From assembly GCA_937924035.1 (NCBI GenBank), contig CALDTK010000067.1:1-49356 (forward strand): a stretch of DNA of 49,356 bases. Reading direction: 5' to 3'. The notes beneath the pieces were generated by a model, which was not told where the DNA came from, ran no database searches, and worked only from the letters and a program-made list of their open reading frames with translations. Both the position numbers and the translations under genes were made by a program. Source of the stretch: an uncultured Saprospiraceae bacterium (GTDB taxonomy: Bacteria; Bacteroidota; Bacteroidia; Chitinophagales; Saprospiraceae). Shown here piece after piece: positions 1 through 49,356 of the stretch (position 1 is the first letter of the stretch; the number at the start of each line of letters is the position of its first letter).

Positions 1-1719
1 AACGCCAGAATTCTCGCTAAAGTCCTCAATTGCCTCAATGTCGGAGACGACTTCGAGCCGTGTAATACATGCGCCAACTGTGTTGCTTTCAACCAAAATG
101 CAAGCTTCAACATATTCGAGCTAGATGGTGCATCCAACAACAAGGTAGACCACATGCACCAGCTCATGGAGCAGGTGCGTATTCCTCCTCAAAGCGGTCG
201 CAAGAAGGTTTACATCATCGATGAGGTTCACATGCTTTCCGCATCAGCCTTCAATGCTTTCCTAAAGACACTGGAAGAGCCTCCAGAGTACGCTGTCTTC
301 ATTCTTGCGACGACCGAAAAGCACAAGATTCTACCGACAATCTTGAGCCGCTGTCAGGTTTACGATTTCCACCGAATTCGCCCAGCGGACATGGTCGCCC
401 ACCTTGAAGGAATCTGCAAGGAAGAAGGTCTTTCTGCCGAAACAGAGGCATTGCACCTTGTTGCTGAAAAAGCCGATGGAGCGCTGCGTGATGCACTCTC
501 TATTTTCGATCGTTTAGTATCCTCTTCTCCTGACAACACGCTCAGCTATCAACATGCCGCCGAGCAACTCAACGTCTTAGATCACAGCACCTTTTTCCAA
601 GTTGTAGATGCACTGCTTCGAGAAGATGCAGCTACACTCTATTTACAGTTTGACCAAGTGCTCAGTAACGGCTTTGAGCCTCAACCTTTTCTTGGTGGTT
701 TAGCAAAGCACTTACGACAACTCTTCGTTTGCAAAAGTCCACAGACGCTTAAGCTCATTGAAGTGAGTGACGCACTTCGTCAACGCTATGCTGAGCAAGC
801 AGCCTTATGCGGCATGAGCTTCCTTGTCAATGCACTCAACCTTGCCGCAGAATGTGATTACCGCCTAAGGCAAGCAGTCAATAAACGTCTACATGTAGAA
901 CTTTACTTGGTGAAAATGGCTTTCGCCAGTCGCACTGTGAGAAGAGAAACAATTGCTACTCCCGCCGATCAAGTGGCGCCGTTGGCGGCAGCACCAGCCC
1001 TCCAAAAAAAAAGTGAGGAGGTAATTAATGCTACCTCTGCGCCTGTCCAGCAAACCACTGATTCGCAGTCAGAAACACAACCTAAGGTAAAACAGCCACT
1101 GGTAGCAAAAGAGCAAGCAACCACCGCCACTGGCTATGTCGTCGACCCTACGCCATTAGAAATAGAAACCGTAAAAGAGCCAACTGAACCTGCAAAAGGT
1201 GAAGCTATTGCCGCAACTCCAGCTCCAACCCTTAGTCCTTCTGCAGCCGAAGTAAGTAGACAAAAAAAGAACGCCCCTCCTAAGATATCTGCCCTCCCTT
1301 CAATCTCTTTTGATGAGGATGAAGAAGACGATGATGTCGCGTTTGTCAAGCCTGAAACACTCACACTGAGTCAATTACAGGCCATCTGGGACAAAGCTGC
1401 CGCCAAACAAAAGGACAGCGTCAAGTCCATGATGCGCAATACAAAACTCGACTATGCGTCACCGCTGCTTCGCGTACTCGTAGGCAGCAAATATGCACTT
1501 AATGCCCTGCGCAATGACGCAACAGATATCCGCGACATCAAGTCAGAACTCAACTGTCCTGATCTAAATATCGTCATTGAGTTTGACCCCGAAATGGCTC
1601 CAAAAGAAGCCCCGAAGAAGGAAATTATCGGTCCAGCTGAGCAGTATCAAATCCTTATAAACGTCAATCCTGCGATTGATGATTTGCGCAAGCGAATGAA
1701 TTTGGAACTAGATGAGTAA
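1..1719 (+). CDS. dnaX: DNA polymerase III subunit gamma/tau (5' end outside window)
   Basis: Clamp-loader ATPase that loads the beta sliding clamp and, as tau, links polymerase cores in the replisome. The reading frame is open from base 1, so the N-terminus with the Walker A loop lies upstream. Visible are the four-cysteine zinc module (LNC at codon 15, then CNTCANC), the GASNN segment, Walker B IIDEVHML, the LKTLEEPP segment, and ATTEKHKILPTILSRCQ (sensor 1 and arginine finger). Domain III ends near codon 310 at HVELYLVKMAF. A Pro/Ala/Gln/Glu-rich linker with an acidic patch (EDEEDDD) follows, then a C-terminal tau-like domain of about 120 residues. Family identity is certain. An A9 tract at 1004-1012 and an A7G tract at 1262-1269 lie in the linker and could give a short gamma form (separate entry). 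The spacer to lgt is about 140 bases. Confidence 0.97.
   Translation, partial: NARILAKVLNCLNVGDDFEPCNTCANCVAFNQNASFNIFELDGASNNKVDHMHQLMEQVRIPPQSGRKKVYIIDEVHMLSASAFNAFLKTLEEPPEYAVFILATTEKHKILPTILSRCQVYDFHRIRPADMVAHLEGICKEEGLSAETEALHLVAEKADGALRDALSIFDRLVSSSPDNTLSYQHAAEQLNVLDHSTFFQVVDALLREDAATLYLQFDQVLSNGFEPQPFLGGLAKHLRQLFVCKSPQTLKLIEVSDALRQRYAEQAALCGMSFLVNALNLAAECDYRLRQAVNKRLHVELYLVKMAFASRTVRRETIATPADQVAPLAAAPALQKKSEEVINATSAPVQQTTDSQSETQPKVKQPLVAKEQATTATGYVVDPTPLEIETVKEPTEPAKGEAIAATPAPTLSPSAAEVSRQKKNAPPKISALPSISFDEDEEDDDVAFVKPETLTLSQLQAIWDKAAAKQKDSVKSMMRNTKLDYASPLLRVLVGSKYALNALRNDATDIRDIKSELNCPDLNIVIEFDPEMAPKEAPKKEIIGPAEQYQILINVNPAIDDLRKRMNLELDE
1004..1037 (+). promoter_or_regulatory. Candidate programmed frameshift element in dnaX
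   Basis: Nine A residues (1004-1012) lie in frame as CAA AAA AAA AGT. A -1 shift reads AAA AAG TGA and stops at 1014-1016. Five bases after the tract, GAGGTA (1018-1023) pairs perfectly with TACCTC (1032-1037) around an 8-base loop. The truncated product would end just after domain III, as gamma does in Escherichia coli. Use of the site is inferred. Confidence 0.55.
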
Positions 1720-1861
1720 ATTCTCTGGGATCTGAGATTTGGGATACCCAGGTTAGGCGTTGAATGGTTCTCTCCGCTTAGCCATTTCTATTAGAGAGTC
1801 GCTTTCACTAAAACTTTCGAGCTCTGCTTCGGTAGAAATGACCGTTGTACATTTACCCTCG

Positions 1862-3043
1862 ATGTACCCCAACCTTTCCTATATACTCCACGCCCTAATT
1901 GGCACTGAACGAGATAACGCCCTGGCGCTGGTCCAAACATTTGGACTCTTCCTCGCCCTCGGGACAATCTCAGCTGCCTTGTTTTTACGGTGGGACATGC
2001 AGCGACGGACTGCACTCGGACAATTCAAACCGACAAACACCACCATGCGCGTCGGAGAAGGGGCTGGAATCGTCGATCTTATTGGAAGTGGATTCGTGAT
2101 GTTTCTGCTAGGCTGGAAACTCCCTCCGCTAATTGCTGGTGTTCAAGGATCGGCACCAGACTTTATTCTCTCCACGGAAGGCAACATCCTCACTGGACTT
2201 CTTGCCGCCGCAATTGGAGCAGGTTATACTTGGTGGACCGGACAACAAGAAGCCAAAAAGTACGATAAGCCAAAGACCATTCAAGCCATCATTCAGCCCT
2301 GGCAGCGGACTTCAGACATAGCCATTATTGCCGCCTTGAGCGGTATCGTTGGTGCTAAAGTGTTTGGCATTTTCGAGGTTCCACCAAGCTCTATTGGCGA
2401 GTTCTTCGCTCAATTTTTTAGCGGTCAAGGATTAGCGATTTACGGAGGTCTCATCGCTGGATTTTTCGGAGTGTGGTTCTACATGAAGAAGCACGATCTC
2501 GCGTTTTGGCCCTTAGCCGATGCCATTGCTCCAGGCATGCTCATTGGTGTAGGCGTAGGCCGCATCGGCTGTCAACTTTCAGGTGATGGAGACTGGGGCA
2601 TTGATAATTTGAATCCAACACCTGACTGGTGGTTTCTTCCCGATTGGATGTGGGCATACCGATACCCACACAATGTCATCAATGAAGGCATCCCGATTCC
2701 AGGTTGCGAGGTGGAGTATTGCATGCAACTTGCCAACCCAGTCTATCCTACTCCATTCTACGAAATCGTTATGCTCATTGGATTAGGACTTCTACTTTGG
2801 TCTATCCGCAAATGGGCAAGCAGCTGGCCAGGTTTCTTGATGGGGCTTTACCTCATCGCCAACGGAGTTGAGCGTTTTTTCATTGAGAAAATTCGTGTGA
2901 ATGCCGTTTACGATTTCATGGGATTCCAACCAACTCAAGCTGAAATCATTTCTGTGATCTCCATACTACTAGGCCTTGCATTATGTATCTCTACCATGCG
3001 CAAAGGGAAACGGGAGTACTCATTGAGTACAAATCCTTGGTAG
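1862..3043 (+). CDS. lgt: Prolipoprotein diacylglyceryl transferase
   Basis: Inner-membrane enzyme that transfers diacylglycerol from phosphatidylglycerol to the lipobox cysteine of prolipoproteins, the first step of lipoprotein maturation. This fits the many lipoproteins encoded nearby. About seven hydrophobic segments are visible. The signature region reads GVGRIGCQLSGDGDWG, the variant common in Bacteroidota, and the conserved YPTPFYE and GVERFFIEKIRVN stretches follow. I chose the ATG at 1862 (MYPNLSYILHALIG), which matches the usual Bacteroidota N-terminus and gives 393 aa. In-frame ATGs at 1838 and 1760 would add a polar, low-complexity leader that is not typical. There is no clear Shine-Dalgarno, as expected for the phylum. 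Confidence 0.93.
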   Translation: MYPNLSYILHALIGTERDNALALVQTFGLFLALGTISAALFLRWDMQRRTALGQFKPTNTTMRVGEGAGIVDLIGSGFVMFLLGWKLPPLIAGVQGSAPDFILSTEGNILTGLLAAAIGAGYTWWTGQQEAKKYDKPKTIQAIIQPWQRTSDIAIIAALSGIVGAKVFGIFEVPPSSIGEFFAQFFSGQGLAIYGGLIAGFFGVWFYMKKHDLAFWPLADAIAPGMLIGVGVGRIGCQLSGDGDWGIDNLNPTPDWWFLPDWMWAYRYPHNVINEGIPIPGCEVEYCMQLANPVYPTPFYEIVMLIGLGLLLWSIRKWASSWPGFLMGLYLIANGVERFFIEKIRVNAVYDFMGFQPTQAEIISVISILLGLALCISTMRKGKREYSLSTNPW

Positions 3044-3212
3044 GTGAAGGTTTGAGATCTGATATCTGAGACGTGGGATTGCTGATAAGGATGCAATTTG
3101 GTGATGTCGGATGTCGGAAATGCGCCGAAGGCGAGCTACACATCTCGTGTCCTGCAGCGTAGCGGTCTCATATCCCGAATCTTAAGTACTGATCGCTCTG
3201 CGATCATTTATA

Positions 3213-3226
3213 GCTTTCGCAAAAAC
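3213..3226 (+). repeat. Dispersed 14-mer GCTTTCGCNAAAAC, copy 1
   Basis: Exact match with N = A, + orientation, in the spacer upstream of the peroxiredoxin gene. See the finding on the dispersed motif. Confidence 0.8.
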
Positions 3227-3274
3227 CTAAGCTGCGTTAAAGCTGTTTGCAAAGGCATAAACTCCAATTCAACT

Positions 3275-3742
3275 ATGGCACTTTCTAAAGGCGACACCGC
3301 CCCCCTATTCACGCTCAACAACACAACGAACGAACCTGTATCTCTCGATGCTTACAAAGGGAAGCCCGTCGTAGTACTATTTTTCCCTCTTGCTTTCACA
3401 GGTGTTTGCACAGAGGAGCTTTGCACTATGCGCGACAACATGGGTCAATATGAAGGCGTTGGCGCTCAAGTACTAGCTATTTCAGTAGATAGTCCTTTTA
3501 CGCTTGCACAGTTTAAAGAGAAAGAAAACCTGAACTTCCCACTGCTTTCAGACTTCAATAAAACTGCATCAACTTCTTATGATGTGTTGTATGAAGAATT
3601 TTTCGGCATGCACGGCGTTTCTAAGCGGTCGGCCTTCGTTGTTGATGCGGAAGGGAAAATCGCATACGCAGAAGTGCTTGAAAATGCTGGTGACCAACCG
3701 AATTACCACGCAATTCAAGAATCTGTACGTGGACTTTCATAG
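3275..3742 (+). CDS. Peroxiredoxin (AhpC/TSA family, PrxQ/AhpE-like)
   Basis: Thiol peroxidase of 155 aa that reduces hydrogen peroxide and organic hydroperoxides, probably in the cytoplasm with thioredoxin as reductant. The thioredoxin-like fold is shown by the N-terminal KGDTAPLFTL segment and the active-site stretch PLAFTGVCTEELC. The peroxidatic Cys is C45, and C50 lies five residues later, the spacing of the BCP/PrxQ two-cysteine type. A conserved arginine lies in GVSKRSAFVVD. I chose the ATG at 3275 because family members start just before this domain. The open frame extends back to 3098, but the extra 59 residues are encoded by hairpin-rich spacer DNA and look non-coding. No signal peptide. 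Confidence 0.9.
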   Translation: MALSKGDTAPLFTLNNTTNEPVSLDAYKGKPVVVLFFPLAFTGVCTEELCTMRDNMGQYEGVGAQVLAISVDSPFTLAQFKEKENLNFPLLSDFNKTASTSYDVLYEEFFGMHGVSKRSAFVVDAEGKIAYAEVLENAGDQPNYHAIQESVRGLS

Positions 3743-3757
3743 TTTTCAACAGTAGCT

Positions 3758-3765
3758 TATCTTTG
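3758..3765 (+). promoter_or_regulatory. -7 box of a Bacteroidota promoter for clpS-aat
   Basis: TATCTTTG fits the TAnnTTTG consensus exactly. A weak TTTC-like -33 element lies about 20 bases upstream (3734-3738). It predicts a start near 3772 and a short leader of about 26 bases before the clpS ATG at 3798. Confidence 0.5.
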
Positions 3766-3797
3766 TAAGAGCCAAATTGCTCCTCAAACCTGTAATC

Positions 3798-4106
3798 ATG
3801 TTCCAAATAACTTCCCATAACGAACCAGATACACTCGAACTCGAGGAGGTCGATGTGTTGGAAGCAGTGCTAGAAGAGTCGCAGCTAGTCGTCTTTAACG
3901 ACGACCATAACACCTTCGATTGGGTGATAGAATGCCTCATCGAGGTGATCGGTCAAACAAGCACACAGGCAGAGCAGAATGCAATGATCATTCACTACAA
4001 AGGGAAAGCGACTGTTAAGTCAGGTTCACTTGAAGAGCTCAAACCGTATAAGGATTCGCTCGTAGAGCGCGGTCTTTCTGCTGTTATCGAAGGTCAACAC
4101 GCCTAG
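3798..4106 (+). CDS. clpS: ATP-dependent Clp protease adaptor ClpS
   Basis: Small adaptor (102 aa) that binds proteins with N-terminal Leu, Phe, Trp or Tyr (N-degrons) and delivers them to ClpA/ClpC-ClpP. An acidic, flexible N-terminal tail of about 30 residues (DTLELEEVDVLEAVLEESQ) precedes the core domain. The core has the signature LVVFNDDHNTFDWVIECL, with the N-D pair that contacts the substrate alpha-amino group, and IIHYKGKA, which contains the conserved histidine. ATG 3798 sits about 26 bases after the predicted transcription start; a TTG at 3777 is less likely. The gene for the Leu/Phe transferase follows 39 bases downstream, so the two N-degron functions appear to be co-transcribed. 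Confidence 0.93.
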   Translation: MFQITSHNEPDTLELEEVDVLEAVLEESQLVVFNDDHNTFDWVIECLIEVIGQTSTQAEQNAMIIHYKGKATVKSGSLEELKPYKDSLVERGLSAVIEGQHA

Positions 4107-4145
4107 TACTCACGTTTTAGTTACCCTTCTAGATCTCCAATCGAT

Positions 4146-4865
4146 TTGTGGTTAGGCGACGACATGTCATTTCCTGATGTCGAACTTGCCACTCCGCAGG
4201 GTATGCTGGCTGTAGGAGGAGACTATTCTTGGCAACGACTCGTGCTCGCTTACTCTAAAGGCATCTTCCCTTGGACAAATCCAGGAGAACCCATTGTGTG
4301 GTGGAGTCCAGACCCTCGTTACGTGATATTCCCTGACAAACTTCGTGTCAAGCGAAGCATGCGTCCCTATATCAACAACCGTCGATTTAAGGTGACTTAT
4401 GACACCCACTTCGCAGAAGTGATCGAAGCCTGCCAACAGTCAAAACGTCAAGGCGAAGAAGTCGGCTCTTGGATAACCGAAGACCTCATGGACGGATACA
4501 TCCGATTACATGAAGAAGGATTTGCGCATTCGGTTGAAGTCTGGAATGACAAGGGCGAACTCGTCGGTGGACTATACGGCGTTGGTCTAGGAAAAGTATT
4601 TTGCGGTGAAAGCATGTTTTCGCGTGTCAGCAATGCGAGCAAATACGCACTCATTCACTTGGTAAAAAACCTACGCCGCCGTGACTACTGGCTCATCGAT
4701 TGCCAAATGGCAACCGAGCACCTGATCAGCCTTGGAGCGGAACCGATAGCTAGGCGCGAGTTCTCTCATACGCTTTCGCAAAACGACCTAGCCGCTACCG
4801 ATCGCGGTTCTTGGACGGAGCTCTTCACCGATGAGGCATTGGATGATAAGCTACCCCTGAATTGA
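4146..4865 (+). CDS. aat: Leucyl/phenylalanyl-tRNA--protein transferase
   Basis: Cytoplasmic aminoacyl-transferase that adds Leu or Phe from the charged tRNA to proteins with N-terminal Lys or Arg, creating the N-degrons read by ClpS. The 239-aa product matches the family over its length: LLAVGGD-like MLAVGGDYSWQRLVLAYSKGIFPW, the WWSPDPRYVI block, GSWITEDLMDGYIRLHEEGFAHSVEVW, and GESMFSRVSNASKYAL. No ATG gives a full-length start. The TTG at 4146 (MWLGDDMSFPDVELA) preserves the conserved segment before FP, whereas the ATG at 4164 begins immediately before it. The start is therefore uncertain by a few residues. It lies directly downstream of clpS. Confidence 0.94.
   Translation: MWLGDDMSFPDVELATPQGMLAVGGDYSWQRLVLAYSKGIFPWTNPGEPIVWWSPDPRYVIFPDKLRVKRSMRPYINNRRFKVTYDTHFAEVIEACQQSKRQGEEVGSWITEDLMDGYIRLHEEGFAHSVEVWNDKGELVGGLYGVGLGKVFCGESMFSRVSNASKYALIHLVKNLRRRDYWLIDCQMATEHLISLGAEPIARREFSHTLSQNDLAATDRGSWTELFTDEALDDKLPLN
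4772..4784 (+). repeat. Dispersed motif, variant one A shorter
   Basis: GCTTTCGCAAAAC inside aat, + orientation. It differs from the 14-mer consensus by one missing A. Confidence 0.6.
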
Positions 4866-5088
4866 TCAATCATATTTCACTACAGCGCGGCGACATGTTT
4901 TTTAACGGAAAGAAGCCTGCTTCGCATACTATGCAAAGTAGCAGAGGCCGCAGAGTCTAACGCACAGGTCATACGCTTGGGCCTTTATCGCTTGGCTCAG
5001 AGCATACTGAGCACCATCTCGGATCGTTGCCGCGTTAGCGTGCCTCGCTCGAAGGTATTTGCGATTTATCGCGTCATCCATAGCAAGG

Positions 5089-5697
5089 TTACGGTTCGAG
5101 CTTGTGCTCAGACAAATGATCCAAATATAGGATTCCATTGAGGTGATCAATCTCGTGCTGGAAGATGATAGCCGTAAAGCCCTCCACCCTCTCTTGATGA
5201 TGAGAGCCATCTTGTTTGTCATAGGTCAACTCAATCCATTTTGATCGTATACACTTTTCACGTCGATTAGGGATGGACAAGCAGCCCTCCATGCCTTCTC
5301 CTTTTTCCTCAGAGTAGTTGACGATGGTCGGATTGATGTACACTTCAAAAGGAAGCTCTTCTTTATCGAAGCGCTGGACCCAAATAATCTGCTTAAGAAT
5401 TCCAACCTGCGGAGCGGCGATGCCGACACCGAGTGACATACTATCGCGCACCGTTGCGAAAAGCCGATCAACAAAGCGATCCAAAACAGGATCGGCCTTT
5501 TTCATCTTCACAGGATCGGCTGCTTGACGTAGTAAAAGGGAATCAGATGTACTGGTGATTTTCCAGACCCGCATGGGAGTAGACGCATCGGCTGCGGTGA
5601 TACGTGCTACTTGGCTCGCATTGAATCCAGCTGAAGTTGCTCGTTGGCAACTGACTCCAAACAGTAATACAAGTAACAGAGGGCCCAGCATTTTCAT
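5089..5697 (-). CDS. Peptide deformylase with lipoprotein signal peptide
   Basis: All three deformylase motifs are intact in this 202-aa protein: GVGIAAPQ (residues 90-97), EGCLS (137-141) and HEIDH (181-185). The metal ligands C139, H181 and H185 and the catalytic E182 are therefore present. Deformylases normally remove the N-formyl group from nascent proteins at the ribosome. Here the first 17 residues form a lipoprotein signal peptide ending LLFGVSC, with C17 as the predicted lipidated cysteine, followed by a spacer of about 40 residues. The enzyme is thus predicted to be membrane-anchored outside the cytoplasm, where its substrate is unknown. An in-frame ATG at residue 3 does not change this. 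Active-site identity is firm; location is inferred from the sequence and needs test. Confidence 0.88.
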   Translation of the reverse strand: MKMLGPLLLVLLFGVSCQRATSAGFNASQVARITAADASTPMRVWKITSTSDSLLLRQAADPVKMKKADPVLDRFVDRLFATVRDSMSLGVGIAAPQVGILKQIIWVQRFDKEELPFEVYINPTIVNYSEEKGEGMEGCLSIPNRREKCIRSKWIELTYDKQDGSHHQERVEGFTAIIFQHEIDHLNGILYLDHLSEHKLEP

Positions 5698-5816
5698 TTA
5701 GTAAACATACTTGCTGTATCGATACTGTACAGAAATGTATAAGGCTAATGCATATTCGCGTTAGACTCTGAGAGTAGAGCCACTAAGCCTTGTTGCGATA
5801 AGGCAGAAACACTATT

Positions 5817-7541
5817 ATGAAACGCTACCCCTTTTCAATCTTACTCGCCTACTTGGCTGTTTCGCTTTATGCGCAAGAATCTGCTTGGGAAGCCACACCA
5901 GAGCTTTCAACCGAGCTCTATCCAAAAGGCACCTACCGATCGCCGGTCAATCACCCTATTAAAATATCAGGCACTTTTGGCGAGTTGAGAAGTGACCACT
6001 TCCACATGGGTGTCGACGTAAAAAGTGCTCGGGGTGTAGCGGGTGACAATCTCTATGCGGTAGCCGATGGATATGTAAGTCGCATCAAGATTTCAGCTAC
6101 CGGCTACGGCAATGCACTGTACATCGACCATCCAAACGGAACACGCTCCTTGTACGGACACATGGATAGCTTCACGCCCGACATTCAGCGCTGGGTAGAT
6201 TCTGTGCACTATGCACGTGAGCGATTCGAAATTGACATGGGGCCGAACTACCAGGAACCAGCTTTGGGTACGCCAGATGGATTCAAACGCTTTCAGATAA
6301 AACGTGGACAGAAGCTAGGGACGATGGGTAATACCGGCTCAAGCTTTGGGGCTCATTTACACTATGAACTACGCCTTCAAGAAAATGATGCGGCCTTCAA
6401 CCCTTTGCTCTATGACTTTCCTGTAAAAGATACGAGAGCGCCAGAAATGAGAGGCTTGACCGTTTTTATGAAAGAGGGCAATGGAGCAGCACGCGCCATT
6501 AATCGGTTTGCTAAGCTGACAGCAATTGGAAACGCATTCACGCTTTCAGGTGTCGTACATGTGCCGCCTGGTGAAGTTGGGTTTGGCCTTAAAACCTACG
6601 ATCGCCAAGAAGGGACGCGCAACCTAAATGGCGTTTATCGAATTGAAAGCCGCTGTGATGATCAATTGCATTGGCAAGCGACCTATGATACTATTGCTTT
6701 TGAAGAGACGCGTTACATCCAAGCCCACTATGACTTTGCAGCAAAGCGTGATAAGAAAGGCTACTTCTATCGCCTACACAGTTTGCCTGGTGATCAGCTG
6801 CCGCTATATGATGTGAAGCCTAATGACGGTTGGCTCAACCTAGGTTTTGGCGAAAGCAGAAAAATAGAGATGACGAGTAGAGATCCTTTTGGAAATTCAG
6901 CAACCTTGAGTTTTACAATCGTTGCAGACCTTCCTGCGGAGTCTCCGACCGACCTTTCATTTAATTACCTGTTACCTCAAGGACAAGAAACGTCACTAAA
7001 TATTGGCGCCGCCGAATTACAAATGCAGCCCACTAGCGTCTATTATGACACCTATCTAAGTGCAAGAGTAAGCAACGACGTAGTAGAGGGAGCATACAGC
7101 CGTTGTTACGAGTTGGGCAATCCAGACGAGCCTATTCATGCTTCCGCAAAACTGAGCATGCCCTTACAAGATGTACCGATGGACCTTCGTCCAAACGCTT
7201 ACCTATCAAGTTGTAGCGCTGTAGATGAAGGTGTAGTAATGGGCAAACTCACCACTGGGTCTACACACTTAGAAGCTAGGCTTGGGGAATGGGGCGACTT
7301 CTGTCTGCGTGTAGATACAGAAAAGCCAAGCATTAAAGTTCTTGATCGATACACCTATGTTATCAAAGACAATGTCACAAGTGCAGGAGATCTTCGCTAT
7401 CGTGTGAGCCAAAATGGAGAATGGGTACTTGCGAGCTTTGATGCCAAAAAGCACCGCCTTGTGGTGCGCAAAGACAAATTAAAAGCAGGAAAAATTACGG
7501 TTGAGGTTTGGGATAAGGCGGGTAACAAAACCGTTTTCTAA
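5817..7541 (+). CDS. Secreted M23 (LytM-type) metallopeptidase
   Basis: Predicted periplasmic or surface endopeptidase that cuts peptidoglycan peptide cross-links. A cleavable signal peptide (about residues 1-19, ending SLYAQ) is followed by an M23 domain: HFHMGVDV supplies H63 and D67, YGHM supplies a further histidine near 115, and GAHLHYEL supplies H180 and H182 of the HxH motif. The zinc-site residues are thus complete. About 370 residues downstream are unrecognised and look beta-rich; they include a stretch (residues 500-560) resembling an immunoglobulin-like fold that ends in VEVWDKAGN. No T9SS domain is evident. The gene is monocistronic by spacing, facing away from the deformylase gene with a 119-base shared upstream region. 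Confidence 0.9.
   Translation: MKRYPFSILLAYLAVSLYAQESAWEATPELSTELYPKGTYRSPVNHPIKISGTFGELRSDHFHMGVDVKSARGVAGDNLYAVADGYVSRIKISATGYGNALYIDHPNGTRSLYGHMDSFTPDIQRWVDSVHYARERFEIDMGPNYQEPALGTPDGFKRFQIKRGQKLGTMGNTGSSFGAHLHYELRLQENDAAFNPLLYDFPVKDTRAPEMRGLTVFMKEGNGAARAINRFAKLTAIGNAFTLSGVVHVPPGEVGFGLKTYDRQEGTRNLNGVYRIESRCDDQLHWQATYDTIAFEETRYIQAHYDFAAKRDKKGYFYRLHSLPGDQLPLYDVKPNDGWLNLGFGESRKIEMTSRDPFGNSATLSFTIVADLPAESPTDLSFNYLLPQGQETSLNIGAAELQMQPTSVYYDTYLSARVSNDVVEGAYSRCYELGNPDEPIHASAKLSMPLQDVPMDLRPNAYLSSCSAVDEGVVMGKLTTGSTHLEARLGEWGDFCLRVDTEKPSIKVLDRYTYVIKDNVTSAGDLRYRVSQNGEWVLASFDAKKHRLVVRKDKLKAGKITVEVWDKAGNKTVF
6844..6857 (-). repeat. Dispersed 14-mer, copy 2
   Basis: Exact, N = C, - orientation, inside the M23 peptidase gene (antisense to it). 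Confidence 0.8.
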
Positions 7542-7591
7542 GCCCTAAAAACCGATTTCTTGCAAATAACCTATTGATAGTAAAGGAATAT

Positions 7592-7599
7592 TACCTTCG
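7592..7599 (+). promoter_or_regulatory. -7-like box upstream of the pyrophosphatase gene
   Basis: TACCTTCG matches TAnnTTTG at all but one position, with a TTG 15 bases upstream (7574-7576). It would give a leader of about 78 bases containing a 6-bp hairpin, CGCTTC (7603-7608) with GAAGCG (7614-7619). Confidence 0.35.
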
Positions 7600-7684
7600 C
7601 GCCGCTTCGGACGGAAGCGTCAGCTCAAACAAACTATCGTGTTGGCGGCCATGTCCTATTTCGAACTTAATTCGCAATTAGACT

Positions 7685-9925
7685 ATGGGAAGTACTCTTA
7701 CTCTTGCTTTTCCAATCATTGGGCTGGTAGCCCTCGCTTACACTCTTTGGCGCTCGGCTTGGGTCGGCAAACAAGATCCTGGTAACGAAAAAATGCAACG
7801 CATCGGAAAAAACATCGCCGATGGAGCGATGGCATTCCTCAAAGCTGAATACAAGGTGCTCGCACCTTTTGTACTCGTTGTAGCTGCTCTTCTCGCCTTT
7901 TCGGCAGATGCTAGTACCTCAAGCATGTTGATTGGAGTTGCTTTCATTCTTGGAGCTATTTGCTCTGCGCTTGCTGGCTTTATTGGTATGCGCGTTGCAA
8001 CGAAAGCCAACACACGTACAACAGCCGCTGCTCGTACTTCACTCGGTAAAGCCCTTGAAGTGGCCTTTGCGGGTGGATCTGTCATGGGCATGGGTGTTGT
8101 TGGACTCGGCATGCTCGGGCTCGGACTTCTCTTCTTCATTTTCAAGGGGCAATTCATTGCTGACATTGGAGCAGGTGTAGACGTATACCGCGACTCTGTA
8201 ATCAGAGTAATCACTGTGCTTACTGGGTTCAGTTTTGGCGCAAGCTCAATTGCACTCTTCGCACGTGTAGGTGGTGGTATCTATACCAAGGCTGCCGATG
8301 TGGGAGCAGACCTCGTAGGTAAAGTAGAGGCAGGTATCCCTGAGGATCACCCACTCAACCCTGCAACCATTGCAGACAACGTTGGTGACAACGTTGGTGA
8401 CGTAGCAGGTATGGGTGCTGACCTTTTCGAGTCTTACGTTGGATCTATCATCGGGACGATGGTTATTGGTGCTGCTACGATCGGAACAGGAGCCTTTGTG
8501 GCTTCAAACGATTTCGGTGGACTCAACCTCGTGTTACTTCCACTCGTGCTTGCAGCAGTAGGAATTTTCACTTCTATCATCGGTACGTTCTTCGTGAAGG
8601 TGAAAGAAGGTGGTGACCCACAGAAGTCATTGAACCGCGGTGAGTTTATCGCAGCGATTCTTATGATCGCTGCTACGTATTTCATCATTCAATGGATGGT
8701 TCCAGCTGAAGGTTTCCAACTTATTGGTTTTGAAGCAGGTGCACAATACATGTCTTACACAGGACTAGGAATCTTCTTTGCGGTAATCATAGGTCTTGTT
8801 GCTGGTCTCGGTATCGGAATGATCACGGAGTACTACACAGGTACTGGCACTAAGCCAGTTCGTTCGATTGTTGAGCAGTCTGGTACAGGAGCTGCAACCA
8901 ACATCATTGCTGGTCTTGGAGTAGGAATGATGTCAACGGCTGTGCCGATTATCATTCTTGCTGCGGCAATCTTGGGTGCTTTCCACTTTGCTGGTCTTTA
9001 CGGTATCGCGATTGCTGCGGTAGGTATGCTTTCAAACACAGGCATCCAACTTGCTGTCGATGCTTACGGTCCTATCTCTGATAACGCTGGTGGTATCGCT
9101 GAGATGGCGGAGCTTCCAAGTGAAGTTCGTGGACGTACCGACAAGCTTGACGCTGTAGGTAACACGACTGCTGCGATTGGAAAAGGATTCGCGATTGGGT
9201 CTGCTGCACTTACAGCACTCGCTCTTTTCGCTGCCTTCATCACTACCTATAACGTTGCTCACCCGAATGACCTTATCTACGGAATCAACGTAATTCAGGC
9301 AGACGTAATGGCTGCCCTCTTCGTAGGTGCAATGCTTCCGTTTGTATTCTCTGCACTTTCTATGAATGCAGTAGGACGCGCGGCGTTTGACATGATCGAG
9401 GAAGTGCGTCGTCAGTTCAAGGAGATTCCTGAGTTGACTGCTGCACTTAAGCTCATGAAAAAGTATGACGGTGCTGAAATGAGCACTTGGAGTACTGCTG
9501 ATCGTGCTGTATTTGATGCAGCTGACGGAAAAGCAGAGTACGAGAAGTGCGTTGACATTTCTACAAAGGCTTCTATTCGTGAGATGATTGTTCCTGGTTT
9601 GATTGCGATCCTCGCTCCAGTTATCGTTGGCTTTGCTGGCGGTGGTGAGATGCTCGGTGGTCTTCTAGCAGGTGTAACGGTTTCTGGTGTACTCATGGCG
9701 ATCTTCCAGTCTAACGCTGGTGGTGCTTGGGATAATGCGAAGAAGATGTTCGAGGAAGGTGTCAACATCAAGGATGAGACCTTCTACAAAGGATCTGAGC
9801 CGCACAAGGCAGCAGTTGTTGGTGATACGGTAGGTGATCCGTTCAAGGATACTTCTGGACCGAGCCTCAACATCTTGTTGAAGTTGATGAGTGTGGTTGC
9901 TCTCGTAATAGCTCCACTTATCTAA
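7685..9925 (+). CDS. hppA: Membrane-bound ion-pumping pyrophosphatase
   Basis: Integral inner-membrane enzyme (746 aa, about 16 helices) that hydrolyses pyrophosphate and pumps H+ or Na+ outward. The substrate-site motifs are clear: [11 protein letters not shown], then [27 protein letters not shown], and near the C-terminus [17 protein letters not shown]. The residue that separates K+-dependent from K+-independent families is alanine in GNTTAA (A496; a lysine there marks K+-independence), so potassium stimulation is expected. The residue three positions on is glycine. Whether it moves protons, sodium or both cannot be read with confidence from the sequence. Codon use looks optimised compared with neighbours, suggesting strong expression. 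A strong terminator follows. Confidence 0.96.
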
Positions 9926-9974
9926 GAGCTACGCTCTTATTGTTGTGGACCCCTCCCGCGGTCTGCCGAGATAG

Positions 9975-10015
9975 AAAAAAGCCCCTTTTCACGGAAGTGA
10001 GGAGGGGCTTTTTTT
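9975..10015. terminator. Rho-independent terminator after hppA (works on both strands)
   Basis: A 12-bp perfect stem, AAAAAAGCCCCT with AGGGGCTTTTTT, closes a 16-base loop and carries a T run on the + strand and, by its A run, on the - strand. It separates hppA from the convergent lipoprotein genes. Confidence 0.9.
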
Positions 10016-10255
10016 GGGTGGTATCGAAGGCGTGCGTTATATCTCGAAGGGCTGACCCCTTCAGCTACATCAGCTTCGCGATTTCGTTCAGGGCAGCTCC
10101 CTTTCTCGGCGGTCTTTGCTCGCACAGGACCTTCGGCCCTGATAGGGAGTTGTATTTCGTTTCATGGGGTCATCTCCGACCTAAGATTCAACTCAATCTT
10201 GAGGTGAGTTTTTCAGGCTTTACTTTTCTGCGTTTGACCCCACGTTATTTTTGTT

Positions 10256-10297
10256 CGACTGTCTAGACCCACGCGCTGGCGCGGGGCGTTACAGTCG
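10256..10297. repeat. Nested palindrome between convergent genes
   Basis: An outer perfect 7-bp stem CGACTGT / ACAGTCG encloses an inner GC-rich stem (CGCG CTGG CGCG flanked by C and G runs). There is no T run on either strand, so it is not a standard terminator. It ends 10 bases from the stop codon of the - strand gene. Confidence 0.55.
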
Positions 10298-10307
10298 CGA
10301 AATGTGA

Positions 10308-11147
10308 TCACTCCAACCCCACAATCCGATCCTCGATCTCTTCCTTCTCCACCTCCCAGAACTCCTCGACATAAGGCCGATCAAAGCTGTATCCTTTCTT
10401 TAATTGCGTGAGCGCGTTTTGGTAGTACTCGGCAGCTTTTTGCTTTTCGCCGCGCGCCTCGTGACGCCGACCGATGTAGTAGGCGAGTTCGGTGCTTTCA
10501 CCACTACAGACTTCGTAGCCTTTGCGGAGACTTTGCTCTGCTTCTTCTGGGCGACCGAGACCATCGAGGCAGACGGCTCGGAATTGCCAGACAGGGGGGC
10601 CGAGATATTTGAGTTCGATGTTGGCTGTCTCTTCTTCTAGCCAAAGGTTGAACCAATCGAGTCCTTTTTGATAATTGCCGAGTTGCATGTTGGCGACCCC
10701 GCGTATGAAGTGGACACTAGTGGATTGCGGGTAGTCGGTGAAGCCTGGAGTAAGTGCATCTAGCACATCGCAATCTTGAATCGCTCGTTTGTAATCACGG
10801 TTGAAGTAGAGATGCATGTATGCACGATAGCCAAGCCAGTATTCTGGTGCGAGACGTGCGGCGTCATCGTAGCCTCGCCACTGTGACTTTAGGCCGCGCT
10901 TGGCCCAAGCGATGCCACGCTCTCGATGGAGGTCTGCGTTTGTAGAATCAAGGGCGAGTCCATACCGGTAGGTCATCTGCTCTTCTGGCGAACCCTGATA
11001 GTGGCGGTGAGCCATTTCATCCGCTATTCGAACACGCTCTTCAGAAGTGAAGGTGTGTGCATAGTATTCGGGCTTCTGATCACAAGAGGCGAAAACGAAG
11101 CTGAGGACAAAACAAGCACTAAGGCAAGAGGTCAATGAGTTTCCCAT
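10308..11147 (-). CDS. TPR-repeat lipoprotein
   Basis: 279-aa predicted lipoprotein of unknown role. The N-terminus is a lipoprotein signal peptide ending FVFASC, with lipidation expected at C22. The rest is helical with tetratricopeptide-like repeats, for example residues 60-110 (GLALDSTNADLHRERGIAW), 140-180 (RGVANMQLGNYQKGLDWF) and 210-260 (AYYIGRRHEARGEKQKAAEYY). Such repeats bind other proteins. It overlaps the end of the upstream gene (11119-12234) by 29 bases, so the two are transcribed together and probably translationally coupled. That points to a shared envelope function, but no partner can be named. Confidence 0.8.
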   Translation of the reverse strand: MGNSLTSCLSACFVLSFVFASCDQKPEYYAHTFTSEERVRIADEMAHRHYQGSPEEQMTYRYGLALDSTNADLHRERGIAWAKRGLKSQWRGYDDAARLAPEYWLGYRAYMHLYFNRDYKRAIQDCDVLDALTPGFTDYPQSTSVHFIRGVANMQLGNYQKGLDWFNLWLEEETANIELKYLGPPVWQFRAVCLDGLGRPEEAEQSLRKGYEVCSGESTELAYYIGRRHEARGEKQKAAEYYQNALTQLKKGYSFDRPYVEEFWEVEKEEIEDRIVGLE

Positions 11148-12234
11148 CTTCGAATTTTAAGGTGATGTAAGTATAGAAATCGGCAAGAGATTCATTTGGT
11201 CCGACTCGCCCTGTATTCCAGCCTGTGAGTGTTTGTATGGCGAGCGCGACGTCTTTTACGGCGGCTTCAGGAAATTGCTTTGGCTTTAAATCAAGGTCAG
11301 CTTCATCGGTGGTAAAGCGTCCGACCTCCCCTTCACAATTGACGACGAAACGGATGGTGAGGTAGCCGCTCTCAGAAGCAAAAGGAGTTAGATCAAGCTT
11401 TGGAATCAAGTCTCTGTTGAGCGCATAATGCCCACCAGGGTAACCGATGTCTGGTGTTGGGTTGTAGTAGTCCGCGATTAGTTTGTCCGCACGACAAGGC
11501 GCCCAATCTTGGGTATCTGGAATGAGCGTATTCTCAGGGTCAATGTAGGCTACTCGCTTCGGGACACTCGCCAGAAGTTCCTTGTGTTGTTTTGGCGTAA
11601 GCTGACGGGCAAGTTCACGAGTATAAGTCGAAGAAGATCTCTTTGTTTGAGAAAAAACTACCCCGAGACCTTTCACGTAAAGCTTTTCCAATTGAGCAGT
11701 ATCTGTACGCTCAGTAGCAGCAGTGAAGCCATACTCCTTTCCGACGAACCTTGTAGCAACCATACCTCGCCATGTCGTGTCTGATACTTGAGATAGATGT
11801 CGTGTAATCTTCCATTGAGAAGTTTCAAGGCCAAGTGATGATTCTTTACCATCAAAGCACATCAAATTAGCTTCATTTATTTGATGCGAAACCGTATCGA
11901 TTCGATAATAACGCTCGGATAACTTTACGCTAAGTCCTGTATCGCTAACATGGAGCTTAGTCAACGACATGTCCTTTAAGGCAGGTGTCAATCCTTTGAT
12001 TGAAACTTCATTCCCGTCCGGTGATACTTCATAAAATGAGTACTCTAGTTGTCCTAGAACATCTTTGTTTGGTCCTTGGTCATAGCGGGTAATGAACTCA
12101 TGCAAAACTCCTTCTTGCAGTTGCTCTACCGCAGGTAGAAAGTCTTGCGCTGCAAGCGGAACGGGTGGCAGTGCTTCACACCCGACAAAGAAGGCAAGAC
12201 CTGTAGTTAGTAGGAGATACTTAATAGTTTCCAT
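11119..12234 (-). CDS. Lipoprotein with TonB-like C-terminal domain
   Basis: 371-aa predicted lipoprotein; the signal peptide ends AFFVGC (C19). Residues 25-230 are not recognised and look beta-rich. The C-terminal 100 residues (from GYPGGHYALNRDLI, through GYLTIRFVVNCEGEVGRF, to GWNTGRVGPNESLADFYTYITLKF) have the pattern of the TonB C-terminal domain found in many Bacteroidota envelope proteins: a beta strand IRFVVN, a conserved G-x-V, and a W-x-P/T-x(R)G-like segment. There is no N-terminal transmembrane anchor with a proline-rich spanner, so this is not a classical TonB. First gene of a two-gene unit with the TPR lipoprotein. Function unknown. Confidence 0.7.
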   Translation of the reverse strand: METIKYLLLTTGLAFFVGCEALPPVPLAAQDFLPAVEQLQEGVLHEFITRYDQGPNKDVLGQLEYSFYEVSPDGNEVSIKGLTPALKDMSLTKLHVSDTGLSVKLSERYYRIDTVSHQINEANLMCFDGKESSLGLETSQWKITRHLSQVSDTTWRGMVATRFVGKEYGFTAATERTDTAQLEKLYVKGLGVVFSQTKRSSSTYTRELARQLTPKQHKELLASVPKRVAYIDPENTLIPDTQDWAPCRADKLIADYYNPTPDIGYPGGHYALNRDLIPKLDLTPFASESGYLTIRFVVNCEGEVGRFTTDEADLDLKPKQFPEAAVKDVALAIQTLTGWNTGRVGPNESLADFYTYITLKFEDGKLIDLLP

Positions 12235-12415
12235 TTACATCGAGACTGATGAATAATGGATCTAAGGTATTTGCTAGGCTTGGAGGTTAGATGTAATGGA
12301 GCGTTAATGTCATGCCAGCGTAGCTGGCTGTACTTTGGATGTGGGATTGGGGATCGCTCCGCTGTCGGACAGATGCAAGGGGAGATAAACCCTTTTACGA
12401 CCCCACGAATCCTCG

Positions 12416-12425
12416 TTTCGCCAAA
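12416..12425 (+). repeat. Core of dispersed motif, diverged copy
   Basis: TTTCGCCAAA core without the leading GC, in a spacer that also carries several small hairpins. Confidence 0.4.
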
Positions 12426-12513
12426 AAAGAACTCTCCGTGCGCTCACGGCTGCGCCAGTTCTCTTAGTCGAGTTGACGAATTCCAAGACTGCAACGCAGT
12501 CAAACGGCAGCTG

Positions 12514-13452
12514 CTAAAGCCCTCGTACTACCTCTCCCAAATCAGTCCCTCCAAAATTGCTCAATACCACCTGCGTCTCATCGAACTCCAGACTGGAATA
12601 GAAATAAGTACGATAGCCTGGGCGAACCCCGGGTTGCTTCAACTCCCCTTTCAAAAATGCACTTTCAGGCATCCACTGAGCGAAGTAGAAAAGATCGGTA
12701 ATCGTTGAGTAGTACTCAGGTATAATCGTCTCTGGAAATTCGGAAAGAGGGACCTTTTCCATTGTTCCACTAGCATCTGTATACCCTGCAGCAAAACTTC
12801 CAGGAGCTGTATCGAGATCTAAGACCCCTGTGCGGGTCATAGTCGCTGGATCAAGCACCAAAATTCGAATGGCTTCAGCAACCGTTGTTCCCATACGTTC
12901 GCTCAAAACCGTAGCTAGCATTTCATATCCAAGCTGGGAATAATGCTCTTCTATTCCTGGTTGACTACGAAATGTTAGGTCGCTTATTGATTGGCCTTTC
13001 GGCAAAACTTCAGGAAGTCCAGCCCTGTGATCTAAGAGCATTCGGTAATTGATGGTTTCGTTTTGCGGAAGCGTTGGAAGATAGTCTTTCACTGAGCCGT
13101 TGAGCGTAATACGGCCTTGGTCTGCCAGCTTAAAGTATGCCGCCCGAATCAACAGGTGCGCTACTTCTCCGATTGGATACCGGAAATTTGAAGAGACATT
13201 CATGCCTTGAGGACCTTCTTTAAATCGATAGCTCTGCTCAAAAACAGTATCAGGGAGGGCCACCAAAACACTTCCACTGAACTCCCCAGCCTCGGCAAGG
13301 CTGTGAAAATACCTGTCATACGGTAGGCCCTCAACTGTATTTGTATGATCTGTTTTACCAGAAGGTGACGAACTACTATTCGCGCAGAACCCCAGTAAAC
13401 AGGCAGAAATAACTAATACAAAAGGGCTAATTCTCATTGAACGAAGATGCAT
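12514..13452 (-). CDS. Serine-hydrolase (beta-lactamase/S12 fold) homologue, catalytically dead by motif
   Basis: Exported 312-aa protein with the fold of class C beta-lactamases and S12 peptidases. Recognisable landmarks are GEFSGSVLVALPDTVFEQSY (60-75), the helix after the active site (LADQGRITLNGSVKDYLPTLP), MLLDHRAGLPEV, and YSQLGYEMLATVLSERMG. The active-site SxxK, normally within FRIGSVSKQFTA, reads YPIGEVAHLL here: E96 replaces Ser and H99 replaces Lys. The YxN tyrosine motif is YSQ. A hydrolytic or resistance role is therefore unlikely; a binding or regulatory role is inferred. The N-terminus is a signal peptide with a possible lipobox (VISAC, or LLGFC); ATG at residue 6 is an alternative start. 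It is separated by about 280 bases from the next gene. Confidence 0.78.
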   Translation of the reverse strand: MHLRSMRISPFVLVISACLLGFCANSSSSPSGKTDHTNTVEGLPYDRYFHSLAEAGEFSGSVLVALPDTVFEQSYRFKEGPQGMNVSSNFRYPIGEVAHLLIRAAYFKLADQGRITLNGSVKDYLPTLPQNETINYRMLLDHRAGLPEVLPKGQSISDLTFRSQPGIEEHYSQLGYEMLATVLSERMGTTVAEAIRILVLDPATMTRTGVLDLDTAPGSFAAGYTDASGTMEKVPLSEFPETIIPEYYSTITDLFYFAQWMPESAFLKGELKQPGVRPGYRTYFYSSLEFDETQVVLSNFGGTDLGEVVRGL

Positions 13453-13529
13453 AATGTGACGAGTCTAAACAATATCCGTCTAATCTCGGTACGTTTCTAG
13501 TAAGTCATCGCACAGTTCAAACTACTATA

Positions 13530-13559
13530 TTTGACTTGCGTTCTCACAGTAACGTTTTG
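13530..13559 (+). promoter_or_regulatory. Bacteroidota promoter for the 62-aa gene
   Basis: TTTGAC (13530-13535) and a -7-like TAACGTTTTG (13550-13559) about 16 bases further on. The ATG lies 39 bases downstream of the -7 element. Confidence 0.5.
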
Positions 13560-13598
13560 TGCCCTAACACAAATTAAATAATTCCAAAAACACCACAC

Positions 13599-13787
13599 AT
13601 GCGTATTCAAACTACGTCAGCGTTGCAAAATCAACGCCTTACCACACCCAGAGAAACCAACAATGAGCGCCAAGTTCGCGAACAAAAATCGCTCAAAGTA
13701 GCTGCACAAATGTTCGAAAATGGTTGCTGCACAAATACAGTAGCACGCTACACTGGACTTTCAGAGGAGGTTCTACGTCGACTCTAA
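13599..13787 (+). CDS. Small protein with helix-turn-helix-like C-terminus (62 aa)
   Basis: The first 30 residues are polar and probably disordered. The last 32 residues (KSLKVAAQMFENGCCTNTVARYTGLSEEVLRRL) resemble the C-terminal tail of PD-(D/E)XK transposase/Rpn-type proteins, where a pattern like A-x-x-M-L-x-x-G-x-x-x-x-x-I-A-x-x-T-G-L-S-x-E-x-x-x-x-L is common, and also a short helix-turn-helix. Here the tail stands alone. The gene has a plausible promoter upstream and a strong terminator 37 bases after its stop, so it appears to be a separate transcription unit and not a fragment of a neighbour. No function is assigned; it could be a small regulator or the remnant of a larger gene. Confidence 0.6.
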   Translation: MRIQTTSALQNQRLTTPRETNNERQVREQKSLKVAAQMFENGCCTNTVARYTGLSEEVLRRL

Positions 13788-13823
13788 TATTCCATAAGAA
13801 GTAGTAATTAAATGCTTCACAAT

Positions 13824-13858
13824 AAAGCCCATGCTGCATCCGCATCATGGGCTTTTTT
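13824..13858 (+). terminator. Rho-independent terminator after the 62-aa gene
   Basis: Perfect 10-bp stem AAAGCCCATG / CATGGGCTTT followed by a T6 run. It lies between the 62-aa gene and the convergent DUF4837 gene, and the A residues before the stem could also serve the opposite strand. Confidence 0.88.
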
Positions 13859-13875
13859 GATTTACTAGTAACAAA

Positions 13876-15000
13876 CTACCACTTCGCAGATCGAGCAATT
13901 ACTTCAAGCTGCTGCATGTAGTTGCGCTTGCCCTTGCTCGGAGCAAACGTAAATACATCGATAATAAATACCTTCTTCTGTTCAGGAGCTGGTAAGAGAT
14001 AGGTGAAAAAAGGTCCACCCAAAAAGTCATCGGTCATTTCCCAAATACCACGTGCTTCAAACGCATACTTACCATCAATGGTGGTCACAAATGGAACGAC
14101 TGGTAAATCGCGATCATTAGTCGTCATGTACGATCCTTCTGTACTACTACGTACAGCCATTTTGCCGATAGTGTTTCTATACACCACTGCACTATCTGCT
14201 GAAATTTGATCCTCTCCAACGTAAGGAACAGAAGTTACGATGACGTTTTGTGTCACAACGCCAAGGTCGCGTCGCATCCAAACGAAGTTCTTCTCTGCCC
14301 TAGCAACTTTATAATCCACTGGAATATCAATATGGACGCCCACCAATCTTTTGATCGAATCTGCGGTCGTTTCGTTATGACCCGACTGGTAGGTATTCGC
14401 CAGTAACATTTTACGATCTGCAGCGGCTATTCTATCGCTTGCCGCAGGAAAGCTTTGAGCAACAAGTTTTGCAAGTTCATCCGGACCTGCAGCAAAGAGA
14501 TATATCAAAAGCTGATCGTTTGCCCAACGGTCAGTAACAATACTTGTCCCCTTGCGATAGTCCTCACGTGCAGCAAGCATCTTCTCTTCACCGAGATCGG
14601 AGGTTACCAATTTTGTTGTTGCACTTGTTTTGTCATTGAGGTCAGCAAGAATAACGTACGTACGAAGCTCCTTGCGCGCAGGAAGCACTTCTAAGTCTCC
14701 AGCATCAATGACATTCAAGTCATAAACTGCTTCAGGCTGTGGCATCAAGGGATAGGCTTGCTGATAGTAGTAATCCAAGGAATCTCTAACAGGCCCTTCA
14801 AGCAGCGCATCATCAACGACAATGTTGACCCTGTTCACATTTCCGTAAGCAAGTGGCTTAGAGGTAAAAGCAGCTGGCGTATCCCCACTACCACACCCTA
14901 TCGAAAGGCTGAGTAACAACAAAAAGGCAAATACCTGAGTAAAAAAATTGGCTGAATAGCGCATAGAAAACAAACTGTGAGCGCTGAAATGTACACTCAT
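13876..15000 (-). CDS. DUF4837 family lipoprotein
   Basis: 374-aa predicted lipoprotein of a Bacteroidota-restricted family of unknown function. The signal peptide ends LSIGC (about C36). Family landmarks are VNIVVDDALLEGPVRDSL near the N-terminus, LMPQPEAVYDL, the central IPVDYKVARAEKNFVWMRRDL, and the strongly conserved C-terminal run GIWEMTDDFLGGPFFTYLL, then FTFAPSKGKRNYMQQLE. The ATG at residue 13 (MRYSANFFTQ) is an equally good start for the signal peptide. The gene is convergent with the 62-aa gene and divergent from the DUF2723 gene, with 264 bases in between. Family members are found on the chromosome of most flavobacteria, so this is core, not accessory, DNA. Confidence 0.88.
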   Translation of the reverse strand: MSVHFSAHSLFSMRYSANFFTQVFAFLLLLSLSIGCGSGDTPAAFTSKPLAYGNVNRVNIVVDDALLEGPVRDSLDYYYQQAYPLMPQPEAVYDLNVIDAGDLEVLPARKELRTYVILADLNDKTSATTKLVTSDLGEEKMLAAREDYRKGTSIVTDRWANDQLLIYLFAAGPDELAKLVAQSFPAASDRIAAADRKMLLANTYQSGHNETTADSIKRLVGVHIDIPVDYKVARAEKNFVWMRRDLGVVTQNVIVTSVPYVGEDQISADSAVVYRNTIGKMAVRSSTEGSYMTTNDRDLPVVPFVTTIDGKYAFEARGIWEMTDDFLGGPFFTYLLPAPEQKKVFIIDVFTFAPSKGKRNYMQQLEVIARSAKW

Positions 15001-15264
15001 CTGAATAGATGCAACGCATCGAAAGGCTGGTGGTTAGCTTTCGCAAGATGCTACGTAGATTCTAATATAGATATTATTTGATGCATCCTTTCGGCAAAAC
15101 CCTCGTCTTTACTAGTATTACAGCGCATTAGAGCACACTCAAGACTTGTCAATTAGAGGCAATTTGATCCATGTGTGATAAGGCGCGAGAAAAAAATACC
15201 TTTGTCGCTTGTTTTGGAGTCGCGGATTTACGCGATTTTGAGTCGCACAACGCATGTAACACAT

Positions 15265-18200
15265 ATGAATAGTCACCGAAGTCACGTCCGTAATGCCTCT
15301 TGGCTCGTCTTTGTTATCACTCTTATTGTCTACTGGTTTAGCGTTGAGCGCGTGGGCAGTCTTTGGGATGTAGGAGAGTTTGTCCTCGGAGCAGATAAGC
15401 TTCAAGTTGTACACCCTCCCGGGGCACCGTTGTTTCTGATTATCGGTCGGCTCTTTGCATGGGTTGCAAGCCTTTTCTCTGACGATCCGAGTACAATCGC
15501 TTGGGCAGTCAACTTTATGTCTGCACTCAGCACCTCTTTCGCTGCATTCTTTATCGCGCAGGTCACGGGTATACTTGGAAAGCTGGCGCTCGTTGGGCGT
15601 GAAAAAGAGGCAACGCAAGGCGAGGGTATTGCCATCGGAATGGCTGCATTGTGTGCAGGCCTTGCAACAGCCTTTGCCACTTCAATCTGGTTTAGTGCTG
15701 TTGAGGGAGAGGTCTATGCAATGTCTACCCTGTTTACTACCATGACTTTTTGGGCCATGGTCAAATGGTACGACCTACCCAATACTGCTAGTGCTGACCG
15801 TTGGATTGTCTTCGCTGTCTTTGCAACCGGTCTTTCTGTTGGGGTTCACTTGCTGAGTTTGCTCACCTTCCCTGCACTTGCAATGTTCTACTTCTACAAG
15901 AAGTATCCGGAATCAACGGGTGTAGCCACAAAGATTGGAGCAATTACCGCTTTCATCATTGCACTCCTTGCAGGTATTGTCGCCTTAGTAGCTTTTGGAC
16001 AAAAAAGTATCTTCAACATCTCATTCTTTGGTGGTGCAGCAATTGGCTTCGCTTATCTCGGCGCCAAAGCATTTGGATCTAATGCAAACTTGACGATAAA
16101 GCGCTGCGCTGGTGGACTGACCGCTGCGCTCGGAGGTGTAGTCATTCTTCTGTTCGCCCAGGCGGCAGTAATCAAAGGTATTCCCGCTCTATGGGCAAAA
16201 ATGGAGATTTTCATGGTCAATGGCCTTGGTCTTCCTTTCCATACTGGACTCATCCCGGTGACCATCATTTTTGGAGCGATAATCATTGGAGGCTTCTTCC
16301 TTGCGGGAAAACTCAAAAGCCGAAGCATCGAACTCTTGACGATGTCGGTATTAATGCTCGTTATTGGGTTCAGTGTGGTTGGTGTGGTAATGATTCGTGC
16401 AAACGCGTCTACGCCGATTAACATGAACGCACCTACCGATGCGATGCGTTTGCAGTATTACTTAAATCGCGAGCAGTACGGAGATCGTCCTCTGCTTTAT
16501 GGACCTCACTTTGAAGCTCGCCCAACGAAATACGATACAGATGATCGTTACGGCGTTGTAGGTGATCGTTATGAAGTTGTAGATGAGAAACTCTCTCCTG
16601 TATACGCAAAGCGTGACAAGCTACTCTTCCCAAGAATGAGTGATGGTACCCAAGGCCGTCCTGCGATCTATCGCAATTATTGGATGGGAGGTGAACAAGG
16701 GCGTCTCACAATGTCCGACAACTTGGCCTTCTTTGTCCGCTACCAGTTAGACTGGATGTACTGGCGCTACTTCATGTGGAACTTCTCTGGACGTCAAAAC
16801 CACGCTCAAGGATTCTACGATAATGACCCACGCTCTGGTAACTGGATTACTGGAATAGATTTTATCGATGAGATCATTCTCGGTGTTGAACTCAGTGAAC
16901 TTCCACCAGAAGCACGAGAAGATGAAGGCCGCAACGCTTACTTCATGTTACCGTTCCTTTTCGGTTTAATCGGTGCATTCTTCCACTTGCGTCGTCGCCC
17001 AGAAGATTTCATGGGTGTATTAGCGCTCTTTGTCATTACTGGAATTGGTATCATCCTCTACACCAACCAGCCACCCAATGAGCCTCGCGAACGTGATTAC
17101 GTGCAGGCTGGTGCAATCTTCATGTATTGTATCTGGATAGGAATGGGCGTGCTTGGACTCTTCGATTTCTTGCGCAAACGCGCCAAGATGGAAGGTCTTG
17201 TTCCTGCTGCAGTTGCTGGAGCAATCGTTCTTGCCGCACCAGCACTCATGGCGTTCCAAGGATTTGATGACCATTCTCGCATGGAGCACGAAGCTTCACG
17301 AGACTATGCTTCCAATTTCCTCAACTCGCTTGCAGAAAACGCGATCATTTTCACTTATGGCGACAATGACACTTACCCGCTTTGGTATGCCCAAGAAGTT
17401 GAAGGAGTGCGTACGGACGTTCGTGTAGTCAACTTGAGCTTGATTGCTGTAGACTGGTACATTGACCTACTCCGCCGGAAAGTCAACAAGTCTGAGCGTA
17501 TTAAACTCACCATTCCAAGTGAGAAAATGCGTGGTTACTTGAGAAATCAAATTCCAGTCCGCCCTAATAAATCTCCAATGGGGATTCAACAGGCACTTTC
17601 ATATGTGTCTGAAGATCACCCAGTACCTCTTGAAGGTGGACGTAAACTTGCTACGGATTTTCCGACGCAAACTGTAGTTATACCTGTCACGGAACAGGCT
17701 GCTCAACAGTACAACTTAGTAGATGATCTTCCTGATTCTGCTCAAATCAGTCGAGTAGATATCAACCTTTCAGGAAAGTCTTACATACTTAAAGACGATC
17801 TCGCGGTCATTGATATTCTTGGAAGCAACCTCTGGGAGCGTCCGATTTACTTCGCTGTAACTGTTCCTCAAACTAAGCTTCTTGGGTTACGCGATTACAT
17901 GCGTCTAGAAGGTCTTGCGCTACGCCTTACGCCGTTCAAGTCTCGTTCTGAGACTCAATACGGTCCTATGGGGGCAGGTCGGGTTGATGTTGAACGAGTA
18001 TTCAAGAACATTACCGAGAAGTACAACTTTGGGAACTTCGATACACACGACTTGTTCGTAGACCCGAGTTATACGCCGAGTGTTCAGTCGATGCAATTTG
18101 TGATGTTACGAACCATGCAGTCTTTGCAAGACCGTGGGGATAAGAATCGTGCAGGTGAGCTCGCTAGACTCTACTTCGAGGCCTTCCCACACATGAATTT

Positions 18201-18516
18201 CCCATTTGATTACAATACACTTTCTCCTATCCAAGTGCTTTTAGCAACTGGAAACAATGAGGAGGCAAAAGTGCATATTGAAACGCTCGCGGCATCGATG
18301 GCGGAATGGGAGGATTACTATGCTACCCAAGAAGCTGATTTACTAGAACAAGGCAAGCCTTTAGGTATCGATGCAAACCAAACACGTGCAACAGTAGGTG
18401 CTATTCAACAAGCGGCGGCCAGCTTAGGCGACCCTGCCTTTACGAATAAGATCAACGCACTACTTGGTGTAGGAACACAGGTTACTGTACCTAGCAATGG
18501 TCAAGGCCCTTCATAG
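15265..18516 (+). CDS. DUF2723 / GT117-type membrane glycosyltransferase-like protein
   Basis: Large integral membrane protein (1083 aa) of the DUF2723 family, related to protein O-mannosyltransferases and C-type polyprenol-dependent glycosyltransferases. About 12-13 hydrophobic segments fill residues 10-560. The first extracytoplasmic loop has the family motif LWDVGEFVLGADKLQVVHPPGAPLF, with acidic residues and HPPG expected near the active site; PNEPRERDYVQAG follows later. A soluble C-terminal part of about 450 residues begins after EHEASRDYASNFLNSLAENAI, containing TYGDNDTYPLWY, and is probably periplasmic. Role inferred: transfer of sugars from lipid carriers to exported proteins or lipids. 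ATG 15265 is preferred over the upstream 15175 start because the extra residues are polar and precede the first helix. rpiB begins 21 bases after. Confidence 0.85.
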   Translation: MNSHRSHVRNASWLVFVITLIVYWFSVERVGSLWDVGEFVLGADKLQVVHPPGAPLFLIIGRLFAWVASLFSDDPSTIAWAVNFMSALSTSFAAFFIAQVTGILGKLALVGREKEATQGEGIAIGMAALCAGLATAFATSIWFSAVEGEVYAMSTLFTTMTFWAMVKWYDLPNTASADRWIVFAVFATGLSVGVHLLSLLTFPALAMFYFYKKYPESTGVATKIGAITAFIIALLAGIVALVAFGQKSIFNISFFGGAAIGFAYLGAKAFGSNANLTIKRCAGGLTAALGGVVILLFAQAAVIKGIPALWAKMEIFMVNGLGLPFHTGLIPVTIIFGAIIIGGFFLAGKLKSRSIELLTMSVLMLVIGFSVVGVVMIRANASTPINMNAPTDAMRLQYYLNREQYGDRPLLYGPHFEARPTKYDTDDRYGVVGDRYEVVDEKLSPVYAKRDKLLFPRMSDGTQGRPAIYRNYWMGGEQGRLTMSDNLAFFVRYQLDWMYWRYFMWNFSGRQNHAQGFYDNDPRSGNWITGIDFIDEIILGVELSELPPEAREDEGRNAYFMLPFLFGLIGAFFHLRRRPEDFMGVLALFVITGIGIILYTNQPPNEPRERDYVQAGAIFMYCIWIGMGVLGLFDFLRKRAKMEGLVPAAVAGAIVLAAPALMAFQGFDDHSRMEHEASRDYASNFLNSLAENAIIFTYGDNDTYPLWYAQEVEGVRTDVRVVNLSLIAVDWYIDLLRRKVNKSERIKLTIPSEKMRGYLRNQIPVRPNKSPMGIQQALSYVSEDHPVPLEGGRKLATDFPTQTVVIPVTEQAAQQYNLVDDLPDSAQISRVDINLSGKSYILKDDLAVIDILGSNLWERPIYFAVTVPQTKLLGLRDYMRLEGLALRLTPFKSRSETQYGPMGAGRVDVERVFKNITEKYNFGNFDTHDLFVDPSYTPSVQSMQFVMLRTMQSLQDRGDKNRAGELARLYFEAFPHMNFPFDYNTLSPIQVLLATGNNEEAKVHIETLAASMAEWEDYYATQEADLLEQGKPLGIDANQTRATVGAIQQAAASLGDPAFTNKINALLGVGTQVTVPSNGQGPS

Positions 18517-18537
18517 AACTCTTCCATCCATCAACAC

Positions 18538-18981
18538 ATGTCTCTACCAAGCTCAATCGTAATCGGCTCTGATCACGCTGGCTTTCACTTGAAAGAGGTT
18601 GTCCAGAATCGACTGCGTGAGCTTGGTATTCGGGTCGAGGATGTTGGTACATACAGCGAAGAGTCTGTTGACTACCCTGACTTCATTCACCCTGTTGCAA
18701 ACGCCGTAGAAGCAGGTAAGCATCCTCTAGGAATTGTTATCTGTGGCAGTGGTCAGGGTGCTGCCATTACCGCCAATAAGCACCAAGGGATACGCTGTGC
18801 TTTGTGCTGGACACCTGAAATTGGTGCCCTCGCTAAGCAGCACAACAACGCTAATGTACTGGGGTTGGCTGCTCGATTCACGACTCCAGAAAATGCTCTA
18901 GCCATTGTAGATGCCTTTTTAAATGCTGAATTTGAAGGTGGTAGACATGCTCGACGGGTAGATAAAATTGCCTGTACGTAG
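18538..18981 (+). CDS. rpiB: Ribose-5-phosphate isomerase B
   Basis: Interconverts ribulose 5-phosphate and ribose 5-phosphate in the pentose phosphate pathway. At 147 aa it has the usual length. Key stretches are IGSDHAGFHLKE, VDYPDFIHPVANAV, the phosphate/anion loop VICGSGQGAAITANKHQGIR with the catalytic cysteine, HNNANVLGLAAR, and the C-terminal FEGGRHARRVDKI. All match the RpiB/LacAB family. It follows the DUF2723 gene by 21 bases on the same strand and probably shares its transcript; no functional link is obvious. Confidence 0.95.
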   Translation: MSLPSSIVIGSDHAGFHLKEVVQNRLRELGIRVEDVGTYSEESVDYPDFIHPVANAVEAGKHPLGIVICGSGQGAAITANKHQGIRCALCWTPEIGALAKQHNNANVLGLAARFTTPENALAIVDAFLNAEFEGGRHARRVDKIACT

Positions 18982-19041
18982 TAAATTCTTTGACTCCTCT
19001 TCATTGAGATTGTCCTGATTTTTATACATGGAAGCAAGCAT

Positions 19042-19049
19042 TAGCTTCG
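19042..19049 (+). promoter_or_regulatory. -7-like box directly before the M28 peptidase start
   Basis: TAGCTTCG is followed by six bases and then the ATG at 19056, so a transcript from this box would be leaderless. No good -33 match is seen. CATGGA (19027-19032) can also pair with TCCATG (19053-19058), which covers the start codon. Confidence 0.3.
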
Positions 19050-19055
19050 CAATCC

Positions 19056-20717
19056 ATGATCAGATTAATTTTTATTGTAGTCCTTGGCTTCCTCGGGCAA
19101 GAAGTTTTGGCGCAAGCAGACGTAAAGCAGATTGCACCTCGACCAATTGATACCCTTGGGTTTGGTTCAGGCTTGAAATGGGCGGAGACCATTACCGCGT
19201 CCGAACTTTCAAAGCACGCACATATACTTGCTTCAGACAGTTTACAAGGTCGCGAAACCGGTACCGAAGGTCAAGTAAAAGCAGCCAATTATCTCTCCCA
19301 AGAGATGGCTAAGCTTGGTTTGCCACGCATTGGAAACGAGTTCTCCTACCAACAACGAATCGCTTTTGAACGCTCTTCTTGGAACAAAGTACGCTTTTCA
19401 GTTGCAGGAAAAGCGTACAAGCATTTACGTGACTTTTATGGCTTCCCAAGTGAAGCTTCTGATGTTGAGACAGATGTTTCGGAAGTGATTTTTCTCGGAT
19501 ATGGCATCGATTCAGAGACCTACTCAGATTTCGAAAGCGCAGGAGATTTACGCGGGAAAGTAGCTGTTGTTTTAGCAGGCGAACCTTTCAGCAAAAAAGG
19601 TATTTCGCAAGTTTCGGGTACTGTCGATACAAGTAAGTGGTCTTCAGAGCTTTCGCTAAAACGCATTGCTGCTGCACAGCGAGGTGTTGAAGTGCTCATG
19701 GTAGTGGAGCCCAATATTCAACGTAAAATAGCAGACGTACGAAGTAAAATTATTGATAATAGTCTCAAGCTAGCCGATCCAAATAAGCAACAAACAACTG
19801 CGCTCCCAACGGTACTCCACATTTCTCCAAAGCTGTTCCGCGACCTAATAGGTAGTGAGACTAAAACCGTTGTCAAAGCAAGAAAGCGAATGGCCAAGAA
19901 AGGCATTTCAAAAGCCACCGTCCTTAGTCCTCAGCTTGAGCTCGACCTAAAGCCACGTAACTTCTTTCTAAATGGCTCTAATGTGCTTGGCTATATACGC
20001 GGAAGCGACCCTACGCTTGCGGATGAGATTGTAGTCATATCAGCCCATTATGATCACTTAGGAAAACGAAAGGATGATGTCTTTAATGGTGCAGATGATA
20101 ACGCATCTGGAACCAGTACTGTACTTGAAATATCACAAGCGATGGCTGCCGCAGCGGCGAAAGGTGAAGGCCCTCGACGATCAGTACTTACCTTGTTTGT
20201 AAGTGGAGAAGAGAAAGGTCTCTTAGGGAGTGAATACTACGCTGCTAACCCGATTTTCCCGATGGAAAATACAATCGCTGACATCAATATTGACATGATT
20301 GGCCGTTATGATGAGGCGCATGCTGATTCAAGTGCATACATCTATGTGATTGGAGCTGGACGTATCAGCCCAGACCTAGACGCCGTCACACGTGCTATGA
20401 ACGATCAGTATGCTAAGCTTGATTTAGACTACACCTTCGATGCTGAAGATGATCCAAATCGTTTCTACTACAGGAGTGATCATTACAACTTTGCCAAGAA
20501 CGGTGTTCCATCCGTTTTCTTCTTTTCAGGTGTACACGAAGATTATCACCGTATCACAGATACACCTGACAAACTCGACTACAATAAAATGGAGTTGGTA
20601 GGCCGTCACGCTTTCTTAATTGCCTGGAACCTTGCGAATCGCGACGGAGAATTGAATAGAGTAACGCGTCGACCATTACCTAATGCTGATCGTAGAATAG
20701 AAGACGCAAAAAACTAA
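19056..20717 (+). CDS. Secreted M28 family metallopeptidase with PA domain
   Basis: 553-aa exported aminopeptidase-type enzyme. A signal peptide (residues 1-19, ending EVLAQA) is followed by a region with LQGRETGTEGQVKAANYL, a protease-associated insert around residues 140-290, and a di-zinc M28 catalytic domain. Zinc ligands and catalytic residues are visible as SAHYDHLG, NGADDNASGTS, SGEEKGLLGSEY, NIDMIGRYD, and the final histidine in the SGVHEDYH region. All are intact. It likely trims peptides outside the cytoplasm for nutrition. No T9SS sorting domain is seen, so it is probably periplasmic. The gene ends at a strong terminator. Confidence 0.93.
   Translation: MIRLIFIVVLGFLGQEVLAQADVKQIAPRPIDTLGFGSGLKWAETITASELSKHAHILASDSLQGRETGTEGQVKAANYLSQEMAKLGLPRIGNEFSYQQRIAFERSSWNKVRFSVAGKAYKHLRDFYGFPSEASDVETDVSEVIFLGYGIDSETYSDFESAGDLRGKVAVVLAGEPFSKKGISQVSGTVDTSKWSSELSLKRIAAAQRGVEVLMVVEPNIQRKIADVRSKIIDNSLKLADPNKQQTTALPTVLHISPKLFRDLIGSETKTVVKARKRMAKKGISKATVLSPQLELDLKPRNFFLNGSNVLGYIRGSDPTLADEIVVISAHYDHLGKRKDDVFNGADDNASGTSTVLEISQAMAAAAAKGEGPRRSVLTLFVSGEEKGLLGSEYYAANPIFPMENTIADINIDMIGRYDEAHADSSAYIYVIGAGRISPDLDAVTRAMNDQYAKLDLDYTFDAEDDPNRFYYRSDHYNFAKNGVPSVFFFSGVHEDYHRITDTPDKLDYNKMELVGRHAFLIAWNLANRDGELNRVTRRPLPNADRRIEDAKN
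19649..19662 (+). repeat. Dispersed 14-mer, copy 3
   Basis: Exact, N = T, + orientation, inside the M28 peptidase gene (sense). Confidence 0.8.
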
Positions 20718-20724
20718 GGGCAAA

Positions 20725-20764
20725 AAAAAGCCCCGCCAGATCTTTCGATCTAGCGGGGCTTTTT
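20725..20764. terminator. Terminator between M28 and DUF3078 genes
   Basis: An 18-bp stem with a single mismatch (AAAAAGCCCCGCYAGATC with its complement), a TTTC loop, and T runs on both strands. It serves both convergent genes. Confidence 0.92.
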
Positions 20765-20766
20765 AG

Positions 20767-20780
20767 GTTTTAGCGAAAGC
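20767..20780 (-). repeat. Dispersed 14-mer, copy 4
   Basis: Exact, N = T, - orientation, in the short spacer directly after the terminator. Confidence 0.8.
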
Positions 20781-20789
20781 TAAATTGTC

Positions 20790-21812
20790 CTAGAATACAA
20801 CTGCGTACTTGAGGAGGAGCTGCTCTGTAATAGAAGCGCGCTTACCAAGAGCCTTTGTACCATCTGGATTTACGCGAACACCACCTACCTGATCATAATC
20901 AGTGATCTGTACTAAGATGTCATCATCATACTGAAGAATAGTATTCAATGAAAGCGTGAGTCCTTTAAATACCTGGAATCCAATCTCATTTCTCCAGTCG
21001 ATATCGACGTTTTGTGGATTGTTGAGGTAATTGCTAAAGAGAATGAGTGAACTCTTAAACAAGAGACGATCATCTGTCAAGTAAGAATTCTGGTAGTTCG
21101 CTGCAAGGGTAGCACCAAACTGCTGAAGTGACTTACTGCCATCGTTGTCCGGATCGAGAAAATCGTAAAGATCAAGCGCAGCGATATCATCGTCCATGAC
21201 GAAAATCGTCTTGTAAGATGCCGGAGAGATCAATGCGTCGAAGTGATCATTTGGCTTGTAGGTAATACCCGGACTAAGGGTAAATGTACCTGCGTTCAAA
21301 AACTTAGCGATTGGTGTACCATTGTTGGTATTATCGATCGTTTTGAGCAGGTTACGTCCAGCTGCATCTGCGTACGTAGGAGTAAGTTGAGTGAGGAATG
21401 TTGCTTGCGCACCGTAGCCCCATGGACTATCTGCGTTAAACTTCATACCAAATTGTGAAGCCAAACGAAGCTCATCAGCTGACTTTTGCCACGGCACAGT
21501 GATATCAGAACCAAGAGCTACGATACCACCTCCCAAACGCTGGATAGCGAGGTTGAGGGATAAATCGTTATTCCAGCTCATAAGGCCGTCCTTCAGGTGG
21601 GCAAACATTCCAAAGTTTGTTCCTACACCAACGCGGTTCTCACCTGCTCCGATACGAGGGTTAAATTGGAGAAGTTGTCCAAGGTCAGCTCCGAGGCTTG
21701 CTCCTCGAGTCCAGCCATCTGGTTGCACTTCTTCTTCAGCATCTTGCGCATATGAGGTAAGAGAGAAGGCAAATACTGCCGCAAGGCATAGTAGAAAAGT
21801 ATTCAGTTTCAT
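20790..21812 (-). CDS. DUF3078 family outer-membrane beta-barrel protein
   Basis: 340-aa exported protein. Signal peptide residues 1-22 (ending SLTSYAQ) are followed by DGWTRGASLGADLGQLLQFNP, which is typical of DUF3078. The body consists of alternating amphipathic strands separated by turns rich in D, N and G (WNNDLSLNLAIQRLGGG, YGAQATFLTQL, FGATLAANYQNSYL, IGFQVFKGLTLSLNTILQYDDD), and the protein ends in phenylalanine, the usual beta-barrel insertion signal. Function unknown. It has a well-formed promoter 65-80 bases upstream and ends at a bidirectional terminator, so it is a single-gene unit. Confidence 0.85.
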   Translation of the reverse strand: MKLNTFLLCLAAVFAFSLTSYAQDAEEEVQPDGWTRGASLGADLGQLLQFNPRIGAGENRVGVGTNFGMFAHLKDGLMSWNNDLSLNLAIQRLGGGIVALGSDITVPWQKSADELRLASQFGMKFNADSPWGYGAQATFLTQLTPTYADAAGRNLLKTIDNTNNGTPIAKFLNAGTFTLSPGITYKPNDHFDALISPASYKTIFVMDDDIAALDLYDFLDPDNDGSKSLQQFGATLAANYQNSYLTDDRLLFKSSLILFSNYLNNPQNVDIDWRNEIGFQVFKGLTLSLNTILQYDDDILVQITDYDQVGGVRVNPDGTKALGKRASITEQLLLKYAVVF

Positions 21813-21883
21813 ACTGTTGTTTTTTAGTCTCTGAAAACACCTTTTGAGTTTTGTCGGTGTTCTTTTTGTGTTAGTTGGGGTTG

Positions 21884-21891
21884 CAAATGTA
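21884..21891 (-). promoter_or_regulatory. -7 box for the DUF3078 gene
   Basis: TACATTTG on the minus strand fits TAnnTTTG exactly; the -33 match (TATG about 19 bases upstream) is weak. It predicts a leader of roughly 65 bases. Confidence 0.5.
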
Positions 21892-21926
21892 TTTCGATTA
21901 TTCGCAATACATATACTAATGAATTG

Positions 21927-22766
21927 TTACGATTTAGAACGTTGCTCAAGGAAGATATCGCTGCCTGGTGCACGTGCAATTACGAGGACTGTTTCTGATT
22001 GTAGCTTACTTAATGGGACAATGAGAAGCTGCTCTTCAACTTTGAGTGTGAAGCTTGCGCGATCAATAGATAGCACTACTCCCTCATGGTCTTCTATTCG
22101 AATTGTATCCCCAGGGTTTATTTTCCCTCGGTTATAAAACTGAGCGAGAAAGCCCCCAAGGAGAGGACGAGCAGCAAGACCATATGCGAGCGCGAAAGCA
22201 AAAGCTAGTCCGCCAAGAAGTATCGAAAGGTTTGCAATGATGAAGCTTGTTTCAATCTGTGCTTGACTTAAGGCACTGATCAATACAGATACCAAGACAA
22301 ACCAAAATACGATCGAGCCAACCATTCCGGCAGCAGGAATCGCGAACGAACGACAGGTAACGACAACAAAACTTTTGAGGATATCGGCCAAGATTACACC
22401 AACTATCAAGATGATAATTGCAGCGATTAAGTCTGGTATATACGCAATCGCTGAGCTCACGAGATTACTTACCACTGGCATTCCTAGAATGTCCGTAGCA
22501 GCCACAAGCACGATTAGCATCAAAAAGTAGTAAAGTACTTGAGACAGAAGCGTTGAAAGGCTAATCTGAATTTCAGAGTCGGCAACAACATCGATAGACT
22601 GCAATCGATCTCCCAATTTGTCTACTCCAATTACAGTCAATAACTTTTTGATCATCGTAGCAAAAAGCCGTGCTAGAATGTAGCCGATCAATAAAATAAG
22701 CATCGCTCCAAACAGGTTCGGAACGAAGTCAATTAAATTTGTTACAAGTTGTTGTAGTGCTTCCAT
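21927..22766 (-). CDS. TM-helix-repeat / MscS-like small-conductance channel homologue
   Basis: 279-aa inner-membrane protein of the conserved-TM-helix (PF05552) group related to mechanosensitive channels. Five hydrophobic segments are seen: residues 13-35, 72-95, 105-128, 145-168 and 175-198. The second half of each N-terminal repeat has the pattern P-N-L-F/I-x-A-x-x-I-L-x-x-G. The last 80 residues (GKINPGDTIRIEDHEGVVLSIDRASFTLK) resemble the MscS beta domain, but the protein lacks the large MscS C-terminal vestibule. It is the third gene of a unit led by an ECF sigma factor, 26 bases after the 76-aa gene, and a C7 tract lies three bases before its ATG. Confidence 0.8.
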   Translation of the reverse strand: MEALQQLVTNLIDFVPNLFGAMLILLIGYILARLFATMIKKLLTVIGVDKLGDRLQSIDVVADSEIQISLSTLLSQVLYYFLMLIVLVAATDILGMPVVSNLVSSAIAYIPDLIAAIIILIVGVILADILKSFVVVTCRSFAIPAAGMVGSIVFWFVLVSVLISALSQAQIETSFIIANLSILLGGLAFAFALAYGLAARPLLGGFLAQFYNRGKINPGDTIRIEDHEGVVLSIDRASFTLKVEEQLLIVPLSKLQSETVLVIARAPGSDIFLEQRSKS

Positions 22767-22792
22767 TAAGGGGGGGTGAGAATGACTAAGTG

Positions 22793-23023
22793 CTAATCTC
22801 TGGATTCTGATTTATTACTGGGGTCAGCTTCCTTAGCTCCGAGATTAAATTTGCTTACCCCTACGATCGCGGAGACAAACAACTCTACGATAGAACCCAG
22901 AAATTCGTTGCGACGAATTGCTCCTCTAATAGGATTGAAATCTGGTTTGTGCTTTCCTTCGTTTTCTTGTCTGAGCACGTCCCAGCCTGACTCCTTTTTC
23001 GGATGTGATGGTTCCTTGCTCAC
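22793..23023 (-). CDS. Small hypothetical protein translationally coupled to an ECF sigma factor (76 aa)
   Basis: Unrecognised soluble protein. I chose the GTG at 23023, which overlaps the sigma gene stop (TAG and GTG share one base), giving 76 aa that begin MSKEPSHPKKESGWDVL. Upstream in-frame starts would extend into the sigma gene. The first 45 residues are charged; residues 47-60 (FLGSIVELFVSAIVGV) form one amphipathic or weakly hydrophobic helix, too short for a confident membrane span. The position right after a sigma gene is where anti-sigma factors usually sit, so a role in controlling that sigma is possible, but no anti-sigma motif is present. Confidence 0.65.
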   Translation of the reverse strand: MSKEPSHPKKESGWDVLRQENEGKHKPDFNPIRGAIRRNEFLGSIVELFVSAIVGVSKFNLGAKEADPSNKSESRD

Positions 23024-23580
23024 TATGCGTAGGCTTTTTGACCTGTGTTCCAAACGTCATAGATCTTCTTTGCACGCTGACGAGCTCGCTTGAGGCGCAT
23101 TTTCGTTGCAGATTCTTGCAGTCCCATTTGAACAGCAATTTCTTTTACAGACATCTCATCCATATACATAAGGACAAGCGCGGCGCGATCTAGCTCTGAT
23201 AGATTATCTAAAATGTGTCGAATCGCAGCTGGAGACTGGTCTTGTAGCCAATCAGATTCTTCAACAACATCTTCGATATCTACCTCAGGCATTGCTCCAA
23301 CTTTTCCTCGGAGTCGTTTGCGTTTTCTCAGAAGGTCTATACAGTAATTGTTTGTGATTGTAAATAACCAAGTTCCAAATTTCGAATCTTGGCGGAAGCT
23401 TCCAATCCGCAACAACACTTTTTCGAAGATATCCTGAACTGCGTCTGCAGCCTCGGCTTCGTTGTTGAGCATCGTGATACACTTCCCGTAAACCTTAGGA
23501 CTATAACGTCTGTAGAGTTCACCAAAATACCTATCTCCTCTCGAAACAAGATACAATTCAACCAATTCAGTATCCTCCAT
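23023..23580 (-). CDS. ECF-type RNA polymerase sigma factor
   Basis: 185-aa sigma-70 family regulator. Region 2 is seen in YFGELYRRYSPKVYGKCITML, AADAVQDIFEKVLLRIGSF and FGTWLFTITNNYCIDLLRKRKR; region 4 in LDNLSELDRAALVLMYMDEMSVKEIAVQMGLQESATKMRLKRARQRAKK, which contains the helix-turn-helix for -35 recognition. I start at the ATG at 23580 (MEDTELVELYL), the usual N-terminus for this group; an upstream ATG at 23628 would add 16 hydrophobic residues. It leads a three-gene unit with the 76-aa protein and the MscS-like protein, which may be its own regulon core, perhaps for envelope or osmotic stress. That function is inferred from position. Confidence 0.92.
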   Translation of the reverse strand: MEDTELVELYLVSRGDRYFGELYRRYSPKVYGKCITMLNNEAEAADAVQDIFEKVLLRIGSFRQDSKFGTWLFTITNNYCIDLLRKRKRLRGKVGAMPEVDIEDVVEESDWLQDQSPAAIRHILDNLSELDRAALVLMYMDEMSVKEIAVQMGLQESATKMRLKRARQRAKKIYDVWNTGQKAYA

Positions 23581-23884
23581 GTCGGAGAATCCGAGAGCTT
23601 GAAGCGCAAGGTGCAGGGAGAGAAGCATGATTTCGTTTGGTTAGACGGGAAACGTGATTGATGGTCACACTTTTCATCGAATTTCTGATGTAGTCACATC
23701 TTCATTCTTGAAATTCCTGTATGCATGGATGTAGACCTTCTTACTACGTGCTAGTTACGTAACAGGTTCACGAGACTTAATCAAAGATAGGTAACTGAGC
23801 ATGAAGTAGCAATCCCAAAGCATGAAGGTTGTTCAAGGGGTTTTACAACACTATAATTGTAGGAAAATAGTCGTCTACAGGTAT

Positions 23885-23922
23885 AAAAAAAAGAGGTAGA
23901 CCGTTTACTAACGATCTACCTC
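23885..23922 (-). terminator. Minus-strand terminator with no annotated gene upstream
   Basis: GAGGTAGA (23893-23900) pairs with TCTACCTC (23915-23922), extended by CGT/ACG after one mismatch. On the minus strand the stem is followed by T8. Reading leftward, no gene precedes it within the gap, so it may end a small unannotated transcript. Confidence 0.55.
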
Positions 23923-24322
23923 AGCCCTAACCAAATAAAACCAAAAATCTTGAGTAGCCTGCTCAAAAAGAGCAGACAAGAATCCGTTTCATTGGAAAAT
24001 CAAAGCTACTTTAAAGGAGCTGCCTTTTCATCAGTTTAGCCTACCCAAGGCCTCATGGCTGACAACTAAGCGTACACAATACACTAAGCCCCAACAATAC
24101 CAGTAATTCAGCTACATATTCCAATTAAATTCGACATCATCGGTAAATGACAACACAAAATTCCGAATCCCGGAAGGGTATATTTTATGATTCGCCTTTA
24201 AACGAGGGGTTCAAGCTTATTTTTTTACTCTTCCATCATTCATTCTTGTAAGTATGAGCTTCACCAAGAAAGTTACAATAACATTTCCTTCTCCTAATAG
24301 ACCAGAGAGAAGAGAACTCTAC

Positions 24323-24330
24323 TAGCTTCG
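24323..24330 (+). promoter_or_regulatory. -7-like box directly before hpt
   Basis: TAGCTTCG, the same octamer and the same six-base distance to the ATG (24337) as at the M28 peptidase gene. A transcript from here would lack a leader. Confidence 0.3.
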
Positions 24331-24336
24331 CATTCA

Positions 24337-24876
24337 ATGTCTCAACCAGTAGAGCTACACGGAAGGCTATTCCACCCATTTATTTCCGACACCCAGATTA
24401 CAGAGCGCACCAACGAACTCGCCACTGAATTGAACGAGGTTGTAGGTTTAGAAACACCCATTGCCTTAGGTGTATTGAATGGCGCAATCCTTTTTCATTC
24501 TGACCTGATTAGAGCTTTCAGCTTCGATGTTGAAGTAGCCTACCTACGCACCCGCAGCTATAGTGGCATGAAGAGCTCAGGAAAAGTCGACATCGAGTGG
24601 CCTGATGATCTTTCAGTAACAGGTAGACACGTCTTACTGGTAGAAGACATCGTGGATAGTGGCAGGACACTCGTCGCATTAACTAAGGAACTACATGAAC
24701 GTGGCGCTGCTCGAGTTACCAGTGTTGTGCTTCTCGACAAACCAGCAGCTCGGGTTGTACCCTTCAAGCCTGACTTTATGGGCTTTGAAATTCCGAATGC
24801 CTTTGTAATTGGATATGGACTCGATTTCGATGGCTTAGGACGAAATCTTTCTTCTATTTATCAGGTTGTGGAGTAA
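24337..24876 (+). CDS. hpt: Hypoxanthine phosphoribosyltransferase
   Basis: Purine salvage enzyme (179 aa) that makes IMP or GMP from hypoxanthine or guanine plus PRPP. The PRPP-binding loop is VLLVEDIVDSGRTLVAL with the two acidic residues and the GRT turn. The flexible-loop region is RTRSYSGMKSSGKVDI, and the base-binding VLLDKPAARVVPFKPDFMGFEIPNAFVIGYGLDFDGLGRNL contains the conserved lysine and the F/V-x-x-G-x-G-L-D-F stretch. Length is normal. It stands upstream of the permease gene by 94 bases with no functional tie. Confidence 0.95.
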   Translation: MSQPVELHGRLFHPFISDTQITERTNELATELNEVVGLETPIALGVLNGAILFHSDLIRAFSFDVEVAYLRTRSYSGMKSSGKVDIEWPDDLSVTGRHVLLVEDIVDSGRTLVALTKELHERGAARVTSVVLLDKPAARVVPFKPDFMGFEIPNAFVIGYGLDFDGLGRNLSSIYQVVE

Positions 24877-24970
24877 TCACTCAGAAAAAGAACTGGCACT
24901 CATCGAAGGGGTAGCTACGTTGATCGAAAGTAACCGCCCAACCTCAACCTGAAACGTACTTTCGAATCTC

Positions 24971-26206
24971 ATGGGTACCGAAACCATACGTCAGGCTTTT
25001 TCAGCATTACGTGCCAATTGGGTGCGTAGCATCCTCACACTGATGATCATTGCTTTTGGAATCATGGCAGTGATTGGGATGATCACCGCGATTAACTCAG
25101 CGATCTATAGCCTGAATGAGAACTTCTCAACTCTAGGCGCGAATAGTATTGAAATCAGAGCCAAAAACGCCAATCTGAGAGGCCGCCGAAACGGAAGATC
25201 AGAAAAGGCGGTCGATGCGATTAGCTACAAGCAAGCAAAAACCTTTGAAGAACTTTACCAAAAAACTGGTGTCGTCGCACTTGAGATGCAAGTTTCAGGG
25301 AACGGGATCGTTTCTGGAAACGGCAACGAGACCAATCCTATCACACGGATACACGGAGCAGACGCAGATTATATCCGTGTCAAAGCGCTCGACATAGACG
25401 GTGGTCGTAGCTTCTCGAGTATCGAAGTCGAACGCGGAAGTATGGTAGCCGTCATCGGATCGGATCTGGTAAAAACTCTTTTTGATGGGAAAAATCAAAG
25501 AGCTCTTGGCAAAACCATTTCTGTAGGCCCCTTACGCCTTGAAGTCATTGGCGTGTTCGAGAGCAAAGGACAAAGCCAAGGAGATGGGGCCGACAACATG
25601 GTTTTGATGCCGATCCAAACCGCCCGTCGAGCCTACGGTACATCAAAAACACAGTACTACGTTTACATTCAATTGCCCACAGCTGCAGATCTAGACCTAG
25701 CGGTCTCAGCTGCAACAGGAGCAATGCGAATCGCAAGAGAACTTAAAGCGACAGAAGACAATGATTTTGAAATTGTCACTAGTGATTCACTTTTGGAAGA
25801 CTTACGTGAAAACACCTTCATGCTTCAAGTTGGAGCGATGGCCATTGGTGGTATGACATTGTTTGGTGCTGCCATCGGATTAATGAATATCATGCTCGTT
25901 AGTGTTACAGAACGAACACGCGAAATCGGTATTGCAAAAGCCCTAGGCGCATCTCGGTCAAGTATCATGTATCAGTTTTTAACTGAAGCCATTGTGATCA
26001 CTCAACTCGGAGGTGTGGTTGGAATTATCATAGGCATATTGGTTGGAAATGTGCTCATCATCTTCACGGGCGGCTCATTCGTAGTGCCTTGGAATTGGGT
26101 GATAGGCAGCTTTTTTGTCTGCCTCTTAACGGGGCTTTTCAGCGGTCTTTATCCTGCATTCAAAGCTTCTCGACTCGACCCGATCGAATCACTTCGATAT
26201 GAATAG
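24971..26206 (+). CDS. ABC transporter permease, MacB/FtsX type
   Basis: 411-aa inner-membrane subunit. An N-terminal helix (RSILTLMIIAFGIMAVIGMITAI) is followed by a periplasmic MacB-like core (residues 45-280) and a C-terminal FtsX domain with three helices, including GLMNIMLVSVTERTREIGIAKALGASRSSIMYQFLTEAIVI, the cytoplasmic loop that couples to the ATPase. These permeases take part in export or mechanotransmission, not import. No ATPase gene lies next to it in this window, so its partner is encoded elsewhere. It precedes the polysaccharide genes by 64 bases on the same strand, but the family alone does not link it to them. Confidence 0.9.
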   Translation: MGTETIRQAFSALRANWVRSILTLMIIAFGIMAVIGMITAINSAIYSLNENFSTLGANSIEIRAKNANLRGRRNGRSEKAVDAISYKQAKTFEELYQKTGVVALEMQVSGNGIVSGNGNETNPITRIHGADADYIRVKALDIDGGRSFSSIEVERGSMVAVIGSDLVKTLFDGKNQRALGKTISVGPLRLEVIGVFESKGQSQGDGADNMVLMPIQTARRAYGTSKTQYYVYIQLPTAADLDLAVSAATGAMRIARELKATEDNDFEIVTSDSLLEDLRENTFMLQVGAMAIGGMTLFGAAIGLMNIMLVSVTERTREIGIAKALGASRSSIMYQFLTEAIVITQLGGVVGIIIGILVGNVLIIFTGGSFVVPWNWVIGSFFVCLLTGLFSGLYPAFKASRLDPIESLRYE

Positions 26207-26270
26207 CATATCTACCGTATTGTGCCCATTGCTGCCTTGCTAAGGCTTAGGTTAGCGGCTCTTTATTAAT

Positions 26271-27716
26271 ATGCGTCGAGTCTTTGCGTCAAATTTGATA
26301 TTGTTGCTTGCGATCAATGCGATCGTAAAGCCTTTGTATTTGTTTGGCGTAGACCTCGGAGTCCAGAATGCAGTAGGTACTGAGGAGTACGGCATGTACA
26401 TGACTTGGTTCAGCTTTGCTTTTCTGTTCGGGGTGATATATGACCTAGGACTACAGAACTACAACGCTGTTACGCTAGCAAAAACTCCTGAGCTACTCCG
26501 TCAGCGGCTACCCCTTATGCTTTCGCTAAAACTCGCACTCTCGCTTGCTTACGCGGCGGTGGTTTTGGCGGCAGCTTACCTCTTTGATGCCAACACTAGG
26601 GAATTGCAGTTGGTCTCCCTGGCAGTAGGCTATCATGCCTGCCTGAGCATTCTACAGTTACTGCGAACGAATCTTGGAGCACAGGAAAGTTATCGTTTCA
26701 ACAGCATTGTAAGTGTAATCGACAGGCTACTGCTCATACTCGTTATTGGTTCACTACTCCTCAATCCTGCTTGGCATGATTGGATCACAATCGAGCTGTT
26801 CTTTATCGCTCAAATCATCACGCTACTGATAACCATAGGAGTGGCACTTTCTGGTACGTACCTGTCCGCTGGTCAGAAATGGTGGTCTAGCAAAGGATCT
26901 GAAGTTGGCGGCCTTCTCAAACAATCACTCCCTTATGGATTGAGCCTTCTTCTAAGTACTGTTTTTACAAGGATCGACATGGTGATGCTCGAACAAATGC
27001 TAGAAAAAGGATACCACACTGCTGGGGTCTATGCCGCCTCTTTTCGCTTACTCGATGGTGTCAACATGGTTGGATACATGTTCGCAACCTTACTCATCCC
27101 TATGCTCAGTAAGTTGGTCGAAGCCAAAGCTCCTGCCAGACCTTTGCTCCAACAAGCTGGAGGCTATATGGTGGCTTTCAGCGTTGGCGTAGCGGTATTT
27201 ACCATGTTCAATGCCATGGAGATCATGAGCTTGTTGTACAAAGAGTCAACCTACGAGTGGAGCGTTGTTCTGCAGTGTTTGATATGGGCGGCTGTTAGCA
27301 TAGGTCTTACGTATGTGTATGGGAGCTTCTTGCTTTCACATCAAAAAATTGCCTCTATCAATTGGATATTTTTTGCTGGATTAGTCCTGAATGTTGTCTT
27401 GAACTTCATACTCATCCCTATACATGGGGCATTGGGCGCTGCGATAGCAACAGTTGCAACACAGGGTCTTGTAGCTGGTGGACAATGGCTACTCAGCTTA
27501 AGAATTCTTAAAAATGAGCCGTCTATCGGACGCTGGTGGCCGCTACCTGCTTATGTAATGGGTTGCCTACTTGTCGGCTTTGGCATCTTTCAAGCTGAGC
27601 TTGGAGTCTTGCTTGCCTTAATCTTGCAAATCTTAGCTTGCCTCTTACTTGGATTTGCCACAGGCATACTCGCGGATTTTTCTGCATTGCTCAAAAGCCG
27701 CGTTGTGGAACGATAA
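26271..27716 (+). CDS. Wzx-type polysaccharide flippase
   Basis: 481-aa inner-membrane protein with about 14 hydrophobic segments in the MOP superfamily arrangement. The N-terminal helix pair has VQNAVGTEEYGMYMTWFSFAFLFGVIYDLGLQNY, the FGxY-G-like pattern of the RfbX/Wzx group, and the middle has KQSLPYGLSLLLSTVFTRIDMVMLEQML, which is typical. It moves lipid-linked oligosaccharide repeat units across the inner membrane for surface-polymer assembly. It is followed after 149 bases by wzz- and wzy-like genes, which supports the role. The polymer's sugar composition cannot be inferred because no glycosyltransferase or sugar-nucleotide gene lies in the window. Confidence 0.88.
   Translation: MRRVFASNLILLLAINAIVKPLYLFGVDLGVQNAVGTEEYGMYMTWFSFAFLFGVIYDLGLQNYNAVTLAKTPELLRQRLPLMLSLKLALSLAYAAVVLAAAYLFDANTRELQLVSLAVGYHACLSILQLLRTNLGAQESYRFNSIVSVIDRLLLILVIGSLLLNPAWHDWITIELFFIAQIITLLITIGVALSGTYLSAGQKWWSSKGSEVGGLLKQSLPYGLSLLLSTVFTRIDMVMLEQMLEKGYHTAGVYAASFRLLDGVNMVGYMFATLLIPMLSKLVEAKAPARPLLQQAGGYMVAFSVGVAVFTMFNAMEIMSLLYKESTYEWSVVLQCLIWAAVSIGLTYVYGSFLLSHQKIASINWIFFAGLVLNVVLNFILIPIHGALGAAIATVATQGLVAGGQWLLSLRILKNEPSIGRWWPLPAYVMGCLLVGFGIFQAELGVLLALILQILACLLLGFATGILADFSALLKSRVVER
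26519..26532 (+). repeat. Dispersed 14-mer, copy 5
   Basis: Exact, N = T, + orientation, inside the flippase gene (sense; encodes LSLKLAL). Confidence 0.8.
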
Positions 27717-27865
27717 ACGTTCATCTAGAGACAAGTGCAAAGACAGCATATTAGCGTAGCCATGTCTAGTATTTTTAGCTTTACGATCAATCAAAAAATT
27801 CGAGGCTGAGTTTTTGAAAACCCTGCCAACATCGGACTATGTTTGCAGCTCGTTAATATTCTTCC

Positions 27866-28966
27866 ATGCGGCAACGCGAAAACTTGCTCGACGTAGTCGG
27901 GCTTCTGCTCAAAAAGCGAAAGCTTCTGTTAAGGATTACCGCCGCAGCGGCGATTCTCAGCATTATCGTAGCGCTACTCTTACCTGTCTATTACAAGGCA
28001 GGGACAACCTTTTTGGCAGCGAGTCCCGACTTGACCAACCCTTCAAAATTATTTGGAGGTAACGAGGTCTCTGTTTACGGAACAGGAAACGATATCGAGC
28101 GCCTTATGGGCATCGCTACCTCTGAAGAAACGATGAGCTTCTTGATTGACTCTTTCAATTTGATGGAGGTCTACGATATCGACCCAGATAGTAAGCGTGC
28201 ACGAAACGATGTGAGAGAAGCGCTTTCAGACCTCTATGGCGTGAAGCGTACACAATACGATGCCGTTGAAATTACTGTTGAAGACAAAGACCCCATTCGG
28301 GCTGCAAACATGGCCAATGCAGCAAGAGACCGGGTAGCTAGTGTCATTCGGAGAGTAACTAGTAATGGTCAAGGTGACATGGCCAACATGTACACCAACT
28401 CCATAGCAATGAAGAAGATTCGACTCAACGCAATCCAAGACTCATTGAAAGTGCTCACCCAGTTATACGGAATCGTTGACGTACAGTCCCAAAAAGAGTC
28501 TCTTTCCGGTCTTCTTGGACTCACCGAACGTAACCTTACTTCAGACAGTGTAAAGTTTAGTCGATTGAAAACCATGCGTGTTGGTGCTCGCATGAGAGAT
28601 ACACTGAATGTGCTAGAAGCACGCATCGAAGCACAAAGAAGTATGCTCGTTCAGCTTCTTGACCAACTCAACAGCTTTGCAGCTGTAAGTGGAACAGTCG
28701 AAGCACTTCAAACAGAGCTGGAAATTGTGAGTGAACAGCTCGCGTATGACCAAGAGCGCCTTCGACAATTTGAAACGATGGGCTCAACCAATGGACCAGT
28801 TATCCATCTACTCGATATAGCTTTTGTGCCTGATCGGAAATCCCGCCCGGTTCGGTGGCTAATTGTTGTAGGATCAACACTTGCAGCCTTTTTGTTTGCT
28901 GCACTAGGGATTCTCCTCATCGACACCTACAAAGACGTTGAGTGGAAGCAGTTTTTCACAGACTAA
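27866..28966 (+). CDS. Wzz-type chain-length / co-polymerase protein
   Basis: 366-aa protein with the two-helix architecture of polysaccharide co-polymerases: TM1 at residues 21-42 (LLLRITAAAAILSIIVALLLPVYY) and TM2 at about 335-357 (VRWLIVVGSTLAAFLFAALGILLI), the latter preceded by a proline (VPDRKSRPVRW), as is usual. The roughly 290-residue periplasmic part is largely helical with coiled-coil-like stretches (residues 170-300). No tyrosine-kinase domain follows, so this is a class 1 type that sets polymer length. It overlaps the downstream ligase/polymerase gene by 25 bases, so both are translated from one message. Confidence 0.85.
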   Translation: MRQRENLLDVVGLLLKKRKLLLRITAAAAILSIIVALLLPVYYKAGTTFLAASPDLTNPSKLFGGNEVSVYGTGNDIERLMGIATSEETMSFLIDSFNLMEVYDIDPDSKRARNDVREALSDLYGVKRTQYDAVEITVEDKDPIRAANMANAARDRVASVIRRVTSNGQGDMANMYTNSIAMKKIRLNAIQDSLKVLTQLYGIVDVQSQKESLSGLLGLTERNLTSDSVKFSRLKTMRVGARMRDTLNVLEARIEAQRSMLVQLLDQLNSFAAVSGTVEALQTELEIVSEQLAYDQERLRQFETMGSTNGPVIHLLDIAFVPDRKSRPVRWLIVVGSTLAAFLFAALGILLIDTYKDVEWKQFFTD

Positions 28967-30426
28967 AGTCAATAGCTTTGGCGCAACCTCTGCTTTGGGG
29001 ATTCGTCATGCTTATTTTTGCTTCAGGCTTAATTGCTGCTGCAGCACAATCCCCACTGCCTCTAGCCATCCCCGCCGGAATACTAATTCTAGGATTGGGG
29101 TTTAAAAACCTGAAAGCACTTTACTTAATCTGTATAGTACTAATCCCTTTTAGTACAGAGGTTCAGTTTGGAAGCCTCGGCACCGACCTACCCGCAGAAC
29201 CCGCGATGTGGCTACTCACTGGCCTAGGCATGGTATACTTTCTAAGAAACGCCAAAAACATTGAAGGAGCTCTACTTAGACACCCAATTTCCATCGCTCT
29301 TCTCTTTCATTTAACCTGGCTATTACTGACTACGGTGACATCGAGTTACCCCAGTACATCCATCAAGTTTTTCTTAGCGAAGCTGTGGTACATCATTCCG
29401 TTTTTTGCACTGACCACAATTTTACTTCGGACGAAACTAGACCTACACAAGGTCATCTTAGCCATTGCGCTTCCCTTAACTGTGGTGCTTTTATATTGCC
29501 TCATCCGGCACGCTTCACTTGGGTTTTCCTTTGAGGATGTAAACCAGGCAATGGCCCCCTTTTTTAGGAACCACGTTACCTACGCGGCTCTGACAAGTAT
29601 CGTCCTTCCTTTCTTACTTGTAGGGGCATTCAGCTTTCGCCAAAACTCTTGGTGGCGATATGCGCTCCTCTTTACTTCGATAATCAGCCTTGTAGCTATT
29701 CAAACAAGCTACACTCGGGCAGCATATGGAAGCTTGTTTATCGCTGCGCTTTATGTAGTTGTTATGCGACTAAAGCTCACCAAGCACGCTTTGATCTTAG
29801 CAATGGCGCTTGTGATTGCATTCGGAACTTTCGTTGTTTCTAATAACCGCTTCTTCAATTTCGCACCGAACTACAACAAAACCGTCACCCACACAGACTT
29901 TGACAACCTGCTTGAGGCAACGTACAAACTCGAAGACATCTCAACGATGGAGCGTGTTTATAGATGGGTTGCTGGGAGCTATATGTCTGCAGAGCATCCT
30001 GTTGTTGGATTTGGACCTGGAAACTTCTACCGTTTCTATAAGGGTTATGCCTTGGAGAGCTTTCGAACTTATGTAAGTGATAACCCCGAACATTCAGGGA
30101 TTCACAATTATTACCTTATGACTGTTGTCGAACAAGGCTGGCCCGGCTTAGTCTTTTTCGTTATCCTATTTTGTACTGGATTGATAACCGCTGAGAAAGC
30201 ATACCATCGTACCAAAAAGAAGTCTGTAAAGCTTGCTATCATCATCTTCTCAAGCTCCTTGGTTGTTAACCTAAGCTTTCAATTGATGAACGACATGATC
30301 GAGACCGATAAAGCTGGGCCGTGGTTCTTCTTATGTCTAGCCGGAATAGTCGTGCTAGACTTACAGAATAGACTTGATGGATCATGGGTGCAAGAAGTGA
30401 AAAGTGAAATTCCTAGCGTACCTTAA
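28942..30426 (+). CDS. O-antigen polymerase/ligase (Wzy/WaaL family)
   Basis: 494-aa inner-membrane protein with about 12 hydrophobic segments and one long periplasmic loop (residues 300-400) that carries VVGFGPGNFYRFYKGYA and HSGIHNYYLMTVVEQGWPGL, the conserved H-N-x-Y pattern of the Wzy_C family. It either polymerises repeat units or ligates polymer to a carrier. Start is a GTG at 28942 inside the end of the wzz-like gene, in another frame. The arrangement flippase, chain-length factor, polymerase argues for Wzy-dependent surface polysaccharide assembly. A sigma/anti-sigma pair follows after 21 bases. Confidence 0.85.
   Translation: MEAVFHRLKSIALAQPLLWGFVMLIFASGLIAAAAQSPLPLAIPAGILILGLGFKNLKALYLICIVLIPFSTEVQFGSLGTDLPAEPAMWLLTGLGMVYFLRNAKNIEGALLRHPISIALLFHLTWLLLTTVTSSYPSTSIKFFLAKLWYIIPFFALTTILLRTKLDLHKVILAIALPLTVVLLYCLIRHASLGFSFEDVNQAMAPFFRNHVTYAALTSIVLPFLLVGAFSFRQNSWWRYALLFTSIISLVAIQTSYTRAAYGSLFIAALYVVVMRLKLTKHALILAMALVIAFGTFVVSNNRFFNFAPNYNKTVTHTDFDNLLEATYKLEDISTMERVYRWVAGSYMSAEHPVVGFGPGNFYRFYKGYALESFRTYVSDNPEHSGIHNYYLMTVVEQGWPGLVFFVILFCTGLITAEKAYHRTKKKSVKLAIIIFSSSLVVNLSFQLMNDMIETDKAGPWFFLCLAGIVVLDLQNRLDGSWVQEVKSEIPSVP
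29633..29646 (+). repeat. Dispersed 14-mer, copy 6
   Basis: Exact, N = C, + orientation, inside the Wzy-like gene (sense; encodes SFRQN). Confidence 0.8.
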
Positions 30427-30447
30427 CGAGCAAGTTTCAACGATTTT

Positions 30448-31029
30448 ATGTACGCTCGCGAGGATCTAGAATCACTTTCCAATGAGGATCTGTACTGGCA
30501 AATGACCAGTACAAGAAGCTCTCTCGCGCAGCAGGTATTCTATCAACGCTTTGCATCTCACGTCTATCTAACCGCGAGCCGTTTTCTTGTTAAAGAAGAT
30601 GCACGTGATGTTGCAATCGAAGTGATGAGCAAAGTCATCTCCAATTCAAATGGCGAACGTCTGGATTCAGTACAAGGCTATTTATATCGAGTAACAAAAA
30701 ACCATGCGCTGTCCTGGTTAGATCGATTGAGTCGGCGTGGTCATCGAGAAGTTACCCATGCAGCACAAATTTTGTCGCTTCGAAATGTGGAATCTCCTCT
30801 TGAAAGTAGTCTTAATAATGAACAAGATTCACTAAGACTCAAGCGACTGTATGCAGCTTTAGACGAATTGAAACCTGATCAACGAGAATGCATAACGCTA
30901 TTCTTCTTTGAAAACTGTTCTTATGAAGAGGCTGCACAGATAATGAATATAGATACTAAACAAGTAAAATCCTATATCCAAAATGGTAAAATCAGACTCA
31001 AAAACCTCTTAAAACACACCAAGATTTAG
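30448..31029 (+). CDS. ECF-type RNA polymerase sigma factor
   Basis: 193-aa regulator. Region 2 covers residues 25-85 (AQQVFYQRFASHVYLTASRFL, then DVAIEVMSKVI, and GYLYRVTKNHALSWLDRLSRRGH). Region 4 covers 135-185 (LDELKPDQRECITLFFFENCSYEEAAQIMNIDTKQVKSYIQNGKIRLKNLL). It starts 21 bases after the polysaccharide polymerase gene and eight bases before the gene of its likely anti-sigma factor, all on one strand. Region 2 is less conserved than in the other sigma of this window (no clear D-A-V-Q-D/E motif; DVAIEVM instead), so DNA specificity may be unusual. Confidence 0.88.
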   Translation: MYAREDLESLSNEDLYWQMTSTRSSLAQQVFYQRFASHVYLTASRFLVKEDARDVAIEVMSKVISNSNGERLDSVQGYLYRVTKNHALSWLDRLSRRGHREVTHAAQILSLRNVESPLESSLNNEQDSLRLKRLYAALDELKPDQRECITLFFFENCSYEEAAQIMNIDTKQVKSYIQNGKIRLKNLLKHTKI

Positions 31030-31037
31030 TAAAAAAC

Positions 31038-31817
31038 ATGTCTTCTAATAGTAATCGCTGCTTATCACTCCAAGAACTTATTGCCTACGGCGATGGTGAT
31101 GTAGCGAACCATTTAGCGATACACCTGAAGTGTTGTGAACTTTGCAAGGCTGCACTTGACGGATTGGAAATGACAGATAAATCTACTCGCCAAGCGTTGT
31201 TAGAGGGATCGCTGATGAAGGGTTACCAAGATTTAAGCTATGCTCCTACTGAGTCTGCAAAAGTAACGAAGCTTTCACCTCGTCGATGGTTGGTGGCTGC
31301 TTCACTACTCTTTGCTCTAGGCTGGGCGATGGTACAATACTACAATTCACCAGAGGCGGCATCAACTTTAGATTCAGCGCCCCTCGCTTATGTCGAGCAA
31401 CCTTACCGGAGACAAATGAGATCGGAAGGGATAAACACAGACATGTACGGTGAAGCAGCTCAAGCTTTTGTCTTAGACAGCCTAGCAAAGAGTATTGGAT
31501 TGTATCAAGAAGCGATACCCAAAGCTCCAACTGGTTTACTTCGCACGCGTGGTCTCTACGAAATTGGCATTGCGTACTGGAAGCTTGGGAACTTTGATCT
31601 GGCCATTGACAACCTGACTGGCGCTCGTATGGGCGAACTTGATTATTACGAGGATGCGACTTGGGCACTTGCACAACTCTATCGACAAACGGGTCACCTC
31701 ACCGAGGCGCTATCGCTTTATCAAGATCTCCTGGCTATTGAAAGAAGCCCATATCTCCCTAAGGCTGCTCAGATGATTGAGCTTATTGAGGACTCAGATC
31801 TCAATCAAGAGTATTAG
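31038..31817 (+). CDS. Zinc-finger anti-sigma-like membrane protein with TPR domain
   Basis: 259-aa inner-membrane protein. The cytoplasmic N-terminus has the anti-sigma zinc motif H-x3-C-x2-C (H29, C33, C36), with a further H25 and C32 nearby. One transmembrane helix spans residues 84-101. The periplasmic C-terminus (residues 130-250) has tetratricopeptide-like repeats (GLYEIGIAYWKLGNFDLAIDNL, ATWALAQLYRQTGHLTEALSLY). It is placed eight bases after the sigma gene, so it probably holds that sigma at the membrane and senses an envelope or polymer-assembly signal through the repeats. That function is inferred from architecture and order. Confidence 0.82.
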   Translation: MSSNSNRCLSLQELIAYGDGDVANHLAIHLKCCELCKAALDGLEMTDKSTRQALLEGSLMKGYQDLSYAPTESAKVTKLSPRRWLVAASLLFALGWAMVQYYNSPEAASTLDSAPLAYVEQPYRRQMRSEGINTDMYGEAAQAFVLDSLAKSIGLYQEAIPKAPTGLLRTRGLYEIGIAYWKLGNFDLAIDNLTGARMGELDYYEDATWALAQLYRQTGHLTEALSLYQDLLAIERSPYLPKAAQMIELIEDSDLNQEY

Positions 31818-31855
31818 AGCCTGTTTAGGAAATCCTAATTCGCCTAAACACAATC

Positions 31856-33202
31856 TTAGTCAATATTCAATCCTATCCCATTTCCGGTAGATACCTTTTG
31901 CAAGGTTAGTTCATATTCAACCCTTGCTTCTGAGGACATGGACCAATAGGCCTTCGTCATTCGTCCAACATCACTATACACGCTAAACCCTGAAGCATTT
32001 ATTTGCGCTGAAGTGTGAAGCGGCAGAGCTTTCGAAATAGAACTCACCAACTTGACTGCTTCTTCTCTCGCTGCTTTTGGGGTTTGGGTTGAGAGCAATT
32101 GCAAGTCAATCTTTGTAAACTGGTAACCAGGCTCGACCTTAATTGATGAGATCGCTAAGTTAATCTGATCTAATAGCGAAGCTGAAATTTGCCGATCGCT
32201 AACAATCGTATTGCTATACACAATAGAATCTAATAGACGATCCGAATTTAGAGTAACTGCTGTGGTAGATAGTTCTGATTCTACTTCTGCTGTTTTTAAC
32301 TTCGATTCTGGACTCTGGGTCATCCAAGAAATAGGAGACTCTGCCGAAAACGTAAACGAATACAGATCATCGCCACCATTGCCTCCATCTCTATTGCTAG
32401 AAATGAAGCCCTTACCTTTCTCAACAGACCAAGTGATTCCTTTATCATCTCCTTCACTAGAAAATGGAGCACCAAGATGTTGGACTCGGGACCAAACCTC
32501 GTCGTTTGCATCAAGCAAGTAAAGATCTAAGCCACCCAAGCCGCCAGGTCGATCGCTTGAAAACGTCAATTGATTATGGTCTCCCCAAAACGGAAATATC
32601 TCATCATTCTTTGAATTTACCTCTGAACCTAGATTGATTGGCTTGGACCATTGGCCTTGCTTATATTCTGCATAATAGAGATCAAAACCTCCAAATCCTC
32701 CAGGTCGATCACTTGCGAATATCAGACGCTTACCAGATTGATCTAAGGCGGGGTGCGTTGTGTTGAACCGAGGATCATTGAACGGAAGCTCTGTAGCTTT
32801 TTGATAGTCGTAAACCCCTATCTGAGACATGTAGAGATAGTTTCTGGAGCTACGGCCGGACTGGGAGTTTCTACTAAAGATTACAAAATCACCGTTGGGT
32901 CCGATACTGATGGAACCTTCATGTGAAGCGGAGCTTAATTCTTCTGAAAAGCTTCGACCAGAAAATTGTCCGTTTTGCCGAAAGGCCGAATACATCAACT
33001 CTGAACGAAGCTCCACTGACTGATCTCCAACAACTGGATTCCTAGCATACAGCAAACCAGCTGGACCCATTTGAGGAGCGTACTCGTCTCCGGGGGTGTT
33101 CAGTATATTCACTGGAGTCAACTCCCAGCCGCTGTTCTGCTGCGCTGTCAAGACCAAAGTCAGTGTGACACACAAAAGAAACGTATTTGCAAACTTGATC
33201 AT
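31856..33202 (-). CDS. Exported PD40 / TolB-like beta-propeller protein
   Basis: 448-aa protein with a signal peptide (residues 1-20, ending LVLTAQ). Residues 40-290 hold WD40-like PD40 repeats: GDEYAPQMGPAGLLYA, GSISIGPNGDFVIFSRN, THPALDQSGKRLIFASDRPGGFGGFDLYYAEY, DEIFPFWGDHNQLTFSSDRPGGLGGLDLYLLD and GFISSNRDGGNGGDDLYSF. In Bacteroidota such propellers often precede an OmpA domain; here the C-terminal 150 residues are unrecognised and no OmpA peptidoglycan-binding motif is evident. Function unknown, probably periplasmic or outer-membrane associated. Convergent with the anti-sigma gene, 38 bases apart, with no clear terminator between. Confidence 0.82.
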   Translation of the reverse strand: MIKFANTFLLCVTLTLVLTAQQNSGWELTPVNILNTPGDEYAPQMGPAGLLYARNPVVGDQSVELRSELMYSAFRQNGQFSGRSFSEELSSASHEGSISIGPNGDFVIFSRNSQSGRSSRNYLYMSQIGVYDYQKATELPFNDPRFNTTHPALDQSGKRLIFASDRPGGFGGFDLYYAEYKQGQWSKPINLGSEVNSKNDEIFPFWGDHNQLTFSSDRPGGLGGLDLYLLDANDEVWSRVQHLGAPFSSEGDDKGITWSVEKGKGFISSNRDGGNGGDDLYSFTFSAESPISWMTQSPESKLKTAEVESELSTTAVTLNSDRLLDSIVYSNTIVSDRQISASLLDQINLAISSIKVEPGYQFTKIDLQLLSTQTPKAAREEAVKLVSSISKALPLHTSAQINASGFSVYSDVGRMTKAYWSMSSEARVEYELTLQKVSTGNGIGLNID

Positions 33203-33384
33203 CTACTTTTGCGCGAGCAAAAATATTGCCGAATCAGAAAGCTCTAAAAAGAAAAATGAGTTACACCCCCTATCACACTGTAATTCAGCATTGTACAAGA
33301 AAATATTTCTTATCCTCTAAACAAAATACTGTCACCAATGCATAGAAACATGGTGGCTTTCTCTGCTTGCTATTCCTTTCAGGA

Positions 33385-34149
33385 TTAGGCAACCTCATTC
33401 AGAAATTCCTCAAGAATATCGTTGAATTGTTCAGGGTGTTCCATCATAGGAGCATGCCCACACTTATCTACCCAGACCAATCGAGAATCGGACAGAAGTT
33501 CATGAAATTTTTCAGCTACGAAAGGTGGCGTGACCTCATCTTGCTTTCCCCAAACAAGCAGTACTGGTTGTTTTAATTGATGAAGTTTATCAGCCAAGTT
33601 TTGACGAACAGCGCTTTTCGAAGTCATCACTACACGCAAAGCTTTTTCGCGATTTGTCGTTATTTCAAACACCTCATCAATGAGCTCTGGAGTTGCAGTG
33701 TTTGGATCATAAAACACGTCACCCACTTTCGTTTTAATGTATTCACGGTCACCTCGTTTTGGAAATCCAGATCCCATCGCAGCCTCGAACAAGCCCGATG
33801 ATCCTGTGAGTGTGATGGATTTCACATGATCAGGATACTTCATGGTGTAGAGCTGAGCGAGGTGTCCTCCAAGACTATTCCCTAAGAGATGCATGCCTGA
33901 ATACTTCTTCAGCTTGACAAAGTCTGATACGTAATCTAACAATCCACCAAGACCAGTTTTTACTAGTGGCAATTCGTAAATAGGAAGCATTGGGACGACC
34001 ACATTAAAGCTTTCGCCAAAACGGTTGATGATACCTTCGAAGTTACTTAGTGTACCAAAAAGTCCGTGGAGCAGCATAAGTACTGGCTTATCGCCACCTG
34101 TTTCGATGTATTTAAACTTACCGTCCTCGATTAACTCTGTATTGCTCAT
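33385..34149 (-). CDS. Alpha/beta hydrolase
   Basis: 254-aa cytoplasmic hydrolase of the alpha/beta fold. The oxyanion-hole region is LLHGLFGTLSNF, the nucleophile elbow GNSLGG (Ser), the acid lies in LLVWGKQDEVTPP (Asp) and the base in DKCGHAPMMEHPEQF (His); the triad is complete. ATG 34149 (MSNTELIEDGKFKYIE) is preferred to an upstream start at 34191, which adds 14 unconserved residues. Substrate unknown; closest in style to the esterase/carboxylesterase and MhpC-like groups. It stands next to treS on the same strand with about 160 bases between, no evident link. Confidence 0.88.
   Translation of the reverse strand: MSNTELIEDGKFKYIETGGDKPVLMLLHGLFGTLSNFEGIINRFGESFNVVVPMLPIYELPLVKTGLGGLLDYVSDFVKLKKYSGMHLLGNSLGGHLAQLYTMKYPDHVKSITLTGSSGLFEAAMGSGFPKRGDREYIKTKVGDVFYDPNTATPELIDEVFEITTNREKALRVVMTSKSAVRQNLADKLHQLKQPVLLVWGKQDEVTPPFVAEKFHELLSDSRLVWVDKCGHAPMMEHPEQFNDILEEFLNEVA
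34009..34022 (+). repeat. Dispersed 14-mer, copy 7
   Basis: Exact, N = C, + orientation, antisense inside the alpha/beta hydrolase gene. Confidence 0.8.
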
Positions 34150-34313
34150 GTTGCGAAGTTTCGCCTGCGTGAAGGTAGGCTGATTGAACAAAAGAAGAAC
34201 ACTAGGCTCAGCCTAGCATTTGGACAACCCAACACACAGTGACTAAGAATCCTTCAAGTCAACGTTCAATAGGCGACTAAGAGCATTTCTTATTCTTAGG
34301 GCCTAAGAAAATA

Positions 34314-35981
34314 TTACTTGTTGAGGTTAGCTCTTTTGGTGATTTCAATAAGGTAAGTTCCCCAGCCAGTAATTGTGAGGCGATAACTTTCCTCAATGTC
34401 ATGGAAGTTTTCGCCTCCCAAGATCTCACGAGCCTTATAACCTTCATAGCTTTCCAGTGGCAGACAAAGGCTTGTCGCACGACCACTGAGGTTGCAAACG
34501 ACTAAAACAACCTCGTCTTCATACCTGCGCACATATGCTAGGATATTCTTCTCTTCAGGTTCGAGCATAATCATTTCTCCTCTGCCAAAGCATTGGTAGC
34601 TCTTTCGAATTTCAATCATGCGACGCATCCAGTGGAGCATACTTCGAGAGCGATTTTCCTGTACTTGAACATTCACTGTTTCATAATGAAACTCAGGATC
34701 GCTGATTACCGGTAAGTACAATTGCTGCGGAGTAGCATGACTAAATCCGGCATTGTTCTCTGGCGACCATTGCATAGGTGTACGCACACCATCGCGATCA
34801 TTGAGATATACATTGTCGCCCATGCCGATTTCATCGCCATAATAAATGACTGGTGTCCCTGGCATCGTAAACAGCATTGTGTTCATGAGGTGCATCTTAC
34901 GATAGCTTCCATCCATGAGGCGAGCAAGACGAAGGCGAATTCCCATGTTCTGCTTCGCTTCAGGAACGTAGCAGTAGTGGTTCCACATCCATTGACGTTC
35001 CTCTGGTGTGACCATCTCGAGCGTAAGCTCATCGTGGTTACGCAAGAAGGTTGCCCACTGGCAATTTTCAGGAATTTCAGGTGTACGCTTGAGAACTTCT
35101 ACAATTTCCGTTCGATCCTCTTTTGCGACGCCCATATAGAGACGTGGCATCAATGGAAAGTGATAATTCATGTGGCACTCATCGCCATCTCCGAAGTATC
35201 CAGCAGAGTCGGCGGGCATCATGTTAGCCTCGGCTAGGAGACAGATTTCACCATGGAATTTCTCGTCGACATACTTTCGAAGGCGCTTCAAAAAAGCATG
35301 CGTTGGTGCAAGGTTTTCACATGTCGTTCCTTCTTCTTCAAATAGATAAGGAATGGCATCTAGTCGGAAGCCATCGACCCCCATACTCGCCCAGTAGTCA
35401 ATAACCTCGTATATCGCCTTTTCGACAGCAGGGTTCTCAAAATTGAGATCTGGCTGATGATGGAAAAAGCGATGCCAGTAGTACTGCTCCACCTCGGGGT
35501 GCCACGTCCAATTACTCTCTTCTGTATCCAAGAAAATAATACGAACGCCATCGTATTTTTTATTGTCGTCGCTCCATACGTAGAAGTTTCGTTCGCTTGA
35601 TCCAGCAGGCGCTTTAATGGCTCGCTGGAACCATGGATGCTGATCTGAAGTGTGGTTGATAACCATCTCCATGATGATCTTAAGACCACGTGCATGTGCT
35701 TCACGCACCAACTCACGTACGTCTTCAATATCTCCGTAGTTAGGATTGACCTTGTAATAGTCAGCGATGTCATAGCCATCATCCTGAAGTGGACTGTCGA
35801 AGAAAGGCATAACCCATATGGCTGTAACACCCAGACTTTGGATGTAATCAAGCTTAGATATCAATCCTTTGATGTCTCCATAACCATCATCATTACTATC
35901 GCAAAAGCTCTTGATATGAACTTGATAGATGATGGCATCTTTGTACCAAAGTGACGGTTGGAGTGCAGGAGATGAAGTCAT
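34314..35981 (-). CDS. treS: Trehalose synthase (maltose alpha-D-glucosyltransferase), GH13
   Basis: 555-aa GH13 enzyme that interconverts maltose and trehalose. It fits TreS over the full length: WYKDAIIYQVHIKSFCDSNDDGYGDIKGL, DDGYDIADY, MVINHTSDQHPWFQRA, the subfamily run SNWTWHPEVEQYYWHRFFHHQPDLNFENPAV, DGFRLDAIPYLFEEEGT (nucleophile Asp), LLAEAN (acid/base Glu), GDGDECHMNYHFPLMPRLYM, FLRNHDELTLEMV (third Asp) and GTPVIYYGDEIGMGD. The C-terminal beta domain is present, but no fused maltokinase domain. No glgE, malto-kinase or otsA/B gene is nearby, so its metabolic partner is elsewhere. Probably for compatible-solute or glycogen-related metabolism. Confidence 0.94.
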   Translation of the reverse strand: MTSSPALQPSLWYKDAIIYQVHIKSFCDSNDDGYGDIKGLISKLDYIQSLGVTAIWVMPFFDSPLQDDGYDIADYYKVNPNYGDIEDVRELVREAHARGLKIIMEMVINHTSDQHPWFQRAIKAPAGSSERNFYVWSDDNKKYDGVRIIFLDTEESNWTWHPEVEQYYWHRFFHHQPDLNFENPAVEKAIYEVIDYWASMGVDGFRLDAIPYLFEEEGTTCENLAPTHAFLKRLRKYVDEKFHGEICLLAEANMMPADSAGYFGDGDECHMNYHFPLMPRLYMGVAKEDRTEIVEVLKRTPEIPENCQWATFLRNHDELTLEMVTPEERQWMWNHYCYVPEAKQNMGIRLRLARLMDGSYRKMHLMNTMLFTMPGTPVIYYGDEIGMGDNVYLNDRDGVRTPMQWSPENNAGFSHATPQQLYLPVISDPEFHYETVNVQVQENRSRSMLHWMRRMIEIRKSYQCFGRGEMIMLEPEEKNILAYVRRYEDEVVLVVCNLSGRATSLCLPLESYEGYKAREILGGENFHDIEESYRLTITGWGTYLIEITKRANLNK

Positions 35982-36131
35982 TTAGGACTTGATTTTATTT
36001 AGGGTAATATACGTGGAGCAGGAAACTCTGTTCCTTTCTTTTTTCGATTCAAAAAACCTTTTTGAAGACAGTTTTGTCGCGAAGGATGGATCCTACACTT
36101 CGCGCAAGACTGAAATTGTACCTTTCCCGCA

Positions 36132-37523
36132 ATGGCACCACTGATTACCAACGACGCAGTCGTACTCGGCATCCTGATTTTGATTCTTGCCTTGATCTTT
36201 ACGCTCGACAAGAAATTTCCAAGCATCTTCAAGATTGTACCAGCGCTCTTGATGTGTTACTTTTTACCAGCGCTCTTGAATTGGCCACTCAACATTGTTG
36301 CCCCGCATTGGTACGAACCTGGCCTCTTCGATGCACTTCTTTCCAAAGGAATAGAAGTAACAGGAGGGCTTGAAGCCTTAAAAGGAATGTCCTACGGTGA
36401 AATCCAAGCCTTAATTGATCGTGCTGGACTTCCGTTAAGTGACTTCTCAGCTTTTGAAGGACACTCAAGGCTTTACTTCATGGCGTCACGGTATCTCCTC
36501 CCAGCCTCTTTGGTTTTGTTGTGCTTAAGCATCGATCTAAAAGCTGTCATGAACTTAGGGCCTAAGGCTCTCATCATGTTCTTTACCGCAACGCTAGGTA
36601 TTGTCATCGGTGGACCTGTAGCCCTGCTCATTGCCACAATTTACTTTCCAGGGACCTTCAATGTAGGTGCTGATGAACTCTGGCGTGGTCTTGCAACTGT
36701 TGCGGGTTCATGGATTGGCGGAGGCGCCAACCAGACAGCGATGAAAGAAATCTACGAGGTTGGAGATGGACTTTTTGCTTCAATGATTGTGGTGGACATC
36801 ATTGTTGCCAACATCTGGATGGCCTTCCTTCTGTATGGATCGGGAATGGCTGAGAAAGTGGATCGTTGGCTAGGAGCCGACTCCTCAGCCATTGAGGACT
36901 TGAAAAAACGTGTTGCTGATTACCAAGCCTCCGTCATGAAAGTGCCTACAACAACAGAAACCTTTCAATTACTGGGCGTTGCTTTTGGTGGCGTAGCTCT
37001 TGCACACTTCGGAGCGGACATCATCAGTCCTTGGATGCGTGGTTTTCGCGAAAGCTTGGCAGCTGCGGGGTTACACTCCTTAATGAGTGGTTTCTTTTGG
37101 CTCATCGTCATTGCAACTACCGTTGGTGTCGGCCTGAGCTTCACCAAACTTCGCAAGCTTGAAGGTGTAGGCGCAAGTCGATTTGGATCCGTTTTCATCT
37201 ACATTCTTGTGGCGACCATTGGTATGAAAATGAACATTGGTGAGGCGATTCAAAACCCAGGTCTTTTTGCGATTGGGCTCATTTGGATGCTCATTCATGT
37301 GACACTCTTGCTCCTTGTGGCTAAACTTATCAAGGCGCCGTTTTTCTTCGTCGCTGTAGGCTCGCAAGCAAATGTGGGTGGTGCAGCATCTGCTCCCGTT
37401 GTCGCATCGGCGTTTAGTCCGGCATTAGCTCCTGTAGGTGTCCTTCTCGCCGTGCTAGGATATGCGGTGGGTACATATGGCGCGATCGTGTGTGCTTACT
37501 TGATGTCAGGTGTAGCTGGGTAA
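36132..37523 (+). CDS. DUF819 family membrane protein
   Basis: 463-aa integral membrane protein with about 12 hydrophobic segments of the DUF819 (YjcL-like) family, resembling ion or metabolite symporters. Typical stretches are AGSWIGGGANQTAMKEIYEVG, a glycine-rich re-entrant-like segment, and GSQANVGGAASAPVVASAFSPALAPVGVLLAVLGYAVGTYGAIVCAYLM at the C-terminus, the second half of an apparent internal duplication. Substrate unknown. ATG 36132 lies five bases after TACCTTTC (36119-36126), a -7-like box. It faces away from treS with a 150-base shared upstream region. Confidence 0.88.
   Translation: MAPLITNDAVVLGILILILALIFTLDKKFPSIFKIVPALLMCYFLPALLNWPLNIVAPHWYEPGLFDALLSKGIEVTGGLEALKGMSYGEIQALIDRAGLPLSDFSAFEGHSRLYFMASRYLLPASLVLLCLSIDLKAVMNLGPKALIMFFTATLGIVIGGPVALLIATIYFPGTFNVGADELWRGLATVAGSWIGGGANQTAMKEIYEVGDGLFASMIVVDIIVANIWMAFLLYGSGMAEKVDRWLGADSSAIEDLKKRVADYQASVMKVPTTTETFQLLGVAFGGVALAHFGADIISPWMRGFRESLAAAGLHSLMSGFFWLIVIATTVGVGLSFTKLRKLEGVGASRFGSVFIYILVATIGMKMNIGEAIQNPGLFAIGLIWMLIHVTLLLLVAKLIKAPFFFVAVGSQANVGGAASAPVVASAFSPALAPVGVLLAVLGYAVGTYGAIVCAYLMSGVAG
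37042..37055 (-). repeat. Dispersed 14-mer, copy 8
   Basis: Exact, N = G, - orientation, antisense inside the DUF819 gene. Here the core is the perfect palindrome TTTCGCGAAA. Confidence 0.8.
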
Positions 37524-37793
37524 GCTTAAATTGATAGTTGGTAATTGTTAGTTGATAATGCCGAGACGCGCGGGCATTAGGGACGTGCACACGACGTTCG
37601 CAGAGCTAAAACTCATACTCCAGGCAGTAGCCACAGGACCTTGATAGCAATGTAGTTGTAACGCTATGAAGGCCTAGGCGTCAGAGTTGAGTGTCTCAAA
37701 CTTTGCGATCTCTGCACCTTTGCGAGTCCGCAGAATGCGGATGTCTCTGGGATAAAACTGCGTCTTGCTCAAGAATAATACTGCGTTTAAAAT

Positions 37794-38165
37794 CTACTTC
37801 AGCCCCAATTTCGATCGAAAAATATGGGCAATCGTATTCGCTCTCAACTTGGCATCTTCAGCAGTCGGACCTACAAAATTATCATCGACTGTCTGCTCGA
37901 AAAGAGACACCCATTGTGTAAAGTGAGCCGTCTCAACTTTCAGAGGAATATGCTTTTGAAACGGATTACCACGATAATCGCCTTGCCCCAATAAGACTTT
38001 CTCCCAAAACGAATACATCGTTGGCAAGTGTGATTCCCAATGCACATTTGCTTGGTCGCCAAAGACAGGTGCGAGTAGAGCATCTTTTTGCACTTTCTGA
38101 TAGAAAGAATCTACCATGAGTTGAATATCCTCTGGAGATCTAATGTCTGTCCTTGAAGGTGCCAT
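37794..38165 (-). CDS. Group III truncated haemoglobin
   Basis: 123-aa haem protein. It matches the group III (Ctb-like) family along its length: DIRSPEDIQLMVDSFYQKVQKDALLAPVFGD, HWESHLPTMYSFWEKVLLGQGDYRGNPFQKHIPL, then HFTQWVSLFEQTVDDNF and the C-terminal helix. The KHIPL histidine is the expected proximal haem ligand. Group III globins bind O2 and NO and are tied to nitrosative stress or respiration. I start at ATG 38165; an upstream start at 38222 would add 19 residues not seen in the family. The DUF2911 gene ends 75 bases upstream on the same strand. Confidence 0.92.
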   Translation of the reverse strand: MAPSRTDIRSPEDIQLMVDSFYQKVQKDALLAPVFGDQANVHWESHLPTMYSFWEKVLLGQGDYRGNPFQKHIPLKVETAHFTQWVSLFEQTVDDNFVGPTAEDAKLRANTIAHIFRSKLGLK

Positions 38166-38240
38166 GACGCCACAAGGTGGGGTGAAAAAAGTTATCACAT
38201 ACAGGTTTGCATCAAACAACAAACTCGTGCTTCTTCAGCT

Positions 38241-39086
38241 TTATCTATTCAACGCTTTTTCGTACTCCTCAATGAGGCTTTGTGCTTCCTTAGTTCCGTA
38301 CTCACTTGGCCTAGCTTTCGCCAAAACCAGTCCTTCATTGGCAGTGACAAGCGCTTCTTTATAGCGTCCAAGTTTCGCCAATATTTTGGCCTTCAAGTTT
38401 ACTCGCCAATACTCCTTTTTCTCACCGAGGTCAATTGCTTTTTGAGCCCAAATGAGACCGTCTTCTATACCTTTTTCCCATGTTAACGCATACAAGGCAG
38501 CACGGTAATAATCTGCGGCAGAGGGGCCGGCAAGTACACTGCGTATACCTCCATTCGTATTCACATTAATAGGAATAGCAACACGGGTATTTTCCCAATG
38601 CAGGGCTAGGATTGCTTCATCGTCTGTAAAATCATCGATGCTGAAGGTGAGGCGCTGTGCTGTTCGATCCGTCTGAGTAGAAGGAACAGATACCTGCGCA
38701 GCAATTTGCTTTTCATCCCATGGACTTGGCACTTCCCAGTGCGTGAGATCTTTGTAAAAAAAGATTTCCCATTTTGATACGCCAGGCCGGGTAATTATGG
38801 CATATGTACCCGATCCTACTTTTTCATCACCGATAGTAACTGGCTTACTGAAAGTGATCTTGCTGTTTCGATTTGCACCAGTTCGCCAAAGACTATCGAA
38901 AGGCACGAGGTCCCCAAAAATTGTTCTTCCTCGCATGTGTGGTCGTGAGTATTCAATGGAGATGTCCGTCATGCCTACACGCTGCTCCAATTTTTGAATT
39001 GGGCTCAAATGGAGATAGGGTATTTGAGCTTCGGCTTGGAACATCATCCCGATGCAGCAGAAGATTAAAATGAGGGCTTTCATCAA
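38241..39086 (-). CDS. DUF2911 family exported protein
   Basis: 281-aa protein with a signal peptide (residues 1-20, ending MFQAEAQ). Residues 25-170 carry the DUF2911 domain: SPIQKLEQRVGMTDISIEYSRPHMRGRTIFGDLVPFDSLWRTGANRNSKITFS, then GTYAIITRPGVSKWEIFFYKD, both conserved. A helical C-terminal part (ALYALTWEKGIEDGLIWAQKAIDLGEKKEYWRVNLKAKILAKLGRYKEAL) looks like one or two TPR units. Common in Bacteroidota; function unknown, probably periplasmic. MM at the start leaves a one-codon ambiguity. Confidence 0.88.
   Translation of the reverse strand: MMKALILIFCCIGMMFQAEAQIPYLHLSPIQKLEQRVGMTDISIEYSRPHMRGRTIFGDLVPFDSLWRTGANRNSKITFSKPVTIGDEKVGSGTYAIITRPGVSKWEIFFYKDLTHWEVPSPWDEKQIAAQVSVPSTQTDRTAQRLTFSIDDFTDDEAILALHWENTRVAIPINVNTNGGIRSVLAGPSAADYYRAALYALTWEKGIEDGLIWAQKAIDLGEKKEYWRVNLKAKILAKLGRYKEALVTANEGLVLAKARPSEYGTKEAQSLIEEYEKALNR
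38314..38327 (+). repeat. Dispersed 14-mer, copy 9
   Basis: Exact, N = C, + orientation, antisense inside the DUF2911 gene. Confidence 0.8.
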
Positions 39087-39284
39087 CTTAGAAAATGGTG
39101 TATCCCGAAACTAAGGAATTTTTAAAATCTTAGCTCTTGGAAGTCATAAGTTAAAATGAGTTAAAGGCGAGGTATAACCTCTCGGCAATCAAAATTCACT
39201 TACTCAATAACTATATAATTCAACAACCAAAAACTAGCACAATGGGCCGCGCCGCCTACACAACGCGAGTGGCCCGCCCGATCG

Positions 39285-39318
39285 GGTAATCGGCAGGACT
39301 GACACTATGTGCCTACCA
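39285..39318. repeat. 34-bp direct repeat, left copy
   Basis: 31 of 34 bases are identical to 44347-44380, in the same orientation; the three differences are transitions. It spans the stop codon of the T9SS propeller gene and its 3' flank. GGTA and TACC at its ends and GGC/GCC inside allow an imperfect hairpin. A palindrome CCCGATCGGG (39277-39286) touches its left edge. Confidence 0.75.
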
Positions 39319-40884
39319 AATCACCACCTGCTGCACACCCAAGGATTCACCTCGTCTTCCTAGTGCGAGCGTGTAGGTACCTTTTGGCAATACGGGCAAC
39401 TGCAACTGCAACTGCTGCGTCTCAATTCCACCTAGCAATTCCAAATCTGCGACTGCCTGACCAGCAGCATTGTAAAGTGTCGCATACAGCTTCTCTTCCT
39501 TGACTGAGCTAATGGGAAAAACAATGTTTAACACTCCGCCACCTTGTACAGGATTTGGATAAACACTCCACTCTGCCTCTGGTACTTCTTCTGTAGAGCT
39601 CCAGATGATATACGGGTAGGCCAAAATGCTCGAATCGCATACAGCCGTATCTATGATAGGTGCAAGGCCACGCGCAACACGATCTTTAGCCCATAGGGAA
39701 TAGTTGGGAAACTCGGGGATGCCAACAAAGTAAAAACTTGGCAGGTTAACACCTGCAGGTTTTAAATCACACGCCCGCCCTTTACGACTGGGTTTATCAA
39801 TTACGCTAAGGTGCTTTGCAGCTCCTGGAATAGCCACATACATGCGACAATCCGGACCGCGCGTGATGCGATAATATGGAATATTATCGGTGTCTGGATT
39901 ATCTTCAGTGATACGAACTGCACTACCAGCTACATCGGATGAATAGGCGTCAATCTGATAAATGTTATGACGATCGGTAATATAAACAAATCGACCGTCA
40001 GCACTCCAGTTTACATCGCACGTCACCCGATAAGGTTCGAATTCTGGATCTGGATTAGGGATAATTTCGCGCAGAGATATTTGACCTGTAAATCTGTCGA
40101 AGTAATAGAAGGCAACACCATCATCACCGCCCATCAACACAAATTCTGTTCCTTGAGGATTGAAACGCATACGCGTACCAACTCGCTCTCTAGGAAAGCC
40201 AGCTGGGCCGAGACGCTGTACACTATGTATATAGCTAGAATCTTCTGTGAAATGAAATACATGAAACTTGTCTGAAATGGCTGAACGTGCAATGCCCCAC
40301 CAACCTCCCAGCCCGTCTGAAGTGAAATCCATGAGTTGATCCAACGTTGTATCACCAACCATAAGCTCAACATGTGACTCCTCTATAGGCTCAATTCCGG
40401 ACAAATCTAGACTATACACGCTTCGGTGCGAAGTATAAGTTCGAAACTGTGCCTCACCATTAAAATAGTTTTCCTTAGTATATAACAAACTTTCCTGACT
40501 TAGAGGGAGAAAGGCTTGCTGACCAATAGGTTGATTCCTAGATTCACAAAACGATAAGTAGAAATCTCTATTGTAAGAGTCATCTAAGGATATTATTGAA
40601 TCACGAAAGGATTCGATAATTACACATCCATTAGCAGTTAATATAAAACCATTATATAGAAATGACTGATTACCCCAACCAAATTTAAAATCAGATAACG
40701 AATCAAGCTTACCCGATTTTACGCTATTTTCAAAATCAAGAAAACTTATACCAAAATTTTCCAGTTGATTCGGGGCATTCCCTAAAAACCATTGAGCATC
40801 AGGCCGCTCTAGCCCATTCCAAAGTTGCGCAGAGCACAACTTTGAAATAAACAAGAGGGCAAATACCAGAAATATGAATCTCAT
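39313..40884 (-). CDS. T9SS-secreted propeller-like protein with type A sorting domain
   Basis: 523-aa surface or secreted protein. A signal peptide (MRFIFLVFALLFISKLCSAQ) starts at ATG 40884; an upstream GTG at 40956 would overlap the preceding gene. The body has propeller-like strands (MRFNPQGTEFVLMGGDDGVAFYYF, DVNWSADGRFVYITDRHNIYQID) and ends with the segment found in many gliding-bacteria surface proteins (MYVAIPGAAKHLSVIDKPSRKGRACDL, then GIPEFPNYSLW). The C-terminal 85 residues form a T9SS type A sorting domain: WSVYPNPVQGGGVLNIVF, LYNAAGQAVADLEL, LPKGTYTLAL. It begins one base after the stop of the beta-helix gene, so they are a two-gene unit. Confidence 0.85.
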   Translation of the reverse strand: MRFIFLVFALLFISKLCSAQLWNGLERPDAQWFLGNAPNQLENFGISFLDFENSVKSGKLDSLSDFKFGWGNQSFLYNGFILTANGCVIIESFRDSIISLDDSYNRDFYLSFCESRNQPIGQQAFLPLSQESLLYTKENYFNGEAQFRTYTSHRSVYSLDLSGIEPIEESHVELMVGDTTLDQLMDFTSDGLGGWWGIARSAISDKFHVFHFTEDSSYIHSVQRLGPAGFPRERVGTRMRFNPQGTEFVLMGGDDGVAFYYFDRFTGQISLREIIPNPDPEFEPYRVTCDVNWSADGRFVYITDRHNIYQIDAYSSDVAGSAVRITEDNPDTDNIPYYRITRGPDCRMYVAIPGAAKHLSVIDKPSRKGRACDLKPAGVNLPSFYFVGIPEFPNYSLWAKDRVARGLAPIIDTAVCDSSILAYPYIIWSSTEEVPEAEWSVYPNPVQGGGVLNIVFPISSVKEEKLYATLYNAAGQAVADLELLGGIETQQLQLQLPVLPKGTYTLALGRRGESLGVQQVVIW

Positions 40885-40885
40885 T

Positions 40886-43800
40886 CTAGTCAATGACTTG
40901 AATTTTAGTAGTAATGACTTCGTCGCCAGACTGGTAGGAGACAATAAATACACCACTTAGTAAGTCAATTGGCAGCTTAAAGCTGCGGTCTCTTATTCTA
41001 GTTAGTGTTAGCATTGTTGCGCTTGAAGCAGAAGTAAGTATTACCTCACTTGTTATATCAGTTCTCGTAGTAATTAAACTTCCTGCTTTTGCAGGAGACG
41101 GAAAGATTTCAAATTCCGCGTCAATCTTCTCCGATCGAATTACTAAGTTTTCCGTATCGCCTCCGACAATACATGAATTTGCATCATTTGATGCCAGACC
41201 TAATGTCCTCCGTGCTAGGTATACACCTGGGCCTTTAAGGGTAGAGCACTCCATCGCTGTTGAAACCAATTGCTGTGTCTCCTCGACTGACAAGCCTTCT
41301 GGTAAGTAAGATTTAATACTGAGATCTAGGCTTTCCTTCCAAACAGTCCCTTCTTGAGAACAAGTAGGAACATCATCAAGTGAATTTCTGAGTGATGATA
41401 GACTATTATTGAGGCCTGTTTCATCAGCATCTTGACTGTTGAGCGTCTCAGATAAACTGACGAGTTGATCCAATTCTTCAGTACTTAAACCATTCTCTGA
41501 AAACTCTTCTATGAGTGATTCTAGTTGTACAGCGGTTTCAGGATTGAAGTAATCATTTGAAATCAAATTCTCAAACGTCACTTCCGCCTGAGCCAATGGG
41601 GTATAACAGTTCGACGGGATATCGCAATCATCAGGATAATCTGTCGCTGCTTTTTCTAAAATCCTCGTCTTATATAAATTGGTCCATTCAGACTGCGTAA
41701 CTTCAGTTGAAGGAGGACAATCGTCATCAATTGGCCATACAGGAGGAATCCCAAGGCAATTACCGCAGTTTGCTGCAGGTGCATTGTTTGGCAACAAATT
41801 AAACCAATTCAAAAAGTCCCCAGTTACTGGAGTGTAAAGAGGGTCATCATCTCTTGCGATTACTTGATTTGTTGGGTACATACTTTGGTCAGCAAAATGC
41901 CAAGTATCGTTAGGGATAAATCCTTGATACTCGATGGCTGGAAATTCCATATTTTCTCCTATTTCATCAAATGTGGACGAAAACGGTCCTACATCAAAGC
42001 CAACTGTTAATCCCCAATCGTTGCCATGAAAAGCAAAACGTGAATTCCTAGCATTGTCATTTACTCCGACAATTGCCAAACCGTACTCAACTTCGCCTAG
42101 ATAGTTACAGCTATAACCAAATCGATTGTTTGTATTAGAAATCATGCCTACTGCTCCTGCGATAATTGGTCCAGCGCCCCCTATAAGATTTGACACTTGA
42201 TTACAGCCAATATTACCTCTACTATTGTCTTCGATATTAATTCCTGTGCTTGAAGTGCCTCCAACCGCGACATCATTATTGTTGATGGTTACGTTTTGTC
42301 TAAATCCTCCCCCATTGTTTTGGTTACCAACTGCTGAAACTCCAACCGCGTCTGGTGATAGTGTCGTTATTGTATTGCCACTCACGACTGTTTGTCCATT
42401 GACATTTCCATTGATGCTTGCGGCAGTTGCAAGATCGGGCGCGTCCGTAGGAATCGTGATTGTATTCCCTGTGAAATTGACGGTAGAATTTGGACTTTGA
42501 AACGCTCGCATTCCAAATTGTTCGGTGTTGTTGATTTCCATGTTCTGTGCAAACATGAATGTATTTCCAGAATACGAAAGTTCTACCCCAGTTTGATCGG
42601 CGTTAATCGTACCTCCTGTTAATGAGACTAGAGACCCAAAAGATCCCTGGGTAACGATGCCATTCTTTGCTGCGTCAATATTAAGACCTGTAGTAACAAG
42701 GAAACCGTTATTGTTGAATCGATTGAGTACTCCAACCTCTACATCAATTATTGACCCTCCACTAATGCCTACTCTTGCTTGACGATAAGGCTGGCCTATC
42801 CCTCCCCATGATCCTAAGATTTGAACACCGATGCTTTGATCTTGGATTAGAACGTTATTTAAGGCGTGTACTTGACCAAATCTCAAGTTCGCTCCAGAAA
42901 CACTAACTCCAATAAAACCAACATCCTCTGGATCAATAGCATATCGAGATCCGTTTGGTTGGAGACCTTCATAGGATATTTGAATATTATTTAAATTCAA
43001 TAAAGCCGCTCTGTTAGTAGATACACCAATAATACAGCCGTCAATAATAATTCCATTGGCTGTAAAACTCCCGCCATTTTGCACTGTTACTCCTGTATTG
43101 GCACCGTAGATAATCGAATTATCCGCATTTGCGCCTACGACATTAGGGTTATCTATCATGGTAACAGCTGAATTTGGCCCTACACTAATGGTATTAAAGG
43201 CTTGGTCTGCACACGGATAAAAGCTAGCGTTTGTCACCGTGATATTTTGAGGAGGCGATACATTATTGCCAAAGGATAGTGTTGCCCCTGGCCCCATAAT
43301 CACACGACTTCTTGTATTATTAATCCAATTATTACCATTGTAGACAACATTACCCAACAAGAGCACCTCAGTACCTGGAATATCTGCTGCGGTGATAACT
43401 CCTCCATTAATAATAGGACTATCAGAGACAACAAATGCCAGTGGTGGATTGTTTGCAAAGACTGGTATCGTCTCAAAATCCCAAATTTGTTCGGCATCTA
43501 GTAAGTCGCAAGTTGCACCAACTGGGCACCGCCATAGTCTAGAGCTAGTAAAGCGATCTGGACTAGCACCATTTACTCCATTAATTACATCATAGTCCAA
43601 TAAGAGTGACCCGCAATAGTTATCTGGGGTCCCTGCAATCCGTAGATGAAATCTAGTTATCGTTTGTAGAGTTCCAAATAATGGTACCTGCACGCCGTTG
43701 AGCGTTGAGACATTAATGACAGATATTATCCCTGACGGAGTTTGCCGAGCAAAAGTAGTGAGTGGAACAACGCCAGGCTGATTAGACCCAGGAGTTACGA

Positions 43801-44129
43801 CATCAAGCCATAGGTCGTAAGAAGTAGTATTTACCCCATCTGTTTGCCAATTGAAACGAATTTGCCCTGGGGAGCATTGTTCAAAGCCGTTTGTAAGTGT
43901 AATACTTTGTGAGGTTGGACCTATAAGATCAGCCGTGTACCCCCCTGGACCTGAGTCACTTTCACTGTAGTTACCTACTACTTGTGTCCCTGGTGGAGGG
44001 AAAGGAGCTTCGCAATCAATTGGCTGAGCCTGAATGCTGGAACCAAAAGTGAGCAGTAAAATCCCTATAAGGCTTATTTTAGCTAATTGAAGTCGAATGA
44101 AGTCGAATGAAGTCGAATGAAAATATCAT
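40886..44129 (-). CDS. Large T9SS beta-helix surface protein; ATG currently out of frame (candidate phase-variable)
   Basis: The open frame runs from a stop at 44126-44128 to 40886. Residues next to its 5' end form a signal peptide (RLQLAKISLIGILLLTFGSSIQAQ), then about 130 residues with a TDGVNTTSYDLWLDVVTPG domain, a long right-handed beta-helix (repeated N-G/N-x-I and TGL.I units) and a helical Leu/Glu-rich part (LESLIEEFSENGLSTEELDQL). A weak T9SS domain ends the protein (EFEIFPSPAKAGS, LLSGVFIVSYQSGD). No ATG, GTG or TTG opens this frame before the GTG at 43693, inside the mature protein. ATG 44129 is one frame off because of a 10-bp repeat; with one copy fewer it would encode 1077 aa. 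Rare ATT use at 44098 is an alternative. Base composition looks more A+T-rich than the core genes. Confidence 0.75.
44091..44120. repeat. 10-bp tandem repeat, three exact copies
   Basis: AGTCGAATGA on the + strand three times without a mismatch (44091-44100, 44101-44110, 44111-44120). It lies between the ATG at 44129 and the signal-peptide codons of the beta-helix gene. Because 10 is not a multiple of 3, each gain or loss of a unit changes the frame. Confidence 0.95.
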
Positions 44130-44153
44130 AACATGAAATTTGGTTAAAGGCTT

Positions 44154-44184
44154 TAAATATAAATAAAAAAAATTAAATATCCAA
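44154..44184 (-). promoter_or_regulatory. Promoter-like element for the T9SS pair
   Basis: TTG (44184-44182) and TATATTTA (44161-44154) on the minus strand are 20 bases apart, close to the phylum consensus. Start predicted near 44147, about 18 bases before the ATG at 44129. The region is A+T-rich, so chance matches are possible. Confidence 0.35.
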
Positions 44185-44346
44185 TTTCACAAACACAAAC
44201 ACCAAGAGAAAGACTAGCCGTTATCGTTGAATAAAGCGTCTCGACTTAAGCGAAAGTCCCTACACCAACTAAAGCTTCATTCCATAAGAATATAAATTAA
44301 GCTAATGCTTAAAAGGAAATAAATGCGCGATTAAATTGTGGTGTTA

Positions 44347-44380
44347 GGTAATCGGCAAGACTGGCACTATGCGCCTACCA
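44347..44380. repeat. 34-bp direct repeat, right copy
   Basis: Partner of 39285-39318. It covers the last codon (Trp) and stop of ftcD and its 3' flank. The repeats bracket 5.06 kb that contain only the two T9SS genes and their promoter. Confidence 0.75.
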
Positions 44381-45400
44381 CAGCTCCCCCACCTGATCAA
44401 AATCACCATACTTACCTGCATGTTCATCTCCTTCGGCTGCATAGCGCATCTTGGTTGCTGGCCCAATCGGTTGGCTCGTCAATCCCAACTTCTCGATGGC
44501 AAGTTTTGCGAAAGCGTAATCAGACAAAGGCTCACCTCCATATACATGACCAGCAGCAACCAAGGCAGAAAATGGAACGAGACCTATCATTTCACTACCC
44601 GCTACATCGCAACCGTGCTTATTTGCTTCTTCTCGAACAGCCTCATAGATCGTTGCTAGTCCTGTTTTGATAACATTAGTAACATTGATCGAAATCTGAG
44701 CATAGCCAAACGATTCTTGATACCAGCCTATCGCGCGGACGCCTGCAAGTCGTTGACCATTGCCGGTCGCGCGAATTGATTTCGCAATTCGACGCGCTAT
44801 TTTGACATCGCTTGTGCTCAGATTAATGTTGTACGCCACCAGTAGATTCCTTGCACCAACTACACTTGCACCAGCAGTCTGATGTATACCATTGGGACCG
44901 AAATCTGGCCCCATGTCCTGAGTAGGGTCTGGATGGTTTTGGCGAAAGCGAACTGCTTGAATGCCCCCCTTACGAACCTTGGCTAGTAGACGATAATCTG
45001 GTCGAGTTGCGCTCTTTTCGTAGAGATATGTCGGAACCTTCAGTTCTTCACCTAGATACGCTGCCATTTCGAGAGCCGCTTGCTTGGCCACCTTCTGTTG
45101 GAGCCCAAACAAGGGTACAAAAGGACACACATCCAACGCTCCTATGTAAGGGTGCGTGCCGCTGTAATCCGTCAAATCAATATGCTCAACGACAGCATCT
45201 GCAAGGCGCTTGGCAGCTTCTACAACTGCTGTGGGCGGGCCAAGAAAGGTGAAAACCGTCCGATTTGCATCAAAACCTACATCTCGATGTAAAAGTTGGA
45301 CATCTGCTACAGAAGTAATTGCAGCAGTGAGCAAATCAACAACTTCGAGGTTTCTGCCTTCGCTGACGTTTGGAATACATTCAAGTAATGGACCTTGCAT
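44375..45400 (-). CDS. ftcD: Glutamate formimidoyltransferase
   Basis: 341-aa enzyme that transfers the formimidoyl group from N-formimidoyl-L-glutamate to tetrahydrofolate in histidine breakdown. Both ferredoxin-like halves are present: LLECIPNVSEGRN at the N-terminus, HRDVGFDANRTVFTFLG, HPYIGALDVCPFVPL with the catalytic histidine, then GARNLLVAYNINLSTSDVKIARRIAKSIR and GYAQISINVTNV. The cyclodeaminase domain of the bifunctional enzyme is absent, as in most bacterial single-domain forms. I chose ATG 45400 (MQGPLLECIPNV), which fits the family start. No hut gene is in the window. Its last codons lie within the right 34-bp repeat. Confidence 0.93.
   Translation of the reverse strand: MQGPLLECIPNVSEGRNLEVVDLLTAAITSVADVQLLHRDVGFDANRTVFTFLGPPTAVVEAAKRLADAVVEHIDLTDYSGTHPYIGALDVCPFVPLFGLQQKVAKQAALEMAAYLGEELKVPTYLYEKSATRPDYRLLAKVRKGGIQAVRFRQNHPDPTQDMGPDFGPNGIHQTAGASVVGARNLLVAYNINLSTSDVKIARRIAKSIRATGNGQRLAGVRAIGWYQESFGYAQISINVTNVIKTGLATIYEAVREEANKHGCDVAGSEMIGLVPFSALVAAGHVYGGEPLSDYAFAKLAIEKLGLTSQPIGPATKMRYAAEGDEHAGKYGDFDQVGELW
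44503..44515 (-). repeat. Dispersed motif, variant one A shorter
   Basis: GCTTTCGCAAAAC, - orientation, sense inside ftcD. Confidence 0.6.
44936..44949 (-). repeat. Dispersed 14-mer, copy 10
   Basis: Exact, N = C, - orientation, sense inside ftcD, 420 bases from the shorter variant. Confidence 0.8.
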
Positions 45401-45462
45401 TTGACAAAGCAACGTCAAAGCTTCCGAATACCAAGTCTCAACTTGTACCTTCCGCACACATC

Positions 45463-46902
45463 ATGTCGTTGTACCTGCAAATGCCTAGTCTGATTTTACG
45501 TTTATCCCTCTCGTTCTTATTGGCAAGCATGCTATCGGCAGCGATCGCTCAAAACGTGGTGGTTAGTCAAGACATAGAGTTACGTTCAGACTCACGCTAT
45601 GAGCTTTTTGCTGGCGCTGAAGGACAAGTGATTCTTTACCGTGACGACCCAACTAAGGTGCTGCTTAATGCTTTCGGCCCAACAATGGAAGAAGTATGGT
45701 CGCGCGAACTTGATCTAGACAAAGGGCGTCCTAGTCCGCTTGGGGCTGTGGTTGCAGAAGGAGAAATAAACGTCTTCTACACCTATCGTAAAGAACGGAA
45801 CCTCCAACTAAAGATGCATCGCTATTCTGCACGAGGCAACATGACCGACTCAATGACGATCATGGAGTTGAATGATGAATTCGCAAATACAAATTACCTG
45901 CTACAAACAGACGTGGAGCATAAGTATGCAATCCTCTCCATTCAGCGCGACGTCAATACATATGCCATGATTGGGATTGAGATCGCTTCGGGTCGCGTCC
46001 TGTACGAGCTGAAATTAGACTTAAGTGCCGAGTCATTTGTGATGCGCGAGTCGTCAGATGTCTACATCGACGATTATGGGGCTGCTTATCTGTGGAGTCA
46101 AGAAAACAATCGGCGAAGTCGCTTAGATGAACATGTGGTTCAGGTTGTACGCGTCAAAATTAACGGTGAAGTAGAAACCGTCACCGTAGCAATGCCCGAG
46201 CTTTTACTTTATGACTTTGAAGTAAAGGTCGACCCTATCAACAGTCGCGTAGTTGGAGTTGGTTATTATTCTCTAAACCCAGATGAGGCAGCCGGAGTCG
46301 TTGTGGTAACGTTGCCATATAGCTTAGAGGGCCTTGCAAATATTGCCACAGCGGCATTTCCCCAAAGCTTGGTTGAAGCTGTCGATCCACGAAACAAGAG
46401 AGCAACTGGAGTTCCGTACATAGAAGCCTTAGATGTTGTTTTCCGTCGAAATGGAGGTGTATTGCTCATTGGTGAACAGCGAAAACGTACCATTCGTACA
46501 GTTGGTGGTCGGAGCGGATATTTCGGGGGGACGATAAAAACGGACTACCTCTACGAAGACATCATCCTCTCATCTATTTCAACGGATAGTCTTTCGTCTT
46601 GGCACGAGGTGCTACCGAAGAAGCAATTCAGTCAAGATGATAATGCTGCATTTTCAAGTTACTTTTTGGCCACAACTCCAAAGCAACTTCGCTTGATCTA
46701 TAACGATGAAGTCCGGAGTGGCGGAACAGTGAGTCAATATCAAATTAATGGTATTGGCGGAATCGATCGGACCAGCTTGATGAACACAGAGTATCAAGAC
46801 CTATGGTTACGACAAGAAGCTGGGGTTCAAATAACTGCCAATTCGATTGTGATTCCAAGCGAAAGACGTAATCGCCTTCGGCTGGTGAAGGTGTTGTTTT
46901 AG
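45463..46902 (+). CDS. Exported hypothetical protein, probable beta-propeller
   Basis: About 479 aa, not assigned to a named family. A signal peptide (ILRLSLSFLLASMLSAAIAQ) implies a start at 45463 or 45481; the open frame goes back to 45370 but that would overlap ftcD's start region. The body alternates strands and turns with aromatic/acidic ends (AGAEGQVILYRDD, YDFEVKVDPINSRVVGVGYYSL, VDPRNKRATG, ALDVVFRRNGGVLLIGEQRKRT), as in six- or seven-bladed propellers. There is no T9SS sorting domain; the protein ends RNRLRLVKVLF, and the terminal Phe could hint at outer-membrane contact. TACCTTCC (45446-45453), a -7-like box, lies nine bases before the ATG at 45463. Divergent from ftcD. Confidence 0.7.
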   Translation: MSLYLQMPSLILRLSLSFLLASMLSAAIAQNVVVSQDIELRSDSRYELFAGAEGQVILYRDDPTKVLLNAFGPTMEEVWSRELDLDKGRPSPLGAVVAEGEINVFYTYRKERNLQLKMHRYSARGNMTDSMTIMELNDEFANTNYLLQTDVEHKYAILSIQRDVNTYAMIGIEIASGRVLYELKLDLSAESFVMRESSDVYIDDYGAAYLWSQENNRRSRLDEHVVQVVRVKINGEVETVTVAMPELLLYDFEVKVDPINSRVVGVGYYSLNPDEAAGVVVVTLPYSLEGLANIATAAFPQSLVEAVDPRNKRATGVPYIEALDVVFRRNGGVLLIGEQRKRTIRTVGGRSGYFGGTIKTDYLYEDIILSSISTDSLSSWHEVLPKKQFSQDDNAAFSSYFLATTPKQLRLIYNDEVRSGGTVSQYQINGIGGIDRTSLMNTEYQDLWLRQEAGVQITANSIVIPSERRNRLRLVKVLF

Positions 46903-47024
46903 AAAAGATCACCTCGTTGCTTGAGGCTTGACCGTTCGTTACTTACTGCTGGACCGCTTACGTTGCTAGACTCGGCATGGATGGATTCAACATGATAGGA
47001 GCTCCGTATGCCAATTGAAAATTT

Positions 47025-47047
47025 GAAGAGTGGTTAAACCACTCTTC
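47025..47047. promoter_or_regulatory. Perfect 11-bp inverted repeat before yaaA
   Basis: GAAGAGTGGTT - A - AACCACTCTTC ends 20 bases before the yaaA ATG. It has no T run downstream on the + strand. It may be an operator, a 5' leader hairpin, or the end of the upstream transcript; the sequence does not decide. Confidence 0.5.
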
Positions 47048-47067
47048 CTCTCCGTCGTTGCTCTCAT

Positions 47068-47838
47068 ATGATCGTTGTTCTCAGCCCTGCAAAGACCTTA
47101 GATTTTAGTCCAGTTAATCTGGATACCGTAACCCAGCCCAGGCTGCTAGAGGGTACTGCACAACTTGCGGCGGTGCTTAAAAAGAAGTCACCAAAAAAGC
47201 TTAAAGACCTCATGTCTATTAGTGATAAGTTGGCTGCACAGAATGCTGAACGATTTCAAGCTTTTGACACCCCTGACAATCTCGCTTCCGCAAAACCTGC
47301 ACTGCTCGCCTTCAAAGGTGATGTGTATCGCGGACTTGATGCCAACACACTTTCTCAGGATGAACTTGCATGGGCACAAGACCACGTGCGCGTGCTATCG
47401 GGCATGTACGGATTGCTTAGACCATTTGATCTTATTCAAGCCTATCGCTTGGAAATGGGGACACAATTGAAGGTGGGTCGCAAGAAAAACCTTTATGAAT
47501 TTTGGGGCGATCGCATCACCGAACTACTCAAAGAAGATATCGCAGCAACAGGGGCAGAATTTGTACTTAACGCCGCGAGTAAGGAATACATGGAAAGTGT
47601 CGATACGAAAGCCCTAGGTGTTCCAGTAGTTGAGGCTGATTTTCGTGAACGCCGAGGTGGCAAACTCAAGTTCATCACCTTCAATGCGAAAGTGGCTCGT
47701 GGGAAGCTCGCACAGTTGGTCGTTCAAAATCAGATCACTGATCTAAAAGGATTGGAAGACCTTGATGTAAATGGCTATTGCTATGATGCCGAGCGTACAA
47801 CGGAAGGGATGGTAGCTTTTACAAAGGAGGAAGCCTAG
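47068..47838 (+). CDS. yaaA: Peroxide stress protein YaaA (DUF328/UPF0246)
   Basis: 256-aa cytoplasmic protein of the YaaA family, which in Escherichia coli belongs to the OxyR regulon and limits intracellular iron and DNA damage under hydrogen peroxide. Family landmarks are LSPAKTLDFSP at the N-terminus, ALLAFKGDVYRGLDA, HVRVLSGMYGLLRPFDLIQAYRLEMGT, KKNLYEFWGD, FVLNAASKEYMESVD and FITFNAKVARGKLAQ. Full length. A perfect 23-base palindrome lies just upstream. Confidence 0.94.
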   Translation: MIVVLSPAKTLDFSPVNLDTVTQPRLLEGTAQLAAVLKKKSPKKLKDLMSISDKLAAQNAERFQAFDTPDNLASAKPALLAFKGDVYRGLDANTLSQDELAWAQDHVRVLSGMYGLLRPFDLIQAYRLEMGTQLKVGRKKNLYEFWGDRITELLKEDIAATGAEFVLNAASKEYMESVDTKALGVPVVEADFRERRGGKLKFITFNAKVARGKLAQLVVQNQITDLKGLEDLDVNGYCYDAERTTEGMVAFTKEEA

Positions 47839-47844
47839 CTAATT

Positions 47845-48621
47845 CTAATTTGGTTTCACAAACGCTTTCGACCAAGCCTTCTGCTCGTTACGAAGTAAAA
47901 TGGCATACATGCCTGGGGGGAATGAGCTTACGTCGATAGGGCCAGATGGTGTGGTTTCAAGCAGGTGCTGGCCGCTACTTGTGTAAATGCTTAGTGCAAG
48001 ACTTTCCGATCGAATGGATGGATCTAATACGATTACATCGAGCTCAGCACTTTGCCAGTCATAGGAAAGAGAGAAAGCTTCGTCGGCAGTCGCCACCTCT
48101 TCCGAATCGCTAAAATTGACGCAGTCTCCTGTTCGAAAATCGGTCAAGGTATATGGTGTACCATCTGGTCCAGGATTTCTCAAATTGAGGCGTAGAAATA
48201 CTGTGTCTTGGCTCAACTTAAAAAATGATCGTCCAAGTGTACAAAAGTCAGGAAACATTGCACCATCAACTGGATTTCCTACTAACACACCTCGCGCTCC
48301 AATCTCGATGTACTCGTATTGACTACATGAAACTTCTCCATATTGGACTAAAGTCAAATCGTCAGGAGGAAGCACACCCGCCAATAGTTCGACTACTTCA
48401 ACGCTGTAAATTGTCTCATACCCTATCATTATTGAATCCGTCAACTCTACAACTGCAAGAAAACTTACATCGTCTCCAGCATTCGCTTGATCACCTAACT
48501 GACACAAGCTTCGATTAGCATCAGGTGTACATGAACATGCGTAGGTATCTGCAGCCACCAACAGTGATAGAACGAGGATAGTAATAATAGAAAAAGGCAG
48601 AAATACAGTTTTACTTTTCAT
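47845..48621 (-). CDS. Secreted protein with T9SS-type C-terminal domain
   Basis: 258-aa exported protein. A signal peptide (residues 1-27) ends at TYACSC, so the mature chain begins near a Cys-x-Cys; this recalls the netrin/TIMP-like (NTR) proteins, and ETIYSVEVVELLAG followed by CSQYEYIEIGARGVLVG is compatible with that OB-like fold, but the assignment is tentative. The last 70 residues resemble a T9SS sorting domain (LALSIYTSSGQHLLETTPSGPIDVSSFPPGMYAILLR), though the usual YPNP start is missing. Convergent with yaaA, only six bases apart, with no room for a separate terminator. Confidence 0.72.
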   Translation of the reverse strand: MKSKTVFLPFSIITILVLSLLVAADTYACSCTPDANRSLCQLGDQANAGDDVSFLAVVELTDSIMIGYETIYSVEVVELLAGVLPPDDLTLVQYGEVSCSQYEYIEIGARGVLVGNPVDGAMFPDFCTLGRSFFKLSQDTVFLRLNLRNPGPDGTPYTLTDFRTGDCVNFSDSEEVATADEAFSLSYDWQSAELDVIVLDPSIRSESLALSIYTSSGQHLLETTPSGPIDVSSFPPGMYAILLRNEQKAWSKAFVKPN

Positions 48622-48720
48622 GTCGATACTACTTGGAGATATTTTGTCTGATCCTAAAGTATAAAAAATGTCTGAAGACTAGTAATCACTTCATCCCATT
48701 CCTTATCCGATATTTACCGC

Positions 48721-49356
48721 ATGCAACTCACCCTTCATCAACGAACGCTCCGCTTGCGCAATCACTTCACGATTGCACGCAACACACGCACAGAGCAGCA
48801 GACAACCGTTGTTGAGCTGAGTGACGGCGAAGGAAATGTGGGTTACGGCGAGGTGAGCGACAATCCCTATTACACGCAGGCAAGTCCCGATGTAGTTGCT
48901 ATAGTATTGTCTTCTGTAAAGGAGGTTTTGGCGACAGCAGACCCAGACAAGCCTACACGACTCTACGACGAAGTGCATAGCCAACTCGCGATGACAGGCG
49001 AGGTGAACTACTTCGCACTCAGTGCACTCGATATGGCCGCCCATGATTTGGCAGCCAAACGTGCTCAGTTACCGCTGTACAAGTATTGGAGATTTGATTG
49101 GGAAAGCGAAAAGATTCCTCCTTCCAATTACACCTTGAGTATTGATGCGCCGATCGAGGTTTTGGCGACAGCTCAAGAGACAGCTTGGCCGAGTTTTAAA
49201 ATCAAACTTGGCGGAAAGGACGACTTAGCAACCATCGATTTGTTGCGCAAAAATCTTCCGCAAACACAGTTGTGTGTAGATGCAAATGGCTCTTGGGAAG
49301 TTGAAGAAGCTCTCGTCAACATCAAGCATTTGAAGGAGCGGAATATTGCCTTCGTT
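48721..49356 (+). CDS. Dipeptide epimerase, enolase superfamily (3' end outside window)
   Basis: The first 212 codons of an L-Ala-D/L-Glu-type dipeptide epimerase, which acts on murein-derived or other dipeptides. The capping-domain N-terminus (LTLHQRTLRLRNHFTIARNTRTEQQTTVVEL) is followed by GYGEVSDNPYY and a helical part with ALSALDMAAHDLAAKRAQLPLYKYW. The catalytic K-x-K is K160-I-K162 in FKIKLGG and the first metal ligand is D187 in VDANGSW. The second and third metal ligands and the other lysine lie beyond the window. The substrate cannot be fixed from this part. Two GTTTTGGCGACAGC stretches (48925, 49159) are one-mismatch versions of the dispersed 14-mer. Confidence 0.88.
   Translation, partial: MQLTLHQRTLRLRNHFTIARNTRTEQQTTVVELSDGEGNVGYGEVSDNPYYTQASPDVVAIVLSSVKEVLATADPDKPTRLYDEVHSQLAMTGEVNYFALSALDMAAHDLAAKRAQLPLYKYWRFDWESEKIPPSNYTLSIDAPIEVLATAQETAWPSFKIKLGGKDDLATIDLLRKNLPQTQLCVDANGSWEVEEALVNIKHLKERNIAFV

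Follow-up and report, generated by a model that had tools for sequence, protein, structure and literature searches.

The closest described counterpart of the gene examined here is dnaX of Thermus thermophilus, in which slippage on a run of nine As, with stops in both of the other frames, yields gamma from mis-registered messages of a single tau ORF (Larsen et al. 2000, as presented in the relevant passages of PMC1088944 and PMC5009743). A Thermus-type system is marked by mRNA with mixed A-run lengths and by gamma and tau in a ratio of about 1:1, and efficient slippage in vivo has been described in bacteria for runs of nine As (passages of PMC5009743). In Escherichia coli, where gamma arises by -1 ribosomal frameshifting, a hairpin and a Shine-Dalgarno (SD) element have roles in the shift (passages of PMC5009743 and PMC3711429); the E. 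coli K-12 gene, read here for contrast, carries six As in its A_AAA_AAG site, which AGGGAG precedes; its -1 frame stops after a single codon, and its +1 frame runs on for 11 codons. A further architecture is the two-ORF dnaX, with a poly-A tract at the gamma end and a tau that requires a change of frame: the GeneTack survey section of Antonov et al. (2013; PMC3711429) covers 17 such genes from 12 genera, all two-ORF and mostly with 10 As (nine species), proposes slippage for them and leaves aside any alternation with relatives of the single-ORF form. For dnaX of Blochmannia vafer and floridanus, a poly-A indel is thought to be corrected by slippage, this tract belonging to an endosymbiont gene and lying within the part found only in tau (passages of PMC3017870). 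Slippage in dnaX is therefore already known as a kind, the two-ORF form having been reported in 2013. In the open-licence literature we found no description of slippage across dnaX of the Bacteroidota and no experiment for the group; new here are the member described below, the breadth of the tract across the phylum, the apparent selection on out-of-frame stops, and a tau frame that has switched repeatedly.

The gene lies at the edge of a stretch of 49,356 nucleotides from an uncultured Saprospiraceae bacterium (the window), where it occupies positions 1-1719 of the forward strand, the strand of all features given below, with its 5' end lost at the contig edge. The full frame, open from 1 to 1719, corresponds to the tau form of DNA polymerase III tau/gamma, as identified from the ORF, Pfam matches to DNA_pol3_delta2, DNAX_ATPase_lid and DNA_pol3_gamma3, a TIGR02397 score above the cut-off, and best-scoring PDB relatives that are E. 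coli tau/gamma chains by title and alignment. Clamp-loader domain III, the last domain that gamma would retain, spans 562-951 (Pfam residues 188-317). The original prediction placed a tau/gamma switch in the linker just after this domain, and the placement is correct, since domain III ends at residue 317 and the tract of nine As (1004-1012; codons 335-338 of the partial frame) starts in codon 335. The tract is read in the dnaX frame as CAA AAA AAA AGT, a TGA at 1014-1016 closes the -1 frame, and a 6-bp stem formed by GAGGTA (1018-1023) and TACCTC (1032-1037) begins five bases past the tract, all as first described; to these we add a TAA at 1022-1024, which closes the +1 frame at once. As proposed, gamma would end at the TGA when the message has gained one A or a -1 shift has occurred, and at the TAA when the message has lost one A or gained two, or when a +1 shift has occurred.

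The window gene thus resembles dnaX of T. thermophilus in its nine As, its single ORF for tau and its nearby stops in both other frames, and differs from it in that the tract follows domain III directly. With E. coli it shares the gene itself, an A run and a gamma stop right after the site, but it has nine As instead of six, no upstream element like AGGGAG that could be seen, and a +1 frame that is closed rather than open. As a single-ORF gene it is unlike the two-ORF genes of PMC3711429, and unlike that of Blochmannia its tract stands at the gamma end.

The A9 run in the window dnaX is beyond chance. The organism's own genome (4.11 Mb, both strands) holds 34 overlapping A9 matches that merge into 30 runs, an expectation, by arithmetic, of about 0.001 for any 300 nt of a single strand. 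When the synonymous codons of the 60-codon linker are shuffled, at least nine As arise in 5.7% of draws for the window gene, where AAA makes up about 44% of the Lys codons outside the tract, and in 4.3% for its sister. This sister is the corresponding locus (L302), 86% identical, in one other genome of the genus (G061). Between the two, CAA AAA AAA AGT GA is unchanged within a diverged linker: in 40-codon blocks, with gaps scored as mismatches, identity is 0.77-0.89 except in the three that run onward from the tract, where it is 0.54, 0.43 and 0.64. Both out-of-frame stops lie in the sister at the distances found in the window, 1 and 3 codons, its TAA amid different surroundings, and the sequence at the position of the stem differs, so that the stem is absent. 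Conservation in relatives, which the original prediction took as its measure, holds for the tract and the -1 stop, preserved inside the diverged linker of the sister, and fails for the stem. Among the other A9 runs of the organism's own genome, six (L145, L151, L153, L155, L163 and L164) fall in open frames of 191-364 codons, on the sense strand, and may be regarded as candidates for further slippage genes.

To place the window gene among its relatives we drew on DnaX search matches at the level of the family (60 of 61 genomes, some of them fragments or a paralogue), genus (2/2), order (77/79), class (77/80) and phylum (78/80); these sets overlap, and 262 distinct loci were read after removal of four duplicates (L062, L174, L187 and L197). 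Two genomes (G008, G020), nine of 48 rows of the phylum search that were without a locus, and G150 of the class search fell outside the set, and L063 (G054), L054 (G026) and L002 (the organism's own genome) had no N-terminal dnaX match. The count of tract presence, over 255 assessable loci, excludes L053, L060, L095 and L242 (at a contig or stretch end), L259 (from a 0.5-Mb genome), and L173 and L232; the last two, which carry the tract and have less than 450 nt downstream, are also excluded from run-length, frame and later counts. L243, with an A10 further down at codon 403, was scored as tract-less.

Runs of nine to 12 As at codons 295-360, after domain III, were found in 213 of the 255 loci: 51 of 58 at the family level, 68 of 70 at the order, 63 of 75 at the class and 29 of 50 at the phylum level, plus the window and its sister. 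At the phylum level the families differ, with the tract in none of four loci each in f79 and f78, in 9/9 in f89, and in 11/11 in f83, which may be the Chlorobiaceae (as f75 may be the Flavobacteriaceae). The tract is evidently dispensable, since 42 of the 255 loci lack it, and the breaking of the tract in relatives, which by the original prediction would count against it, is seen in part, at least nine As being missing from seven of the 58 family members and from 21 of the 50 phylum-level loci. A further 22 named loci, among them the sister itself, were kept out of the statistics. In 15 of these, a tract of A9-A11 lies in one long frame with both others closed within 4 codons, and two more carry A10, one cut at a contig end (L313) and one without a long frame (L321); five lack a run of at least nine (two Barnesiella, one Bacteroidaceae, one Bacteroidales and one Lachnospiraceae). 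In L321 all three frames close within 21 codons of the A10, which points to a broken gene or an assembly fault, and in the Lachnospiraceae locus (L323), by title the sole locus in the set from outside the phylum, the linker holds no run of six or more As.

The lengths of these runs follow a distinctive pattern. Across 236 usable loci the longest A run of the linker measures six or seven in 22, nine in 69, 10 in 131, 11 in 13 and 12 in one, and is never eight (0/236). This gap is specific to the linker, as runs of eight do occur elsewhere in the same genes (340 kb of tract-bearing genes, with 42 runs of eight and seven of at least nine). The tract begins in codon phase 1, 2 and 0 in 134, 49 and 30 of the 213 loci, respectively, and is conserved as nucleotides rather than as codons. 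The presence of the tract alone is nonetheless less improbable than it looks, since with the Lys codons of the actual proteins, synonymous shuffling would already be expected to produce at least nine As in 56.1 of the 161 single-ORF loci, about 35% of draws.

For the stops that follow the tract, the protein was kept, synonymous codons were shuffled, and closure was counted within 6 codons of the tract. Both of the frames that do not lead to tau are closed in 175 of the 213 loci, against 54.1 expected. The loci are related, and we therefore rely on family means, which over 73 families are 0.779 against 0.244 expected, and give no p-value. Neither control places 25 and 45 codons downstream, which show no excess of closure (0.113 against 0.118 expected), nor the matching place in tract-less loci, with both frames closed in just 0.124, reproduce this. 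The excess concerns each frame: among the 161 single-ORF loci the frame of one extra A (k=1) is closed in 159 (100.0 expected) and the alternative on the +1 side in 136 (71.1 expected). Where tau occupies another frame, the alternatives are closed in 43 and 38 of 45 loci for k=1 (18.4 and 24.1 expected) and in seven and four of seven for k=2 (5.1 and 2.5 expected). When the window gene is shuffled by itself, both frames end inside the 6-codon limit in 59.5% of draws (a probability of 0.595); its own stops are not significant singly, and the case rests on the set of loci. Taken over that set, the out-of-frame stops after the tract appear to be under selection in the phylum.

A further line of evidence is that the tau frame itself moves. 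Of the 213 tract-bearing loci, 161 encode tau in the genomic frame, 45 in k=1 and seven in k=2, so that the Thermus-type single ORF seen in the window gives way in 52 of 213 to a split dnaX, in which the tau frame differs from the gamma frame, as in the two-ORF genes described in the GeneTack section of PMC3711429. Split genes occur in 26 of the 73 families, nine of which contain both forms, and also in one-contig genomes (e.g. G256, G277 and G261). On a FastTree tree the fewest tau-frame switches number 32 with all branches, 24 with branches of support below 90 collapsed and 17 with those below 95 collapsed, and 20 label shuffles at support 90 give 33-42 switches against the 24 observed; as reconstructed, the tau frame switched at least 17-32 times. 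Closely related loci illustrate the step. In genus g192 the tau frame differs between a locus with A9 (L284) and one with A10 (L290) that agree at 17 of 17 flanking positions, and in genus g66 a locus with A12 (L128) agrees at 13 of 17 flanking positions with two that have A11 (L126 and L131), the tau frame having moved accordingly. In the same genus L130 also entered the comparison with L128 (A12 vs A11). A gene that is obliged to make tau, and is yet split, must change frame during expression.

These comparisons make it highly likely that transcriptional slippage is programmed at the A9. RNA polymerase would realign on the A run and produce dnaX mRNAs with nine, more or fewer As; messages with nine As, or with nine plus a multiple of three, would be read through to tau, and out-of-register messages would run into a stop one or three codons past the tract; the gamma so made would consist of the clamp-loader part, domains I-III, and lack the C-terminal part of tau. 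Slippage in the polymerase, the making of both proteins and a working role of gamma in the clamp loader are what we infer for the window gene, along the route described for T. thermophilus. Closure of both frames, the jump in run length from seven to nine, the indifference to codon phase and tau frame, and the lack of enriched structure 3' of the tract together fit polymerase slippage of the T. thermophilus type better than -1 frameshifting of the E. coli type. A tau/gamma switch at the A9, as originally proposed, is strongly supported by the comparison in its Thermus-type alternative; the E. coli-like half, with its stem and -1 shift, is unsupported, since the stem is missing from the sister, structure is not enriched 3' of the tract, and the +1 frame is also closed, which a -1 shift has no need of.

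That E. coli-like reading, in which tandem tRNA-Lys slips by -1 on A_AAA_AAA (1005-1011) with the aid of the stem and terminates at the TGA, is very unlikely. The window does offer an in-frame X_XXY_YYZ heptamer, an immediate -1 stop and a stem that can fold; the -1 stop is the nearest one, and its frame (k=1) is that closed in 159/161 single-ORF loci. The own genome, 85.6% complete, shows one tRNA-Lys gene (UUU) among 28 tRNA matches, which as far as this incomplete genome goes would be the state of E. coli, T. thermophilus being said to have two Lys tRNAs. The stem, however, does not stand up as a stimulator. Folded alone, with an additional G-U pair (1017/1038), it reaches -8.4 kcal/mol, and its z of -3.1 in a tight cut falls to -1.15 and -1.95 in 60- and 57-nt stretches; it is not beyond chance. 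The 60 nt 3' of the tract show no enrichment of structure over 213 loci (mean z -0.30 against -0.10 at the control place; fraction below -2, 0.061 against 0.066), and no Rfam family matches the window at the gathering score. The weak z in wider stretches, the sister without the stem and the missing 3' enrichment lead us to regard the stem-loop at 1018-1037 as probably incidental and to reject it as a stimulator. Nor does inspection by eye reveal an SD-like element at 981-1003, where one would be expected about 10 nt upstream. For a -1 shift nine As would be superfluous, as would closure of the +1 frame, yet the longest run is never eight and the +1 side is closed in 136 loci where 71.1 are expected, and such a shift cannot reach tau in the seven k=2 loci. 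In the 60 nt upstream of the tract the mean z is -0.44, with 9.9% of the 213 loci below -2 (control place -0.10 and 6.6%), a weak hint of an upstream RNA element in some tract-bearing members.

Two tract-less members of the family, L026 and L059, may speak for ribosomal shifting in places: both carry A_AAA_AAG some 40-60 codons past where the tract usually stands, and the -1 frame stops 1-2 codons on. A tract-less locus of another family in the same class, L219, has A_AAA_AAG at the usual place and a -1 stop after three codons. The 60 nt 3' of the site fold weakly in all three (-4.4, -5.2 and -7.7 kcal/mol, respectively), and most of the 33 tract-less loci scanned are without an A_AAA_AAG site; ribosomal frameshifting may have replaced slippage in these three, or their sites may be chance. 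Two further candidates within the window gene were rejected. In the tau linker, the A7 run at 1262-1268 offers A_AAA_AAG, and the -1 frame stops four codons later at a TAA (1281-1283), but this site is not conserved, since the sister reads CTA AAG AAG. An internal start, formed by the SD-like AGGAGGT at 1016-1022 and an ATG at 1028-1030 six bases later, opens a +1-frame ORF of just 20 codons (1028-1090); the sister lacks it, and it is probably chance.

Sliding of the ribosome on poly-A in either direction, ending at either stop on a uniform mRNA, would account for the closure of both frames, and sliding with termination at out-of-frame stops has been shown for E. coli ribosomes (passages of PMC4363877). 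In the same passages, however, it is robust at A11 and gives little product at A9 or A10, the lengths of 200 of 214 tracts here, and as an explanation of these loci we judge it comparably improbable. It is still the nearest rival to polymerase slippage, on its own or acting together with it, the A11 threshold being that of E. coli, another organism. That the tract has no programmed function, a Lys-rich AAA linker with splits from sequencing or assembly error or homopolymer hypermutation, is extremely improbable: shuffling does give at least nine As in about 35% of draws over the 161 single-ORF loci, many loci come from draft genomes, and dnaX is missing or cut in some assemblies, but the same shuffling reaches just the 5.7% and 4.3% given above for the window gene and its sister, the gap at eight is confined to the linker (42 runs of eight and seven longer ones occurring elsewhere in 340 kb), neither errors nor Lys codons explain an excess of stops that is absent downstream and in tract-less loci, and split genes are found in the one-contig genomes G256, G277 and G261 too.

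To our knowledge, the route of gamma production has been established by experiment in few bacteria, and our comparison predicts a slippage route for most of the sampled members of a large phylum. Slippage that gives a truncated product has been considered hard to judge by comparative analysis (a passage of PMC1088944); the testing of out-of-frame stops against synonymous shuffling, joined with tau-frame switching, provides such a comparative judgement. Under programmed slippage, a split dnaX that carries an A9-A12 tract is predicted to be an intact gene rather than a pseudogene, and an essential gene is predicted to be able to tolerate one-base indels at one spot. On balance, we favor the view that dnaX of the Bacteroidota may be in effect a frame-neutral essential gene: slippage on A9-A12 would fill three frames, one leading on to tau and the other two ending immediately in gamma, so that the genomic number of As could drift and the tau frame would be nearly neutral. 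The window gene would then be a single-ORF snapshot of this cycle, and slippage may be the ancestral route to gamma.
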